Assembly: GCF_023333585.1 (NCBI RefSeq)
Contig: NZ_JAIQZN010000004.1
Coordinates: forward strand, 62,001-126,000
Reading direction: 5' to 3'
Length of the DNA: 64,000 bases
Source of the DNA: Argonema antarcticum A004/B2
GTDB lineage: Bacteria; Cyanobacteriota; Cyanobacteriia; Cyanobacteriales; Aerosakkonemataceae
Position numbers and translations under genes: made by a program
Notes under the pieces: generated by a model
The model's database searches: none
Seen by the model: only the letters and a program-made list of their open reading frames with translations
Told to the model about the DNA's origin: nothing
Shown here: piece by piece, positions 1-64,000 of the stretch
How positions within the stretch are numbered: position 1 is the stretch's first letter
Layout: each line of letters starts with the position of its first letter

Positions 1-111
1 GATTATGCCACTGTTAAGCATCGCAAGCCAAAAGCCTGTGGTGCAAAAGCGGAATTTTTGATGATTTTCCAGCTTGATGCAGAGGATGAATTAATCGCGT
101 GGATTATATGA
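1..111 (+). CDS. C-terminal end of an unrecognised protein (partial)
   Basis: Frame 1 is open from the window edge to a TGA at 109-111 and gives 36 residues, ending LDAEDELIAWII. The composition is mixed and protein-like, with a lysine-rich stretch followed by an acidic then hydrophobic tail. The start lies outside the window. I do not recognise the family and assign no function. The 257 bases between this stop and sigA hold no convincing gene; they probably contain the sigA promoter and leader. Confidence 0.45.
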   Translation, partial: DYATVKHRKPKACGAKAEFLMIFQLDAEDELIAWII

Positions 112-368
112 AAAACTGCGTGCAATTTTTGTGAGAAAGGCTACAATCGGAAAGATCTTTGCAAGATGCAACGGCAAAGTTATCTACTGCGCTTCCACTT
201 AAGCAATCTCTTTTGCTGCGAAGCTCAGTGTTTTTCCCCTAGCCAGTCAACCATCGATCGAGTATTAAATACTTGTCAGGTGTACCCCTGGCTAGAAAAT
301 AGCGATGTCGATACATCACCATTTTTAGTTGTTGATTTGTTAACCCAAAGGAGCATGAGGAACGCGGC

Positions 369-1493
369 ATGACCCAGGCTAGCAACGTATTGGAAACCCT
401 CGATCAGCCTGTTAATGATTTTGAACTCTTATTGTTAGAGGACGAAACAGATCGAGACGATTTTTTAGAGGTTTCAACGGAAGAAGACGACGGGAAGCCT
501 GGTAAGGTTCGCACTACCCGTCGTCGAGTTCAAGCCAAGAAGAAGCACTATACAGAAGACTCTATTCGTCTCTACTTGCAAGAAATTGGTCGGATTAGAC
601 TCTTGCGGGCGGATGAAGAGATTGAACTGGCACGCAAAATAGCAGATTTACTGGAATTGGAACGCATACGGGAGCAACTTTCCAGCCAGCTAGAACGAGA
701 TCCGCACGATAGCGAATGGGCCCAAGCGGTTAGTATGCCGTTACCAGCGTTTCGTCATCGCCTCCATCTGGGTAGGCGGGCGAAGGACAAAATGGTGCAA
801 TCCAATCTTCGTTTGGTAGTTTCGATCGCGAAAAAATACATGAATCGGGGGCTGTCATTCCAGGATTTGATCCAGGAAGGCAGCCTCGGTTTAATTCGGG
901 CGGCAGAAAAGTTCGATCACGAAAAAGGCTATAAATTTTCCACCTACGCAACTTGGTGGATTCGTCAGGCGATTACGCGGGCCATAGCCGATCAGTCTCG
1001 CACCATCCGCCTGCCTGTTCATCTCTACGAAACCATATCTCGGATTAAGAAAACTACCAAGTTACTTTCCCAAGAAATGGGTCGCAAACCCACTGAAGAA
1101 GAAATCGCTACTCGCATGGAAATGACCATTGAGAAGTTGCGGTTCATTGCTAAATCAGCTCAGCTGCCAATTTCTTTAGAAACGCCGATCGGAAAAGAGG
1201 AAGATTCCCGACTGGGCGACTTTATTGAATCCGATGGCGAAACACCAGAAGACCAAGTATCTAAAAATCTTCTCAGAGAAGATTTGGAAAGTGTCCTCGA
1301 CACCTTAAGCCCCCGCGAACGCGATGTTTTGCGTCTGCGCTATGGTTTGGATGATGGACGCATGAAAACTCTGGAGGAAATCGGCCAGATTTTCAACGTC
1401 ACTCGCGAACGAATTCGCCAAATCGAAGCTAAGGCTCTCCGCAAATTGCGCCATCCCAACCGCAATAGTATTCTCAAAGAATATATTCGGTAG
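369..1493 (+). CDS. sigA: Principal (group 1) RNA polymerase sigma factor SigA/RpoD
   Basis: Directs core RNA polymerase to housekeeping promoters. The 374-residue protein has an acidic, variable N terminus (1-58), region 1.2 (about 62-95), region 2 (about 142-212, with the -10-binding and melting segment [16 protein letters not shown]), region 3, and region 4 (about 314-374) with the -35-binding helix [17 protein letters not shown]. Length and order match cyanobacterial SigA, and the N-terminal extension with the intact region 1.2 favours group 1 over the shorter group 2 factors. The ATG at 369 follows GAGG at 357-360; a stronger AGGAG lies slightly further upstream. A strong terminator follows, so it is probably transcribed alone. 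Confidence 0.95.
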
Positions 1494-1518
1494 CAAGCAA
1501 TCTGCTGTCAATCTCAGG

Positions 1519-1551
1519 CTCCGATAAGTCGCTGTTATCGGAGTTTTTTTA
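1519..1551 (+). terminator. Rho-independent terminator of sigA
   Basis: A perfect 9-bp stem, CTCCGATAA (1519-1527) pairing with TTATCGGAG (1535-1543) across a 7-nt loop, is followed directly by a run of T. It begins 25 bases after the sigA stop. Confidence 0.93.
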
Positions 1552-1651
1552 TTGTGTATTTTATCTGCGTTTATCTGCGTTTACATATAGCGCTGCGCGA
1601 ATACATTAGGACAGTATTAAACGCTTAAAGCAAGGCGGGGACTGTGTTTGT

Positions 1652-1689
1652 ACTCAGCACTCAGCACTCAGCACTCAGCACTCAGCACT
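1652..1689. repeat. Heptamer tandem repeat (ACTCAGC)n
   Basis: About five copies of the 7-bp unit ACTCAGC in tandem. The same unit, or its complement GCTGAGT, recurs at 9357-9383, 25748-25821, 46031-46064 and 60441-60574. It is a short tandemly repeated repetitive sequence of the type known in filamentous cyanobacteria. Confidence 0.9.
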
Positions 1690-1701
1690 TTGCTATACCT
1701 T

Positions 1702-1734
1702 AGAAACCGGGTTTCTTGGAGAAACCCGGTTTCT
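1702..1734. repeat. Palindromic GAAACCGGGTTTC repeat
   Basis: Two 14-base arms, AGAAACCGGGTTTC at 1702-1715 and its complement at 1721-1734, flank a 5-nt loop. A copy of the core sits inside the large kinase gene at 4745-4763, so this is a dispersed palindrome rather than a dedicated terminator. It could still help terminate transcription from either side. Confidence 0.85.
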
Positions 1735-1756
1735 GCGCGGCAAAAGAAATGGGAAA

Positions 1757-1909
1757 TTAGATGAGTCCTAAAAAGTGCAGCACACCTTGGCCGGTGACGA
1801 ATTCAGTAATCAATGCGGCGACAAAGCCAATCATGGCTAGACGACCGTTCAAATTTTCGGCTCCAGGAGTAAAGCCAAACTTTACATCGTTCCGATTTTG
1901 ACCTTGCAT
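1757..1909 (-). CDS. High-light-inducible protein (HLIP/Scp), one-helix chlorophyll-binding
   Basis: A 50-residue thylakoid protein of the light-harvesting-like superfamily. HLIPs bind chlorophyll and carotenoid as dimers and quench excess energy during photosystem assembly and stress. The signature [17 protein letters not shown] (residues 19-35) has the conserved Glu and Asn/Arg that ligate chlorophyll and form the helix ion pair; a hydrophobic helix follows. Upstream in-frame codons would give 102 residues, but the ATG at 1909 is preceded by GGAG and yields the usual HLIP length, so I use that start. It stands alone and reads towards sigA. Confidence 0.92.
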
Positions 1910-2381
1910 AGTCCGATCTCCGTTTGGTAACTTTTTGTAACCTCTATGTAAATTAATATAACTAGAACTTGGCAAAAATGCAAGTATCTGCATAAGTCGG
2001 TGCTGGGTCTGCCTTGTGGGAGATAGGTTGGAATATATACTGCAAAGCGATCGCGCTGTGGTCAAAACCAGAAACTTTCGGTTCTTCCCTTGTCAAATAT
2101 GTTCTAGTAGTAGCACAGCTAATTAAAATCTTAGTATGACCGACATATTGATGATGCTGTGCTACTACAAAATGAACAGGAGCTGTAGTAGGGGTACGGC
2201 ATAATTAAAATCTTAGTATGACCGACATATTGATGATGCTGTGCTACTACTATTGCACAGGCCCGATCGCAATTCTATAAAAAGGGCGGTGAATAAATTC
2301 TTTGTGACATTTGTTATGGATTTTTTCTAGGTTTTGTGATATAGCTGAATAAATAAGATTTTGATTTAATTAAACAAAATT
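1910..2381. other. Intergenic region with a duplicated 49-bp segment
   Basis: This 472-base gap separates the divergent HLIP and hybrid-kinase genes and must hold both promoters. No gene was found. A 49-base sequence at 2120-2168 is repeated exactly at 2202-2250, and GTAGTAGCACAGC (2107-2119) is the inverse of GCTGTGCTACTAC, which ends each copy. The last 130 bases are AT-rich and lead to the ATG at 2382. Confidence 0.7.
2107..2250. repeat. 49-bp direct repeat with flanking inverted arm
   Basis: Two identical 49-base copies (2120-2168 and 2202-2250) are separated by 33 bases. A 13-base inverted arm at 2107-2119 pairs with the end of either copy. The arrangement suggests a small inverted-repeat element whose right part was duplicated. 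No coding capacity is seen. Confidence 0.85.
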
Positions 2382-5300
2382 ATGATAACGCTTCCAGGCT
2401 ATCAAGTTTTGGCAGAAGTCGATGAAAGCGTCAATTCAATTGTGTATCGCGGGATACGAAATAGCGACAATCTACCCGTTATTCTCAAAGTTCTCAAAAA
2501 AGAATATCCAACACTGGACGAAATTCGCAGATACAAGCAGGAATATGAAATTATCAGCCATCTGAACATAGATGGCGTTGTCAAAGGTTATGACTTGCAG
2601 AAATATGAGAACACTCCCGTCATTATCCTGGAGGATTTCGGGGGAGAATCCTTAAAAAAATTGATGGCAAGTGTGACCTTTACGCTTTCCGAAAGTCTCC
2701 AGATAGCCATCAAGATTACTTTGTGTTTAGGTCAACTGCATCAGCAGAATATCATCCATAAAGATATCAATCCAGCAAATATTGTTTTTAACTTAGAAAG
2801 CGGGATTATCAAACTAATCGATTTTGATATTTCCACAGTATTGACGCGGGAAAATTCTATCATTAAAAATCCCAATGTTTTGGAAGGAACTTTAGCTTAT
2901 ATATCGCCAGAGCAAACTGGCAGAATGAATCGATCGCTCGATTACCACACAGATTATTACTCTCTGGGTGTTACCTTTTACGAACTGTTTACAGGACAAC
3001 TGCCTTGTTATGCTAATGATGCGATCGAATTGGTACACTGTCACATCGCCAAACAGCCAGTACCTCCCTGCGAAGTAAATACAGAAATTCCCAAAGCAGT
3101 TTCGGATATTGTTATGAAACTGTTAGAGAAAACTGCCGAAGACAGATATCAAAGCGCTTACGGATTAAAGGCAGATTTAGAAGAATGTTTGGCTCAATTA
3201 CAACGTAACGGTAATATATCCGATTTCCAAATTGGGAGAAAAGATATTTCTGACAAGTTTCAAATTCCTCAAAAGATATATGGTAGAGAGTCAGAAATTG
3301 AGGGTTTAATCAAGACATTTGAACGAGTTATTCAAGGCAGCAGCGAGATGATGCTGGTATCCGGTTATTCCGGCATTGGCAAGACGTCTTTAGTGCAGGA
3401 AATTTATAAACCCATTACCAAGCAACGTGGGTATTTCATTGCGGGTAAATTTGACCAGTTTCAGCGCAATATTCCCTACAGTGCTATAGTCAGCGCCTTC
3501 TCCGATTTGGTGCGGCAACTTTTAACCGAAAGCGAAGCGCAACTTTGCGGATGGCGAGACAAGCTAAAAGCTGCCTTGGGCGCAAACGGTCAAGTAGTTA
3601 TCGATTTAATTCCCGAAGTAGAACTGATTGTTGGAAAGCAACAATCAGCGGTAACTTTGCCACCAACAGAAGCTCAAAATCGCTTGAAGTTGGTATTTCA
3701 AAACTTTATTAGCGTGTTTGCCAAGGTAGAACATCCTCTAGTAATTTTTCTGGATGACTTACAGTGGGCTGATGCGGCTAGTTTGAAATTGATCGAATTG
3801 CTGATGACAACAGCTACAACAGGACTATTTGTAATTGGGGCGTATCGGGATAACGAAGTGAGTGCGGTTCATCCGTTGATGTTGACGTTGGATGAGATTC
3901 AAAAAGCGGGCGCAGTTGTAAATCATATATTCCTTGAAGCTTTGGATTTGGCAAATGTTAATCTGTTAATTTCAGATACGCTTCACTGCACACCAGAAAG
4001 TTCGCTCCCCTTGGCAGAATTAGTGCTGGAACGGACTAAAGGAAATCCATTTTTTACAAATGAATTTTTGAAATCGCTTTATGCGGAAAATCTGATAAAA
4101 TTTGACTATCAGCAGGGCGGTTGGCTGTGGTCTATAGAGGGGATTGCGGCGCGAGGATTTACTGATAATGTTGTAGAATTGCTGGCAGACAAGATTCAAA
4201 AATTGCCGCATACTACGCAACAAGCGTTGCAACTGGCAGCTTGTGTTGGCAATCAATTTGATTTGGATAAGTTGGCAAACGTTTATAAAAAATCTCCGCA
4301 AGAAACAGCAGCGGATTTGCGGGAAGCTGTTGCGGAAGGGCTAATATTGCCTCTTGGCAATAGTGGGAATGTGGAATTAGTTCTCATCTATAGAGAATCC
4401 TTCAATGACTCATTACCGATTACCCATTACCGATTACCAGAATACAAGTTTGCTCATGACAGAATTCAGCAAGCAGCATATTCTTTAATTCCTGCATCTA
4501 GCAAGCAAGCTGTTCACACGCAAATAGGGCAACTATTGCTGCAAAATACTCCACCCTCTCAGCGAGAACAGAAAATTTTTGATATTCTTAACCAACTGAA
4601 TTTTGGCATCGAATTAATTAACGTTCAGTCAGAACGGGATGAACTTGCCGAATTAAATTTAATTGCTGGCAAAAAAGCTAAGGCATCGGCAGCGTATCAA
4701 CCTGCGTTTAATTACCTGAATATTGGCATAGAACTACTTAACAAAGAGAAACCGGGTTTCTCTTCTTGGGAGACGCTGTATAACCTGACTCTGGAACTGT
4801 ATGTAGAAGCAGCAGAGGCAGCGTACCTCAGCGGTAATTTTGAGGAGATGACTCGATTAGCTGAGGTGGTGCTGGAAGAAGCGCAGATGCTGCTGGACAA
4901 AGTGAAAATATATGAAGTAAAAATTCAAGCTTGTATAGCGCAAAACAAATTACTAGAAGCGATAAAAACAGCGCTACAAGTTCTGAAGTTGTTGGGAGTG
5001 AGGTTACCTGAAAAACCGAAAAAATTAAATATTTTGCTTGCCTTGTTGGGAACAAAGTTAGCTTTAGTTGGGAAAAGAATCGACGACTTAATAGAACTGC
5101 CGATAATGACCGATCCCATCAAGTTAGCGGCAATGCGTATCTTATCCAGTATAGTTACTGCCACGTATTTTGCAGTTCCCGAACTGATGCCGCTGATTGT
5201 GTTTAAACAAGTCAATTTATCTCTTAAACATGGCAATGCTTCTGAGTCGTGCCATGCTTATGGTGTTTATGGTTTAATTCTCTGCGGGGTAGTGGGAGAC

Positions 5301-8207
5301 ATTGATTCTGGTTATCAATTTGGACAACTGGCTTCAAGCTTGGTGTCGCGGTTGAATGCTGAAAATATCAAAGCTAGGACGTTTGGTATAGTTAATGGCA
5401 GTGTCAATCATTGGAAAGAACATCTTAATATTTCATTAAAACATTTATTAGAAGCTTATCAAAGCGGATTGGAAACAGGAGATTTAGAGTATGCTGCTTA
5501 TGCAGTATGGTCTTACTCCTCTTTCTCATATTTTATGGGCAAAGAGCTAACAATCGTTGAACGGGAAATGGCGACATACAGCGATACTATCGACAAATTC
5601 AAGCAACAAACAGCCCTTAATTATTATAAAATGTACCATCAGGTAGTTTTAAACTTGTTGGGTAGTTCTAACAATCCCTCTCGTTTAGCTGGTGAATCGT
5701 ATGTCGAGGAGACTATGCTGCCACTTCATCAGCGAGCGAACGATAAAACTGCAATTTGCTTCTTATATATAAACAAACTTAGGCTCTCTTATCTGTTCCA
5801 CGAGTACGCTGAAGCTGTTGAAAATTCAGCTATAGTCGAAAAGCATTTAGACGCTGTGGCGGGACTGCCTGAAGTTCCTTTATTCCATTTTTATGATTCT
5901 CTAGCTCGACTTGCTGTGTTTCATAATTTCGAGAAGCCGGAACAAAAGCGTATCCTGTCTAAAGTAACAGCCAATCAGAAAAAGATGAAGAAATGGGCGC
6001 ATCATTGCACGATGAATTATTTGCATAAATTTTATTTGGTGGAGGCAGAACGGTATCGAGTCATCGGTGAAGATGCGAATGCAAGGGATTTGTACGATCG
6101 CGCTATTTCCCTCGCCAAAGAAAACGAATTCATCAACGAAGAAGCATTAGCTAACGAACTAGCAGCTAAATTTTATTTATTCCGAAATAAAATCAAACTC
6201 GCCCAATTTTATATGCAGGAAGCCCGTTATTGCTATCTCAGATGGGGTGCAATTGCTAAGGTCAAGGATTTGGATGCGCGATATTCCCAATTGTTACATA
6301 AAAAGTCCGAAATTGCCACAACAGAAACAATTGCCAAGACAACAAATTTTTCAACTACAACTGGAAACAGTAGTTCATCAGCACTGGATTTTTCAACAGT
6401 GATGAAAGCATCGCAGTCGATCGCTAGTGAAATTGTGTTGGATAAATTGCTGGCTTCTTTGATGAAAATTCTGATCGAAAACGCGGGAGCTACAAATGGC
6501 TTTCTTATCTTGCCTAAAGACGGAAACCTACTAATCGAAGCATCATCAACGGTAGATTCCAAAGAAGTAGCGGTGTTGCAATCTCTGCCAATCGATGCTG
6601 GTGATAATTTACCTATAACAGTGATTAATTATGTAGAGAGAACTCGCTCTGATGTGGTTTTAAGTGATGCTGCGTGTGAGGGAGTGTTTACCACCGATCC
6701 TTATATTTTGTCAAATAAATTAAAGTCTGTGTTATGTACTACTATCGTTAATCAAGGTAATCTCATCGCTATTCTTTACTTGGAAAACAACTTAACTGAC
6801 GGAGCATTTACACCCGATAGGTTAGAAGTTTTAAGAATGCTTTCTTCTCAGGCAGCTATCTCCTTAGAAAATGCTCTACTTTATGCCAATTTGGAACAGA
6901 AAGTGCAAGAGCGAACGCGGGAATTAAAAACTAAAGAAGCCAGTCTTGCCGAAGCTCAAAAACTAGCACAACTCGGCAGTTGGGAATTAGATTTAGCCAC
7001 ACAAGAAATTACTTGGACTGAGGAAATGTTCAGAATTCATGGAGTTAATTCAAACCAAGATAACCCGAACTTATGGCAATATTTTCAACTGATTCATCCG
7101 GATGAGAGAACTTCGATTCAAGAACGATTAGAAGGGATTATTAATACAGGGGAAACTTATGAAATTGAGTATCGGCTTTTACGAACTGATGCTTGTGTAA
7201 GATATATTTCTGCTAAGGTACAGGCTACTTTAAATGAGTCGGGTAAAGTGATTAAGCTGTTCGGAACTTTACAAGATATCACGGAACGCAAGTTAGCAGA
7301 GATAGCACTCCAACAATCTGAAGCACAATTAAGACAAACTCTACAGGAACTTAAACGCACCCAATCTCAATTAATTCAGACGGAAAAAATGTCGAGTTTG
7401 GGGCAGATGGTGGCAGGTGTGGCGCACGAAATTAATAATCCGATTGGCTTTATTTACGGGAATCTGACTCCGGCGTCGCAATACGTTCAAGACTTAGTAA
7501 AGTTGATTCGTCTATACCAAGAAAGCTATCCTCATCCCACAGATGAGATATTAGATACTACTGAGGAAATCGACTTAGAATTTCTGGTAGAAGACTTGCA
7601 AAAACTGATGGCTTCGATGAAAAACGGGGCCGATCGCATCCGCATTATTGTGCTTGGGTTGCGGAATTTCTCGCGCCTGGATGAATCGGATATGAAGCCG
7701 GTGGATATTCACGAAGGGATTGATAGTACTCTGTTAATTTTGCAGCATCGTCTGCACCCTACCCAGGCGGAAACAATGGGAAAAAATGTCAAAATTACTG
7801 ATATAAAGGTGATTAAAGAGTATGGAAAACTGCCGCTGGTTACTTGTTATGCTTCTCAGATGAATCAGGTGTTTATGAATATTTTCAATAATGCGATCGA
7901 AGCACTGAAAGAGAAGAAAGATTCTCCAATCCAAAATCCGCAGATTCGCATTCGCACTGAGGTAACTTCTTTAGAGTGTGTGAAAATAACTATTTGTGAT
8001 AATGGCCTTGGTATGACTGAGGATGTGCTTAGTAAGATATTCGATCCGTTTTTTACAACAAAACCAGTGGGGAGTGGTACTGGTTTGGGATTGTCGATTT
8101 CCTATCAAATTGTAGTAGAAAAACACGGCGGACAAATAAGTTGTGTTTCACTACCGGGAGAGGGGGCGGAGTTTGCGATCGATCTTCCGATTAAACCGAA
8201 AAAATAG
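2382..8207 (+). CDS. Ser/Thr kinase-AAA ATPase-GAF-PAS-histidine kinase (HstK-type)
   Basis: A 1941-residue dual-kinase signalling protein. In order: a Ser/Thr kinase domain (about 7-265; HKDINPANIVF catalytic loop, APE-like SPEQ); a STAND/AAA ATPase with P-loop SGYSGIGKT near 327-335 and Walker B VIFLDDLQWAD; a long TPR-like helical region to about 1310; GAF (about 1350-1505); PAS (about 1520-1630); HisKA with His1682 in [11 protein letters not shown]; and HATPase_c with N, G1 and G2 boxes (NNAIEAL, DNGLGM, GTGLGLS). No transmembrane segment is obvious. The kinase glycine loop is degenerate and the metal-binding DFG reads DFD, so Ser/Thr kinase activity is uncertain. Two repeat-derived insertions lie within it (4411-4439 and 4745-4763). 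It carries no receiver domain, so the target is a separate response regulator that is not identifiable here. Confidence 0.93.
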   Translation: MITLPGYQVLAEVDESVNSIVYRGIRNSDNLPVILKVLKKEYPTLDEIRRYKQEYEIISHLNIDGVVKGYDLQKYENTPVIILEDFGGESLKKLMASVTFTLSESLQIAIKITLCLGQLHQQNIIHKDINPANIVFNLESGIIKLIDFDISTVLTRENSIIKNPNVLEGTLAYISPEQTGRMNRSLDYHTDYYSLGVTFYELFTGQLPCYANDAIELVHCHIAKQPVPPCEVNTEIPKAVSDIVMKLLEKTAEDRYQSAYGLKADLEECLAQLQRNGNISDFQIGRKDISDKFQIPQKIYGRESEIEGLIKTFERVIQGSSEMMLVSGYSGIGKTSLVQEIYKPITKQRGYFIAGKFDQFQRNIPYSAIVSAFSDLVRQLLTESEAQLCGWRDKLKAALGANGQVVIDLIPEVELIVGKQQSAVTLPPTEAQNRLKLVFQNFISVFAKVEHPLVIFLDDLQWADAASLKLIELLMTTATTGLFVIGAYRDNEVSAVHPLMLTLDEIQKAGAVVNHIFLEALDLANVNLLISDTLHCTPESSLPLAELVLERTKGNPFFTNEFLKSLYAENLIKFDYQQGGWLWSIEGIAARGFTDNVVELLADKIQKLPHTTQQALQLAACVGNQFDLDKLANVYKKSPQETAADLREAVAEGLILPLGNSGNVELVLIYRESFNDSLPITHYRLPEYKFAHDRIQQAAYSLIPASSKQAVHTQIGQLLLQNTPPSQREQKIFDILNQLNFGIELINVQSERDELAELNLIAGKKAKASAAYQPAFNYLNIGIELLNKEKPGFSSWETLYNLTLELYVEAAEAAYLSGNFEEMTRLAEVVLEEAQMLLDKVKIYEVKIQACIAQNKLLEAIKTALQVLKLLGVRLPEKPKKLNILLALLGTKLALVGKRIDDLIELPIMTDPIKLAAMRILSSIVTATYFAVPELMPLIVFKQVNLSLKHGNASESCHAYGVYGLILCGVVGDIDSGYQFGQLASSLVSRLNAENIKARTFGIVNGSVNHWKEHLNISLKHLLEAYQSGLETGDLEYAAYAVWSYSSFSYFMGKELTIVEREMATYSDTIDKFKQQTALNYYKMYHQVVLNLLGSSNNPSRLAGESYVEETMLPLHQRANDKTAICFLYINKLRLSYLFHEYAEAVENSAIVEKHLDAVAGLPEVPLFHFYDSLARLAVFHNFEKPEQKRILSKVTANQKKMKKWAHHCTMNYLHKFYLVEAERYRVIGEDANARDLYDRAISLAKENEFINEEALANELAAKFYLFRNKIKLAQFYMQEARYCYLRWGAIAKVKDLDARYSQLLHKKSEIATTETIAKTTNFSTTTGNSSSSALDFSTVMKASQSIASEIVLDKLLASLMKILIENAGATNGFLILPKDGNLLIEASSTVDSKEVAVLQSLPIDAGDNLPITVINYVERTRSDVVLSDAACEGVFTTDPYILSNKLKSVLCTTIVNQGNLIAILYLENNLTDGAFTPDRLEVLRMLSSQAAISLENALLYANLEQKVQERTRELKTKEASLAEAQKLAQLGSWELDLATQEITWTEEMFRIHGVNSNQDNPNLWQYFQLIHPDERTSIQERLEGIINTGETYEIEYRLLRTDACVRYISAKVQATLNESGKVIKLFGTLQDITERKLAEIALQQSEAQLRQTLQELKRTQSQLIQTEKMSSLGQMVAGVAHEINNPIGFIYGNLTPASQYVQDLVKLIRLYQESYPHPTDEILDTTEEIDLEFLVEDLQKLMASMKNGADRIRIIVLGLRNFSRLDESDMKPVDIHEGIDSTLLILQHRLHPTQAETMGKNVKITDIKVIKEYGKLPLVTCYASQMNQVFMNIFNNAIEALKEKKDSPIQNPQIRIRTEVTSLECVKITICDNGLGMTEDVLSKIFDPFFTTKPVGSGTGLGLSISYQIVVEKHGGQISCVSLPGEGAEFAIDLPIKPKK

Positions 8208-8241
8208 GATTACCCTCTTTTCCCTGACGACTAAAGTTAGT

Positions 8242-8478
8242 CTATACATTGGATAATAACATTTGTTCTAACAGCCATTTGTTAGAAGTGTTATCCAGCG
8301 TTGGAAGCAGGCGAAAGTTAAAATATTCTTCCCATATATCAATCCCATAACGGTTGGTGAAGTCGCTCTCTAGCTGCTGGAAGTGGAAGAAGTTTCGATT
8401 GCCGATCGCACTAAGTAACGAGATTAATTCCGTAATGGGAATTTCGGTAACTAGCCCTGTTAGTTGCGCTTCAGTCAT
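8242..8478 (-). CDS. Small hypothetical protein downstream of the ABC ATPase
   Basis: A 78-residue protein starting MTEAQLTGLVTEIP. I chose the ATG at 8478 because GAGG lies about ten bases upstream; a TTG five codons earlier would overlap that site. It follows the ABC ATPase gene by 33 bases on the same strand and may be co-transcribed. It has no signal peptide or membrane segment and I do not recognise the family. The sequence is moderately acidic and rich in Leu and aromatic residues, consistent with a small folded cytosolic protein. Confidence 0.6.
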   Translation of the reverse strand: MTEAQLTGLVTEIPITELISLLSAIGNRNFFHFQQLESDFTNRYGIDIWEEYFNFRLLPTLDNTSNKWLLEQMLLSNV

Positions 8479-8511
8479 CTTGTTTGTCCTCAAAATTATT
8501 ATCTTTATTCC

Positions 8512-9792
8512 CTAGCCCCTTCCTTGAGGCCATATCGCCATGCCGGTTTCTGGGTCAAATAGATGAATTTTGTCAGGTGCGATCGATAGCCAAAGTGTCT
8601 CACCTATCTGTACAGAGCGATCGGGTGCAACTCGCACTTGTAAAGTAGAAGAATTGGCAGTCGCTTCTGTGAGATGAACAGATAGAACTGTTTCGTTGCC
8701 CAGTGCTTCCACTAGGTCTACTTGAACTTGCAAATTTTTCGGTGCTGGCAGACTTATGCTCAGATGTTCTGGACGAATACCTAAAGTTAAAGAACAGTTG
8801 TCGTACTTTTGTAATGCACGCTCCCAGATGTCTGGTAAGGTGAGGCGGAATTGGGGATTTGTAATTAAGAAAGGAGCTTGAAACTGTACGGGGAGAAAAT
8901 TCATGGGGGGTGAACCAATGAATTCGGCGACAAATCGGTTGGCTGGATGGTTGTATAGTTCCAAGGGGTGAGCCAATTGCTGGATTTGACCTCGATCCAT
9001 GACAGCAATGCGATCGCCCATCGTCATCGCTTCCGTCTGATCGTGGGTAACGTAGATGGTAGTCGTACCTAACTGTCGCTGTAATTTGACTATTTGAGCG
9101 CGAGTTTCGGCTCTGAGTTTGGCATCTAAGTTAGAAAGCGGTTCATCCATCAAAAAAACTTGGGGATTGCGTGCGATCGCTCTTCCCAATGCTACCCGCT
9201 GTTTTTGTCCTCCAGATAACTGTTTTGGCAATCGCGTGAGCAATGTTTCAATTTGCAGCAATCCAGCGACGAGACGCACCTGCTCATCTACAGCTTTTTC
9301 TCGCTCAGTGAGATAGTTTAGTTTTTTAGGGAGCGATCGCGTTATTCCCACCAACAGAGTGCTGAGTGCTGAGTGCTGAGTGCCCTTCTGCTCCACCGCT
9401 CCCCCGCTCATCCGCCGCAAACCAAAGGCAATATTGTCATAAACTGTCATGTGGGGATAGAGGGCGTAATTTTGAAACACCATCGCGATGTCTCGTTCCT
9501 TGGGGGGCAAATCGTTGACGAGGCGATCGCCCACCCAAATATTACCGCCAGTCAACTCCTCCAACCCAGCAATCAAGCGCAGCAGCGTACTTTTACCGCA
9601 ACCGGATGGCCCCACCAATACCATAAATTCGCCATCTTTCACCGTTAGGTTAATGCGCCTCAAGACAGCCTGTTCGGGACTCTTAACTGGGGATTCTAGC
9701 GCGATCGAGAGATCCTCTGTTCCCCTGTTGTCTTTCTCGCCCTTGCGACCTGAAAAGCTTTTGTAAACGTTTTCTAGTACAACCTGTGCCAC
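8512..9792 (-). CDS. ABC transporter ATP-binding protein, MalK/UgpC type
   Basis: ATPase subunit for carbohydrate-type (CUT1) ABC importers. The 426 residues carry Walker A GPSGCGKST (61-69), Q-loop MVFQNYALYPHM, signature LSGGQKQR (202-209), Walker B VFLMDEP (about 212-218), an H-loop THD, and C-terminal TOBE regulatory domains. Start is GTG at 9792 (MAQVVLENVYKSF). Two stretches are unusual: an insert at about residues 15-42, and one of about 30 residues at about 137-167, between the Q-loop region and the signature, partly encoded by a GCTGAGT heptamer repeat (9357-9383). No permease or binding-protein gene is nearby, so this is probably an orphan ATPase shared by several importers. Confidence 0.93.
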   Translation of the reverse strand: MAQVVLENVYKSFSGRKGEKDNRGTEDLSIALESPVKSPEQAVLRRINLTVKDGEFMVLVGPSGCGKSTLLRLIAGLEELTGGNIWVGDRLVNDLPPKERDIAMVFQNYALYPHMTVYDNIAFGLRRMSGGAVEQKGTQHSALSTLLVGITRSLPKKLNYLTEREKAVDEQVRLVAGLLQIETLLTRLPKQLSGGQKQRVALGRAIARNPQVFLMDEPLSNLDAKLRAETRAQIVKLQRQLGTTTIYVTHDQTEAMTMGDRIAVMDRGQIQQLAHPLELYNHPANRFVAEFIGSPPMNFLPVQFQAPFLITNPQFRLTLPDIWERALQKYDNCSLTLGIRPEHLSISLPAPKNLQVQVDLVEALGNETVLSVHLTEATANSSTLQVRVAPDRSVQIGETLWLSIAPDKIHLFDPETGMAIWPQGRG

Positions 9793-10030
9793 AATGATTT
9801 CCAGTCTCTTTTTATTTAGATCTATTTTCGCTAATCTCTAACCGTAATTTCAATGATGGATTATACATTTTTTGCAGCTACTCAACTACAGGTTAACTTT
9901 CCTTCATGTTTTTCTTCCACAATCTGACGAAAAATCGATAAGCATTCTTTATAAAAAAACTAATTGCAAATAATGCTATAGTGTGTTAAAAAATCTTTAA
10001 CTAATAATTAGCATTCTAGGTGGTCAGAAC

Positions 10031-12418
10031 ATGAAACTAAAAATTATAGCCAGTGCCGTAATGTTTCCGCTGCTGTGGTTAGCAGCAGTCTCTGCCGAAA
10101 ATCTTCCAAAATCTAAACATTTTACAGAATATCGTGAATGTAAAACTTGCAACGTGCCTGCACAATTTTCAAAACAGTTATCACCAATCGATTCCCTAAT
10201 TCAATCGGGTATTCAGCAGCGCAGATCTGGCAATTACCAACAATCAATTGCCACTCTCGAACAAGCTTTGAAACTCGCACAGCAATCTGGAAATTTAGAT
10301 GGGGAGTGGCAAGCACGCACATTTTTGGCATTAACTTATAAAATAGCTGGTAATTTGCAGAAAGCCGCCGAATTGCACGAGCAAAATTTAGTATTTGTTC
10401 GGAAACACCCAAACGAACTGGCCAGCGAACCGATGAATCGCGAAACTGCTTCCCTAGAAGCTTTAAGCGGAGTTTATACTTCGCAGAAAAATTACGCCAA
10501 AGCCATTGAATTACTGAGAGAAGAACTGAAAATAGTAGAAACGAAAGACACCAATACAGGCAGCTTGGCCAAGCCTAAAATCATCCAAAAGTTGGGAGTA
10601 AATTTATTTCTAAGCGGCAATGTAAAAGAAGCAGAAAAAACTCTATTAGCAGCTTTTGAAGCTTATGAGAATGCGCGGCTGTTTAGATTAAATGCGGGAA
10701 TGCCCGCCATAGGCGAATATGAATTTGAAGTAGAGGTTCTGCGCTGGCTGCAACAAGTATTGGTAACGCAAAATAGAACAGACGAAGCGTTAGAGTTAGC
10801 AGAACGCGGTCGTTCTCGCGCTTTTGTCGGATTATTGGCAAGTCGTTTGGCTAATAACTCCAGATTGCAGATTAATGTTGATTCACCTAACATTAATCAA
10901 ATCAAACAAATTGCTAAAGCACAGAATTCAACTTTAGTAGAATATACTGTTACTTATGAATATGACCCTGACTTACCATTACAGTTTAGTAATTATCGAG
11001 ATATACGTGCGACCGGCTTGTTAATTTGGGTAGTAAAACCAACAGGTGAAATCGGATTTCGACAAGTGAAACTAGAGCAAAATAATGCTTTGTTAGGAGA
11101 ACTGGTTCAAAACGCTCGCAATTCGATCGGTGCTAGAGGTAGAGGCTTTGCAATAATTGCTAGCGCCGAGACGCAGAATACTTCTGTTAACAACAAAAAA
11201 CTACAGCAACTCCATCAAATTTTAATAGATCCGATCGCACAGCAACTGCCAACCGATCAAAATGCTCGCATTACCTTTATTCCGCAAGACTTACTATTTC
11301 TAGTTCCTTTTGCTGCACTTCAAGACAGTGCTGGAAAATATCTAATTGAAAAACATACTATTATCACAGCGCCATCGATTCAAGTTTTAGATTTAACCCG
11401 CCAGCAACAGCAACGCATCCAGGAAGTTGCCAAAGGTGTTTTGGTAGTGGGGAATCCTACTATGCCAAGTTTGTCCCAGGAAGGCGGTTCACCCGAACAA
11501 TTACCCAGTTTACCAGGAGCAGAACGGGAAGCAAAAGCGATCGCACAACTCTTCAACTCCCAAGCTATCATCGGTAACGACGCAACTAAGGCAACTGTAG
11601 AGCAGCGGATGTCCCAAGCGCGAATTATTCACCTAGCAACTCATGGAATTCTCGATGATGTGGGAGGCGTCTTCAGTTCCCTCGCCTTCGCTCCAGCAAG
11701 TGGGGATAATGGTTTTCTGAATGCTAGAGAAATTCTTGCTCTGAAGCTAAATGCCGAATTGGTTGTTTTGAGCGCCTGCGACACAGGGAAAGGTAAAATT
11801 ACCGGCGATGGAGTTGTAGGACTTTCCCGTTCCTTCATCAGTGCAGGCATACCCAGCATCATAGTCTCTCTGTGGTCTGTACCCGATAGCCCTACCGCTC
11901 AACTCATGACCGCATTTTATCAGAATCTCAAAAACGGTTCCGATAAAGCGCAAGCACTGCGAATCGCAATGCTTCAGACAATGAAACAATTCCCCAACCC
12001 AAGAGACTGGGCAGCATTTACCCTCATTGGCGAAGCTGATACCTCTAAGACCCTTGCTACAGTAATGGGTGATAGTTCTTCTGGCAGTGGCAATTCCGTT
12101 CAGGCAACTGCATCGCGTTATACGGTTTTTCCTTTACCCGACAATGTAAAGAACTACACTGAATTTCCTTCCCGTTTTGTCCAAGGCGAGGTAGATGTAT
12201 TTTTTACAAGTAACCTCAGTGCGGAAGAACTGATTAAGTTTTATCGGCAAGCTTTTATACAGAAAGGACTGACTGAGCGATCGAATTTGGCTAGAATCGA
12301 CGAAACAGGTTTTCAGTTAGTTTTTTACGGTTCCCCTAACGGTCATCCAATTACGATTCAAGGTAGTAGCGTGGGAACTGATTATCGTACTGTTAGCATC
12401 CGTTTTGAGGAGAAATAA
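10031..12418 (+). CDS. Secreted TPR-CHAT domain protein
   Basis: A 795-residue protein beginning with a signal peptide (MKLKIIASAVMFPLLWLAAVSA), TPR-like helical repeats (about 55-270), a C-terminal CHAT caspase-like protease domain (about 370-670), and a further roughly 100-residue C-terminal domain. Catalytic-type residues are visible: His538 in ATHGIL and Cys583 in LSACDTG, followed by the typical GLSRSFISAGIPSIIVSLW. CHAT proteases include separase-like and TPR-CHAT effector enzymes. Here the signal peptide suggests a role outside the cytoplasm. The gene is divergent from the ABC ATPase. The substrate is unknown, and no gasdermin or Cas gene is adjacent. Confidence 0.88.
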   Translation: MKLKIIASAVMFPLLWLAAVSAENLPKSKHFTEYRECKTCNVPAQFSKQLSPIDSLIQSGIQQRRSGNYQQSIATLEQALKLAQQSGNLDGEWQARTFLALTYKIAGNLQKAAELHEQNLVFVRKHPNELASEPMNRETASLEALSGVYTSQKNYAKAIELLREELKIVETKDTNTGSLAKPKIIQKLGVNLFLSGNVKEAEKTLLAAFEAYENARLFRLNAGMPAIGEYEFEVEVLRWLQQVLVTQNRTDEALELAERGRSRAFVGLLASRLANNSRLQINVDSPNINQIKQIAKAQNSTLVEYTVTYEYDPDLPLQFSNYRDIRATGLLIWVVKPTGEIGFRQVKLEQNNALLGELVQNARNSIGARGRGFAIIASAETQNTSVNNKKLQQLHQILIDPIAQQLPTDQNARITFIPQDLLFLVPFAALQDSAGKYLIEKHTIITAPSIQVLDLTRQQQQRIQEVAKGVLVVGNPTMPSLSQEGGSPEQLPSLPGAEREAKAIAQLFNSQAIIGNDATKATVEQRMSQARIIHLATHGILDDVGGVFSSLAFAPASGDNGFLNAREILALKLNAELVVLSACDTGKGKITGDGVVGLSRSFISAGIPSIIVSLWSVPDSPTAQLMTAFYQNLKNGSDKAQALRIAMLQTMKQFPNPRDWAAFTLIGEADTSKTLATVMGDSSSGSGNSVQATASRYTVFPLPDNVKNYTEFPSRFVQGEVDVFFTSNLSAEELIKFYRQAFIQKGLTERSNLARIDETGFQLVFYGSPNGHPITIQGSSVGTDYRTVSIRFEEK

Positions 12419-12490
12419 GTAGTAGGGTAGACAGTGCTTACCAACAGGAAATAACTTTTTTAATCTTTAATTGATTTGGGAGCTTTTTTC

Positions 12491-13753
12491 ATGACTGCTA
12501 TAATGTCAAATTTTAGGCAAACTGAGGCGCAAACCGCAGACCATGAAATTATCGATGTAACCGAAACGAACTGCTGTATCGTTGGTGGTGGCCCAGCAGG
12601 AGTGGTTTTATCGCTTCTCCTAGCGCGTCAGGGTATCCCGGTGATATTGCTGGAAACGCACAAAGATTTCGATCGCGATTTTCGTGGCGATACAGTTCAT
12701 CCATCAACTATGGAAATCATGGATGAACTTGGTTTAGCAGAACGCTTACTCCAATTACCTCACAGTAAAATTCGCACCCTTACCGTAACCACGCCAAACG
12801 GTTCAGTTCAACTCGCTAATTTGGAGCGTTTGAAAACGAAATACCCCTACATTACGATGATGCCCCAAGCGAAATTTCTGGAGTTCATCGTAGAGTCAGC
12901 GAAACAATATCCCAACTTTCAATTAGTAATGGGTGCGAACGTCCAGGAATTAATCGAAGAAAATGGAATAATTAAAGGTGTGCGATATCGCGGACACGGC
13001 GGTTGGCACGAAGTCAGGGCGCAGCTTACAATAGGTGCAGACGGTCGCCATTCTCGTCTGCGGCAATTAGCTGGTTTTGAAGCAGTGGGAACTTCGCCGC
13101 CGATGGATGTGTTGTGGTTCCGCTTACCCCGCTTTTCAGAAGACCCGTCAGGTGGTATGGGTCGCATCGGTAACGGTCACATTTTAGTAATGCTAGAACG
13201 CCCTGACCAATGGCAGATAGCTTACGTTATTCCTAAAGGCGGTTATCAAGAAATTCGCGCTGCTGGAATAGAAGCCCTTAGAAAAGCTATTGTTGAGGTA
13301 GTGCCAGAATTGAGCGATCGGATCGAAAATCTCAAAGATTGGTCGCAAATTGCCTTTCTCTCCGTCGAATCCAGTCGTCTCCCCCGTTGGTATCTTCCCG
13401 GACTACTTTTAATTGGAGATGCTGCACACATCATGTCTCCCGTAGGAGGTGTTGGTATCAACTACGCAGTTCAAGATGCTGTTGTCGCGGCAAATGTACT
13501 AAGCGAATCACTCAAGCACAATAGTATTCACATCTGGGATTTAGCAGAGGTGCAACGTCAACGCGAATTGCCAATACGGGTTATCCAAGCATTTCAATCT
13601 GTAATTCAGCAGCAAATTTTTGCTCGCGTTCTTAACTCGAATAATTCAAATCAGTCATTGACGCCGCCAGCTTTTCTCCAGTTGCCAATTTTGCGCGACC
13701 TCCCAGCGCGGTTAATAGCTTTCGGCATTTGGCCCGTTCATGTGAAAACTTAA
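12491..13753 (+). CDS. FAD-dependent monooxygenase (PHBH/UbiH fold)
   Basis: A flavoprotein hydroxylase of the p-hydroxybenzoate hydroxylase family; 420 residues from the ATG at 12491, which has GGGAG eight bases upstream (an earlier in-frame TTG overlaps that site). Motifs: dinucleotide-binding CCIVGGGPAGVVLSLLLA near the N terminus, a central DG motif (IGADGRHSRLR), and the flavin GD motif LLIGDAAHIMSPVGGVGINYA. Some family members act on quinones, others on aromatic natural products, and the sequence alone does not decide. It lies 72 bases after the CHAT gene, so co-transcription is possible. Confidence 0.88.
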   Translation: MTAIMSNFRQTEAQTADHEIIDVTETNCCIVGGGPAGVVLSLLLARQGIPVILLETHKDFDRDFRGDTVHPSTMEIMDELGLAERLLQLPHSKIRTLTVTTPNGSVQLANLERLKTKYPYITMMPQAKFLEFIVESAKQYPNFQLVMGANVQELIEENGIIKGVRYRGHGGWHEVRAQLTIGADGRHSRLRQLAGFEAVGTSPPMDVLWFRLPRFSEDPSGGMGRIGNGHILVMLERPDQWQIAYVIPKGGYQEIRAAGIEALRKAIVEVVPELSDRIENLKDWSQIAFLSVESSRLPRWYLPGLLLIGDAAHIMSPVGGVGINYAVQDAVVAANVLSESLKHNSIHIWDLAEVQRQRELPIRVIQAFQSVIQQQIFARVLNSNNSNQSLTPPAFLQLPILRDLPARLIAFGIWPVHVKT

Positions 13754-13763
13754 CTTTTACCGA

Positions 13764-13874
13764 TTATTTGCTAGCAGTGTCTTTTTTAAGGTTGTCAACT
13801 TCATGCAGAAGATCGAGGCGCAGTTGAACAAGTGCCTCTACGTCTTCCTGCGTTGCTTGGCGAATGTTTAGCAT
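13764..13874 (-). pseudogene. Truncated GNAT acetyltransferase N terminus overlapping the phosphatase gene
   Basis: A 36-codon frame beginning MLNIRQATQEDVEALVQL and ending KKDTASK before TAA. The first 30 residues match the beta1-alpha1 start of GNAT N-acetyltransferases, but the acetyl-CoA-binding core is missing. Its ATG lies inside the last codons of the upstream phosphatase (ATGCTAA, 7-base overlap), an arrangement typical of translational coupling. A 3' deletion of a once full-length gene seems likely. It could instead persist as a small peptide. Confidence 0.5.
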
Positions 13875-14548
13875 TGCAATTCGTTAATTAAAAATTGGCG
13901 TTGTTGACCTGCTTGATTCGCTTGCCAAACTCTGCCGCCAGTCACATCCAAACAGGTTAGCCAACCGTTTCCGTAAGCCCAAGTATCAATACAAATAGCG
14001 TAACCAAGATTTAACGGTAAACCGTTTTCTTGCGTGTCATGTCCGTAAACCATTGTTTTGCCGGAAAAGTGCGGCGATGGCCGATCGCATAATCCCCAAA
14101 AGAGTACATATTGGGATTGTTCAGCTAGCGGTAAATCTGGCTCGGCATCTGCGTGTACGAAAAAATGCTTATCAGTTTCGTACCAGTTTACACACTTATT
14201 TTCCAGAAATTCCCAGTGGCTGTCGGGGACATCCTGCAAAGAAAGGCGATCGCCAAATCCCGAATAAGAAGCAAGCGTCGCGTCTCCACCGAGATGCAGC
14301 CAACCCGATAGCTTCTCACTATAACGAGAGTTCAGCATGAGCTGCTCGTGATTGCCGCGCAGAGCGACAAGTTGCCCCTCATCGTGCAGAGCAATCAATC
14401 GGTCGATTACTCCTTTGGAATCCCGGCCATGATCTACGTAGTCGCCGAGAGTGATTATTTTATCATTTTGCTGCGGGTCAACGGCAGCGAGGAGGGAATC
14501 TAAGGCGATCGAGCAACCGTGAATGTCACCAATGGCAAGGATACGCAT
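13868..14548 (-). CDS. PPP-family serine/threonine phosphatase (calcineurin-like)
   Basis: A metal-dependent phosphoprotein phosphatase of 226 residues. The three PPP motifs are intact: GDIHG (residues 7-11), GDYVDHGRDS and RGNHE. A later FVHAD and YGHDT supply the remaining metal-binding histidines. Compact bacterial members of this group are Mn-dependent and can act on protein or small substrates such as diadenosine tetraphosphate. I use the ATG at 14548 rather than a TTG two codons upstream. Gyrase A precedes it by 66 bases on the same strand, separated by a TAGATTT-repeat hairpin region. Confidence 0.9.
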   Translation of the reverse strand: MRILAIGDIHGCSIALDSLLAAVDPQQNDKIITLGDYVDHGRDSKGVIDRLIALHDEGQLVALRGNHEQLMLNSRYSEKLSGWLHLGGDATLASYSGFGDRLSLQDVPDSHWEFLENKCVNWYETDKHFFVHADAEPDLPLAEQSQYVLFWGLCDRPSPHFSGKTMVYGHDTQENGLPLNLGYAICIDTWAYGNGWLTCLDVTGGRVWQANQAGQQRQFLINELQC

Positions 14549-14554
14549 AATCAA

Positions 14555-14612
14555 TTTTAGATTTCAGATTTTAGATTTTAGATTTAATTACAATCTAAAG
14601 TCTAAAATTTGA
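14555..14612. repeat. ATTTTAG repeat with inverted arms
   Basis: Tandem TTTAGAT units followed by an inverted run (AATCTAAAGTCTAAAATTTG) fold into a long AT-rich hairpin between gyrA and the phosphatase gene. Related tracts occur at 24516-24561, 43315-43383 and 55441-55566. It may act as a weak terminator or mRNA-end structure. Confidence 0.7.
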
Positions 14613-14614
14613 AA

Positions 14615-17164
14615 TTAGGCAATGACTACGTTGATGACTTTTTCTTCTGGTTTTAGCTGAACGATGCGATCGCCCGTTCCATCTTTACCCCAGAACTTCA
14701 TCTCATCCCCTACTATTCTCACCACCCGCTGCGTATTCGTCACCACCATCACCTCAGCCTTCGGTGCAGCTACTACCATCGCCGCCAAAGCGTCCGACTT
14801 ACTCGTAAACTGAAGCGCCTGAGTGCCAATATTACCAAGTTGAGCGAGTGGCATAGCGTTCACCGGCAGACGTTTGACATACCCCAATTGAGAAACCAGT
14901 AAGAGGCTTTGATTTGGCAAAGTCGTACAAGCGCCAACCACCTGCTCGGAACGTCGCAGCCGCAATGCTTGCAGCCCTTGAGCCGTCCGCCCCATCATCG
15001 GCAATTGGTCATCATTTACCTGGAGTCGCAATAGGCGTCCCCCGCTAGTCGCCAAAATCACTTCTTCCTTAGCAGCGATGAGATGAGCGTACAATAATTG
15101 GTCATCATCCTTTAGCTTCAAGAGTGTCACACCGCGACGAGTTAAGTTGGCAAATTCTAAAAGTGCCAAACGCTTGATCCGTCCCTGCTGGGTGAATAGC
15201 ACCAAACTGCCTTTCTCCAAAGCGTCAGGTAACATAAAGTGGGTTGCCAGCGTTTCTGGAGTTTCCTTAGCTCCCGGTAACAAGGTAACGAGAGGCGTTC
15301 CCTTACTTCCGCCAGATGTCGGTGGAATGTCGCCAATTTTAACTGGGTAAGCTTTGCCACTGCTAGTTACTACCACCAAATCTGTTTGAGTGGTAGCTGT
15401 CTGAGTCTTGACAACAAAGTCATCATTTGCTTTCAAAGATGCAGATTTATTGCCATTTTTTGACAACCGTCGCACATAGCCTTTATGGGTAAATTCTACG
15501 ATCGCCTCTTCTGGAGCTGGAGAGGTAAAAAGTGAGGGTTGTTGCGTTTCTGCCTTCTGAGTCTTAGATTTTTCTTTCTTCTCCCGCTCTCCCGCTCTCC
15601 CGCTCTCCCGCTCTCCCCTTCTCCCCCTCTCCCCCTCTACTGGTGTTCCAGGACTAGCTTTAATCCGAGTGCGACGGGGATCGCCGTACTTGCGTTTGAG
15701 CGATCGCAAATCCTTTTTAAGAGTTTTGAGGAACTCGTTGCGATCGCTCAACAACCTCTCCAGCTGACTAATCCGATTTGTCAATTCGTCAAACTCTGTC
15801 TGCAACTGCTGCCTTTCCAAACCAGTCAGACGTCGCAGGGGCATTGCCAAAATAGCATCGGATTGGCTAGAGCTAAAATTAAACTGACTCTGGAACGTTA
15901 GTTTTGCCGTACTCCCATCTGGCGCATTCCTGAGAACTTCAATCACCGCATCCATCTGCTCCAGCGCCCCGATCAACCCTTCAACCACGTGCAGGCGCTT
16001 CTGAGCTTGCGATCGTTCGTAGTTATATTGCCTAGTGAGAGTTTCTTCTCGGAAGCGCAAGAACTCCTGCAATAACTGCCTCAGAGTCAGCTGGCGCGGC
16101 TGTCCATCCACCAGCGCTAGCATATTCGCCCCGAAGTTACTGCACAGAGCAGTTTGCTTGTAGAGATCGTCTAAAACCTCTTGGTAGTTGGCATCTCGTT
16201 TGATTTCAACTACTACGCGCATCCCTTCGCGATCGCTCTCATCCCGGATATCCGCAATTCCTTCAATTTTTCCATGATTGACCAATTCAGCGATCTTTTC
16301 AATCCAGCCCGCCTTATTCACCTGGAAAGGCAACTCTGTAATTACGATCGCCGTCCGGTTTTGAACCTTCGATTTAGAAGACGAGCGACGGCTGATTTCC
16401 TCAATCTTAACAACTCCCCGCACAGGAATACTGCCCTTGCTGGTGGTATACGCCTCCCGAATTCCCTCTTTGCCCACGATTTCGCCGCCAGTGGGGAAAT
16501 CAGGCCCAGGAATCAACTCTAGCAACTTATCTTCTGGCAAGTCAGGATTATCAATGAGGGCAATCAAACCATCCACCACTTCCCCCAAGTTGTGCGGCGG
16601 TACATTTGTTGCCATTCCCACAGCAATCCCAGCGCAACCGTTGAGTAATAAAATTGGCAGCTGAGCGGGCAATACGACTGGTTCGGCTTGAGAATTATCA
16701 AAGTTGGGGGTAAAGTCAACCGTAGCCTCCCCAATTTCGCTCAGCAACGCCTCATGGCCAATGGGCGCGAGGCGCGTTTCCGTGTAACGCATCGCTGCCG
16801 GTGGGTCGTTATCTACCGAACCAAAATTGCCGTGACCGCCGAGTAAGGGATATCGACAGGAAAAATCCTGCACCATCCGCACTAGAGCGTCATAAACCGC
16901 CTGGTCGCCGTGGGGGTGATATTTCCCCAGAACATCCCCGACCACGCGGGCACACTTGCGGTAGGGGCGGTCTGGCACCAGCCCTAATTCGTGCATCGCA
17001 TACAATATGCGGCGGTGAACGGGCTTTAAGCCATCGCGGACATCGGGCAATGCCCTCCCGACTATGACACTCATGGCATATTCAAGATATGACCGTTGCA
17101 TCTCCGTATGCAGGGCAGTGGTAATAACCTGTCCTGTTGAGAGAAGGTTCAGTTGTTTTGCCAT
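14615..17164 (-). CDS. gyrA: DNA gyrase / topoisomerase IV subunit A
   Basis: Breakage-reunion subunit of a type IIA topoisomerase, 849 residues. Catalytic Tyr127 lies in MRYTETRL; the quinolone-pocket helix reads [11 protein letters not shown], with Gln88 at the position of E. coli Ser83. The tower and coiled-coil gate run to about residue 510 and a six-bladed C-terminal DNA-wrapping domain covers about 555-849. The linker (about 515-548) is a low-complexity Arg/Glu/Gly stretch from a CTCTCCCG repeat at 15581-15640. No canonical QRRGGKG GyrA box is seen; blade 1 has TSGGSKG, so the enzyme may be a decatenase-like paralog. The product is secure; gyrA versus parC is not. Several cyanobacteria carry two such genes. 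Confidence 0.93.
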
Positions 17165-17206
17165 GAGTCCAGATTCCTTATGAGTGCAAAAAAATTAAAG
17201 TAGGGG

Positions 17207-17324
17207 CTAGTGCCGAAGAGCGGAAGTCAAAAGTCAAAAGTCAAAAGTCAAAAATCCTTAGAGTGTCAGGCATTTAACTACTTCTGAACTGGTGGGTTAT
17301 TTCTGCCGCGCCGCACTCTTAGGC
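17207..17324 (-). mobile_element. CTAGTGC-bounded small dispersed element, copy A
   Basis: About 118 bases running from CTAGTGCCGAAGAGCGG to CCGCACTCTTAG. Two further copies lie at 36369-36481 and 59015-59128 in the opposite orientation, sharing the core TCAGAAGTAGTTAAATG and an internal (AAAAGTC)n tract whose copy number differs between copies. The ends are short imperfect inverted repeats (CTAGTGC / GCAC-TAG). There is no coding capacity, so it would be a non-autonomous MITE-like element. This copy lies 42 bases upstream of the gyrase start. Confidence 0.8.
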
Positions 17325-17411
17325 TAGGGGCTAGAGGCTAGGGGCTAGGGGGAAGAGGGGCTAGGGAAAAAAATCCTTCTTTTGACTTTTGACTTTTGAC
17401 TTTTGACTTTT
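17325..17411. repeat. GGGGCTA and TTTTGAC tandem repeats
   Basis: Tandem GGGGCTA-like units (17325-17370) are followed by (TTTTGAC)n (17380-17411). With copy A this fills most of the 333 bases between gyrA and the response-regulator gene, leaving little room for conventional promoters. Confidence 0.85.
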
Positions 17412-17497
17412 ATAGCCCCTTCTTCCATTTTCACAGTAGTATCAAACGGCAGGAGCCTAGACTGCCTTATTCTGAATCAAGCGAACAGGAAAAAGTT

Positions 17498-17896
17498 ATG
17501 AGAACCGTTCTGATTGTGGAAGACGACCCGATTAATTTGCGCGTTTTCTCGAAAATTCTGACCAAGCGAGGCGGTTTGGAGGTCAAGGGTACGGAAGATG
17601 TGGAAGAGGTGATGAAAATTGCCCAGTCTGGTAAAGCAGACATTATTTTGATGGATGTTTCCTTGCAACACAGCGTCTACCAGGGTAAGGCGGTTGACGG
17701 CATCAAGATCGCGCAGATGCTCAAGTCTGACCCCCAGACTGCCAATCTTCCCATTATTCTGGTCACGGCTCACGCGATGGAGGGCGATCGCGAAAACTTT
17801 CTCAAGCAAAGTGGTGCCGATGGCTACATCTCTAAACCAGTGGTGGATCATCAACAGTTTGTGGATCAGATTATGGCACTGCTGCCAAAAGATTAA
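17498..17896 (+). CDS. CheY/DivK-like single-domain response regulator
   Basis: A 132-residue stand-alone receiver domain. The acidic pocket is VEDD (residues 7-10), the phospho-acceptor is Asp53 in IILMDVSL, the switch Thr lies in LVTAHAM, and the conserved Lys in ISKPV. There is no output domain, so it probably signals by protein interaction. ATG at 17498 follows AGGA with 7-base spacing; an upstream in-frame extension would run into the TTTTGAC repeat and is unlikely. The extended alpha-beta loop (QHSVYQGKAVDG) is seen in DivK-like cyanobacterial regulators. The partner kinase is unknown. Confidence 0.9.
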   Translation: MRTVLIVEDDPINLRVFSKILTKRGGLEVKGTEDVEEVMKIAQSGKADIILMDVSLQHSVYQGKAVDGIKIAQMLKSDPQTANLPIILVTAHAMEGDRENFLKQSGADGYISKPVVDHQQFVDQIMALLPKD

Positions 17897-18373
17897 AAAC
17901 ATAGATACGTCCCATTTGCTGTCTTCAGGAGCCTGTCTCGGTTGCAGCACTCTCTGATTACGATTTTTGTTTTGTCTTGGAGTGGTTGCTACAGGCTTCC
18001 TGAGCCAGTGTAATTAGTCGCATTTTCCGATTTTGGATGCACTTAATGTAAAAATGCAAGGATTTTACTCCGAAAGATTCCAGAACAGATCTGTGACTCC
18101 AAGGCTCTGGATTCTATTTTTAGCCAAAATCAGACACCAAATAAGGGTTTTAACCGATTCTAACTCCAATTAAGTACATATGTACTACTTTATAGCCGAT
18201 CGCGGCAAACTCGCCGGAAAGCCAGAGGAAAGTGAAATGGTCTACTCCCTTCCCGGTAGAAGACTATGTATAGTGGGAGGGCGAAGCATTGCGGGATTTA
18301 TCTTAACTCAAAACCGAAACGTTAATTCCGCAATGCTTCGCCCCTACATAATCTTGTGGCGGGAACGGTGTAA
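17897..18373. other. Non-coding region with inverted repeats
   Basis: No convincing gene here. Two features stand out. First, CAGGAGCCTGT (17926-17936) and ACAGGCTTCCTG (17991-18002) could form an 11-bp stem with one bulge. Second, a dispersed-type hairpin repeat lies at 18279-18343. An open frame at 18180-18494 runs through that hairpin and into the CHASE2 remnant in another frame, so I do not call it a gene. Confidence 0.6.
18279..18343. repeat. GGGCGAAGCATTGCGG inverted-repeat element
   Basis: Perfect 16-base arms, GGGCGAAGCATTGCGG (18279-18294) and its complement (18328-18343), around a 33-base spacer. It lies just upstream of the CHASE2 remnant, where the N-terminal part of that gene would be expected. 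Confidence 0.85.
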
Positions 18374-18829
18374 TTATTCTTTCTACTGGGAAAAAGCCGC
18401 CGAAAAACTGGCGGTTATACCGCTCTTTTCTCTATTTTGGGTAATCCCGCACTCAAACAATGGCCTTTTTCAGACGATATTTTGGCCAGACTAATTCAGG
18501 AAATTAAAAAACATAATCCAAAAGCAATTGGATTAGATTTGGATCGCAATCTACCTGTAGAACCTGGTTACGATCGATTAGTAAAGCTATATAGAACTCC
18601 TCCTAATTTAATTGGAATTCAAAAAGCGATCGAAGATAAATTTAGCTCCCAGATTCCTCCTTCTCCGGTTCTCGCTCGCGAGTGCCTAGCGCTCTGGCAG
18701 GGAGCGATACAGCCGAGAATGCTCAGACTACCCATTAATTTAAAATTAACAATCGAACTGTTACTTAGAGAACATCAAGGGGGAAATCTAAATAATAAGA
18801 TAGATTTTGAAGCTCTAATACGAAGGTGA
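18374..18829 (+). pseudogene. CHASE2 sensor-domain remnant
   Basis: The frame after the stop at 18371 reads LGNPALKQWPFSDDILARL, then PKAIGLD, NLPVEPGYDRLV and PPNLIGIQK, which are hallmark segments of CHASE2 extracytoplasmic sensor domains. The membrane-anchoring N terminus is absent, replaced by the hairpin repeat region. After residue ~80 the sequence no longer resembles CHASE2, and it ends at TGA 18827-18829. I infer a decayed sensor gene, possibly once related to the downstream signalling proteins. Confidence 0.65.
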
Positions 18830-18865
18830 GAGCGGCTGGTAATAACGCTCGCAAGCACTATTTCA

Positions 18866-18887
18866 TTTCAATCCCTGATAGGGATTA
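18866..18887. repeat. Solitary CRISPR-repeat-like motif
   Basis: TTTCAATCCCTGATAGGGAT followed by TA resembles the 5' part of common cyanobacterial CRISPR direct repeats, including the short CCCT/AGGG palindrome. It occurs once only, with no second copy, spacer or cas gene nearby, so it is not an array. Confidence 0.35.
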
Positions 18888-18931
18888 GCACTTTGTCGCC
18901 CCCCAACAATTTAATATAATAACACATCTAG

Positions 18932-19051
18932 CTGGAACCGGGCGTACTTCGCTCAAGTGAAAACCGCTATAACCCAGAGGAATTTAGAGTCGTCCGCACT
19001 GGCAATCAGGAGCAACTGCGTTTCCAACAAATTTTAGGTGAAATTAATTAA
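18932..19051 (+). pseudogene. Orphan C-terminal protein fragment before the permease-kinase gene
   Basis: After a TAG at 18929-18931 the frame is open and ends RYNPEEFRVVRTGNQEQLRF then QQILGEIN before TAA at 19049-19051. The charged, helix-forming composition reads like a genuine protein tail but lacks a start or ribosome-binding site. Its stop overlaps the next ATG (TAATG), which suggests a former coupled upstream gene. The family is not recognised; it might be the far end of the CHASE2 gene, but that is speculation. Confidence 0.4.
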
Positions 19052-21978
19052 TGTCACGAGAAACCCAAACGGAGTCCTGGAACGGCTACCGCTCGGAACA
19101 AAATCAGCCTTCCCTGGGTGGGAAACACAATCTGCGATCGCTCATGCGCCTCCCCCGAAGCCTAAGCTATCTAGAAACCTGGGGTTTTGGTATGACGGGT
19201 CATATCGGATGGTTCAGCACCGCACCGGCAATGCTGGCAGCACTGGGATCATCATATATCTGGGTGTGGATGCCTTGCGCCCTAGTCGGCATGATGCTGA
19301 ACCTACAGGTGAAACGCTTAGGCGAATATTGGCCAGACATAGTAGGAGGAACCCCCAATTACACCACCAAGCTACTGAAGAAATATCCAGTTTTGGGACG
19401 GTATGCAGCGATCGCGTACTTCTTCACCTGGATGGCAGCACCGCCAGTTAATGGTATCGTCATCGCACAACTGATTAAAGGCAACCTCGAAACATTAGGG
19501 ATTTACTGTCCACAGACACCGCTGACAATTGGCTTCACCGCCATCGGGTTTATTGTCGCCTTAAGTGGCTCCCGCGCTTTGGGAATCCTGCATTTATGTT
19601 TTATTGTCCCTGCAATTGGTTTCCTACTGGCCTTTGGCGTGCAAGGTTTGGGTTGGTTAGTCTTCTCTGCCGACAGCCCCGGCTTTTTCCCCTCCAGTTC
19701 GCCGCCTCTATCCTTTGTAGACTGGGCAAAATGGTACTTCTTCGCCACCTACGCCGTCTATGCCTGCGAAACCACATCCTCCTTTGTTGCCGAAAGCAAG
19801 GACTCCACTAAAACGTTGCAGTTTCTCAAAATTGCTGCCTTGCTAATTCCGGCAGTATATGTAGGCAACTCCTGGGTGCTAGTGCGTTTGACTAATTCGA
19901 CATCCACTAGCGGCGATGCCTTCTTGAATCTGGTAGAAGCCTCCACACCCTTCTGGGGTCAGTCAGCCTCGGTTTTCGTAACTTTCCTACTCGTTTCTGG
20001 CGGACTTCTCAGTTGCGCCACAGCGGTTTCCAACTGTCCGCGCATACTGTATCAACTCGCTAAAGACGGACATCTGTCCCCCACCTTCGCTGTTGTATCT
20101 CCGCGAGGGGTTTTCGGCCCTGGTCTATTATTTGGGCTCGCACTTAGTCTGATTTGTCTGATTTGGGGAGATATAGCCCGGATCGTCGTGGTAACGGGTA
20201 CTGGCTATCTGGTGTCGATTATGACAGTCCACCTTGGATTGTGGCTGAATCGGGGCAGATCGGAAGTGCGGTGGTCTTGGCTGTCGGGAGGCTTTTTGCT
20301 GGTGGAAGCCTCTGTATTGCTTGTTGGAGGTTGGGCTTGGGGTTGGCAAGATGTGCTGATTGGTGCGCTATTTCCTCTTCTGATTTTAGGGGTGGATGCA
20401 GCGATGCGGCGCATTCAATTTGCACCATTTCATGCTGCGTGGTGGATTAAGCGCTACCGACAAAAGCCTAAGAATCCGATTAAAGATTTTGTGGCGCTAC
20501 AGGTGTTTGTTCTGATTTTTCTGGTTTGTAGTGCAGTGGCGATCGGCTGGATTTTTGGTCTTAAATTAAATGCGATCGCCAATGTTAACTCAAATTTATT
20601 GTTAGTGCTAATCCAGGTTGTGGCATTTATCGGGGTGGCGATCGCCTGCTACACAAGTTTACCCCAAGTTGTCGCAATGGACGAAGCACGGGAGGCAGCC
20701 GAACAGCTATTTGTTGTTGCCATAGACGCTATTGTAGTGCTGGATGAAACCGGAGTAATAAAGCAAACTAACCCCGCTGCTGAGTCTCTGTTTGGAGTCA
20801 AAACTAAGCTAATTGGTCATCACCTGAACCAATTATTACCCGGATTAGCAAATCAGCCAGAACAATGGCTCAGTCGCAGCGAACAAACTCTGAATCAGCA
20901 GGGGTCAACAGAACGCATTCTTGAAGTTGCCATCTCAGACCGATTCTCTCTAAATGCTTCGCAAACTAATCGGGATTTGCAAGAATATGTTGTAATTTTG
21001 CGCGACATTACCGATCGCAAGCAAGCCCAGGAAGCGCTGGAAAAAGCCAATGAACAACTAGAAATCAAAGTTTCAGAGCGTACATCTGAACTTACCCATA
21101 CTGTTGAGCAATTGCAGGTAGAGATTCAAGAGCGCCAGCGCGTAGAAGAGAATCTCAGAGCCATGCAAAATCAGATTATTGTGCAAGAAAAGCTGGCTTC
21201 TCTGGGAAGTTTAACCGCCGGGATTGCCCACGAAATTAGAAATCCCTTAAACTTTGTCAACAACTTTTCAGAGCTTTCTAATGAATTATTACAAGAACTG
21301 TTTGAAGAACTGGAAAATCAAACAGAGCGGTTAGAACCAGAAACCAGTGAGTATATAGTCGAACTGTTCAATGACCTCAAAGGCAATCTTCAAAAAATCA
21401 ATCATCATGGTCAAAGAGCGGATAGAATAGTTAGCAATATGTTGTTGCATTCTCGTGGAGAACGCGGAGAATGGCAGTCAACAAACCTCAACAATTTACT
21501 TTCAGAATATGTCAACCTAGCTTATCATGGAATGCGAGCTAAAGAGCCGGCGTTTAACGTCACTATAGAAACAGATTATGACGATTCTATTGGCGAAATA
21601 GAAGTGGTATCCCAAGACATGAGCCGGGTTTTCCTTAACCTAATCAACAACGCTTGCTATTCCTCTCATCAAAAAAGATTAGAAATCGGCTCAGATTTTT
21701 CACCTCTACTTTATGTACAGACTAAAAATCTGGGCGAGCGCGTTAAAATCCGCATTCGCGATAACGGTTTTGGGATGACCACAGAGGTGCTAGATAAAAT
21801 TTTCAATCCTTTTTTTACGACAAAGCCTGCTGGGGAAGGTACAGGTCTTGGTCTATCTATCAGTCACGATATTATTGTCCAACAACATAGAGGAGAAATC
21901 AAAGTGGAAACTGAAGTAGGAAGTTTTGCAGAGTTTATTATTCTCTTACCCAAAAAGATAAATAGTATGGGAGGTTAA
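19051..21978 (+). CDS. APC-type permease fused to a PAS-histidine kinase
   Basis: A 975-residue fusion. Residues about 25-555 form an amino-acid/polyamine/cation-like permease with about 12-14 hydrophobic segments. Next come PAS (about 565-670; IDAIVVLDETGVIKQTNPAA), a coiled coil, HisKA with His727 in GIAHEIRNPLN, and HATPase_c with N box NLINNACY, G1 DNGFGM and G2 GTGLGLSIS. Kinase and transport domains in one chain suggest a transporter-sensor that reports solute binding or flux, comparable in concept to CbrA (which uses an SLC5-type domain). The response-regulator gene begins two bases after the stop, inside the same Shine-Dalgarno region, so the two form a coupled system. The ligand is unknown. 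Confidence 0.9.
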   Translation: MSRETQTESWNGYRSEQNQPSLGGKHNLRSLMRLPRSLSYLETWGFGMTGHIGWFSTAPAMLAALGSSYIWVWMPCALVGMMLNLQVKRLGEYWPDIVGGTPNYTTKLLKKYPVLGRYAAIAYFFTWMAAPPVNGIVIAQLIKGNLETLGIYCPQTPLTIGFTAIGFIVALSGSRALGILHLCFIVPAIGFLLAFGVQGLGWLVFSADSPGFFPSSSPPLSFVDWAKWYFFATYAVYACETTSSFVAESKDSTKTLQFLKIAALLIPAVYVGNSWVLVRLTNSTSTSGDAFLNLVEASTPFWGQSASVFVTFLLVSGGLLSCATAVSNCPRILYQLAKDGHLSPTFAVVSPRGVFGPGLLFGLALSLICLIWGDIARIVVVTGTGYLVSIMTVHLGLWLNRGRSEVRWSWLSGGFLLVEASVLLVGGWAWGWQDVLIGALFPLLILGVDAAMRRIQFAPFHAAWWIKRYRQKPKNPIKDFVALQVFVLIFLVCSAVAIGWIFGLKLNAIANVNSNLLLVLIQVVAFIGVAIACYTSLPQVVAMDEAREAAEQLFVVAIDAIVVLDETGVIKQTNPAAESLFGVKTKLIGHHLNQLLPGLANQPEQWLSRSEQTLNQQGSTERILEVAISDRFSLNASQTNRDLQEYVVILRDITDRKQAQEALEKANEQLEIKVSERTSELTHTVEQLQVEIQERQRVEENLRAMQNQIIVQEKLASLGSLTAGIAHEIRNPLNFVNNFSELSNELLQELFEELENQTERLEPETSEYIVELFNDLKGNLQKINHHGQRADRIVSNMLLHSRGERGEWQSTNLNNLLSEYVNLAYHGMRAKEPAFNVTIETDYDDSIGEIEVVSQDMSRVFLNLINNACYSSHQKRLEIGSDFSPLLYVQTKNLGERVKIRIRDNGFGMTTEVLDKIFNPFFTTKPAGEGTGLGLSISHDIIVQQHRGEIKVETEVGSFAEFIILLPKKINSMGG

Positions 21979-21980
21979 AA

Positions 21981-22343
21981 ATGAAAGTAATGGTTGTAGA
22001 CGATGAAGAGGATATCCAATCTCTGTTCAAGCAAAAATTCAGAAGAGAGATCAAAGAAGGTAAAGTTGAATTTTATTTTGCCCTTTCCGCAGAGGCAGCC
22101 TTAAACTATCTACAAAATAAAGAAACCTCTGTTGTACTGATTCTCTCGGATATTAATATGCCAGGGATGAATGGATTAGAACTTCTCAAAATCATCAAAG
22201 AGAATTATGTTGATATCAAAGTATTTATGATTACCGCTTACGCAGACGAACGGAACTATCGGACAGCGATCGAATATGGGGCTGATGACTATATTAACAA
22301 GCCTGTCAACTTTGAAGAGTTAAAAGCAAAAGTATTTAGCTAA
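21981..22343 (+). CDS. Single-domain response regulator paired with the permease-kinase
   Basis: A 120-residue receiver domain: acidic pocket VDDEED, phospho-acceptor Asp57 in LILSDINMPGMNG, switch Thr in MITAYADE, Lys in INKPV. The GGGAGG ribosome-binding site lies within the last codons of the upstream permease-histidine kinase, two bases before this ATG, so translation is almost certainly coupled. There is no output domain. Probably it receives phosphate from His727 of that kinase and relays it to another protein. Confidence 0.9.
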   Translation: MKVMVVDDEEDIQSLFKQKFRREIKEGKVEFYFALSAEAALNYLQNKETSVVLILSDINMPGMNGLELLKIIKENYVDIKVFMITAYADERNYRTAIEYGADDYINKPVNFEELKAKVFS

Positions 22344-22469
22344 AAAGTAAGTATTAAACAGCTAAATTAGGAGAGAAATATGCGAGCTAAAATTTTATTA
22401 GTAGATGATGAGCCTGCCATAGAAAGTCTAATGATTCAGAAATTTATAAAAAACGTCCGCGCCCAGGAA

Positions 22470-22596
22470 TAAGCTGCTACGCATTTAATTTGTATGTTTA
22501 GCGGGAGTGGGAGAGTGGGGGAGTGGGGGAGTGGGAGAGGAATTGAAGGTTTGATTGCCGGATTAGAAATATCCGAATTAGATGCGTGTTAGCTTA
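22470..22596 (+). mobile_element. 127-bp TAAGCT-ended MITE-like element, copy 1
   Basis: Begins TAAGCTGCTACGCATTTAAT and ends GATGCGTGTTAGCTTA. The ends are imperfect inverted repeats (18 of 23 positions match). All 127 bases are identical to copies at 55314-55440 and 57969-58095. A GGGAGTGGGAGAGTGGGG purine tract lies in the middle. No protein is encoded and no target duplication is clear. This copy interrupts a receiver gene and supplies its premature TAA. Confidence 0.9.
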
Positions 22597-22602
22597 CGAG
22601 TT

Positions 22603-22705
22603 TATAGCGCTACGCGCTGGTATAGTTACAGATTAGAATAGAGTACACTCAACTATACAGAGGTTCAATTCCGTATTTGTAAATACGCCAGCGCGTAGCG
22701 CTATA
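22603..22705. repeat. 103-bp element with perfect 18-bp inverted ends
   Basis: TATAGCGCTACGCGCTGG (22603-22620) is the exact complement of 22688-22705, enclosing 67 bases. It lies 6 bases after the 127-bp element in the same broken gene. A TATAGC end is also seen in the repeats at 30473-30601 and 36230-36361, though the interiors differ. Confidence 0.85.
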
Positions 22706-22791
22706 TTTTTGATCGTAATGGCGTAGAAGCACTGGAAAAATTGCAACCTGAACCTATTCCAGTAGGCTTATCTTGCTTTTTACGGCAATCA

Positions 22792-22952
22792 GTAATAATA
22801 TAAGCTATAAGAAGATGTGGAAAATAGGTCAGTATAACAATACCCTCGCCATTTCATCTTAGGTTGGGTTTCGTACCTCTTTTTGTAACGTAAATAGCAA
22901 CTTGGGATAATAATATAAGCTATAAGAAAAGACGGAAAATAAGTGAGTATAA
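22792..22952. repeat. Direct repeat of a putative promoter/leader segment
   Basis: TAATATAAGCTATAAGAA followed by a GGAAAATA..GTGAGTATAA-like segment occurs at about 22794-22836 and again at 22909-22952, the second copy directly upstream of the REC-kinase gene. This fits a tandem duplication of that gene's upstream region, with the older copy now following the broken response regulator. Confidence 0.75.
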
Positions 22953-22976
22953 ATTATCTAAATTAGGATTCAGGAT

Positions 22977-24368
22977 ATGACAGCGAAAATACTGATTGTG
23001 GATGATGAGCCCGACTTAGAATCCTTAGTGTGCCAAAAATTTAGAAAAAAGCTTCGCCAAGAAGAATTAGAACTTATTTTTGCCCGTAACGGCGTAGAAG
23101 CACTAGAAAAATTGCAACTCTGTCCAGATATAGACATGGTGCTGACTGACATTAATATGCCAGTTATGGATGGGCTAACTTTGCTAGATAAACTTAATCA
23201 TATATCTCCCACAATCAAAACAGTGGTTCTGTCCGCTTATGGCGACATAGCAAATATCAGAAAGGCGATGAACTGCGGGGCTTTTGACTTTTTGACCAAG
23301 CCGATAGATTTTAAGGATTTAGAAATTACCATTAACAAAACACTTTCAGAGGTACAAAAGCTAAGAGAAAACCGGCGCGATCGCCAAGAAAAAGAGGAGG
23401 CGTTGCAGCGATCGGAAGCTAGTGCTAGAGAACACGCAACCAAACTCGAACTTGCTTTACAAGAATTGCACCGAACCCAAGCTCAGTTGATCCAAACTGA
23501 AAAAATGTCCAGCCTCGGTCAGCTTGTAGCCGGTGTAGCGCACGAGATCAACAATCCTGTCAATTTTATCTACGGGAACCTGGATCACGTCAGCGAGTAC
23601 AATCAGACTCTCCTTGATTTAATTAACTTGTACCAGCAGTGCTATCCCAACCCTGACCCTGAAATCCAAACTTTGATTCAAGATAGCGACCTTGAGTTTC
23701 TGAGCGAAGATTTACCTAAAATCCTGTCTTCGATGAAAGTTGGTGCTGAACGCATTCGTCAAATTGTGCTGACTTTGCGTAATTTCTCGCGAGTTGACGA
23801 ATCTGAGATGAAGCGGGTTAACATTCACGATGGGATCGATAGCACGCTCGTAATTTTGCAGAATCGTCTCAAAGGAAGAGCGGATCGTCCTGCTATTGAA
23901 ATTATCAAAGAATATGAGGAACTGCCCTTGATCGAATGTTATGCTGGACAACTCAATCAGGTGTTTATGAACCTGCTGAGTAATGCCATTGATGCGGTTT
24001 TGGAACAAAAGAAAGAAACAGCACTTTCTCAACTCTCACCTTGTATTTGGATTCGTACTTCTGTCTTGAACCGGGATTTGGTGAGAATCAGTATAAAAGA
24101 TAATGGGCTAGGAATGTCCGGTGGCGTAAAAGCGCAATTATTTAACCCCTTCTTTACAACTAAGCCAGTGGGCAAAGGTACTGGTTTGGGATTAGCTATT
24201 AGTTATCAGATTATTGTGGAAAAACACGGCGGACAGATGCAGTGTGTCTCTAAACCGGGAGAGGGAGCAGAATTCTCGATCGATATTCCGATCTGGCAAA
24301 GCGATCTAGCACAGCTGAAGGTAAGTAAACGATCGGATAGATTTATAGCCGAATGCTCACAACCCTAG
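22977..24368 (+). CDS. Receiver-histidine kinase hybrid (REC-HisKA-HATPase)
   Basis: A 463-residue cytosolic protein: N-terminal receiver (1-120; VDDEPD, phospho-acceptor Asp58 in [12 protein letters not shown], Lys in LTKPID), a coiled coil, HisKA with His189 in [18 protein letters not shown], and HATPase_c (N box [23 protein letters not shown]). The kinase half is close in sequence to the C terminus of the 1941-residue kinase at 2382. The REC-first order suggests it is regulated by phosphotransfer from another kinase, possibly via the neighbouring permease-kinase system. No transmembrane segment is seen. Confidence 0.93.
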
Positions 24369-24436
24369 CCAATTACAATTATGTATAAATAGATACTTAA
24401 TTTTAAGATATTATTATAAATAGTATATCTCAATAA

Positions 24437-24523
24437 TTAATTATTTCTCAAACTGGTGAAGGAACTGAGTTTTTAATTGAGATTCCTATTCGACAGAGGG
24501 AAGAGGAACTAGGGGAATTTTAG
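24437..24523 (+). pseudogene. Histidine-kinase C-terminal remnant
   Basis: After a stop at 24434-24436 the frame reads ISQTGEGTEFLIEIPIRQRE, matching the last strand of HATPase_c domains (compare [12 protein letters not shown] of the preceding gene), and stops at TAG 24521. The rest of the kinase is gone. Together with the broken receiver at 22380 it brackets the intact REC-kinase, consistent with duplication followed by decay. Confidence 0.7.
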
Positions 24524-24561
24524 ATTTTAGATTTCAAATTTGAAATCTAAAATCTAAAATT
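24516..24561. terminator. 46-bp perfect palindrome between convergent genes
   Basis: A perfect palindrome built from TTTTAGATTTTAGATTTCAA and its complement, centred at 24538/24539, with T-rich flanks on both sides. It lies between the REC-kinase gene and the convergent TPR gene and could terminate both. It belongs to the dispersed TAGATTT family, so the function is inferred. Confidence 0.65.
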
Positions 24562-24570
24562 TTTCATCTG

Positions 24571-25455
24571 TTAGGGAGCGGATTGAGTTCGATCGGGTTG
24601 ACTTTGAGTTTGAGCCAAGGTTGCTTTAATTCTGGGGGTTTCTAAAAGTTTTTGCGTGTCTTTTAGGAGACGATCGCCCCAAAGATTATCCTTTAAAAAC
24701 TCCACATCCGCGTAGCGATCGTCCTTGCGGATAGCTGCTTCTCCCATTGCTAAGCCTTGTTCCCGATCGCCTTTAGTATAAAGTGCGGCGGCTATGGCTA
24801 ATGTTGGTTCTGCGGCATCCTTTTCAATAGCTAAGGCTGCTTGCCACTGTTTAATAGCTCCTTCCACATCGCCCTGTTCGTATTTTATCAGTCCGACGTT
24901 GTTAATCGCGGGCCAGAATTTGCCATCAGTCGCCACTGCTTTTTGGTACTGGGCGATCGCATCGGGAAACTTCTTTAAGCGGTAATAGGCATTGCCCAAA
25001 TCGAATAAAGCCTCTGGGGAATTGGGTTTGAGCTTTAAGCCTTCTTGCAAAGAAGCGATCGCATCCGAGTACTTCTGTTGTTGAAAATAGGCTGAACCCA
25101 TAGCGAACAAAATCGACGGTTCATCCGGTTTAAGCGACCTTGCCTGTTTTAAAGCTGCAATTCCTTTATCTGCTTCATTCGTTTGCAAATACAAGCCTCC
25201 TAAGAGGAACCAGGCTTGATAATTTTTCGGAGCCAGCTGGGTTGCCAGCCTTGCTCGCGACAAAGCTACCTCATATTGTTGGAATTGCGCCAATTGAGCA
25301 GCTTCTTGTGCCAGACTCACGCCCTGCTGCTCTAGCTGAGCAGAATCGAGTTGCAGCGTGTGCGGTACGAGTGCCTGTCCAGAAACTGGCCCAGCAGCAC
25401 TCAACATACCGAATATAACCAGAAAATAAAACCAGGGTTTGCGATTTGTAGGCAC
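24571..25455 (-). CDS. Secreted TPR-repeat protein
   Basis: 294 residues with an N-terminal signal sequence (FYFLVIFGMLSAAGPVSGQA) and five to six TPR units (about 60-250; for example AWFLLGGLYLQTNEADKGIA and ALFDLGNAYYRLKKFPDAIA). The C-terminal tail is polar and Gln-rich. TPR domains mediate protein-protein contacts; export suggests a periplasmic or lumenal assembly role. It is convergent with the REC-kinase gene, and a 511-base gap separates it from the divergent exporter operon. No specific function can be assigned. Confidence 0.85.
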   Translation of the reverse strand: MPTNRKPWFYFLVIFGMLSAAGPVSGQALVPHTLQLDSAQLEQQGVSLAQEAAQLAQFQQYEVALSRARLATQLAPKNYQAWFLLGGLYLQTNEADKGIAALKQARSLKPDEPSILFAMGSAYFQQQKYSDAIASLQEGLKLKPNSPEALFDLGNAYYRLKKFPDAIAQYQKAVATDGKFWPAINNVGLIKYEQGDVEGAIKQWQAALAIEKDAAEPTLAIAAALYTKGDREQGLAMGEAAIRKDDRYADVEFLKDNLWGDRLLKDTQKLLETPRIKATLAQTQSQPDRTQSAP

Positions 25456-25966
25456 AGTATAGCCTCTAAGTCCAGAAGATATCTTAAATTTACTTCAACC
25501 TTACTCCATTCCATCGTGGCGGACAAGTTTAGCCGATCGCAAGCTTTCTGGAGTACTGGGTCCAAAGGGCCAAGTCCTGATTGAGCATTTTTCTTTTGGA
25601 TTGAAGATTGTAGAACTCCAGTATCAATGATGCCAACCGATACCCAACTGGTGATGCCTCTACTATCACCACATCGCTAGTATTAAGAAAGATGAAGCAC
25701 TTAGTATATCAGTAGGCAAATTTATTGGGCCTAGCGCATATAAAAGTGCTGAGTGCTGAGTGCTGAGTGCTGAGTGAGTAATGAGTGGTGAGTAATGAGT
25801 AATGAGTGCTGAGTGCTGAGTACAAACGCTTTGAGCGGTCAATACTGTCCTGACATATCTGACTCTGGCTATATTTTCTAATCGGAGACTAGACGGCTTC
25901 TGGCGATCGGGTGACCCCCACTGGCGACAGGCCGGTCTTTAACCTTAGAGTTGCAAAACTAAGAAT
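25456..25966. other. Intergenic region with GCTGAGT repeats
   Basis: This 511-base gap between the divergent TPR and adaptor genes holds no convincing gene. At 25748-25821 there are GTGCTGA heptamers interspersed with GAGTAAT units. Both promoters must lie here, but I see no clear -10/-35 pair. Confidence 0.6.
25748..25821. repeat. Heptamer tandem repeat (GTGCTGA)n with GAGTAAT variants
   Basis: Four GTGCTGA units, then GAGTAAT-type variants, then two more GTGCTGA units. This is the complement of the ACTCAGC unit at 1652-1689. Confidence 0.85.
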
Positions 25967-27877
25967 ATGCAAATTCCATTGATTGGCAAAAAAGTTGACC
26001 AGCGGACTTCCTGGATCGTAGGATTGATAGCTGCGACGCTTTTGACTGCCTCCGGTAGCACATACTTATACCTAAATCGGGCAACACCAAAACAGTCAGA
26101 CATTGCCGATCTGACCGTACCTGTTGAATCAAAAAACCTCACTCTCCGCATTACCGCCAGCGGTTCGGTAGTGCCAATTCAGACCGTTAACCTCAGTCCT
26201 AAAACAACTGGGCGTCTAGCCGAGTTGCGCGTAGAACAGGGAGACAAAGTAAAGCAAGGCCAAATTGTCGCTCGCATGGATGACGAGGATATCCAGGCTC
26301 AGATAGTGCAAGCTAAAGCTAAATTGGAGCAAGCCAAAGCTAACTTAGCCAAAGTACGTGCGGGAAATCGCCCGGAAGAGATTGCACAAACCAGAGCGCG
26401 TCTGAGCCAATCTGAAGCCCAACTAGCCGAGGCACGTGCGGGGAGTCGTCCCGAAGAGATTGCACAAGCCAGAGCGCGTCTAGCCCAAAGTGAAGCCCAA
26501 CTAGCAGCCGCCCGTGCGGGGAGTCGTCCCGAAGAGATTGCACAAGCGAGATCTCGTCTAGCCCAAAGTGAAGCCCAACTAGCAGCCGCCCGTGCGGGGA
26601 GTCGTCCCGAAGAGATTGCACAAGCGAGATCTCGTCTAGCCCAAGTCGAAGCCCAGCTGGCGTCGGTGCAAAGTGCTAATCCGCAACAAATTGCAGCAGC
26701 CAAAGCTCAAGTAGAATCAGCCCAAGCACGGGTGGACTTGGCGAGGGAACGGGTTAATCGCTATCAGAGTTTGCAAAAGCAGGGCGCAATTGCTCGCGAT
26801 CGCTTGGATGAAGTCCTAACAGACTTCCGCACGACTACAGCGTCGCTGGATGAAGCCGAACGTCGTTTGGCGCAAGTCCAGAATGGCACTTCTCCAGCGG
26901 AAATTAACCAGCGACAAGCAGCTGTGGCAGAAGCGCGGCAAGCATTACAGCTGATGCAGAATGGCACGCGCAGAGAGGAAATTACCCAGCGAGAAGCAGC
27001 TGTTAGAGAAGCGCGACAAGCATTACAGCTGATGCAGAATGGCACGCGCAGTGAGGAAATTACCCAGCGAGAAGCAGCTGTTAGAGAAGCGCAACAAGCA
27101 TTACAGCTGATGCAGAATGGTTCCCGCAGTGAGGAAATTGCCCAGCGAGAAGCGACTGTCAGAGAAGCCCAACAAGCCTTACAGCTGATGCAGAATGGCT
27201 CCCGCGTGGAGGATATCGCCCAAGCAGAAGCAAGCGTTAGAGAAGCTGTGGGTCGGTTGCAACAGGTTCAAGTCCAGCTGGAAGATACCATTATTCGAGC
27301 CCCCTTAGATGGTGTTGTAACGCAGAAATATGCCAATGTGGGCGCTTTCGTGACACCTACTACGTCGGGTTCAAATACCGCTTCGGCGACTTCCACTTCT
27401 ATTGTCGCGATCGCAAAAGGTTTGGAAGTTCTGGCGAAAGTCCCGGAAGTGGATATCGGACAAATTAAAAAGGAACAGCCTGTTGAAATTGTGGCAGACG
27501 CCTATTCAGATACGGTGTTTAAGGGTCGCGTGCGCCTGATTGCGCCGGAAGCTGTACTCGATCAAAACGTCACATCTTTCCAGGTCCGTGTCGCTCTTGA
27601 TACCGGACTTGACGAGTTGCGTTCTGGGATGAACGTGGATATGACGTTTTTGGGCAACGAGGTGAAAGGTGCCTTAATGGTGCCAACAGTGGCGATCGTC
27701 ACCGAAAAGGGACAGACTGGTGTGAAAGTACCGGGTGAGTCGAAAAAATGCGAGTTTCGCGCTGTGACGATCGGGCCGACGATCGAAGACCAAACTCAGG
27801 TTCTGGATGGATTAAAAGAAAGCGATCGCGTCTTTGTTGAGTTGCCCAAAGAATGCCAACCAAAACCGGAAAGCTAG
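25967..27877 (+). CDS. HlyD/MacA-type periplasmic adaptor with expanded coiled-coil hairpin
   Basis: A 636-residue membrane-fusion protein of a tripartite exporter. An N-terminal anchor (about 17-36) precedes a biotinyl-lipoyl half (SPKTTGRLAELRVEQGDKVK), a very long alpha-hairpin, the second lipoyl half (IIRAPLDGVVTQKYANVGAF), and a beta-barrel domain to the end. The hairpin is built from 26-residue units: four close copies of ARAGSRPEEIAQARSRLAQS-type plus a diverged fifth on the ascending arm, and five LQLMQNGTR.EEITQREAAV-type on the descending arm. The DNA of neighbouring units is nearly identical, so the expansion is recent. The FtsX-type permease and ATPase follow in the order of devBCA/macAB operons. 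Confidence 0.92.
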   Translation: MQIPLIGKKVDQRTSWIVGLIAATLLTASGSTYLYLNRATPKQSDIADLTVPVESKNLTLRITASGSVVPIQTVNLSPKTTGRLAELRVEQGDKVKQGQIVARMDDEDIQAQIVQAKAKLEQAKANLAKVRAGNRPEEIAQTRARLSQSEAQLAEARAGSRPEEIAQARARLAQSEAQLAAARAGSRPEEIAQARSRLAQSEAQLAAARAGSRPEEIAQARSRLAQVEAQLASVQSANPQQIAAAKAQVESAQARVDLARERVNRYQSLQKQGAIARDRLDEVLTDFRTTTASLDEAERRLAQVQNGTSPAEINQRQAAVAEARQALQLMQNGTRREEITQREAAVREARQALQLMQNGTRSEEITQREAAVREAQQALQLMQNGSRSEEIAQREATVREAQQALQLMQNGSRVEDIAQAEASVREAVGRLQQVQVQLEDTIIRAPLDGVVTQKYANVGAFVTPTTSGSNTASATSTSIVAIAKGLEVLAKVPEVDIGQIKKEQPVEIVADAYSDTVFKGRVRLIAPEAVLDQNVTSFQVRVALDTGLDELRSGMNVDMTFLGNEVKGALMVPTVAIVTEKGQTGVKVPGESKKCEFRAVTIGPTIEDQTQVLDGLKESDRVFVELPKECQPKPES

Positions 27878-27879
27878 AA

Positions 27880-28209
27880 AAGTCAAAAGTCAAAAGTCAA
27901 AAGTCAAAAAGGGGGGAGTGGGAGAGTGGGAGAGTGGGAGAGTGGGAGAGTGGGAGAGTGGGAGAGTGGGAGAGTGGGAGAGAGAATGACAACTGACAAC
28001 TGACAACTGACAACTGACAACTGACAACTGACAACTGACAACTGACAACTGACAACTGACCACTGACAACTGACCACTGACAACTGACAACTGACCACTG
28101 ACAACTGACAACTGACCACTGACCACTGACCACTGACCACTGACCACTGACCACTGACCACTGACAACTGACAACTGACAACTGACAACTGACCACTGAC
28201 CACTGACCA
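27880..28209. repeat. Composite tandem-repeat block inside the exporter operon
   Basis: Three arrays in series: (AAAGTCA)n, then about eight (GTGGGAGA) octamers, then about thirty TGACAAC/TGACCAC heptamers. The block separates the adaptor stop from the permease start and ends 15 bases before the permease ATG. A shorter block with the same three modules in the same order lies at 45354-45536. Long antisense frames here are artefacts of the repeat. Confidence 0.95.
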
Positions 28210-28224
28210 ATCCCAAATCGAAAG

Positions 28225-29439
28225 ATGGATATTTTAGAAAGCATTAAAATGGCTACCACAACATTGGTAGCTAACAAACTCCGTAGCAGCCTCACCATGT
28301 TGGGCATTATCATTGGCAATGCCTCAGTGATTGCAATGGTAGGAATTGGACAGGGTGCCCAGAAGTTGGCTTCCGAACAGTTTGAGTCTCTTGGCCCTAA
28401 CGTTTTGTTTATCATTCCAGGCAATCAGAATGCTCAAAGGAACCGGGATGTTCCAAAGACTCTGGTGCTAGAAGATTCAGAAGCGATCGTCCGTCAAGTA
28501 CCTTCCGTCGGCGGGGTGGCACCTCAAATCCAAACCCGACAATCTGTTACTTACAGCAACAAAAATACCAATACACAGATTATGGGTGTGACGCCAGAGT
28601 TTCTGCCAGTACGCAGCTTTAATGTTGCTAAAGGACGATTTTTTAGCAACCAAGATGTGAAGGGAAATACCCAGGTGGCTATTTTGGGGCCAGATGTAGT
28701 CAAAAAACTCTTTGGCAACAGCGACGCGATCGGCGAACGGGTAAGAATCAAAAATATTAGTTTTTTAGTTATCGGGGTGATGGAATCAAAAGGATCTTTC
28801 CTGGGAAGTAACCAGGATGATACTGTTTATATACCGCTGACAACAGCGGCTAACCGCATTATCGGGCGGACTTCTCCCTATGGTTTAGAAGTATCGTTTA
28901 TCTCGGTTTCAGCTAAAGATGCAAATAGCATTGGGGCGGCTCAATTTCAAATATCTAACCTGCTGCGTCTGCGTCACAAAATTACTACTGAGGATGATTT
29001 TACTGTCCGAACTCAGAAGGATGTTCTGACGATTGTCGGCACTATTAGTGGGGCGCTGACGTTGATGCTGGCTGCGATCGCAGGTATCTCGCTATTTGTG
29101 GGTGGTATTGGCGTTATGAATATTATGCTCGTCTCCGTTACCGAACGCACCCAGGAGATTGGATTGCGTAAGGCAATTGGCGCTACTCAGCAAGATATCC
29201 TCATTCAGTTTATGATTGAGGCAATCATTTTGTCGGCTGCTGGTGGCATACTCGGCACTTTTATTGGCGTCGGCGGTATCATGTTAGTGGGTGCCGTGAC
29301 TCCTTTGAAGGCAGGTATTTCGCCAGTTGCGATCGCTATTGCTGTGGGCGTTTCTGGTGGTATCGGTCTATTCTTTGGTGTTGTGCCAGCACGACGCGCT
29401 GCTCAACTCGATCCAATTGTCGCTTTGAGAAGCGCGTGA
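28225..29439 (+). CDS. FtsX/MacB-type ABC permease (DevC-like)
   Basis: A 404-residue membrane subunit of a MacAB/DevBCA-like exporter. One N-terminal transmembrane helix (SSLTMLGIIIGNASVIAMVG) is followed by a large periplasmic MacB_PCD domain (about 45-265) and three C-terminal helices of the FtsX core (ending VVPARRAAQLDPIVALRSA). This four-helix topology transmits ATP hydrolysis to the periplasm. The ATPase is encoded separately downstream. The ATG lies just after the tandem-repeat block and has only a weak purine-rich leader, so repeat length could affect translation or mRNA stability. Confidence 0.93.
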   Translation: MDILESIKMATTTLVANKLRSSLTMLGIIIGNASVIAMVGIGQGAQKLASEQFESLGPNVLFIIPGNQNAQRNRDVPKTLVLEDSEAIVRQVPSVGGVAPQIQTRQSVTYSNKNTNTQIMGVTPEFLPVRSFNVAKGRFFSNQDVKGNTQVAILGPDVVKKLFGNSDAIGERVRIKNISFLVIGVMESKGSFLGSNQDDTVYIPLTTAANRIIGRTSPYGLEVSFISVSAKDANSIGAAQFQISNLLRLRHKITTEDDFTVRTQKDVLTIVGTISGALTLMLAAIAGISLFVGGIGVMNIMLVSVTERTQEIGLRKAIGATQQDILIQFMIEAIILSAAGGILGTFIGVGGIMLVGAVTPLKAGISPVAIAIAVGVSGGIGLFFGVVPARRAAQLDPIVALRSA

Positions 29440-29551
29440 AGGGGAATTTAAAATTTAAGATGGCAAATTTCAAATCATTCAAATTTATTAAATTTGGAAT
29501 CTTAAATTTTCAATGGTCTTTTATTCCTAATTTGATTGTTAAACATTAAAA

Positions 29552-30313
29552 ATGCAAAACCAACTCAGCACGGCATCCGAAGCACTCAGCACTGAATTTA
29601 AACAAGTAATTATTCGCCTGGAAAACATTTCCAAAGTCTATGGCATGGGCGAAACTCTAGTTCATGCGATTCGGGATGCCAGTCTAACGGTGGAACAAGG
29701 CGAGTATTGCTCTATTATGGGGGCGTCTGGATCGGGTAAGTCTTCTGTTATGAATATTATCGGCTGTCTCGATCGGCCCACCAGCGGTCACTATTACCTC
29801 GATCGCGTGGATGTGTCGCAACTGGGAGACTCCGAGTTAGCCCGCATTCGCAATATCAAGTTGGGATTTGTGTTCCAACAATTTCACCTCTTGGCGCAGT
29901 TGAGTGCTGTGGAAAATGTCATGCTACCGATGGTGTATGCGGGTGTTAAACCTGGGGAAAGACGCGATCGCGCTGTGGAAGCACTCACAAAGGTAGGATT
30001 AGCCAACAGACTCAACAATAAGCCAAATCAACTTTCTGGGGGACAGCAGCAACGGGTAGCGATCGCGCGTGCGATCGTCAACCGCCCCGTCTTACTATTA
30101 GCAGATGAACCAACAGGTGCTTTGGATTCCAAAACAACCCAGGAAGTAATGGACATCTTTACAGAATTCAATGAAAGCGGTATTACTATTGTGATGGTGA
30201 CTCACGAACCCGATGTAGCGCGTCAAACTCGTCGCATCGTTTGGTTCCGCGATGGCGAGGTTTTGCACTCCCATTTGAAGCCAGAGGATATTAACCAACT
30301 TGCCGTATCTTGA
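29552..30313 (+). CDS. LolD/MacB-type ABC ATPase (DevA-like)
   Basis: A 253-residue ATPase partner of the FtsX-type permease. Motifs: Walker [11 protein letters not shown]-loop [20 protein letters not shown], signature [15 protein letters not shown], Walker [13 protein letters not shown], and the H-loop VTHE. With the preceding adaptor and permease it makes a complete inner-membrane exporter; a TolC-like outer-membrane channel would be needed and is not encoded here. In heterocyst formers the related DevBCA exports glycolipids, but this operon's cargo cannot be inferred. Confidence 0.94.
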
Positions 30314-30732
30314 ATATTTTGCATTGCACATTTCGTTACTTTTATAACAAAATAACAGCAATATATAGAAAATCGATTCAGTAATCAGAATTGTGGGTAG
30401 AGGATGCGATCGCTCAGAAGACCGTGACTTTTTTTTGCGATCGTATATTTTCGGATACCACTCGATCGGTGTTATAGCAACCGCTCTCGTCGGTTAGGGC
30501 AACTCCAACTCTTACTTCTTTTCCAAATCCCTTACGGAGTAACCTTTTCCCTCTCCCCTCTCTCCTCAACGCTCGCCCCTAGCCCCTAGCCCCTAGCTAT
30601 AATACAGCCGCAGTGCTAGAGCTTCACCGAACACCGATTCAGCAATCAAAAACCTAACCCCAAGGGGCAATGACCTAAAAGTCACGATAAAATGTTTAGA
30701 TGGCTACGCGATTTGTGCAGATTCACCGCTAA
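30314..30732. other. Intergenic region with dispersed repeats
   Basis: No gene seen in these 419 bases between convergent genes. It contains the TATAGC-ended repeat at 30473-30601 and, at 30630-30659, a 30-base sequence (AACACCGATTCAGCAATCAA and onwards) that recurs with one mismatch at 39328-39357. Confidence 0.7.
30473..30601 (-). mobile_element. TATAGC-ended dispersed element, copy 1
   Basis: 129 bases starting TATAGCAACCG and ending CCCCTAGCTATA. It shares with 36230-36361 (opposite orientation) the segment GGTTAGGGCAACTCCAACTC, a pyrimidine-rich middle, and a (CCCCTAG)n tract. The ends are short inverted repeats. There is no coding capacity. Confidence 0.75.
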
Positions 30733-31662
30733 TTATTCAGCCCCGGTTAAAGTCAACAGGCTCTCAAAAGTTTGGGAGAGGCGAGTCTGAAAACGCTGCC
30801 GATGCTTCAGCTTCAAAAACGGGCGGCATATTTCAAGGATAGTGCTACTGTTATCTATAACTTCAACGGTACGCAAAGTATCAAGTTGTAGTTCCTTTTC
30901 TACCATCAATTCGGAAATAGCAGTTGCACCTACACCATTCTCAACAACTGCTTTCACCATCTCCCCACTATTCAAAATTAAAATTATATTTAATTGGCTA
31001 AGAGCGATTCCCCAATTTTGCAATGCTTCTTCAAACCTTTGCTGGGTGCCAGAACCGGACTCTCGCATCACCCAATCTGTTGTGGTTAGTTCCGTTAAGG
31101 AAATCTCTACACGCTCAAACCAAGGGTGAGATTTGCCAACAACAATTACTAAGCGATCGCTGCCCACGATTTCTTGCTCTAAAGTACTCTTAAGCGATGG
31201 GCTAACTACGCCTTCTACCAAACCCAAATCGAACTGTCCCGTCGCCGTTCCTACACAAATATCTTCTGTATTGGCGAGAGTGCAGTTAACAGAAATTTTG
31301 GGATATCGCCGCTGAAACTCACCGAGTTTGTTGGGTAACCAGTAATTACCAATTGTCAGACTCGATCCCAATTTCAACTCACCACGTTGCAGATTGTTCA
31401 ATTCCCGCAACCCGCGTTCGGTGAGGGTAACTTGGTCGAGAATTTTCTGCGCTTCCACTTGCAGCAACTTGCCAGCCTCAGTAATCTCGATGTGCCGACC
31501 GATACGATGGAACAGCTTGATTCCATATTCTTCCTCTAAGTTTTGGATCGCCGCACTGACCGCGGGTTGGGTAATGTACAGCGTTTCTGCCGCACGGGTA
31601 AAGTGGAGGTGTTCTGCGACAGCAAGAAAAACGCGCAACTGGTCGAGGGTCATTCCCGCCAT
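30733..31662 (-). CDS. LysR-family transcriptional regulator
   Basis: 309 residues with an N-terminal winged helix-turn-helix (about 4-63; FTRAAETLYITQPAVSAAIQ) and a C-terminal periplasmic-binding-protein-like effector domain (about 92-300; GSSLTIGNYWLPNKLGEFQ, similar to the CysL-like group). LysR proteins usually regulate a divergent neighbour; here that is the APC permease gene 279 bases away, making it the likely target. ATG at 31662 is used; a second Met three codons later is possible. The effector is unknown. Confidence 0.9.
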   Translation of the reverse strand: MAGMTLDQLRVFLAVAEHLHFTRAAETLYITQPAVSAAIQNLEEEYGIKLFHRIGRHIEITEAGKLLQVEAQKILDQVTLTERGLRELNNLQRGELKLGSSLTIGNYWLPNKLGEFQRRYPKISVNCTLANTEDICVGTATGQFDLGLVEGVVSPSLKSTLEQEIVGSDRLVIVVGKSHPWFERVEISLTELTTTDWVMRESGSGTQQRFEEALQNWGIALSQLNIILILNSGEMVKAVVENGVGATAISELMVEKELQLDTLRTVEVIDNSSTILEICRPFLKLKHRQRFQTRLSQTFESLLTLTGAE

Positions 31663-31941
31663 TTGAGGTGTCCGTGAAACTTGGTGTAAAAATGTTAATC
31701 ACTTTAATTTATTAATATAACAAAAAAGAACATTTGATTCTATCGCTGAGGTTCCCTAAAGTAAAAACTAGCCTTTTGCACCGATTTGAAGTGAGGCAGT
31801 GCCTGCAAGTTCAATTCGAGCCGAAAAGCGATATGCAATACGCGATCGCTTAAAAGTGCAGGCTTTTTGGAGTCATTGTACCCGCCCCTTTGCGGAGTCG
31901 CTGTCCCCAAGCTTGGAAATCTGTAAGCGAGAAATTGCTGT

Positions 31942-33405
31942 ATGACCAGTGAAATACATCTAAATCAAAATCAGAGCGCTCACGGCTTAAAGCCAGAATG
32001 CCTGCCCTACAGGGAAGTCCTGGCGCAATCAATTGCCGTAATCGCACCCACGACAACACCAGCAGCGAATTTAGCCTTAATCTTTGCCGCTGCGGGAAAC
32101 GGCACCTGGCTGAGTTTCCTGATCGGCATGATTGGGCTAGTCTTTGTCAGCCTCAACATCAACCAATTCGCCCGCCGATCGGCTTCTCCAGGTTCCCTAT
32201 ATTCCTATATCGTTAAAGGTCTTGGCCCCACGGCTGGCGTCCTCTGCGGTTGGGCTTTGGTTCTGGCTTATTTGTTTACAGGGACGGCAACTCTGTGCGG
32301 TTTTGCCCACTTTGGCGCTATCTTGATAGGTCACATAGGCATCCATCCTTCCCCAATTACGATGTTAGCGATCGGCGCTGGCATAGCTTGGTATATGGCC
32401 TACAAAGACATCAGCCTATCAGCGACGATGATGCTGCTGCTAGAAGGAGTATCTGTTGGCTTAATCCTAATTTTGGCGCTAATTGTTTGGGCTCAAAAAG
32501 GCTTCGCGCTGGATATGGCTCAAATTACCCTGCATGGAGCCACCCCAGGCGGAGTAGCGATGGGACTTGTCCTGGTTGTCTTCGGCTTCTCTGGTTTTGA
32601 AAGTGCCACGTCCTTGGGTGATGAGGCGAAAGACCCGCTCAAAACTATCCCTAAATCAGTAATTCAAAGCACTCTCCTGGCAGGTCTATTCTTCATTATG
32701 ACCGCTTTTATTGTAGTGCTTGGTTTTAGCGGCCTTTCTGTTTCCCTTGCCGACACTGAAGAGCCTCTGACTGTTCTGGCGCAACAAGCGGGAGTAGGTT
32801 TATTAGGAGAGCTAATTAGTATCAGCGCATTGCTCTCGTTCTTCGCTTGCGTTCTCGGCAGTATCAATCCGGCAGCCAGGATATTCTTCATGATGGCGCG
32901 TCACGGTTTGTTTCACACTTCCGTCGGTGCAGCACATTCGTCAAACAGAACGCCCCACATTGCTGTCACTATGTCAGCGCTGATTATGTTTCTGGTGCCA
33001 GCTTCTCTGTGCTTATTTGGTGTCAAGCTGTTTGAGAGTATGGCCTACACGGGAACGATTTCTACCTACGGATTTTTGCTGGTATATATTTTGATTTCCA
33101 TTGCAGCGCCAGTTTATCTGTATCGACTGAAAAAACTACAGCCATTAGATATCGTCTTTTCGGTTTTGGGAGTTGCTTTTATGCTGATCCCCGTTCTGGG
33201 TACGCTAGGTATTCCCGGTAGCAATCTTTTCCCCGTTCCCGAATCTCCTTACAATGCGTTTCCTTTTCTGTTCTTGCTGTACTTAATTGCTGGTTGTGGA
33301 TGGTTTATCATCCAGAAGCGTCGTTCTCCCAAAATGATCGGGAGAATGAAGCGATCGATTGATGCAATTCACGTCAGATTCGACGAAACCGATCGCCTTT
33401 TGTAG
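31942..33405 (+). CDS. APC-superfamily amino-acid permease
   Basis: A 487-residue secondary transporter with about 12 hydrophobic segments. The first (SIAVIAPTTTPAANLALIFA) and the following helices show the APC fold's glycine/proline-broken TM1, and FGFSGFESATSLGDEAKDPLKTIP is the family's conserved TM6-loop signature. It lies divergent from a LysR regulator, suggesting substrate-dependent control. Probably imports or exchanges an amino acid; the substrate is not readable from the sequence. It is unrelated in detail to the permease-kinase fusion at 19051. Confidence 0.9.
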   Translation: MTSEIHLNQNQSAHGLKPECLPYREVLAQSIAVIAPTTTPAANLALIFAAAGNGTWLSFLIGMIGLVFVSLNINQFARRSASPGSLYSYIVKGLGPTAGVLCGWALVLAYLFTGTATLCGFAHFGAILIGHIGIHPSPITMLAIGAGIAWYMAYKDISLSATMMLLLEGVSVGLILILALIVWAQKGFALDMAQITLHGATPGGVAMGLVLVVFGFSGFESATSLGDEAKDPLKTIPKSVIQSTLLAGLFFIMTAFIVVLGFSGLSVSLADTEEPLTVLAQQAGVGLLGELISISALLSFFACVLGSINPAARIFFMMARHGLFHTSVGAAHSSNRTPHIAVTMSALIMFLVPASLCLFGVKLFESMAYTGTISTYGFLLVYILISIAAPVYLYRLKKLQPLDIVFSVLGVAFMLIPVLGTLGIPGSNLFPVPESPYNAFPFLFLLYLIAGCGWFIIQKRRSPKMIGRMKRSIDAIHVRFDETDRLL

Positions 33406-33456
33406 GACTAATGAGTAATGGCTAATAATCGAGCGTGAAAACAAGGATTTTTCAAA

Positions 33457-34152
33457 ATGAGCGAGTTATTAACTGCAATTCCCACAGGCTTAGCGGCCTT
33501 TACAGCCACCAACCTCGATGATATCGTTATCCTGCTGCTGTTTTTCTCCCAGGTAAATGCGGCGTTCCGTCATCGGCATATCGTTACCGGCCAGTATTTA
33601 GGTTTCGCGGCACTTGTCCTGGCTAGCCTTCCCGGTTTCTTTGGTGGTTTAATCCTACCAGACCGCTGGATTGGATTGCTTGGCTTGGTGCCAATTGCCA
33701 TAGGGTTGGGTCGCTTGCTTAATCCAGAAAGCGATTCTGAGGATGAAGTCAAGTCAGAAACAGAGCAGTCTGACTATTCTGGAATTGCCAGTTTTCTTTC
33801 TCCCCAAGCTTACGGTGTGGCAGCTGTTACGTTTGCCAATGGTGGTGACAATATTGGCATCTACGTGCCGTTGTTTGCCAACAGTAGCTTAACGAGTCTT
33901 CTGGTAATCTTAAGCGTATTCTTTCTGCTGGTAGGAGTTTGGTGCTACACTGCTTACAAATTAACCGAACTGCCTGCTGTAGCTGACATCCTGACTCGTT
34001 ACGGCAATACTCTTGTTCCTTTTGTTTTGATTGGTTTAGGCATTTTCATCGTGTTGGAAAATCACGCTTTGAATCCCCTAGCTTTAGTTGCTGCTAGTCT
34101 CTGTTTGATGGGGTTGGTTAAAAAGGGTGAGCGATCGCCTGAAAAAGCGTAA
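33457..34152 (+). CDS. CadD-family cadmium resistance transporter-like protein (first of two)
   Basis: 231 residues, six predicted transmembrane helices. The Pfam Cad signatures are ATNLDDIVILLLFFSQV near residue 20, GQYLGFAALVLASLPGFFGG, and NGGDNIGIYVPLF in the second half. CadD proteins confer modest cadmium resistance in firmicutes; cyanobacterial homologs are mostly untested. The next gene, 27 bases downstream, is a clear paralog, so the pair arose by tandem duplication and may work as a heterodimer. The cytoplasmic loop (about 90-108) is acidic. Confidence 0.88.
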   Translation: MSELLTAIPTGLAAFTATNLDDIVILLLFFSQVNAAFRHRHIVTGQYLGFAALVLASLPGFFGGLILPDRWIGLLGLVPIAIGLGRLLNPESDSEDEVKSETEQSDYSGIASFLSPQAYGVAAVTFANGGDNIGIYVPLFANSSLTSLLVILSVFFLLVGVWCYTAYKLTELPAVADILTRYGNTLVPFVLIGLGIFIVLENHALNPLALVAASLCLMGLVKKGERSPEKA

Positions 34153-34179
34153 AATTAAGTTGGCGATCGGCTCGACCTC

Positions 34180-34836
34180 ATGAATTGGCTTATAACGGCA
34201 ATTATTACAGGGATAACATCCTTTGCAGCGACAAACATTGATGATATTGTCATTTTGACGATCTTCTTCTCCCAGGTGGATGCTACCTTCCGCCGCAGGC
34301 ATATCGTTCTTGGTCAATATCTGGGTTTTACAGCGATCGTTATCGCCAGTCTGCCTGGTTTCTTTGGTGGCTTAATAGTGCCGAAAGCGTGGATTGGTAT
34401 ATTAGGGTTACTTCCCATTTTAATAGGGATCAGTCGCCTAGTGAATCGGGAAAATGATGAGGAAGTACAGGCAGTATCAAGTGAATTTAAGCACTCTAGA
34501 TCCAATACATCTATGGTGTCAAAACTAGCTAGTTTTCTTTCTCCCCAAACTTATAACGTGGCAGCAGTAACATTGGCTAATGGGGGAGACAACATCGGCA
34601 TTTATGTGCCGTTGTTTGGCAACAGCAACCTTGATAGTTTGGCAGTAATTTTGGGCGTATTCTTTTTACTCATCGGAGTTTGGTGCTACATCGCTTACCT
34701 GCTAACCCGCCAGCCTGTTGTAGCTCGCGTTTTAACTCGCTACGGTAAAGCGATCGTTCCCTTTGTATTGATTGGCTTGGGAATTTTTATTCTCATAGAA
34801 AGCGGTACTTATCGGCTGCTACCCCAGTTTCAATAG
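34180..34836 (+). CDS. CadD-family transporter-like protein (second of two)
   Basis: 218 residues, paralogous to the preceding gene along its length: ATNIDDIVILTIFFSQVDAT, GQYLGFTAIVIASLPGFFGG, NGGDNIGIYVPLFG. Differences concentrate in the central loop, which here is longer and more basic. Six transmembrane helices are predicted. It probably shares a transcript with the first copy. The metal or other substrate is unproven. Confidence 0.88.
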   Translation: MNWLITAIITGITSFAATNIDDIVILTIFFSQVDATFRRRHIVLGQYLGFTAIVIASLPGFFGGLIVPKAWIGILGLLPILIGISRLVNRENDEEVQAVSSEFKHSRSNTSMVSKLASFLSPQTYNVAAVTLANGGDNIGIYVPLFGNSNLDSLAVILGVFFLLIGVWCYIAYLLTRQPVVARVLTRYGKAIVPFVLIGLGIFILIESGTYRLLPQFQ

Positions 34837-34976
34837 CTACATAATTTATCGGAATGAAAAAGATAAAAGCAACAAATTAAATTTTTAGTGCTGCTCCCGA
34901 CTTGACAAATTTACACTTAAGAATTAAATTTAAATTATCAAGTTAATTCCTGCAAAATTCGAGAAAGACAAAAGTT

Positions 34977-35648
34977 ATGAAAATCATCAAATATCTAGTG
35001 ATGGTGTTGATATTGACGGCAAATTTACTGTTTGTACAACCTTCATGGGCAGATGCAAAAAAGCCATCATTTGCAAAAAATCCTGAATACATAGAGGTGA
35101 CTAAAAATCTAGATGTTCTCTTGAAAGCGAAAGAGGGACAAACTCAATTAGAGAATTATACACCGGAGGAGATTCAGAAAAAAATCGATGAATTAGAGTT
35201 TCAAAAATATACTCTTGAATCAGGAATAAACTGGAGTCAGTGCCGGAACGAGACAGGCAAGACAGTGGCTGTATACGGCCCGAAACAAAAAAAATCCAGC
35301 GAACAATACGAAAATGCACTTTACTTTTTAGCTGACGGTCAGACAACTGAAGAGAAATGGGATTGCGAAGGATTTTACGTACCTAATGACGCAGTACTAA
35401 CAGACTTAACTGTTGAAGGACAGGATGGACAACAATTGAGGGGCGCTGTTGCTGTCAAGATACCTGATGGAACGAATTTAGTTCTCAAGAAAAATCCCGA
35501 CACAGGCATAGTTGAATTCAACGTTCCTTCTAGTAAAATATTGAAAGCAGGCGATGCCAACTGGTTTATACCGAATGTATCGCAAGCATTCATAGATACA
35601 CGAGTCCCAAATGCACTTCCCAGTCAGAACGAGGATATCGAGGATTAA
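34977..35648 (+). CDS. Secreted hypothetical protein
   Basis: 223 residues with a clear signal peptide (MKIIKYLVMVLILTANLLFV, cleavage near WADA-KKP). The mature part begins with a Lys/Glu-rich helical segment (about 30-80), then a beta-rich region with two cysteines (in SQCRNETG and KWDCEGFYVP) that could form a disulfide. I do not recognise the family. No operon partner is obvious: the CadD pair ends 140 bases before it. Confidence 0.7.
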   Translation: MKIIKYLVMVLILTANLLFVQPSWADAKKPSFAKNPEYIEVTKNLDVLLKAKEGQTQLENYTPEEIQKKIDELEFQKYTLESGINWSQCRNETGKTVAVYGPKQKKSSEQYENALYFLADGQTTEEKWDCEGFYVPNDAVLTDLTVEGQDGQQLRGAVAVKIPDGTNLVLKKNPDTGIVEFNVPSSKILKAGDANWFIPNVSQAFIDTRVPNALPSQNEDIED

Positions 35649-35691
35649 AGTTCCCGCATTTGTCCTACTGTGAAGGCATATTTGTGATTAC

Positions 35692-35761
35692 GGTTACAGC
35701 CAAAATACGCGAAAAAATCAGAAGTAACTCTCTGAAAAACTCTGATAATTTGGCTGTAACC
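35692..35761. other. Nested inverted repeat upstream of the DUF202 gene
   Basis: GGTTACAGCCAAA (35692-35704) pairs exactly with TTTGGCTGTAACC (35749-35761), and ATCAGA / TCTGAT pair inside. It could form a long imperfect hairpin between the secreted-protein gene and the DUF202 gene. It may be a terminator-like structure (without a T run) or a dispersed element; only one copy is seen here. Confidence 0.5.
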
Positions 35762-35800
35762 CTGACTAAAGAAGAGTACTAAAAATTAAGGGTGTTATTG

Positions 35801-36229
35801 ATGCAGTTAAAGTTAAAATCCATCCAGGTAGAGGCAAATACGAAGAAGCAAGGACGACTGAATCCGTCGCGAGTGCGGGATCACTTGGCGAACGAACGCA
35901 CTTATCTGGCATGGATGCGTAGCGCGATCGCACTCATGGGTTTTGGCGTCGTCATCGTCCGTCTTCGCGCCTTCCACCCACCGCTTCTCCCTCATCCCGG
36001 CAATGGCTGGAAATTAGGTTTACTTTTCTCTCTAGTGGGATTGCTGACAGTCTTACTCTCTACCCAGCACTACTTCGCCGTCCGCCGCGACATCGACGAG
36101 GATACTTACGAACCAGCCGATCGCTGGGTGATCCTGTTTAGCCTCGCCGTACTGATCCTGGGTGCGGGAGTTATCTATTTTGTCTTCACAGCACCCCTCA
36201 GTCCAATGAGTCCCGTTATGCCTGACTGA
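35801..36229 (+). CDS. DUF202 (YidH-like) membrane protein
   Basis: A 142-residue inner-membrane protein with the DUF202 signature RDHLANERTYLAWMRSAIAL followed by three transmembrane segments. The ATG at 35801 is chosen over a GTG three codons earlier because AAGG lies about nine bases upstream. Its function is not established in any organism I can name with confidence. Its stop codon is immediately followed by a dispersed repeat. Confidence 0.88.
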   Translation: MQLKLKSIQVEANTKKQGRLNPSRVRDHLANERTYLAWMRSAIALMGFGVVIVRLRAFHPPLLPHPGNGWKLGLLFSLVGLLTVLLSTQHYFAVRRDIDEDTYEPADRWVILFSLAVLILGAGVIYFVFTAPLSPMSPVMPD

Positions 36230-36361
36230 TATAGCTAGGGACTAGGGGCTAGGGACTAGGGGCTAGGGAAGAGGGAAGAGGGAAAAGCTTGACGAAGTAA
36301 AGGATTATGAACCAGAGGTAAGAGTTGGAGTTGCCCTAACCGACTTTCGTCGGTTGCTATA
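36230..36361 (+). mobile_element. TATAGC-ended dispersed element, copy 2
   Basis: 132 bases, TATAGCTAGGG to CGGTTGCTATA, homologous to the inverted copy at 30473-30601. It begins on the base after the DUF202 stop. Internal (GGGGCTA)n units differ in number from copy 1. Confidence 0.75.
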
Positions 36362-36368
36362 ATTCTCT

Positions 36369-36481
36369 CTAGTGCAGCGCGGCAGAAATAACCCATCAGT
36401 TCAGAAGTAGTTAAATGTCTGACAATCAAAAGATTTTTGACTTTTGACTTTTGACTTTTGACTTCCGCGTAGCGGCACTAG
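36369..36481 (+). mobile_element. CTAGTGC-bounded dispersed element, copy B
   Basis: 113 bases from CTAGTGCAGCGCGGCAGAAA to TAGCGGCACTAG. It matches copy C (59015-59128) and the inverse of copy A (17207-17324). It ends two bases before the 3' end of the convergent TauE/SafE gene, so the whole gap between the two genes is made of two elements. Confidence 0.85.
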
Positions 36482-36483
36482 GC

Positions 36484-37281
36484 TCACGCCGGAGAAACTA
36501 ATTTCCAGCTTACCATCACTAATATTGTGTAAATAACAAGCCGGAGTGCTGGTTGAGGAGTAATTTTGCAAAGTTTAGCACCCACCAGCACCCCCGGCAC
36601 CGTGCCTAACCAAATCGGCAATACCAGACTCCAGTCAACTGTGCCAAGGCACAAATGCCCCAGAGAAGTAAAAAACAACAAAATGGCTGCCTGTGAAAGA
36701 TCCGTTCCTACCAACTTACGAGAGTCAAGGCGGAAAAATGAAATCAGTACGAGTGCAAACATCGAACCGGAAGACACGCTAGTCAAACCGACCAGACAGC
36801 CTAAAACAGATCCAATACCAATCGTCTGAAAACGACCGCCGTTAGTTTTTAAGTCAAATTTGGGTAGTTCTGGTAACTGCAATTGAGGAACAAAATTTTT
36901 CAACAACAATTGTGCAAGCGCCGACAAAGCGACAAGCAGCATCATTATCCCCAGCAAGCGCAGCAGTATGTCATCCAGATTAAGAGTCCCATTATGCTTG
37001 ATGATGTATAAAATCCCCACTCCCGTCAGCGACCCAGGAACACTTCCCAATGCCAGCCATTTGACAACTTGCAGATCGAGTGTTTTTTGCTGCCAGTGCT
37101 TGAAACCACCGACAACCTTCATCAAAGTAGCAGCCACTACATCAGAACTGACAGCGATCGAAGGCGGTACTTGGAACACGAAAATCAACATCGGGGTGAT
37201 GAGAGACGCTCCACCAATTCCTGTTAAACCAACTATGATGCCAACTACGAAGCTAAGACCCGAAAGTAATAAATAGTTCAT
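36484..37281 (-). CDS. TauE/SafE-family anion permease
   Basis: A 265-residue membrane protein with about eight helices in two repeated halves. The family signature GxxGxGGxxL/I appears as VGLTGIGGASLITPML near the N terminus, with a second half-signature GLTSVSSGSMFALVLISFFR. Members export sulfite, sulfoacetate or related anions, and some may import sulfate. With sulfate uptake and sulfite reductase genes in the same 22 kb, a sulfur-anion substrate is plausible but unproven. Confidence 0.88.
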   Translation of the reverse strand: MNYLLLSGLSFVVGIIVGLTGIGGASLITPMLIFVFQVPPSIAVSSDVVAATLMKVVGGFKHWQQKTLDLQVVKWLALGSVPGSLTGVGILYIIKHNGTLNLDDILLRLLGIMMLLVALSALAQLLLKNFVPQLQLPELPKFDLKTNGGRFQTIGIGSVLGCLVGLTSVSSGSMFALVLISFFRLDSRKLVGTDLSQAAILLFFTSLGHLCLGTVDWSLVLPIWLGTVPGVLVGAKLCKITPQPALRLVIYTILVMVSWKLVSPA

Positions 37282-37364
37282 CGGAATATACGGTATGGGG
37301 GAAACTCAGTCACGAAGCGTGCCCAGAGGAAAGCAACACGAGCGGTAATAAAGCGCCATGAATC

Positions 37365-37619
37365 TTAAAATGCGTAACTGTAGCCATCTTTTCGATGAAC
37401 AATTTGGCAGTATTTGTAACTAATTCCTTGCACCGTTTCTGACGCATAAATGTTAAACGAGCCAGATGACCTAACCGCAACACGCCCCACGTACTCACCA
37501 ATTTTCTTTCCTGATGTAACAATTGCTTTCACAATGTCACCTGTTTGAAAACCCTTAACGAATTTATTTCGAGGAACGTATCTTAGTGCTAAAACACAAC
37601 AACTTAAGCGAACAGTAGA
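37365..37619 (-). pseudogene. C-terminal remnant of an IscB-like/RRXRR-HNH endonuclease
   Basis: The minus-strand frame ending at TAA 37365-37367 reads NKFVKGFQTGDIVKAIVTSG, then KIGEYVGRVAVRSSGSFNI and QGISYKYCQIVHRKDGYSYAF. This matches the conserved C-terminal region of RRXRR-HNH (IscB-like) proteins, as far as I can recall the family. The RuvC-like and HNH parts are absent and the frame closes at a TGA just upstream of 37619. IscB proteins are transposon-associated RNA-guided nucleases ancestral to Cas9. Only debris remains; no guide RNA or transposase was seen nearby. Confidence 0.55.
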
Positions 37620-37738
37620 TCAAAGCCCTTACCACCAGTTAATCCGCTTTTCAACTTCGAGCAACATAACGATTACTTAGCCAAAACTTTGGTGGGTTTA
37701 ATCTATTGTAACTAGACAAATTTACTGTTTACGGAGCT

Positions 37739-38107
37739 TCACATAATCTTTACAGGAAATAGAGCGGTAGTTTCCAGAATTTTAAACTGCATCAACGCCA
37801 AAATGATTACAGTGTAGGCGGTAGAGGAAACTAGACCCGTCAATAGCTCTTTTTTAAGATTACGCTCTTTGGGTTGCCCTTGAAAAACATCCACAGATCC
37901 AAATTGCATCAATATAATCCCAGCAATGTTGGAAAGCCAATACCCTAAGATTGAGCAAGGTAGACGTAAGTCTGAGGAAAGTAAACTACAGACATAGCCA
38001 AAAAAATAAGCTATTGGCAAATTGAAAATCAAATCATTCCACCAACATAGTGGTGAGAGCAAATATCCAATTACCAGAAAAAATCCGCCCCTTAGTTTTT
38101 TCGACAT
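37739..38107 (-). CDS. Small hypothetical membrane protein
   Basis: 122 residues with about four hydrophobic segments (FFLVIGYLLSPLCWWNDLIF; IAYFFGYVCSLL; YWLSNIAGIILMQFG; LVSSTAYTVIILALMQF). ATG at 38107, preceded by GAAAGGAT. I do not recognise the family with certainty. The PLCWWNDLIFN segment between helices looks conserved in character. No neighbour suggests a role. Confidence 0.65.
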   Translation of the reverse strand: MSKKLRGGFFLVIGYLLSPLCWWNDLIFNLPIAYFFGYVCSLLSSDLRLPCSILGYWLSNIAGIILMQFGSVDVFQGQPKERNLKKELLTGLVSSTAYTVIILALMQFKILETTALFPVKIM

Positions 38108-38500
38108 GACTTCTATCCTTTCAATGGGTTAGAGCTATACAGGTAATCTACGGTTATTTTGTGGGGTATGGCCTCTCGTTGTCCCTTGCTTACGTCTAGG
38201 CCAGAATATCCAGGCAGGGCAAGAACTTGAACCCCTCTTGTGCAGGCTGGTGTAGCTGCTCAGATTATTGCTGACTGTTCTGACGTTAGCATAATACATA
38301 ATTCCGCTAGACTTACCGTAGTTTACTCTAAAGGTTGAGCAAATGTCTAGAGGAAAATTAGGATCGATCTTTCTTGGGGATCGCCCTGATTGCTTGCGCT
38401 TGTGCCTATTCCCAATTATATAAGTAATTATACTTAATCGTTTGACCGATTCGGGTTGACACGAGCAAAGACAACTTTGGTGCTTCTTCGTTCGGTTCGC
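38108..38500. other. Intergenic region, nothing recognised
   Basis: 393 bases with no convincing coding frame on either strand. A short inverted repeat (TATAAGTAATTATACTTAA, about 38420-38440) is AT-rich and might be part of a promoter or a terminator for the prohibitin gene. No tRNA-like fold was found. Confidence 0.4.
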
Positions 38501-39307
38501 TTACTTCGATCGACCTATGAATAATTCCCTCAAATCCAACAATTTTGCACTGTCATTACCAAAAACCACAGGCAGATCCCCATTCCATTTATCTATGGCT
38601 TGCTTTAGCAGTATTTCAGGAGTCAAATTTTCGCGCAGCAACCTTTGTGCCTCCGCCTCTCCTTTAGCTAAATTAACCTTAACCTCTGCTTCTTTTGTGG
38701 CTTTTTGCGCTAAAAAACTTGTTTGCTTTGCTTGCTGTTCGGCAATTTGTTTCGCTTCGACGGCCTCATTAAAGCGTTTTGAGAAATGGATATGTACTAG
38801 AGAAACATCATCAATTGCCAAGTGATAGTTAGTTATTCGTGCGGTCAATAACTTGTCTACTCCAGATTTAACTTCTGACCGCTTAGTAATGATTTCTTCG
38901 GCTGTATACTTTGCCATTACTGCCTTTAGCACTTCTTCAACTGCTGGGTTGATAATGCGATCGACTACCTCCGTCTCAGCACCAATTTGTTGAAAAACAA
39001 TGTCTGCTTCCTCTGGAATAATATGCCAGTTGAGAGCTACATTGGTGAAAACATCCTGGAGATCTTTCGAGGATGCTTGAGTGGATATATCCTGCTTTTG
39101 TACGCGAACGCTCAATTTTTTTACGGTATTGACTAAGGGAATAATTGGATGAATTCCTTCTCCTAGTACCCTTTGTACTTTACCAAATTGCATCAACACG
39201 CCCCGTTCTCCAGCATTTACAATTGTAAAGGGCGTAAAGATAATAATTAGTAGCAATACAACTAAAGTCAGTTTACCAACCCTGGAAAAAGCATTACTTT
39301 TTTTCAT
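38501..39307 (-). CDS. Prohibitin/SPFH (Band 7) membrane protein
   Basis: 268 residues from the ATG at 39307 (an in-frame TTG upstream has no better site). An N-terminal signal-anchor (LTLVVLLLIIIFTPFTIVNA) precedes the SPFH domain (about 28-190; GERGVLMQFGKVQRVLGEGI) and a C-terminal coiled coil (EAKQIAEQQAKQTSFLAQKA). Prohibitins form ring assemblies that organise membranes and proteases such as FtsH; cyanobacterial Phb1 (Slr1106) is the closest named relative I can suggest. It stands alone, divergent from the sulfate genes. Confidence 0.9.
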   Translation of the reverse strand: MKKSNAFSRVGKLTLVVLLLIIIFTPFTIVNAGERGVLMQFGKVQRVLGEGIHPIIPLVNTVKKLSVRVQKQDISTQASSKDLQDVFTNVALNWHIIPEEADIVFQQIGAETEVVDRIINPAVEEVLKAVMAKYTAEEIITKRSEVKSGVDKLLTARITNYHLAIDDVSLVHIHFSKRFNEAVEAKQIAEQQAKQTSFLAQKATKEAEVKVNLAKGEAEAQRLLRENLTPEILLKQAIDKWNGDLPVVFGNDSAKLLDLRELFIGRSK

Positions 39308-39652
39308 GACTAATAACTTAGCTCTAGAACACCGATTCAGCAATCAAAAGCCTAACCTCCTTGGCCCCTGACCCCTTACCTACAAGGCGGTGCGATCAAA
39401 AACAGTTGGTGGTAGGGAGGACAAGGGGAACAAGGGAGACAAGGGGGACTCTTTCTGCCAACTACTTATGACCACACCCCTTACAAGGCAGGGGCAAGGG
39501 TTAAAAACAGTCGCGTCTATAAGTATCCACCGGGTAGCGTCGTCTAAAAATACCTATTGCGTTTTTACAAGAACCTAGTTAGGATCTAATCTTGTAACTA
39601 TTAAATACGGTATTCCTACCAATTAACCGTAGATTAACAAGGAGAACATTAG
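39308..39652. other. Divergent intergenic region before sbpA
   Basis: 345 bases without a gene. At 39328-39357 it carries a 30-base sequence also present, with one mismatch, at 30630-30659. GACAAGGGG-type purine repeats occur at 39418-39450. The promoter of the sulfate operon must lie here; I could not identify a CysR or NtcA site with confidence. AAGGAGAA at 39639-39646 is the sbpA ribosome-binding site. Confidence 0.6.
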
Positions 39653-40840
39653 ATGGGTCTGTGGCATAGCACCAAGAAACAAGGCAAGTCCTTAGCTGAG
39701 TCGGCTACTGGTGGAGCCGCTGAATTATCAGGGTTTATAGGACAGTGGTGCGAACAGCAGGGCATGGGCAAGTTAAAGTTTGCTTCCCTAAAAGGCTTCG
39801 TGTCGTTATTTTTGGTGGGAGTGAGTTTGAGTGCAGTGCTAGCATCCTGCTCTGGCAACAACTCTAATCCCAGCGCTACATCAAGTGGTGGTGCCAGCCC
39901 AGGGGCTAAAACTGGGGACGTTGAAGTGACGCTGGTTTCCTATGCAGTCACCCGCGCCGCCTATGAAAAGATTATTCCCCAGTTCACAGCCAAGTGGAAA
40001 CAGGAACACAACCAAAACGTTACCTTCAACCAGAGTTATGGCGGGTCTGGTTCCCAAGCCCGTGCCGTGATTGATGGTTTGGAGGCGGATGTGGTGGCGT
40101 TAGCCTTGGCGCTCGATACGAAGCAAATTGAGAAAGCCGGACTAATTCTACCAGGTTGGGAAACTGAAGCTGCTAATGGTGCGATCGTCACTAAATCCGT
40201 CGCCGCTTTAGTCACCCGCGACGGCAACCCCAAAGGAATTCAAACCTGGGCAGATTTAGCAAAAAATGACGTAAAAGTCATTACCGCTAACCCCAAAACT
40301 TCAGGTGGCGCTCGCTGGAATTTCTTGGGTTTATGGGGTTCCATCACCCGCACTGGAGGTGACGATGCCAAAGCCCAGGAATTTGTTAACAAAGTCTACA
40401 AAAATGTCCCCGTGCTACCCAAAGATGCTCGCGAAGCCAGCGATGTCTTTTTCAAACAAGGTCAGGGAGATGTTTTAATCAACTACGAAAACGAAGTGAT
40501 TTTGGCTGGGCTAAACGGTGAGAAACTTCCTTACGTAGTACCAGATGTGAACATTTCGATCGACAATCCTGTCGCCGTTGTAGACAAAAACGTTGATAAA
40601 CACGGCACCAGAGAAGTTGCTGAAGCATTTGTCAAGTTTCTCTACACACCAGAAGCCCAACGGGAATTTACTAAAGTAGGCTTCCGACCCGTCGAGCCCA
40701 CGGTAGGAGAAGAAGTAGCCAATCAATTTGCCAAAATCAAAACCCTTTTCACCGCACAAGATTTGGGTGGTTGGGATGCAATCCAGAAGAACTTTTTTGA
40801 TGATGGGGCTGTTTTTGACAAAATTCAGTCTGCCAAGTAA
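39653..40840 (+). CDS. sbpA: Sulfate/thiosulfate-binding lipoprotein SbpA
   Basis: The extracytoplasmic binding protein of the sulfate ABC importer, 395 residues. A lipobox LASC places the lipidated Cys at 66, unusually far in. The mature fold shows SYAVTRAAYEKIIPQF, FNQSYGGSGSQARAVIDGLEADVV, TANPKTSGGARWNFLGLWG and a C-terminal YTPEAQREFTKVGFRPV, all typical of Sbp. A strong AAGGAGAA supports the ATG at 39653, giving a 37-residue cytosolic leader; a second Met at 38 would give a normal-length signal peptide. It heads a cluster with NIL-domain and cysT/cysW genes. Confidence 0.94.
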   Translation: MGLWHSTKKQGKSLAESATGGAAELSGFIGQWCEQQGMGKLKFASLKGFVSLFLVGVSLSAVLASCSGNNSNPSATSSGGASPGAKTGDVEVTLVSYAVTRAAYEKIIPQFTAKWKQEHNQNVTFNQSYGGSGSQARAVIDGLEADVVALALALDTKQIEKAGLILPGWETEAANGAIVTKSVAALVTRDGNPKGIQTWADLAKNDVKVITANPKTSGGARWNFLGLWGSITRTGGDDAKAQEFVNKVYKNVPVLPKDAREASDVFFKQGQGDVLINYENEVILAGLNGEKLPYVVPDVNISIDNPVAVVDKNVDKHGTREVAEAFVKFLYTPEAQREFTKVGFRPVEPTVGEEVANQFAKIKTLFTAQDLGGWDAIQKNFFDDGAVFDKIQSAK

Positions 40841-40880
40841 CGATTTTTTCAACCCAGCCTTCTGAAAAAAGGAGCCGATC

Positions 40881-41486
40881 GTGACTGCCATCTTCTTCGC
40901 TTATCTAACCATAAGTTACTCATTTTCTGGGTTGTTTTGCTATCTGGCTTTCCAGAAAAGTGTAAACAAACAGGTTGATTCAAAAGAATTGCAACGCCAG
41001 CCAGTTCCATTAAAAAGCTTTGCGCTCACGCTGTTGTGGCCTCTTTGGATGGTTCGCGAGAGTCTTGGTAACAACAACTGGCAGGACGATCGCATCTATC
41101 TTTTAGAACCACAAAACGTTTGTTCAGAAGTTTGGTTTGAATCTCTCTCTGAAGCACAGGACTTACGCAAAAACCAAGGTTTTGCCCCCGGCGTAAGTCC
41201 TCAAGCAGATAGTTGCTTCCAGAGCAGTCAAGCGAACAAGTTTGGGCTGGGTAGTTCGACGAGTGCAACCATTAAAATTCAGATTCCTAAGAATTATCAG
41301 AAAGAACCTGTAATTTCGCGTCTAACCTCAGATTATGGTTTGACATTCTACATTACAGAGGCAATTCTCGGAACCAGCAATCAAGAAGATGGTTTGTTTG
41401 CTTTAAAATTGGATGGCACACCTCAACAGATTAAAAACGCTCTTGATTACCTTTTGAAAATGAAGGTAAAAATTTCCGAACCTTAA
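40881..41486 (+). CDS. Membrane-anchored NIL-domain protein of the sulfate cluster
   Basis: 201 residues starting at GTG 40881 with GGAG at the right distance. It has an N-terminal transmembrane segment (AYLTISYSFSGLFCYLAF), a second hydrophobic stretch (SFALTLLWPLWMV), and a C-terminal NIL domain (about 130-200; IKIQIPKNYQKEPVISRLTS and GTPQQIKNALDYLLKMKVKI). NIL domains are ferredoxin-fold ligand sensors found on methionine and sulfate transport proteins. Placed between sbpA and cysT, it probably senses an intracellular sulfur metabolite at the membrane. The anchored form is unusual. Confidence 0.8.
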   Translation: MTAIFFAYLTISYSFSGLFCYLAFQKSVNKQVDSKELQRQPVPLKSFALTLLWPLWMVRESLGNNNWQDDRIYLLEPQNVCSEVWFESLSEAQDLRKNQGFAPGVSPQADSCFQSSQANKFGLGSSTSATIKIQIPKNYQKEPVISRLTSDYGLTFYITEAILGTSNQEDGLFALKLDGTPQQIKNALDYLLKMKVKISEP

Positions 41487-41569
41487 TTGATGGCTAATAG
41501 TTCATATTTTCTGCTAAATAGCAATGAACAATGCACAATAAGCAATCAACAATCAACAAATAACTACTT

Positions 41570-42427
41570 ATGGCTGTATCTGTTTCTTCGACACCTACTC
41601 CAACTAGGAAAAACTTTCTGTATCAGCTGACCCATATCTCTTGGCCGTGGCGAATTACCATAGGGTATCTTGCCCTAATGCTATTTCTACCAGTGTCGGC
41701 GCTTATATTAAAAGCGAGTACAGAAAATCCGGTTAACTTTTGGCGAATTGCTACCAGTCCCATAGCTCTATCTACTTATGATGTCACCTTTGTCACATCA
41801 TTTATCGCAGCTTTAATCAACGGAGTGTTTGGCTTTTTAATTGCTTGGGTTTTAGTCCGGTACGATTTTCCCTTGAAGCGGTTGATTGAAGCTGCGATCG
41901 ATTTACCGTTTGCTTTACCTACTTCCGTTGCTGGTTTAACTTTGGCAACCGTTTACAGCGAAAACGGCTGGATTGGTTCCCTGCTAGCACCTTTCGGAAT
42001 TAAAGTAGCGTTTACTCGCCTGGGGGTAGGCGTAGCAATGCTGTTCATCTCCTTGCCTTTCATAGTGCGAACCTTGCAGCCTGTAATGCAGCAAATGGAA
42101 AAGGAGATCGAAGAAGCAGCCTGGTCATTGGGAGCTTCTCAATGGCAGACTTTTTGGCGTGTGGTTTTGCCACCCTTAATGCCAGCACTTTTAACTGGTG
42201 TCGCCCTGGGGTTTGCTAGAGCTGTTGGAGAATACGGTTCGGTTGTAATTGTGGCTTCAAACATTCCATATAAGGATTTAATCGCATCTGTGCTGATTAT
42301 CCAGAGATTGGAGCAGTATGACTATTCGGGCGCGACAGTGATTGGTGTTGTGCTGTTGGGAATTTCACTGTTAATACTAATCGCAATTAACGTTTTACAA
42401 GCTTGGGGGCGACGTTATGAACTCTAA
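41570..42427 (+). CDS. cysT: Sulfate ABC transporter permease CysT (CysU)
   Basis: 285 residues, six transmembrane helices. The binding-protein-dependent permease signature [21 protein letters not shown] (EAA loop, contacts the ATPase) lies near residue 183. The N terminus ([20 protein letters not shown]) and [19 protein letters not shown] are typical of CysT. It overlaps cysW by 11 bases, so the two are translationally coupled and form the heterodimeric channel. The ATPase subunit CysA is not encoded next door. Confidence 0.94.
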
Positions 42428-43298
42428 TTTAGTGGGACATTCTTTGCAGCCAGATTCGCCGGATTCTCAATCGTCCTCATCAGCTGGGAAGCGTGGTTGG
42501 GTAAAAGTAGTTTCGATCGCAGTTGCGATCGCCTACTTATCGCTAATCTTGTTCATTCCCTCCCTCAACGTCTTTGTACAAGCGTTTAAAGGAGGGTTTG
42601 GGCCTTTTATGGACAACCTTACAGAACGTAATTTTCTTCATTCCGTACAGCTTACGCTCGTAATCGCTCTGATTGTCGTGCCCATCAATACAGTGTTTGG
42701 ACTCTGTGCCGCTTGGGTAATTGCACGCAATCAATTTCGCGGTCGAACCTTTCTAATTAGCCTTTTAGACATCCCCTTTGCCGTATCCCCAGTCGTAGCC
42801 GGACTGATGATTATGCTGCTTTATGGACGGAATGGTTGGTTTGGGCCACTACTAGCAGCGGCAAACATTAAAATTGTTTTTGCTATGCCTGCAATGGTAT
42901 TAGCGAGTGCTTTTATCACCTTGCCTTTTGTCGCCCGCGAAGTCATTCCCGTTCTAGAAGAAGCTGGTTCCGAACAAGAAGAAGCCGCTAAAACTTTGGG
43001 TGCAAATGACTGGCAAGTATTCTGGCGCGTCACATTGCCCAATATTAGTTGGGGTTTGCTTTACGGTGTGATTTTAACTAATGCCAGAGTCATGGGCGAG
43101 TTTGGTGCTGTCTCTGTCGTATCTGGTAATATCACTGGCAAAACTCAAACCCTGCCGCTTTTTGTAGAAGAAGCGTACAAGCAATACCAGACTCAAGCCG
43201 CATTCTCAGCCGCCGTACTGCTCGCCGGTTTGGCATTTGTCACCCTCGTACTCAAAGAAATTCTGGAACGTAAAACCCGCATCAAAGAAGTTGAATGA
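42417..43298 (+). CDS. cysW: Sulfate ABC transporter permease CysW
   Basis: 293 residues, six transmembrane helices, EAA loop [41 protein letters not shown] and [19 protein letters not shown] are CysW-like. The N terminus is a Ser-rich cytosolic tail of about 30 residues. It begins inside the end of cysT. A short fragment of a second cysW-like gene lies 480 bases downstream (43778-43885). Confidence 0.94.
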
Positions 43299-43314
43299 GA
43301 CAGATTTGCTAATT

Positions 43315-43383
43315 GAAAATTTTAGATTTCTGATTTAAAATTTATTTTTTTATCCGAAATCTAAAATTTTAAATCAGAAATTA
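43315..43383. repeat. AAATCTAAAATTTT inverted repeat
   Basis: Segments TTTTAGATTT and CTGATTTAAAATTT are followed by their complements in the same order (A-B-A'-B'), so the two stems cannot both form as simple nested hairpins. It fills most of the cysW-NIL spacer and belongs to the dispersed TAGATTT family. Confidence 0.7.
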
Positions 43384-43409
43384 CTTACTTACCCATTACG
43401 GAGGCTAAA

Positions 43410-43763
43410 ATGATAATTGAAAATAGCAACGATAGCCTGTTAGAGCAATTTAACACAACTGACCTCAGCAAGGAAGCAGATTTTCAAACTTCTCCTGATG
43501 ATCGTAGGCTGACGCAAATTCGCATTCGACTTCGCATTCCCAAAGATTATCATCAGGAACCAGTCATTTCCCGGTTGATTTCTCAGCACGGCGTCACAGT
43601 GAATATTGCTGCCGCTTTACTTTCAGCAAACGCAAGGGATGATGGCTGGTTTGACTTGGATCTCAAAGGCACTCCTCAACAAATTAGCAGTGCTTTAATT
43701 TACATTAATGATTTGGATCTCGAAGTCTGGCACGATTCCAGTTCTCACGAAGACAGTTGGTAA
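43410..43763 (+). CDS. Soluble NIL-domain protein
   Basis: 117 residues; ATG at 43410 follows ACGGAGG. The NIL domain occupies about 35-110 (IRIRLRIPKDYHQEPVISRL and GTPQQISSALIYINDLDLEV), after a 30-residue acidic leader. It is paralogous to the NIL half of the membrane-anchored protein at 40881. Small NIL proteins accompany sulfate permease genes in many cyanobacteria, where they may gate uptake in response to a sulfur metabolite; the ligand is not known. Confidence 0.85.
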   Translation: MIIENSNDSLLEQFNTTDLSKEADFQTSPDDRRLTQIRIRLRIPKDYHQEPVISRLISQHGVTVNIAAALLSANARDDGWFDLDLKGTPQQISSALIYINDLDLEVWHDSSSHEDSW

Positions 43764-43777
43764 AAGTTCAGCAATGA

Positions 43778-43885
43778 GACTTGGTAGATGCCTTAATTGC
43801 GACTAATGCCAAAGTAGTGGACGAGTTTGGTGCAGTATGGGTTGTTTGCTTGAGCATTGCTCGCCAAACTCAAACCTTTGGCTAG
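43778..43885 (+). pseudogene. cysW-like fragment
   Basis: The frame between stops at 43775 and 43883 reads ALIATNAKVVDEFGAVWVVC then IARQTQTFG. This aligns with [17 protein letters not shown] and [10 protein letters not shown] of CysW. It lacks a start and everything else of the protein, so it is debris of a duplicated permease gene, perhaps from a lost second sulfate operon. Confidence 0.75.
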
Positions 43886-43887
43886 AT

Positions 43888-44655
43888 TTAGGCCATGCTG
43901 TTTTCAATTGCCCAACGTGCTAGTTCTGTGCGGTTATGCAGACCTGTTTTACCCAGCATATTAGAAACGTGGCTTTCTACCGTGCGCTGACTCACACCTA
44001 GTTCGTCGGCAATTTCCCGGTTGGATAGACCCCGCGCTACGTGCTGTACCACTTTTAGTTCGGTTGTCGTTAACTGCACATCGAAGGGAACTTGGATTTT
44101 CTGGCCATCTTCTCCTTTGGCGTGGTGAGCTATGAGCCGCTCGGTATGCTTGAGGGAAGATTCCACTTGAGCTACTAATTCTTCTGGCTCAAATGGTTTA
44201 ACCATATAGACATCTGCTCCCGTGTTCAGACCTTTGACCTTATCGGAGCTTTGACCTTTTGCCGAAAGGAATAGAACCGGAATCCAGCTGGATTCTGGAT
44301 TTTCTCTCACGTGCTTCACGAAGGTATAGCCGTCCATCTCCGGCATCATCACATCGCAGATAATCAGGTGAGCTTTGTCCGTTTCGAGCAATTCCAGTGC
44401 TTGCCGACCATTTTCTGCGGTAAGCACTTCGTATCCCCGAAATTCCAGGTAATCCTTGACTAGCAGGATTAGGTTGGGGTCATCGTCTATCAGTAGCAGT
44501 CGTTTTGCATCTCTGAGGCGAGTTTCTTTCATGCTGTGCCACTGGTCCATTGCGAGTAAGTCGATCGAGTTTACAAATTGTCTCACCTCGTGTTGTCTAA
44601 AATTTGGCTGAACCGGCTGTTGCGTATAACTTGTGAGTAAGGTAACAACTGTCAT
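43888..44655 (-). CDS. rre1: NarL/LuxR-type response regulator, Rre1/Ycf29-like
   Basis: 255 residues: a 35-50-residue leader, receiver domain (about 50-170; LIDDDPN, phospho-acceptor Asp101 in IICDVMMPEMDG, MVKPFEPEEL), and a LuxR-type helix-turn-helix (about 190-250; LTTTELKVVQHVARGLSNRE and SQRTVESHVSNMLGKTGLHN). The sequence fits the Rre1/Ycf29 group, which with kinase Hik2 or Hik34 controls chloroplast-type stress genes, including heat-shock genes. The groESL operon starts 1.05 kb away on the other strand, in keeping with that role. The true start may be the Met at 36 or 42, closer to the receiver domain. Confidence 0.82.
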   Translation of the reverse strand: MTVVTLLTSYTQQPVQPNFRQHEVRQFVNSIDLLAMDQWHSMKETRLRDAKRLLLIDDDPNLILLVKDYLEFRGYEVLTAENGRQALELLETDKAHLIICDVMMPEMDGYTFVKHVRENPESSWIPVLFLSAKGQSSDKVKGLNTGADVYMVKPFEPEELVAQVESSLKHTERLIAHHAKGEDGQKIQVPFDVQLTTTELKVVQHVARGLSNREIADELGVSQRTVESHVSNMLGKTGLHNRTELARWAIENSMA

Positions 44656-44834
44656 ACGGCACTGGAAATCAGCACTACTCAGAAAACAGAAGTAAGTCTA
44701 GTAGTAATACGTAAGTAGGGTGTTTAATTGCAATGATAATATGGAAAGTTTACATAAGTCCAGTAAAAAATAACTACCCCTTCTACGGATGGGATCGATC
44801 GCACGCTCTCTTCCTTGAAGGTCTGTGGGCTAAG

Positions 44835-45293
44835 TCAACTTTCTGTTGAGATTGTAGAAGGTTCTGGCAAAGGATGGGTTAAAAAGGCGTATTCTTCGAC
44901 GACCCGTGAGCCAATCAGATGCTCTTGGATAATTCGCTCAATGACTTCAGGCGTCGCGTTGCGATACCAAACGCCATCCGGGTAAACTACTAAGATTGGC
45001 CCTTGGGCACAAACTCGCAAGCAGTTCGCTTTGGTGCGAAAGATGCAGCTGGGCCTAGTGGGTGTTGGCTTTTCGAGTTTTAATTCTTTTAGCCGTTTTT
45101 TCAGGTAGTTCCAAGATTCCAAACCCGCTGACTGGGAGCAACATTCGGGTTTGGTTTGGTCTGCACAGATAAAAATATGCCGTTGAATTTGGCCCAGTCC
45201 CAAGGTTTGCACGCAAGCTGCGAAGGCATTGTTGTCTGACGCTTCATCTGCCAAAGCTACTGAGTTTTCTGTCATTGTAGTGCGATCGTCCAT
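44835..45293 (-). CDS. (2Fe-2S) ferredoxin-like thioredoxin-fold protein
   Basis: 152 residues from the ATG at 45293, which has GAGGGG close upstream (a more distal start would lack a site). It has four candidate cluster ligands in the thioredoxin-like [2Fe-2S] arrangement: [14 protein letters not shown] near residue 45, and [20 protein letters not shown] with Cys residues around 85-100. This domain is related to NuoE and cyanobacterial hydrogenase-associated ferredoxins. Partner unknown. It is transcribed in the same direction as rre1, 179 bases upstream. Confidence 0.82.
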
Positions 45294-45353
45294 TAATCCC
45301 CTCAAATGATTGTCTCTCCAAATCACGATTTACGCATCTGGCAGTAGGGGAAA

Positions 45354-45536
45354 GTCAAAAAGGGGCTAGGGAGAGTGGGAGAGTGGGGGAGCGGGGGAGA
45401 ATGACAACTGACAACTGACAACTGACAACTGACAACTGACCACTAACAACTGACCACTGACCACTGACCACTGACCACTGACAACTGACCACTGACAACT
45501 GACCACTGACCACTGACCACTAACCACTTTGGTAAG
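45354..45536. repeat. Composite tandem-repeat block upstream of groESL
   Basis: AGTCAAAAAGGGG, then GGGAGAGTG-type units, then about fourteen TGACAAC/TGACCAC heptamers. The module order matches the longer block at 27880-28209. It lies between the ferredoxin gene and the CIRCE element and ends about 50 bases before CIRCE. Confidence 0.93.
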
Positions 45537-45589
45537 TTCGGGAACCCGTACAAAGAAATTTGTTGCGATCGCACTCCATCTCGTTTAAA

Positions 45590-45616
45590 TTAGCACTCAG
45601 GAGATGAGAGTGCTAA
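45590..45616 (+). promoter_or_regulatory. CIRCE operator (HrcA site) of groESL
   Basis: TTAGCACTC, nine bases, GAGTGCTAA: an exact match to the CIRCE consensus. It sits 94 bases upstream of groES. HrcA binds here to repress the operon until heat stress. The hrcA gene itself is not in the window. Confidence 0.97.
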
Positions 45617-45709
45617 ACTCAAGTTGAGAGCAGAGGCATGGGTAAAAATATAATCTTTTGACCAATGACCTTTTGATCGATCGCAAACTATAGTTGGAGA
45701 AAATTTCCT

Positions 45710-46021
45710 ATGGCAGCAGTATCTCTGAGCGTTTCAACCGTTAAACCACTAGGCGAGCGCGTCTTTGTGAAAGTTAGTCCCTCCGAGGAAAAGACCGCCG
45801 GTGGGCTGTATTTGCCCGAAACCGCCAAAGAAAAACCCCAAGTCGGAGAAGTTGTTCAAGTTGGCCCAGGCAAGCGCAATGATGACGGCGCACGTCAAGA
45901 AATGGAAGTGAAAATCGGCGACAAAGTTCTCTACTCTAAGTACGCTGGCACAGACATCAAACTTGGCACCGAAGAATACGTTCTCCTCTCAGAAAAAGAC
46001 ATTCTCGCCGTCGTTTCCTAA
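45710..46021 (+). CDS. groES: Co-chaperonin GroES (Cpn10)
   Basis: 103 residues forming the heptameric lid of the GroEL folding chamber. Motifs: [20 protein letters not shown], the mobile loop, and [16 protein letters not shown]; ends [15 protein letters not shown] lies about ten bases before the ATG. It is controlled by the CIRCE element upstream and followed by groEL after 85 bases that include GTGCTGA heptamers. Confidence 0.98.
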
Positions 46022-46085
46022 ATGCCTTTTTAAGTACTGAGTGCTGAGTACTCAGTGCTGAGTTAATCCAAAATCCCAAATCTAA

Positions 46086-47747
<1,662 letters not shown>

Positions 47748-47785
47748 ATCTTCTGTAGGGTGGGCAATGCCCACCTAATTATCAA

Positions 47786-47821
47786 AACAGCCGCTTCCAC
47801 TAGGAAGCAGCTGTTTTTTTT
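47786..47821 (+). terminator. Rho-independent terminator of groESL
   Basis: AACAGCCGCTTCC pairs with GGAAGCAGCTGTT with a single mismatch around a 4-nt loop, followed by eight T. It begins 38 bases after groEL. Confidence 0.92.
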
Positions 47822-47859
47822 AAGGTATTGTGGTACTTGCTAGTATAAAAGTATTAATT

Positions 47860-48051
47860 ATGCCTACCGTCGAACAGGCTTTTACCTGCGTCAGAGTATC
47901 CCAAATGCTCTCTAATGGGTATCAGCCTATTCATGTCTTCCGATACAATCAGAACACTAAAACGGTATTTATCCTTGCTGGTGTAACTGAGAGCTTAGAA
48001 ATTCTAATCTTTGCTGATGGTCAGTGGAGTTTTAATGATGAAGAAGCCTGA
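47860..48051 (+). CDS. DUF6888-like small protein
   Basis: 63 residues starting MPTVEQAFTCVRVSQMLSNG, then PIHVFRYNQNTKTVFILAG and a C-terminal WSFNDEEA. It resembles the small DUF6888 family of cyanobacteria. It overlaps the next gene by 17 bases, with the second gene's GGAG inside this frame, so the two are translationally coupled. The size and overlap are like a toxin-antitoxin pair, but no such activity is established here. Confidence 0.7.
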   Translation: MPTVEQAFTCVRVSQMLSNGYQPIHVFRYNQNTKTVFILAGVTESLEILIFADGQWSFNDEEA

Positions 48052-48250
48052 GTTTTATAATATGACTCGTCAAGAATTGAGAGCTTATATCTTAACTCAT
48101 CGAGAGGATGATGATGCGATCGAGGCTTTGATTAAGCGGAGTAATCCTAATAGTCCGAAATATCCATACCCCCAAACCGATCAAGATTTCCAGATCATGG
48201 AAGAGATACTTAAGAGAAAATTGGGAAGCAATGAAGAAGTCGAGAGTTAA
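48035..48250 (+). CDS. DUF6887-like small protein
   Basis: 71 residues starting MMKKPEFYNMTRQELRAYIL, then DDDAIEALIKRSNPNSPKYP and a helical end (IMEEILKRKLG). This matches the DUF6887 pattern (an MTR.ELRAY start and a late IME). GGAG at 48026-48029 lies 5 bases before the ATG at 48035. It forms a two-gene unit with the DUF6888-like gene. Mostly helical and charged; function unknown. Confidence 0.7.
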   Translation: MMKKPEFYNMTRQELRAYILTHREDDDAIEALIKRSNPNSPKYPYPQTDQDFQIMEEILKRKLGSNEEVES

Positions 48251-48565
48251 ATTTTAACCACAGATGAAGACAGATGAACACAGATGAACACAGATAAGAG
48301 AGTTATTTTTTTTAGACAACCGATGCCACCGGACATGATATTAATAGAGAATGTAGATTTTTGGGAGCCGGATTGGTTGCCTATTTTTGAAGAAGATGAC
48401 AATCGCGTAAGTTGACTACGTAGCTACCACTAAAGGATAGTCGGCAGAAATAATCTACTCTGTTTTGTCGTACAACCAGAAATAGTTAGCAATATACGAA
48501 TTTGGCATCGCTATCAGTGTATCCTCTATAAAAGGCTGTCAACGGACTCTGGAGCCACTCTAAAC
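48251..48565. repeat. CACAGATGAA repeat region with a short peptide-like frame
   Basis: 48256-48345 carries ACAGATGAACACAGATGAAC-type tandem units and then a segment also found at 49187-49275; the two copies flank the secreted-protein gene. At 48329-48415 a short frame (MPPDMILIENVDFWEPDWLP and onwards, 28 residues) looks protein-like but has no clear ribosome-binding site; it may be a remnant. Nothing else is recognised. Confidence 0.6.
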
Positions 48566-49126
48566 ATGAAATTTAAATTTCTAGCTACCTCCATTCTCGC
48601 CGTTCCTCTCTGCCTAGCAACGACCGTCAGAGCGGAAAATACCCTCCAATTCAGACAGTTAGGGGCAATCCAACCGTCAGTTTTGGTAGCTCAATCCGAT
48701 TGGAGCGAGTTCTCTTCGGCTTCAGGCGGGTTTGCTGTCTTGATGCCCGGTACGCCTAAAGAGGAGAGCGAAACCAGCGACGATGGCTCAGTCGAATACT
48801 CATACACTCTTTCTCTGGAAAAAGCGGCTTTCTTAGTTCACTACACCGATATTCCTAATGCAGATGAATTGAGTGCCGAAGAAATTCAAGAACTTTTGGA
48901 TGGTACTCCTGCTGATTTTGCTAAAGGGGCTGAAGCTAAGTTGTTAGGAACTAGAAGCATTTCAATTGATGACAATCCTGGAAAAGAGTTTGAATTTACT
49001 CTCAGCGATGGTACTCCTGGCAAAGCTAGGGTATATATGGTGAAGAAGCGGCTGTATGTTGTCGTGGGAATGACCTCTGAATCTGAAAATACCGAAAGGT
49101 TTCTCAACTCGTTCCGTTTGCTTTGA
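48566..49126 (+). CDS. Secreted protein, PsbP/Mog1-like in pattern
   Basis: 186 residues with a signal peptide (MKFKFLATSILAVPLCLATT, cleavage near VRA-EN). The mature part contains WSEFSSASGGFAVLMPGTPK, a motif pattern common in a widespread cyanobacterial exported family, and ends RVYMVKKRLYVVVGMTSESE then RFLNSFRLL, which recalls the last strands and helix of PsbP/Mog1 folds. This fold assignment is tentative. Flanked by two copies of an ACAGATGAA repeat. No operon partner. Confidence 0.75.
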   Translation: MKFKFLATSILAVPLCLATTVRAENTLQFRQLGAIQPSVLVAQSDWSEFSSASGGFAVLMPGTPKEESETSDDGSVEYSYTLSLEKAAFLVHYTDIPNADELSAEEIQELLDGTPADFAKGAEAKLLGTRSISIDDNPGKEFEFTLSDGTPGKARVYMVKKRLYVVVGMTSESENTERFLNSFRLL

Positions 49127-49186
49127 TTGTCTGGTTACATGATTGATATAGTTAAGTTGTCTGTTGTCATCGGTGGTTAAATTTTT

Positions 49187-49275
49187 ACCACAGATGAAGA
49201 CAGATTAACACAGATGAACACAGATAAGAATAAGAAAATGAATTTTTTAGGTAATCGATGCTTAAGGGCATGATA
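49187..49275. repeat. Second copy of the ACAGATGAA-containing repeat
   Basis: About 90 bases similar to 48256-48345: the CACAGATGAA units, a T-rich tract, then AATCGATG....GGCATGATAT. Same orientation, with the secreted-protein gene between them. Confidence 0.7.
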
Positions 49276-49362
49276 TCATTCCAAATCCGGCTCTGATACT
49301 CTTTTGATTATTAGTCCGCGAAGGTGGGCTTTGCCTGTGTAGCCGCGACTTCAGTCGTCAGC

Positions 49363-50169
49363 CTAACGAGAATTTTCGTTTGATGCCAGTATCGCGGTTA
49401 CTTCCTGCAAAAGCTGGTTTTGCTCTTGTCTAATTGCTTCTAACCTATTCAAGATGTACGCTAGTCGTTCTTTATTATTCTGACTAACTGTTGCGGGAAT
49501 GGAAGTATTTAAAGCCAGGACATTTCCTTCAGATTGCTTGAGCGTATTTCCAATGAAAGGCAAATAACCGAATACTTTTAAGCACAATCCTAAAATAAGT
49601 TGACCAAGTTTGAAAGGTGCTTGTAATATATATAAGAAAATTTGCTGTATAAACTGACTAAGCGCTTTGATGAATTGGCGTATAATAAAAATACTTGAAA
49701 TGATAATAATTACGCTGAGAATAGGGTGGCTAATTCCCCAAGCTAACACTTGTGTTGCCCAGGACATGACTGGATGAGAATCAATCCATCCTCTGACGCC
49801 ATGCAAATGTTGATTCATAAAAGTACTCAGAGAATTTTCAATGCCTGTAGAGGTATTTTTGGTTGTTGAAGTGACATTATTAAGCGCATTAACTGCGGTT
49901 TGAGTTATTTTATCTTGCGCCTGTTCTGCTGTTTTGGTAACAGTATCGATTGTTTGGCTAGTTGCTTCATTAAACATATTGACTGCCTTAGCAGCAGTTT
50001 CAGTCAAGGAAGTTTTCGCGTTTTGTGTTGTTTCGCTAACGCTATTTAATGTTCGATCGACGCTTTGAGTTACGGTATTAACTGCGTTGCGAGTGACTTC
50101 TGTCGAAAAATCTTTAATCTGATGAAAGTTTTTCAGAACCTCCTGAGACAAACCTACTTCCATTGCCAT
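49363..50169 (-). CDS. Coiled-coil membrane protein of unknown function
   Basis: 268 residues from the ATG at 50169, which has GAGGGG three bases upstream. An in-frame extension to 50262 would be encoded by a GCAGATT repeat and is rejected. Residues about 15-115 are amphipathic Thr/Asn/Ala-rich helix with 11-residue-type periodicity (TVTKTAEQAQDKITQTAVNA), reminiscent of LEA or apolipoprotein-like coiled coils. Then come transmembrane segments (ISHPILSVIIIISSIFIIRQ; FLYILQAPFKLGQLILGLC) and a C-terminal coiled coil. It may anchor a filament or shape membranes; no specific role can be given. Confidence 0.75.
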   Translation of the reverse strand: MAMEVGLSQEVLKNFHQIKDFSTEVTRNAVNTVTQSVDRTLNSVSETTQNAKTSLTETAAKAVNMFNEATSQTIDTVTKTAEQAQDKITQTAVNALNNVTSTTKNTSTGIENSLSTFMNQHLHGVRGWIDSHPVMSWATQVLAWGISHPILSVIIIISSIFIIRQFIKALSQFIQQIFLYILQAPFKLGQLILGLCLKVFGYLPFIGNTLKQSEGNVLALNTSIPATVSQNNKERLAYILNRLEAIRQEQNQLLQEVTAILASNENSR

Positions 50170-50330
50170 GTTCCCCTCTGCGATAATTTCAAATTTCAGA
50201 TTTGAGATTGCAAATTGAAAATTGCTTTTTTCAATCTGCAATCTGCAATCTGCAATCTGCAATCTCTGTAGTTTATTTTTCTAGATGCGATCGAGGTGCA
50301 AATGCAACTGAATTGCATCTATCTAGCGGC

Positions 50331-52016
50331 TTAAACTAAGCCTAAATCGGTTACGGCACCCACACTGCTGGAAGATACCAATTTGGCATATTTTGCCAAT
50401 ACACCCATCGTATAACGGGGTTTGGGTGGTTGCCACTCAGCGCGGCGGTGTTCTAATTCTTCATTGGATACGTCAAGGTGCAACGATCGCGCATTGGCAT
50501 CAATTGTGATGATATCGCCTTCCTTGACAAGAGCGATCGCACCTCCCACAGCTGCTTCTGGTGCTACGTGACCGACTACCATACCATAAGTGCCACCAGA
50601 AAACCGTCCATCGGTAATCAATCCTACGGAATCTCCCAATCCAGCACCGATAATTGCCGATGTGGGGGCTAGCATTTCCCGCATTCCGGGGCCACCCTTC
50701 GGCCCTTCGTAGCGGATGACAATGACATCCCCTGGTTTGATTTGATTAGCTAAAATTGCCTCTAAACAGGATTCCTCAGATTCAAACACCCGTGCTGGGC
50801 CGGTGATTTGGGACTTTTTGATGCCAGTAATTTTTGCTACAGCACCTTCTGTTGCCAAATTTCCTCTCAAGATTGCTAAGTGTCCCTGAGAATAAATCGG
50901 GTTATGCCAAGGACGGATGACATCTTGGTCTGCTGGTGGTTCATCGGGAACATCTGCCAACACTTCAGCAACTGTTTTTCCCGTGATGGTGAGGGCGTCG
51001 CCATGCAGCAGGTCGTGTACCAGCAACATTTTCATTACTTGGGGAATACCGCCAGCTTTGTGTAAGTCGGTCGCCACATATTTGCCAGATGGTTTTAAAT
51101 CGCACAGGACGGGTACGCGGGCGCGAATAGTTTCAAAGTCATCCAGGCATAATTCGACACCAGCAGAATGAGCTAGAGCCAGCAAGTGCAGCACCGCATT
51201 CGTCGAACCACCCACGGCCATGATCGTAGAAATAGCATTTTCAAAGGCTTTGCGGGTGATAATGTCAAGGGGCAAGAGTTGTTTGCGAATTGCTTCCACC
51301 AAAACAAAAGCAGATTTTTCCGCACTTTCTGCTTTTTCGGCATCTTCAGCTGCCATAGTCGAGGAATAGGGCAGACTCATGCCCATTGCTTCAAAAGCAG
51401 AAGACATGGTATTCGCCGTGTACATACCGCCGCAGGAACCGGCACCGGGACAAGCTTTGCGCTCCACCTCCAGCAGTTCCTTGGCATCAATTTTACCAGC
51501 GCTGTATTGCCCCACAGCTTCAAAAGCGCTGACAACCGTAAGGTCGCGTCCGTTGTGATGACCGGGTTTAATCGTACCGCCATAGACGAATATAGCGGGG
51601 ATATTCAGGCGAGCGATCGCAATCATCGCCCCCGGCATATTTTTGTCGCAACCGCCAATTGCCAGCACCCCATCCATACTTTGGCCGTTACAGACTGTTT
51701 CGATCGAGTCAGCAATTACTTCCCGCGATACCAAGGAATACTTCATCCCTTCAGTTCCCATCGAAATGCCATCGCTGATCGTGATCGTACCGAACATCTG
51801 AGGCATCGCATCGGCAGCGCGAATACCAGCTTCGGCGCGAATAGCTAGCTGATTTATGCCGATATTGCAAGGGGTGATCGTGCTATACCCGTTCGCAAGA
51901 CCGACAATAGGTTTAGTGAAGTCGCGATCGCCAAAACCAACCGCACGTAGCATGGCCCGGTTAGGCGTCCGCTGTGCCCCTTGGGTAACAACTTGGCTTT
52001 TGAGATTATCCGGCAT
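50331..52016 (-). CDS. ilvD: Dihydroxy-acid dehydratase IlvD
   Basis: A 561-residue [Fe-S] dehydratase converting 2,3-dihydroxy-isovalerate and 2,3-dihydroxy-methylvalerate to the 2-oxo acids of valine and isoleucine synthesis. Cluster Cys residues lie in [11 protein letters not shown] and [37 protein letters not shown] near the N terminus is typical. The ATG at 52016 is preceded by AAGGGAA; an ATG six codons upstream lies in a TCATTAG repeat and is less likely. It stands alone on this strand. Confidence 0.96.
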
Positions 52017-52378
52017 TGTGTTTTCCCTTGTCATTAGTCATTAGTCATTTGTTATTTGTCAAAAGTCAATTGTCAAAAGGACTTTGTTAGTCGTTAGTTG
52101 TTAGAACGCATTACCCACTAACCAATAACCACCGACCAAAGACCAAAGACCAATGACCAATGACCCCTCTTGTTTTTGATTTTCTCAGAAGGAACGTGGT
52201 TTGCGTAGCCGAAAATAAAAGACTTTAACAAAACCTTGTGTCATTTGGGATGATGAATGGAACAAACTATAAGCAGTACGGGCAAAGCATTTATTTGAGC
52301 AAACCCTCCTTGGCACGAGGGAATGTCCAAAAGCGATCGCTTCCCCTCTAGATATAAAGTCACGATGAGAAATATAGT
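52017..52378. repeat. Intergenic region with AGTCATT and ACCAATG repeats
   Basis: 362 bases between divergent genes. 52021-52080 has TCATTAG/TCAAAAG units and 52084-52165 has ACCAA(T/A)G(A)-type units. The remainder (52170-52378) has no gene; promoters for ilvD and the pentapeptide gene presumably flank the repeats. Confidence 0.75.
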
Positions 52379-53215
52379 ATGGATGCCAATGAATTGCTGA
52401 GACGATATGCTGCCGGTGAGAGAGATTTTTGGGAAACCAATCTACGGGGAGTATCTCTGATCGGCGTTGACCTGAGCGGGGTCAACTTACGTGGGGCAGA
52501 CCTAAGTGGAGCGAATTTGAAGGGAGCCTCCCTAATTAGTGTAAATCTGCGGGAAGCCAACCTGCGGGGAGCCAACCTGCAAGCTAATTTGAGCGAAGCT
52601 AATCTGATTGCAGCCAACCTGAATGGAGCCAACTTGAGTGAAGCTAATCTGAGCGAAGCGAGCTTGCGGGGAGCCAACTTGGAGAACGCCAACCTGAGTG
52701 GGGCTAATCTGAGCGAAGCTATTCTGAGCGAAGCTCAAATGCGGGGAGCCAACCTGAGTGGGGCTAAACTAATTGACGCACCCATGAATCGGGCCTATCT
52801 GATTGACGCCAACCTGAGTGGAGCCATCTTAGACGGAGCTATCTTGACGAATGCCATCTTGAGCGGAGCCAACCTAGAGAAAGCCCACCTTATAAGTGCC
52901 ATCCTTATTGGAGCGGTTCTGGAGGGGACTAACCTGACTGGGGCAGACTTGAGCCGAGCAAAACTGAGTGGAGCCAATTTGACTGGTGCTAACCTAAGCC
53001 AAGCCAATATGAGGGGAGCAACCATAAGTTGGGCAACTCTGCGCGGGACTAATTTTCGGGGTGCTAATCTCTTCCGGGCGAAACTCGGCTGGTCTAACAT
53101 GACGGGAGCTATCTTGAGCGAGGCTATATTGATTGATGCCAATCTAAATCGGGCTAATCTACACGGTGCCGAACTCCAAGGGGCAATTATGCCCGATGGC
53201 AGAGGTCACGAGTAA
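52379..53215 (+). CDS. Pentapeptide-repeat protein
   Basis: 278 residues, almost entirely A(D/N)LXX repeats from about residue 22 to 272 (for example LSGVNLRGADLSGANLKGAS), predicted to form a right-handed quadrilateral beta-helix of about 12 coils. The first 20 residues (MDANELLRRYAAGERDFWET) are a non-repeat helical cap common in cyanobacterial members. No transmembrane segment or enzymatic domain is seen. Function unknown; some pentapeptide proteins mimic DNA and inhibit gyrase, but no evidence for that here. Confidence 0.92.
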   Translation: MDANELLRRYAAGERDFWETNLRGVSLIGVDLSGVNLRGADLSGANLKGASLISVNLREANLRGANLQANLSEANLIAANLNGANLSEANLSEASLRGANLENANLSGANLSEAILSEAQMRGANLSGAKLIDAPMNRAYLIDANLSGAILDGAILTNAILSGANLEKAHLISAILIGAVLEGTNLTGADLSRAKLSGANLTGANLSQANMRGATISWATLRGTNFRGANLFRAKLGWSNMTGAILSEAILIDANLNRANLHGAELQGAIMPDGRGHE

Positions 53216-53282
53216 CTTTTTCTCAAATATTAAGGGTGCATCATCTCAAAAGTCAAAAGTCAAAAGTCAAAAGTCAAAGCAC

Positions 53283-55328
53283 TCAGCACTTTGCTATATT
53301 GGCTAAATTTCGCAGGGTTTGAGTTACCAGCACGAATAAGCTCTGCCAGTCTCCGGGTTGTGGCTGACGAAATAGTCGCATGGTCGGATACCAGGGACTG
53401 TCCTGTCGGTGAAGCATCCAACGCCAATCCGAGTCAAAAGGCAGCAATACCCAAACTTGTTTACCCAAAGCTCCAGCTAAATGAGCAACAGATGTGTCTA
53501 TGGTGATGACTAAATCCAACTGCGCTACGATCGCAGCTGTGTCGGCGAAGTCGTTGAGCAGATGACTCAAATTTTGCACGCAGGCTGTTTGCCGCAATAG
53601 GATTAGATCTTGTTCTTGGGGGTCTTTTTCAAGGCTGTAAAATGCAATTCCCGGTATATCTGTCAGTTTGAGGAAGTGAGAGAGGGGAGACGATCGCAAC
53701 TCGGCAGTCTTACCGCTAGAGTAGGTTGCCCAGACAATTCCCACTTTCAGTTTACTTTCAGAAGGAATTTCCAGTTCAATAGAAGATTCCGGCGGTGCTA
53801 GATAGGGAATTTGTGCGGGTACGTTTTCCAAGGTTGTACCCAATATCCACGGTAAGCTCATTAATGGTGCGTGAACGTCAAATTCAGGCAAAGTAGTATC
53901 CTGTACGATTAGTCGATCGATACAGGAAATACTCTCCAACAAGCGAATCAGCGATCGCGGACAATCCACTATCAGGCGACCACCATAAGCTGCTACTAAA
54001 GGAGCATAACGAATAAACTGAATCGTATCTCCTAACCCTTGCTCGGCGTGGAGTAGAATCGTTCGACCTTCGAGGCGAGATCCATCCCACAAAGGCTGAG
54101 GAAACTGACGAGGCGGCGTTTCTCCCCCTAACCAGCGGCTCTCGTACTCGGCAAATCCACGCTGTAAATCCCCCGCCAGCAGTAGGAGATAAGCTCTACT
54201 AAAGCGATCGCTCGGATTGAGTTGGCTGTTGGGTTGCAAGTAGGCTATTGCCTTTTCTACCTTGCCTTGAAATAGAAGTGCATGGGCTAGGTTGTTCTGG
54301 GTCATTGCTAGCTTGGGATTCAGAGCTAAGGCTTGACGATAGCAGACTAGAGCTTCCTCTATCTCCCCCCCATCCTCCAACGCATTGCCCAAGTTATTAT
54401 AAAACTCTGCCTGGTGAGGATTTAAAGCCAAAGCTTGACGGTAGCAGGCTAGAGCTTCCTGTAACTGCTTCTGCTGTTTCATCACGCCGCCCAAGTTGCT
54501 GTAAGCTTCGGCATAGTTTGGATCGAGGGCTAAGGCTTGTCGATAGCAAGTAATAGCTTCTTCTAGCTTTCCCAAATCTTTAAGCGTAACGCCCAAGTTG
54601 CTGTAAAGTACAGGATTATCTGGTTCCTGAACCAAAGCTTTCTGATAGCAATCAACAGCTTCTACTAGGCGACGCTGTTTGTACATAGCACCGCCCAAGT
54701 TATTATAAAGTAGGGCATCATCTGGTTTGAGCGCTAAGGCTTGCTGATAGCAGATAATGGCTTCTTCTAGCTCACCTTGCCCTAACCATACACTGCCCAA
54801 ATTGCTATAAGCGTCATCATAATTTGGATCGATAGTCAAGGCTTGATTGTAATAAGTAGTTGCCTCTGCCAATAATCCTTGTTCTTGAAGGACGATTCCC
54901 AGGCGATTGTGAAGTTCGGCATAGTTTGGTTCGAGCAATATAGCTTGCTGGTAGCAAGCGGTTGCTTCTGGCAACCGACCTTGTTCTTGCAGCGCCTTGC
55001 CCAGATTGTAGTACGCTCCAGCATGATTTGGTTCGAGTGCCAAAGTTTGTTGGTAGCAGACTAGAGCTTCCTCGACACGATTCTGCTCTTGCAGCGCCAT
55101 GCCCAAATTGTAATGAAAGTCTGCCACTCCAGGCGCAACTTCGATCGCTTTGCGAAAACATTCAATGGCTAGCTCGTGTTTACCAAGTCCAGTGGCTGTT
55201 ATCCCAAGTAATTGGAGCGCGTCGATATTATATGGCTCTTTTTGTAGAATTTGGCTATATATCTGCTCGGCTTGAGATAACCGACCAGCTTGATAATGTT
55301 GGAGAGCAGTTAATAAGCTGCTACGCAT
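53283..55328 (-). CDS. TPR-repeat protein with C-terminal glycosyltransferase-like domain
   Basis: 681 residues: about ten TPR units (about 1-360; for example LYNNLGGAMYKQRRLVEAVD) and a C-terminal domain (about 400-675) with LLHAEQGLGDTIQFIRYAPL, KVGIVWATYSSGK and DLVITIDTSVAHLAGALGKQ, which is the GT9/SPINDLY-like glycosyltransferase B-fold pattern found in many cyanobacterial TPR proteins. The expected activity is O-linked protein or surface glycan modification. The ATG at 55328 and the first five codons lie inside a 127-bp inserted element (55314-55440), so the original start was replaced. It has no normal Shine-Dalgarno sequence. Confidence 0.88.
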   Translation of the reverse strand: MRSSLLTALQHYQAGRLSQAEQIYSQILQKEPYNIDALQLLGITATGLGKHELAIECFRKAIEVAPGVADFHYNLGMALQEQNRVEEALVCYQQTLALEPNHAGAYYNLGKALQEQGRLPEATACYQQAILLEPNYAELHNRLGIVLQEQGLLAEATTYYNQALTIDPNYDDAYSNLGSVWLGQGELEEAIICYQQALALKPDDALLYNNLGGAMYKQRRLVEAVDCYQKALVQEPDNPVLYSNLGVTLKDLGKLEEAITCYRQALALDPNYAEAYSNLGGVMKQQKQLQEALACYRQALALNPHQAEFYNNLGNALEDGGEIEEALVCYRQALALNPKLAMTQNNLAHALLFQGKVEKAIAYLQPNSQLNPSDRFSRAYLLLLAGDLQRGFAEYESRWLGGETPPRQFPQPLWDGSRLEGRTILLHAEQGLGDTIQFIRYAPLVAAYGGRLIVDCPRSLIRLLESISCIDRLIVQDTTLPEFDVHAPLMSLPWILGTTLENVPAQIPYLAPPESSIELEIPSESKLKVGIVWATYSSGKTAELRSSPLSHFLKLTDIPGIAFYSLEKDPQEQDLILLRQTACVQNLSHLLNDFADTAAIVAQLDLVITIDTSVAHLAGALGKQVWVLLPFDSDWRWMLHRQDSPWYPTMRLFRQPQPGDWQSLFVLVTQTLRNLANIAKC

Positions 55329-55440
55329 TTAATTTGTATGTTTAGCGGGAGTGGGAGAGTGGGGGAGTGGGGGAGTGGGAGAGGAATTGAAGGTTTGATT
55401 GCCGGATTAGAAATATCCGAATTAGATGCGTGTTAGCTTA
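55314..55440 (+). mobile_element. 127-bp TAAGCT-ended element, copy 2
   Basis: Identical over 127 bases to 22470-22596 and, inverted, to 57969-58095. Read on the minus strand it ends ATGCGTAGCAGCTTA, which is the start of the TPR-glycosyltransferase gene. Confidence 0.92.
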
Positions 55441-55742
55441 AAGACTCTTTCAATTTTAGATTTTAGATTTTAGATTTTAGATTGGGGAGTAGGAAAGAGG
55501 GAAGTATAGGGGAATTTTAGATTTTAGATTTTATTTCAATTTGAAATCTGAAATCTAAAATTTTAAATTCTGCCCCTTCTTACCCCCTCCCCTCTGCCCT
55601 AGCCTCCGATCGCCACATCTAAGATAAATGTAGCGATCGCCTGGTAACGGTGCAACAAGGCTTCTGGGCGATCGCTTTACAGGTTAAAGCGATCGTGCCT
55701 AGAAGGCGTAGTGCCGGTAACGTTTCGCGTCGGGGTGACCCT
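55441..55742. repeat. TAGATTT repeats and intergenic region
   Basis: 55446-55566 holds several TTTTAGA units followed by an inverted set (GAAATCTGAAATCTAAAATT). The remaining bases to 55742 include HIP1-like sites (GCGATCG at 55633 and 55668) and no gene. It lies upstream of the TPR gene and downstream of sir. Confidence 0.7.
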
Positions 55743-57770
55743 TCACGAGGGCTGTGAGTCTGAATTAGCGTTTAAATACGCTTCGATCGCCTCGGTTGCT
55801 AACTCAACGACAGGCTTGCCTTGACTGACGGCAATTTCCTTAAGACGTTGATAAACATCATCGCGAACTGTGACGCGACGCCGAATTTTAGTAACAGCAG
55901 CTGTGGTTTCCGAAGGTGTCTCCGAAAGTGTCTCGACTATAGTCTCGCCCATAAAAGAAGAAGCAGAATGACCGTTGGTTAACTCTAGCGTAACTGGCGC
56001 TGATTCGTAGGTAGCAGTAAAGGTTCTAAGCGCCTCTAAACCTACTCTATGACAAAAGTCGCCAAAACTTTCGGATTTTTCCGGCTTTTGTTGTTCTTTC
56101 TTGAAATAAACAAACAGCGGTTCTAAGGTTGCTTCGAGATTCTGGATATCCAACTTCTCGATGTAAGGTTCTGCCAAACGAGTCTGATGGGGGTCAGCAC
56201 CCAGCCAAAGTTGGTAAACGTTTGGAGATCTGCCGACGAAGCCGAGTTCGGCCAGATAAGGACGAGCGCAGCCGTTGGGGCAACCTGTCATCCGCACGAC
56301 GAAGTGTTCTTCTGACAATCCTACTTTGACTAGCAGGGCCCGAATTCGCTCCAGGATACCGGGCATAGCTCGTTCCGATTCGGTGGTTGCCAAACCGCAC
56401 GTGGGTAGCGCAGGACAAGCCATTGAGTAACGCACGAGCGGGTCGAGTTCTGACTCCATTTTGACACCGCTGCGATCGAGAATCTGCTGAATTTCCCGCT
56501 TCTGCCCTGGTGCGATATCGCAGATAATCAGATTTTGATGGGGTGTCAGGCGAATGGGCAGCTGAAATTTCTGTACTATTTCCCGCAGGGCGCTTCTGAG
56601 TTTCAGGTTGCCTTCATCTTTGACGCGGCCATTTTCGATCGAAATCCCCACAAAAAGCTTGCCATCTCCCTGTTCTTGCCAACCCAGGAAGTCTAGATAT
56701 TTCCATTCTGGCAGCGGCTTTAAGGGTTGGATCTGTTTGCCAAAGTAGCCTTCTACTGTAGTGCGGAATTTATCGACGCCCCAGTCTTCGAGCAGATATT
56801 TCATCCGCGCATGACGCCTGTCGGTGCGATCGCCATTATCTCGCTGTGTGGCTACGATCGCTTTCACCAAGTCATAGACATCTTCCTTCGCCACATAGCC
56901 AATTGCATCCGCTAGACGCGGGAAAGTCTCTTCTTTATTGTGGGTGCGTCCCAGTCCGCCACCGGCGAAAACGTTAAATCCCTCTAACTCTCCCCGGTTA
57001 TTGGTAATTACCACTAAACTGAGGTCTTGAGAGAACAGGTCAACCGAATTATCTCCCGGCACGGTGACGCTACACTTGAACTTCCGGGGCATATAGTTAG
57101 GGCCGTAAATCGGCTCTTCCTTTTCCTCGAAGTTAGTGCCTTTGTCGTTGCGCTGCCTTGCGGCTACTGCTTCTGGGTTTTCTTCCCCAGTGACAAATTT
57201 TTCCCCATCCAACCAAATTTCGTAGTAAGCGCCAGTCTGAGGAGTTAGCAAGTCAGCGATGTTGTCTGCGTACTCCCAGGCATATTTATATTCCTGGCTA
57301 TTCTTAAAGGGTGCCGGTGGTGCCATGACGTTGCGGTTAAGGTCGCCGCAAGCCCCCAAAGTTGACCCCATACTTTTGATGATCGCAGCGAGTGTGGCTT
57401 TGAGATTTTTCTTTAAAATGCCGTGCAGCTGAAACCCTTGACGGGTGGTTACTCGTAGGGTATTGTTTCCATATTCCCCGCTCAGCCGATCCAGGGTAAG
57501 ATACAGCTGCGGCGGAATGAAGCCGCCCGGACTGCGGGTACGCAGCATGAACTGATAGTCCTTCTCCTGACCCTTAACCCGATTATCGCGGTTGTCCTGC
57601 TGGTAAGACCCGTGAAACTTTAGAATCTGAGTGGCGTCTTCGGTGAAACTATTCGTGTCTTGCAGTATCTCAGTGGCAACGGGTTCCCGCAAATAATTAC
57701 TGCGTTCTTTAAGTCCTTCCACTTTGGAAAGCTTGGGAACCGGAGGAGTTTGAGTCGGAGTCTGGGTCAT
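55743..57770 (-). CDS. sir: Ferredoxin-dependent assimilatory sulfite reductase with C-terminal RHH-like tail
   Basis: 675 residues; reduces sulfite to sulfide with six electrons from ferredoxin using siroheme and a 4Fe-4S cluster. Siroheme-binding residues are in the N-terminal half ([20 protein letters not shown]), and the four cluster Cys in [20 protein letters not shown] and [20 protein letters not shown]. The catalytic part ends about residue 590. After a Thr/Glu-rich linker the tail [27 protein letters not shown] (about 620-665) looks like a ribbon-helix-helix DNA-binding motif. With sbpA/cysTW it completes a route from sulfate to sulfide. Confidence 0.94.
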
Positions 57771-57968
57771 GGGAACTGTGAGTGCGAGTTTAAATTATGT
57801 ATTTTAACCAGGTGTTCGTTGCCGCCACAGACTGATTGGATGGTTGAACCCTGATTTTGTGAAGACCGATATTCCGGTCGGAATTATGCACAATACCATA
57901 ATTTTAACACGATTAAAAGCTGGGGCTTTGGATTTTTGGATGAAAGGATTTTGAATTGGGTGCGGTGA
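57771..57968. other. Upstream region of sir
   Basis: 198 bases. GACCGATATTCCGGTC (about 57862-57877) is an inverted repeat and could be an operator for a sulfur regulator, but no factor can be named. It ends at the 127-bp element. Confidence 0.4.
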
Positions 57969-58095
57969 TAAGCTAACACGCATCTAATTCGGATATTTCT
58001 AATCCGGCAATCAAACCTTCAATTCCTCTCCCACTCCCCCACTCCCCCACTCTCCCACTCCCGCTAAACATACAAATTAAATGCGTAGCAGCTTA
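57969..58095 (-). mobile_element. 127-bp TAAGCT-ended element, copy 3
   Basis: The exact reverse complement of the copies at 22470 and 55314. It lies in non-coding DNA between sir and the gene at 58549 and disrupts nothing obvious. Confidence 0.92.
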
Positions 58096-58548
58096 TGTAG
58101 TTGGTTGGCAGAAAGAGTCCTCCTTGTCCCCGATCGGCACCTTACCATAAATAGTAAAGATTTATTAAGCAATGTCAATAAATCTTGCAATGATTCTCAT
58201 AAAAGTTCATAATCAAATTTGAACAGAAATGTTGAGCTATGTTCTTAACCCTACCCATAACGCAAGTTTGGGTACAGTTAGCGAAACCAATATAATTGCT
58301 TAGCATCCTTGTTTTCGATACAATCTTTCTCAGTACAGCATTAAGTTGGCACGACGCACAAGTTTTTGTTTCACGGGAGTGTTCGAGGGCAAAAATTCCC
58401 AAGACACGCTGAGAACGCCAGTTTTTCCGGTAACGCTAAATTTATTAGCGAAAAAATACCTAACTATAATATTTGATTTAGTTAGGGTGCGTTCAATTAA
58501 AAGACTCACTTCTTTTAGTCCACTCGCTAATTTTCAGGAGTATTGGCA
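58096..58548. other. Intergenic region, nothing recognised
   Basis: 453 bases before the gene at 58549. Short open frames on both strands (58175-58402 minus, 58346-58588 plus) have no plausible start sites or protein-like composition and are not called. AGGAG at 58536-58540 serves the next gene. Confidence 0.5.
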
Positions 58549-59037
58549 ATGTTTGGTTTTATCAAAAACTTTTTTGGCGGAATATTAGGCTTTTTTGGTG
58601 GCATTTTTAGCTTCGGGAAATCCAAGAAGCAAGACAAATCAAACGCTCTAAAAACTCGTAAGGGTGGATACTACCTAGAATTGGATGAATCGCAAGTCCC
58701 TAAGACAGATAATGGGAGTAAACCTGCTGCCGCCAAGGCAGTGAAAACAGAGTCAGAGCCAGCGCCAAAGCCAGAACCGGCTAAAACTCCAGCCGCAGTA
58801 GCTACAGCTGCACCTGCTAAAGTGGAATCAGCGCCAAAGCCGGAACCAGCAAAAGCAGCTGCACCCGCAGCCAGTGCTAACGGAAAAAAAGAACCCCAGG
58901 CAAAACCGACATTTGCTGCCAATGATTTGTCTATTGTCTCAAACACAAACGGTCGCCGACGTCCGGGTGCTAATATGAACTCGTTCCTGGATATGGCTCG
59001 TCAGGTGAAAACCTCTAGTGCAGCGCGGCAGAAATAA
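58549..59037 (+). CDS. Small Ala/Pro-rich hypothetical protein
   Basis: 162 residues; ATG at 58549 follows AGGAG with normal spacing. The N terminus MFGFIKNFFGGILGFFGGIF is an amphipathic, glycine-rich membrane-associating segment, followed by KSKKQDKSNALKTRKGGYYL, a long Ala/Pro/Lys/Glu linker (about 65-125) and a conserved-looking GRRRPGANMNSFLDMARQVK. The last residues (SSAARQK) and the stop are encoded by a dispersed element (59015-59128), so the natural C terminus has been altered. It may be a membrane-tethered scaffold; function unknown. Confidence 0.8.
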   Translation: MFGFIKNFFGGILGFFGGIFSFGKSKKQDKSNALKTRKGGYYLELDESQVPKTDNGSKPAAAKAVKTESEPAPKPEPAKTPAAVATAAPAKVESAPKPEPAKAAAPAASANGKKEPQAKPTFAANDLSIVSNTNGRRRPGANMNSFLDMARQVKTSSAARQK

Positions 59038-59128
59038 CCCCCCAGTTCATAAGTAGTTAAATGCCTGAAACTCAAAGGATTTTTGACTTTTGAATGAGTG
59101 ACTTTTGACTTCCGCTCTTCGGCACTAG
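59015..59128 (+). mobile_element. CTAGTGC-bounded dispersed element, copy C
   Basis: 114 bases from CTAGTGCAGCGCGGCAGAAA to TCGGCACTAG. The left end supplies the last codons and TAA of the 58549 gene. The right-end CTAG supplies the TAG stop of the convergent TPR gene (59125-59127). It matches copies A and B but carries a different AAAAGTC count. Confidence 0.9.
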
Positions 59129-60210
59129 GTAGGGCTTGAGGGAAAATATCTGAGGAAGACTAGACCGCTATACAATTGGAAGGCTGGGTCCCAGTGGGAG
59201 TCAGCCCTCCTCAACAGCTCGATGTGGGATGGAAGACGGTCTAAAAGTTCTGTTCGATCGAGCGCTGTCTCGGCAAACTGGGTGAAATCAGACAAGAGTT
59301 TGGCGTGAGGCAGTTGAGAATTGAGGAACTCGATTAAGCGGTTCCAGTTTCTTCTGTTAGTAGGCATATCCTCTTGAGCGGAAAAATCAATCCCCTGCTG
59401 GAACTCGTAGGCGCTATCGTAAATTCGCAAAATGGAACGCCTGCTGGGTAGGTGCAGGTCGCAAAATTGGGAGTAGTCTTGGGTTTGTACTTTGCGTTCC
59501 AATCTCTTGAGAAAGTCGTGATCGACGACTTCTTCAAAGATTGGTAACCGTGCTTGGATAACTTGGCGTACTTCGCTCCATTGAAAGCCAAAGGAACCCA
59601 TCTGATTTTTGTCGTTGTAGCAAACGACAGTGGGTTGGGGAGAGAGTGACTGGAAATGGCTGACGCGAAAAATGTTGATTTTTTGAATATCAGCTAGTGT
59701 TGCACAAAAGTTGGGTATTTTTGCACTGAGCAATTCTTGAGCGTAAAGTCGCAGTTCTCCGATCGCACCTGTACGATATAGCCGCCAACCTCGACTCGGT
59801 AGTAGTAGCCGCGCTTTGTATGGATCGAGGTTCATAATCCGGGCAAAACTTTTGGCGGCTTGGGTTTTGGCTTCGCTGTCGATCGGTTCTAAAATTAAGA
59901 CGCCTAATTGAGTATTGTTGGGGTCGGTTTTAGCTTGGACGATCGCTTCTTGGCGTCGTTGTTTTTCATTTTTTTCCAGACGCTGCAATCCTTGGCGAGA
60001 TCCAGCCATAATCTTGGCGATCGTTGTGCTACACAGCAGCTGGCGATAAGTTTTTTCTGCCGCTTCTGATTTGCCAGTTACTTCGTGCAGGCGTGCGATG
60101 TAAAATTGCACCCAAGGGTTTTCGGGCGATTCTTTGACCAGTTGTTTGAGTAAGCGGGCTGCTTCTCGATAATCTTTGCTCTCAAACGCTGCTGCGACTC
60201 GATCGATCAT
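59125..60210 (-). CDS. TPR-containing hypothetical protein
   Basis: 361 residues. Residues 1-95 hold two TPR-like units (DYREAARLLKQLVKESPENP and QFYIARLHEVTGKSEAAEKT). The rest is an alpha/beta region with LLLPSRGWRLYRTGAIGELR and VVCYNDKNQMGSFGFQWSEV that I do not assign to a known family. It lies 47 bases after rsmE on the same strand and is probably co-transcribed, a pairing that suggests a translation- or stress-related role without proving it. The stop codon comes from the inserted element. Confidence 0.8.
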   Translation of the reverse strand: MIDRVAAAFESKDYREAARLLKQLVKESPENPWVQFYIARLHEVTGKSEAAEKTYRQLLCSTTIAKIMAGSRQGLQRLEKNEKQRRQEAIVQAKTDPNNTQLGVLILEPIDSEAKTQAAKSFARIMNLDPYKARLLLPSRGWRLYRTGAIGELRLYAQELLSAKIPNFCATLADIQKINIFRVSHFQSLSPQPTVVCYNDKNQMGSFGFQWSEVRQVIQARLPIFEEVVDHDFLKRLERKVQTQDYSQFCDLHLPSRRSILRIYDSAYEFQQGIDFSAQEDMPTNRRNWNRLIEFLNSQLPHAKLLSDFTQFAETALDRTELLDRLPSHIELLRRADSHWDPAFQLYSGLVFLRYFPSSPT

Positions 60211-60257
60211 GGCTTAAAAAAGTATATAAAAAGGTGGGTTGTTTGCTGATTTACGCT

Positions 60258-61142
60258 TTACCCTTCTTTCTTCATTATTGTTCCCATTTCTGAGGTTCCT
60301 GCTACCAGGGACAGGGCGACAATCGGTGCAAGTACGGCTGTAAGGATGCGGCGACCGAGAGAAACTGGTTGGAAAGAGGCGGCGCAAGCTTTTTCTATCT
60401 CTGCATCTGTCCATCCTCCCTCTGGCCCGGTGGCGATCGTTAGTGCTGTTAGTGCTGAGTGGGGAGTGGGGAGTGCTGAGTGCTGAGTGCTGAGTGGGGA
60501 GTGGGGAGTGGGGAGTGGGGAGTGCTGAGTGCTGAGTGCTGAGTGCTGAGTAGGGAGTGCTGAGTGGGGAGTGTGGATTAGGCAATCGAGTAAATGGGGA
60601 TAGTCGCCACGCGCAACGCAGATATATTGGGAAGTGGGGACTGGGGAATTCTCCTCTACAGCACTGTTTGATTCTTGACAAAATGCTAAAGCTGTGTTGT
60701 AAGAAACGGGATCGAGAATTGTTGGCACAATTTGGCGTTCTGATTGTTCGGCTGCTTCAGTGACAATCCGCCGCCAGCGTTCTAGTTTTTGGGGGCTGGG
60801 TTTGAGCAGGGTGCGATCGCTTATTGTCGGTATTATACAAGTTACCCCCAGTTCTGTAACCTGACGGACAACATCGTCAAATCCGTTTCCTTTCGGCAAG
60901 GCTACCATGAGGGTGACGGCTACTGGTAACTCAGTTTGGACAGAAATCGGCTCTAAGATTTCCGCTTGCTCTCCTTGTAGTTTAGCCAACCACCATTGTC
61001 CTTGTCCGTTCATGGCAATAAAGCGATCGCCTGTTTCCAACCGCAACACTCGACTGAGGTAGTGCTGTTGCGGCGCAGTTAGGGAAATTTGCCGATCTTG
61101 GAGTTGGGAGGGTGCGATCGCCAACCGTTGCAACTGAGTCAA
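60258..61142 (-). CDS. rsmE: 16S rRNA (uracil-1498-N3)-methyltransferase RsmE with repeat insertion
   Basis: A SPOUT-class methyltransferase modifying U1498 of 16S rRNA in the decoding region. 294 residues: an N-terminal PUA-like RNA-binding part (RQISLTAPQQHYLSRVLRLE, GDRFIAMNG), TLMVALPKGNGFDDVVRQVT, and the knotted SAM-binding IATGPEGGWTDAEIEKA with SLGRRILTA. Between about residues 190 and 233 it carries an in-frame tract of SALPTQHSALSTQHSPLPTP-type repeats from (GTGCTGAGTGGGGA)n DNA at 60441-60574, absent from the family. Start is TTG at 61142 with GGAG upstream. Confidence 0.92.
   Translation of the reverse strand: MTQLQRLAIAPSQLQDRQISLTAPQQHYLSRVLRLETGDRFIAMNGQGQWWLAKLQGEQAEILEPISVQTELPVAVTLMVALPKGNGFDDVVRQVTELGVTCIIPTISDRTLLKPSPQKLERWRRIVTEAAEQSERQIVPTILDPVSYNTALAFCQESNSAVEENSPVPTSQYICVARGDYPHLLDCLIHTPHSALPTQHSALSTQHSPLPTPHSPLSTQHSALPTPHSALTALTIATGPEGGWTDAEIEKACAASFQPVSLGRRILTAVLAPIVALSLVAGTSEMGTIMKKEG
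60441..60574. repeat. Heptamer repeat array inside rsmE
   Basis: Roughly nineteen heptamers of the types GTGCTGA and GTGGGGA in tandem, all within the rsmE reading frame. The frame is kept open through the array, giving a Ser/Pro/His/Thr-rich loop. Confidence 0.93.
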
Positions 61143-61235
61143 TCTATATCTCCAGAGCTATCAAAATTTAATCTTAAAATAAACAAATATTAACTTTCAT
61201 ATACTAACCTATCTATTGGTTGTGAGGGATTAGTC

Positions 61236-61943
61236 TTGGAAGTTCTTAAAGCTGTTTTATCAGCGTTATTTTTGCTGCTAATGGGAGATTTTATCTCCAC
61301 ATTTCTTTATCATGTTCCTGAGCATATTTTTGGTAAATTTCATACCTTAGTTCATCACGGTCAGAAGCATCGCAGCTTCATTTATTATGCTGTAATAACC
61401 AGGAATCCGCTAGTTCTGATTCATGGATTTCTGGGTGTACTTCCTTATTTAATTTTTTTACCCTGGCTTTGGCAGATATCTCCTGGTGGAACTATTATGG
61501 GACTTTTGGTAGCTGAACTCCATGTTTTGTGGAGGCATATTCCTATAACTGAAGATAAGAGATCTAAGATTATTGAACGCCTCTGCAATTTTTTGTATAT
61601 CACAACTCCTGAGCGGCATTGGCTTCATCACAAGAATGCAAATGTTGCTTATGGAGATATTTTTACATTTTACGATAAACCCGCGCAAAAATGGTTGAGA
61701 TTTTTGGGTTACTTAAGAGAAAAAAGTTTACTGGTTTGGGAGTTGGTTAAGTGCGATCGCGCAGGATCTCCCTTGTCTCCATTAAAACCTGTCCCAGCAT
61801 ATTTTTGCCACTGCCATCAGCCCCGCAACCCCAGTAGTAATCGATCGGTGAATTTTCGACTATGGGTTCATCGCCTGTGGAGACTAGCACTTCGCGGATG
61901 TCGGCATGAGTCTCGAATTTTCGCAGCACTGCTTGCCGCATGA
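61236..61943 (+). CDS. Membrane fatty-acid-hydroxylase-like protein, 3' end altered
   Basis: Start is TTG at 61236 with GAGGG upstream. The first about 168 residues show the FA-hydroxylase/sterol-desaturase superfamily: membrane helices plus His motifs HTLVHHGQKH, LHVLWRHIP and TPERHWLHHKNAN that would ligate a di-iron centre. The remaining about 67 residues are antisense to the NADAR gene and look nothing like the family, so the native C terminus was probably lost when the NADAR locus was joined. Whether the product is active is unclear. Relatives hydroxylate lipids or carotenoids. Confidence 0.7.
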   Translation: MEVLKAVLSALFLLLMGDFISTFLYHVPEHIFGKFHTLVHHGQKHRSFIYYAVITRNPLVLIHGFLGVLPYLIFLPWLWQISPGGTIMGLLVAELHVLWRHIPITEDKRSKIIERLCNFLYITTPERHWLHHKNANVAYGDIFTFYDKPAQKWLRFLGYLREKSLLVWELVKCDRAGSPLSPLKPVPAYFCHCHQPRNPSSNRSVNFRLWVHRLWRLALRGCRHESRIFAALLAA

Positions 61944-62187
61944 TATCATCTTTTACATCATTCCAATCGGGACGGAGGGGACGAGTGCGATCGCGTCCCA
62001 TTGTCGCTGCATCTTTTGGCGTTTTCACCTGGCGAATTTGCTCTACGTGCGGTGTTCCGACAAATTTTTGTGCTTGAAAATAGTGTTCGCTGGTGGGCCA
62101 ATAAACGCCATCCAACTCAAAGCCGTGGGCTGAAAAGTTGGAGAAACAGCCGTATTCTTCGCGAGTGCTGTAAAAGTAAATAGCCAT
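61747..62187 (-). CDS. NADAR-family N-glycosidase (YbiA-like)
   Basis: 146 residues matching the NADAR (NAD- and ADP-ribose-associated) family: CFSNFSAHGFELDGVYWPTS, EHYFQAQKF, an internal RPDWNDVKDDIMRQAVLRKF, and the C-terminal GSGKNMLGQVLMETREIL. Family members include YbiA, which cleaves riboflavin-pathway intermediates, and antitoxins that remove ADP-ribose from guanine bases modified by DarT-type toxins. It is divergent from the helicase and DarT-like genes (179-base gap), which makes the antitoxin role attractive. It overlaps the 3' end of the hydroxylase-like gene on the other strand. Confidence 0.88.
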   Translation of the reverse strand: MAIYFYSTREEYGCFSNFSAHGFELDGVYWPTSEHYFQAQKFVGTPHVEQIRQVKTPKDAATMGRDRTRPLRPDWNDVKDDIMRQAVLRKFETHADIREVLVSTGDEPIVENSPIDYYWGCGADGSGKNMLGQVLMETREILRDRT

Positions 62188-62366
62188 ACCATCGCCTTTC
62201 TAATGAGAAAACACTGGCCTGAGTCGTTTTTAACCTGCTCTCAATCCTAACTCAGGGCATGGCAGATAGACTATAAATTTTACACTCAAATGCCGTAATT
62301 GTCAACAAAGGTTAGGCAGATTTTTTAGCGGTATATTGGGAATGAACAGCAGCTTATCAAAAGATA

Positions 62367-63773
62367 ATGAGTTTAGCCAAGCCAATAGGTCGCCAAAAAG
62401 AGGTACTCTGCTTGCCAGCACAGGGACATTTTGCTGTCTTGGGAACTGCGGGTAGTGGTAAGACAACACTTGCCATTTTACGATCGGCTTATCTTGCTGA
62501 GCCAACGACCGACCATCACGGCAAGACGCTATTAGTAACATTCAATCGGGCACTGGTTACGTACCTAAGACACCTCAAAGACCGCCGTCTTGACGATGTT
62601 TCTATCGAAAACTACCACACCTTTGCTAGGGGCTATCTTGCGGTTCGTAATCAAATGTCTCGTAATCATCGTAATCAAATTCTCAGCGATCCCGATCGCC
62701 GTGAGGCATTGATTGAGCAATCTGTAAACAGGATTTCAAGACGTTACAAATCTCATCCTCTTCTAGACCATTCTATAGATCTGTTTTCAGCAGAACTCGG
62801 CTGGATGGCACAACATGGGATTACAACCTATGAAGCATATAAAGAAGTTGAGCGTGTAGGGCGTGCTGATGCCCGTATAGATCGTGGACATAGGGAGCTA
62901 GTGTTTGAAATCTACCAGATGTATCGATCTTTACGGGAATCAGAGGGGTACAAGTACGACTGGGACGATATTTCTACTGCTGTTTGTAGAGAATTTGATA
63001 ATGATAACTCGCCACGCCTTTATAGGCATATTGTAATTGATGAGGGGCAAGACTTTTCGCCAGAAATGATCCGTTCCCTAGCTAAAGCTATTCCTCCAAA
63101 TGGTTCGCTAACATTTTTTGGAGATGTGGCACAACAGATATATGGACATCGTATGTCCTGGCGATCGGCAGGACTAAATATTGATAAGGTTTGGGAGTTT
63201 AAAGAGAATTATAGGAATACCAAGCAAATTGCCAAACTTGGACTGGCTATTTCACAGATGCCATACTTTAAAGGTGTTCCCGATCTCGTAGAACCAATTT
63301 CGCCACCGGCTGACGGCCCTTTGCCAACTGTAGTTAAGTGTTCGTCTATGGAGGAGGAAATCAAGTTTATCATTTTACAAGCTGTCAGACTAGCAAGGTC
63401 GCAGAGTGTGGCAATTCTTTTTCGCGATCGACAAGATGAAAAGCTTATCAAACCACATCTACCAAAGGAAAGTATTCGTCTGCATCGAGAGATGACTACT
63501 TGGCAAGCTGGGCCTGGTATCCGATATGGCACTTATCATTCTGCAAAGGGTCTTGAGTTTGATACGGTAATGCTGCCATTTTGCAACAATAAACGATTAC
63601 CACACCCAGAAGCAGTAGCAGCCTTCGGTCAAAAAGATGCAACTATCCAAGATGGACGGTTGTTGTATGTTGGTGTTACACGCGCTAAAATACGCCTCAT
63701 CGTAACTTATAGCGGAGAAATTACCTGCCTTCTACCAACCGATTCGATTCTTTATGAGAGCTTGAGCCGATGA
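62367..63773 (+). CDS. UvrD/Rep-like superfamily 1 helicase
   Basis: 468 residues. Motif I LGTAGSGKTTLAIL (about 27-40), motif II HIVIDEGQDFSPEM (about 222-235), motif III LTFFGDVAQQIYGHR, motif IV/V YHSAKGLEFDTVMLP, motif VI LLYVGVTRAK. It is shorter than UvrD and lacks the large 1B/2B insertions, resembling the stand-alone UvrD-like helicases of defence and toxin loci. ATG at 62367 without a strong Shine-Dalgarno sequence. Its stop overlaps the next ATG (ATGA), so it is translationally coupled to the DarT-like gene. Confidence 0.88.
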   Translation: MSLAKPIGRQKEVLCLPAQGHFAVLGTAGSGKTTLAILRSAYLAEPTTDHHGKTLLVTFNRALVTYLRHLKDRRLDDVSIENYHTFARGYLAVRNQMSRNHRNQILSDPDRREALIEQSVNRISRRYKSHPLLDHSIDLFSAELGWMAQHGITTYEAYKEVERVGRADARIDRGHRELVFEIYQMYRSLRESEGYKYDWDDISTAVCREFDNDNSPRLYRHIVIDEGQDFSPEMIRSLAKAIPPNGSLTFFGDVAQQIYGHRMSWRSAGLNIDKVWEFKENYRNTKQIAKLGLAISQMPYFKGVPDLVEPISPPADGPLPTVVKCSSMEEEIKFIILQAVRLARSQSVAILFRDRQDEKLIKPHLPKESIRLHREMTTWQAGPGIRYGTYHSAKGLEFDTVMLPFCNNKRLPHPEAVAAFGQKDATIQDGRLLYVGVTRAKIRLIVTYSGEITCLLPTDSILYESLSR

Positions 63774-64000
63774 TTCCTGCAATTCAGCGTGAAGTTGAAC
63801 GTCGTAAAATAACCCGGATATGTCACTTTACACCCTCCCGCAATTTGGTTCACATTTTAACGGGAACAACCGGAATTTTGGCAACAAAAAAGTTAGAATT
63901 AAATGAGCGAAGTGTTTTTACACAAACAGATGTAGAACGCTTAGATAGGCATGAAAATTACATCTGTTGTTCGATTGAATATCCCAACTTATGGTACTTT
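63770..64000 (+). CDS. DarT-like DNA ADP-ribosyltransferase (N-terminal part, cut by window end)
   Basis: 77 codons are visible: MIPAIQREVERRKITRICHF, then TPSRNLVHILTGTTGILATK, ending SIEYPNLWYF at the window edge. The pattern (charged N terminus, then I..ICHFT...NLVHIL.G.GIL..) fits the first NAD-binding strand region of DarT/DUF4433 enzymes, which ADP-ribosylate DNA bases. The catalytic Glu would lie beyond the window. The start codon overlaps the helicase stop. With NADAR upstream, this could be the toxin of a DarT-NADAR system. Confidence 0.72.
   Translation, partial: MIPAIQREVERRKITRICHFTPSRNLVHILTGTTGILATKKLELNERSVFTQTDVERLDRHENYICCSIEYPNLWYF

Follow-up and report, generated by a model that had tools for sequence, protein, structure and literature searches.

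A putative IS630-type MITE inserted at the overlapping ends of two convergent genes in Argonema antarcticum, and the enrichment of its family at amber stop codons

Introduction

When two convergent genes are separated by a repeat and nothing else, did the repeat give both genes their stop codons, or did it arrive between stops that were already there? The question is raised by a locus of Argonema antarcticum A004/B2, lying in a window of 64,000 nt (the whole stretch of DNA that was analysed) of the draft assembly of this strain, referred to below as G000. A first-pass annotation of this DNA had proposed that a mobile element, here called element C, fills the gap between the two genes and supplies the end of both of them, i.e., the last residues and TAA of one and the TAG of the other. 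Here, the locus is compared with relatives of the same genus (G001 and G002) and of the same family (G006 and G007), and the behaviour of other copies of the element at stop codons is quantified.

Results

The site of element C and the two genes that meet there

The left gene begins with an ATG at 58549 and runs to 59037 on the plus strand. It codes for a hypothetical cyanobacterial protein that has no Pfam match, and its open reading frame ends in KTS-SAARQK followed by a TAA at 59035-59037. On the minus strand, a gene for a TPR protein (TPR_19; 59125..60210) runs from 60210 to 59125, with its TAG at 59127-59125. The tetranucleotide CTAG is present at 59015-59018 and at 59125-59128, and the 87 nt separating the two stops all lie within element C, which spans 59015..59128 on the plus strand when both flanking CTAGs are counted in. 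The element thus fills the convergent gap, as had been proposed from the sequence and its open reading frames. An Rfam scan of the window found no family reaching its gathering score, and a search for tRNA and tmRNA found none.

TA duplication is established for the IS630 family, with ISY100 of Synechocystis as a cyanobacterial example (PMC2170065). Under a model of TA duplication, and with bounds taken from the empty-site alignment described below, the body of element C would comprise 108 bp (59018..59125, plus strand; GTGC...GCAC). It would be bordered by two copies of a presumed target duplication, i.e., the TA at 59016..59017 within the left CTAG and the TA at 59126..59127, the latter being read on the minus strand as the T and A that open the TPR gene's TAG.

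The empty site in relatives

Comparison of the gene ends showed that element C is missing at the orthologous site in G001, G002 and G006. G001 and G002 read AAA ACT TCT AGG TAG GGC at this place, with a single CTAG where G000 has two, and G006 reads ACT TCT AAA TAG CAT. In all three genomes the left gene and the TPR gene overlap tail to tail by 8 bp (CTAGGTAG or CTAAATAG), with the left gene ending KTSR* or KTSK* and the TAG of the TPR gene read from the same bases on the opposite strand. In G000, CTAG flanks the insert on both sides and the two BLAST halves share exactly 4 bases. Between the empty and the filled site, the TA within CTAG is duplicated, and a 4-bp duplication of CTAG would look identical. 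Because these three relatives lack the element and have the genes overlapping by 8 bp, the insertion of element C is the derived state, and since no gap existed before the insertion, the present gap consists of element C alone. Its absence from the three orthologous sites, together with its IS630-type ends, supports the earlier view that the element is mobile.

A supplied stop and a preserved stop

Upon insertion, the end of the left gene changed from KTS-R-TAG to KTS-SAARQK-TAA. The longer tail is absent from the nine relatives inspected, which end KTSR*, KTSK*, KTR*, KTK*, KTPS* or KTPG*, in line with what the first-pass annotation had expected. The annotation had assigned the whole of SSAARQK and the TAA to the element; the last six residues, SAARQK, and the TAA are indeed read from element C, but the first S is coded by the host and the second is a hybrid codon.

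The TPR gene gives a different answer. It ends FPSSPT-TAG in G001 and G002 and SNAI-TAG, in the same place, in G006, all of them without the element. The half of the claim that derived its stop from the element fails, because the same C terminus occurs in genomes that lack the element, which was the test that the annotation itself had put forward. The TAG of the TPR gene was thus preserved by element C and not supplied by it. Under the TA-duplication model, the TA of this TAG would be target DNA and only the G would be the terminal base of the element, restoring the base that was there before.

Preserved and supplied stops both occur across the sites of the family. At a Peptidase_S13 gene, the TAG is shared by G001 and G006, which lack the element there; the stop was therefore preserved. 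At a TetR gene, G002 and G006 end ARN(N/G)EIELD with a stop of their own and G000 ends ARNGEEG-TAG at the element; here, the stop is supplied by the element and the tail is shortened. At a GHMP kinase gene, the element is present in G000 and G002, and the end of the gene differs in G006.

Copies, ends and spread of the family

The repeat of ~110 bp that the annotation had recognised by the word CTAGTGC is real, but the bare heptamer is not clearly above chance in the window: it occurs 10 times against a mean of 5.96 expected, 7 of 100 shuffles reach 10, and CTAGTGC alone was rejected as an enriched word. Copy B (36369..36481, plus strand) is 91% identical to C over 81 nt and is also present in G002 at the orthologous place, and copy A (17207..17317, inverted, on the minus strand; 94% over 77 nt) has the AGAG-type left end of a subfamily. 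In G000, element C has 45 BLAST matches, some of them to the heptad part alone, and the left-end motif is found at 23 places and the right-end motif at 24, with 0 for the control patterns. The element is short (~108 bp), non-coding and multi-copy, as a MITE is.

From 70 stretches, 24 were dropped, which left 46 copies with both ends recognised; duplicates were kept in this set (L063 and L161 are one place), and deduplication reduces it to 38. CTAG stands at the left end of 32 of the 46, at the right end of 34 and at both ends of 25, and 7 have AGAG in place of CTAG at the left end. The subfamily in which the left end CCTAAGAGTGC replaces CTAGTGC includes 17207-17317 and the loci L002, L003, L011, L013, L019, L020 and L026, and its copies often adjoin CTAGCCC heptad arrays.

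The right end corresponds to the left end in diverged form, and the two make up an imperfect inverted repeat. Folded as RNA, copies B and C give a single long stem-loop (z -1.8 to -4.3), and copy A is near its shuffles (z -0.6 and -1.4). At the left end of copies B and C, translation in the other two frames is halted after 6 or 13 codons.

The right-end motif was found in 9 of the 60 genomes searched. In G051, G024 and G043, elements with the same layout have a different inner sequence. These related MITE-like elements of other families (L274, L283 and L318 in G051, L293 in G024, L294 in G043) have the right end CTAGTACCGCT..GCGGAAGTCA and variable left ends, mostly finishing in CTAG. A MITE-like stretch of ~90 bp in G008 (L134; G008:C285) shares the left end and has a different right end.

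IS630 affiliation

In G007, the end of the element is found at both termini of a 1478-bp IS (CTAGs counted in). Copies B and C agree with the end of this IS at 34 of their first 35 bp, and the terminal repeat of the IS is 77 bp long, with 76 of 77 positions matching between its two ends. The right end of the element has the outer bases and a diverged inner part in common with the IS, and nothing more. Two overlapping frames of the IS match DDE_3 (PF13358; E 6e-20) and HTH_32 (E 2e-10), and against the IS630 transposase model NF033545 they score E 3e-24 and 3e-11, each half staying below the NCBIfam cut-off for the whole protein. In G006, a transposase fragment and a similar end lie on one contig.

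Nothing in the draft assembly of G000 matches the G007 transposase, nor was an IS630 element with such ends, which could be the autonomous partner, recognised in it; a MITE need not have such a partner in its own genome. A resident IS630 was considered as mobiliser and rejected: G000 has four DDE_3 matches, and the two intact-looking ones have other terminal repeats. A longer IS was also sought in nine left-end stretches of G004, G005 and G008 (left end under the pattern in five, two of these near contig ends; open reading frames listed for three loci), and nothing beyond MITE-like length was recognised there. Judging from its ends, element C is best described as a non-autonomous, IS630-type (Tc1/mariner superfamily) MITE, with no partner recognised in the draft assembly.

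Docking at stop codons

The annotation had suggested looking genome-wide for a habit of CTAG stops at other copies, and such a habit exists at the right end but not at the left. The right-end motif, read from the gene, was TAGTGCCGCTACGCGGAAGTCA with at most 3 mismatches, and it was applied to sequence stretches from nine genomes. An end was called docked when an open reading frame of at least 100 codons stopped exactly at it; the frames were called mechanically, and among the docked ones are several short ones (101-164 codons) that are possibly not genes. Under these rules, the motif was present at 98 places, 27 of them docked exactly (26 under a longest-ORF rule). With 4 bases of its loop deviating from the pattern, copy C is not counted in the 98.

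Once shared sites had been counted as one, docking was seen for 21 of 86 right ends and for 1 of 48 left ends (p = 5e-4); at or within 30 nt of a stop, the numbers were 35 of 86 and 3 of 48 (p = 9e-6). The left-end counts are a partial sample, as G000 is the only genome scanned throughout for the left-end motif, and left ends elsewhere came from stretches retrieved for other purposes. Two comparisons treat the ends fairly. One is that within G000, scanned throughout for both motifs: the docked fractions were 7/24 right and 1/23 left (p = 0.048), and those at or within 30 nt of a stop were 11/24 and 2/23 (p = 0.008). The other takes the 38 unique complete elements, each with both of its ends: 6 were docked by the right end and none by the left (p = 0.03), with 14 right and 1 left at or within 30 nt of the stop of an open reading frame (p = 0.001).

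For the background, 463 kb of G000 were used, in which 30 of 2482 CTAG strand-sites are such stops. Set against non-coding CTAG strand-sites (~30/708, ~4%, i.e., 30 docked strand-sites over twice the 354 stop and non-coding CTAG sites, all from G000), the right ends of the nine genomes were enriched at stops (21/86, p = 4e-9; p = 9e-5 for G000 only), and the left ends were not (p = 0.7). Members of the family are enriched at amber stops preceded by C, via their right end. The docked proteins that were scanned (n = 7) all have a Pfam match, namely ATP synthase alpha/beta, CobW/HypB/UreG, FGGY kinase, ABC transporter, GHMP kinase, Peptidase_S13 and TetR.

Discussion

Proposed insertion mechanism

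Considering the derived insertion, the duplicated CTAG, the ends of both genes and the IS630-type relative with the same end, all documented above, we regard it as very probable that an IS630-type MITE inserted in the CTAG of the 8-bp gene overlap with duplication of TA, keeping the stop of the TPR gene and giving the left gene a new end. An IS630-associated transposon reportedly prefers the TA in CTAG as its target (Tenzen and Ohtsubo 1991, as cited in PMC2170065). A transposase, presumably acting in trans, would insert the element at the TA within the CTAG of the overlap CTAGGTAG, and duplication of this TA, which we infer to be the duplicated unit rather than CTAG, would rebuild CTAG at both junctions. 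The TPR gene, with its amber codon inside the target CTAG, would keep its stop, and the left gene, in another frame, would read six codons of the element and then the TAA of the element. As CTAG is a palindrome that holds TAG on both strands and is rebuilt twice, a gene with an amber stop would be left untouched in either orientation of the element, and an amber stop preceded by C would thus be an insertion site without cost to the upstream gene.

This mechanism explains the observations in part. It accounts for the tolerance at gene ends, but the palindrome predicts docking by both ends, and docking is observed nearly always at the right end only. Further points against the account are the TetR site, where the stop is new and not preserved, the lack of a matching transposase in the draft assembly of G000, the scores of both halves of the G007 transposase below the whole-protein cut-off, the diverged right end and the AGAG left ends of 7 of the 46 copies. 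One addition to the mechanism would be that the right end is a portable gene-end module, in which UAG is immediately followed by a small stem-loop CCGCUACGCGG, retained at gene 3' ends in a single orientation for its effect of terminating or protecting the mRNA, with gene ends repeatedly written or rewritten in several cyanobacterial families. We consider this full version doubtful, and retain from it the small hairpin beside the stop, in right-end orientation, as a candidate for a selected 3'-end structure.

On the other hand, docking could reflect survival bias alone, if insertions at other places disrupted genes or promoters and did not persist. Sites where an insertion is tolerated are few, because 922 of 1276 sampled CTAG sites lie inside open reading frames of at least 100 codons, and some of the docked stops look natural. 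The enrichment persists, however, against non-coding CTAGs. Purging of harmful insertions would also be expected to affect both ends equally, but in complete copies the right end falls at or within 30 nt of a stop 14 times and the left end once. We hold this explanation to be plausible, while leaning somewhat against it.

Much less probable is an IS200/IS605-like origin (REP or PATE-type), in which CTAG would be the tetranucleotide that is cleaved, at the base of hairpins at the ends, and the target would not be duplicated. The palindromic right end (CCGCTACGCGG) and the similar action of GTAG REPs at stops agree with such an element, and one CTAG in the empty and two in the filled site would also be expected if it carried CTAG at one end; the full-length relative with the same end, however, carries a DDE_3/IS630 transposase and not a Y1 one, and its inverted repeats are long. 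We judge equally improbable an IS5-type MITE with a true 4-bp duplication of CTAG, like MITEPsy1 of Pseudomonas syringae, which is 100 nt long and duplicates CTAG or YTAA (PMC3189936). The sequence at element C fits a TA or a CTAG duplication alike, but the transposase of the IS that shares its end is of the IS630 type. The least credible alternative is that element C stood at this site in the ancestor and that the relatives lost it precisely: Tc1/mariner-type elements are able to excise, and another site in G001 offers a possible excision footprint, but clean losses would be needed in G001, G002 and the outgroup-like G006, with the 8-bp overlap restored each time. At that other site (L258; G001:C379), 3' of the Peptidase_S13 gene, G001 has TAGATCTAG where G000 carries the element, which is possibly an excision footprint, or else an older variant.

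With insertion of an IS630-type MITE as the preferred account, the locus offers a base-by-base case of a mobile element entering overlapping gene ends, without spare DNA, and destroying neither gene. The palindromic CTAG would give each strand its amber stop back, and the other frames are capped by stop codons that come early in the left end. The one-sided habit of this MITE at stops is measurable, with the C terminus sometimes altered (the left gene here, the TetR gene elsewhere), and it allows a test of whether such elements are passengers that are tolerated or 3'-end structures under selection.

Comparison with known systems

RUP of Streptococcus pneumoniae is a MITE of ~107 bp related to IS630-Spn1, and it resembles the element in its size, its non-coding nature, its ends resembling those of an IS630-family IS and its proposed mobilisation in trans (PMC3049150). 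It differs in sequence and host, and the portion of its description available to us contains no CTAG targeting or docking at stop codons (PMC3049150). Duplication of TA, presumed for the element, would be shared with IS630 and ISY100, which differ in being autonomous, with their own transposase; stop-codon docking is not mentioned in the available portion of that source (PMC2170065).

The GTAG-tagged REPs are palindromes of 20-40 bp linked to RAYT (IS200/IS605-type), with cyanobacteria among their hosts; they lie mostly 3' of genes, and their termini often give the flanking open reading frames a TAG stop (PMC3733652). The element studied here differs in its length of ~108 bp, its IS630-type ends and the two CTAGs that flank 25 of 46 copies. 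It is not a 20-40 bp palindrome with a terminal GTAG, and it shares with these REPs the termini at TAG stops (21 of 86 unique right ends), a similarity of behaviour and not of membership. In IS870 of Agrobacterium, a CTAG target yields a stop codon. There, the target completes the open reading frame of the IS itself, whereas here the target and the element end host genes.

IS630-type MITEs (RUP; PMC3049150) and repeats with TAG-supplying termini (GTAG REPs; PMC3733652) were thus already known from these sources. A literature search over titles and listings, with most subscription papers outside its coverage, returned no description of the element or its motif. As far as these listings show, the novelty lies in the MITE family itself, in its one-sided docking and in an insertion resolved within a pair of overlapping genes.

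Other repeats in the window

A second small element is present in the window in three copies that are identical over ~128 nt (22468-22596 and 55312-55440 on the plus strand, 57969-58096 on the minus strand). Its ends, TAAGCTGCTACGCAT...ATGCGTGTTAGCTTA, form an imperfect inverted repeat with TA at both ends, and the identity of the copies suggests that it may have moved recently. Besides, the minus-strand gene at 60258-61142, which resembles rsmE, codes for a protein with an internal, in-frame stretch of ~45 residues encoded by heptad repeats (HSALPTQ-like).
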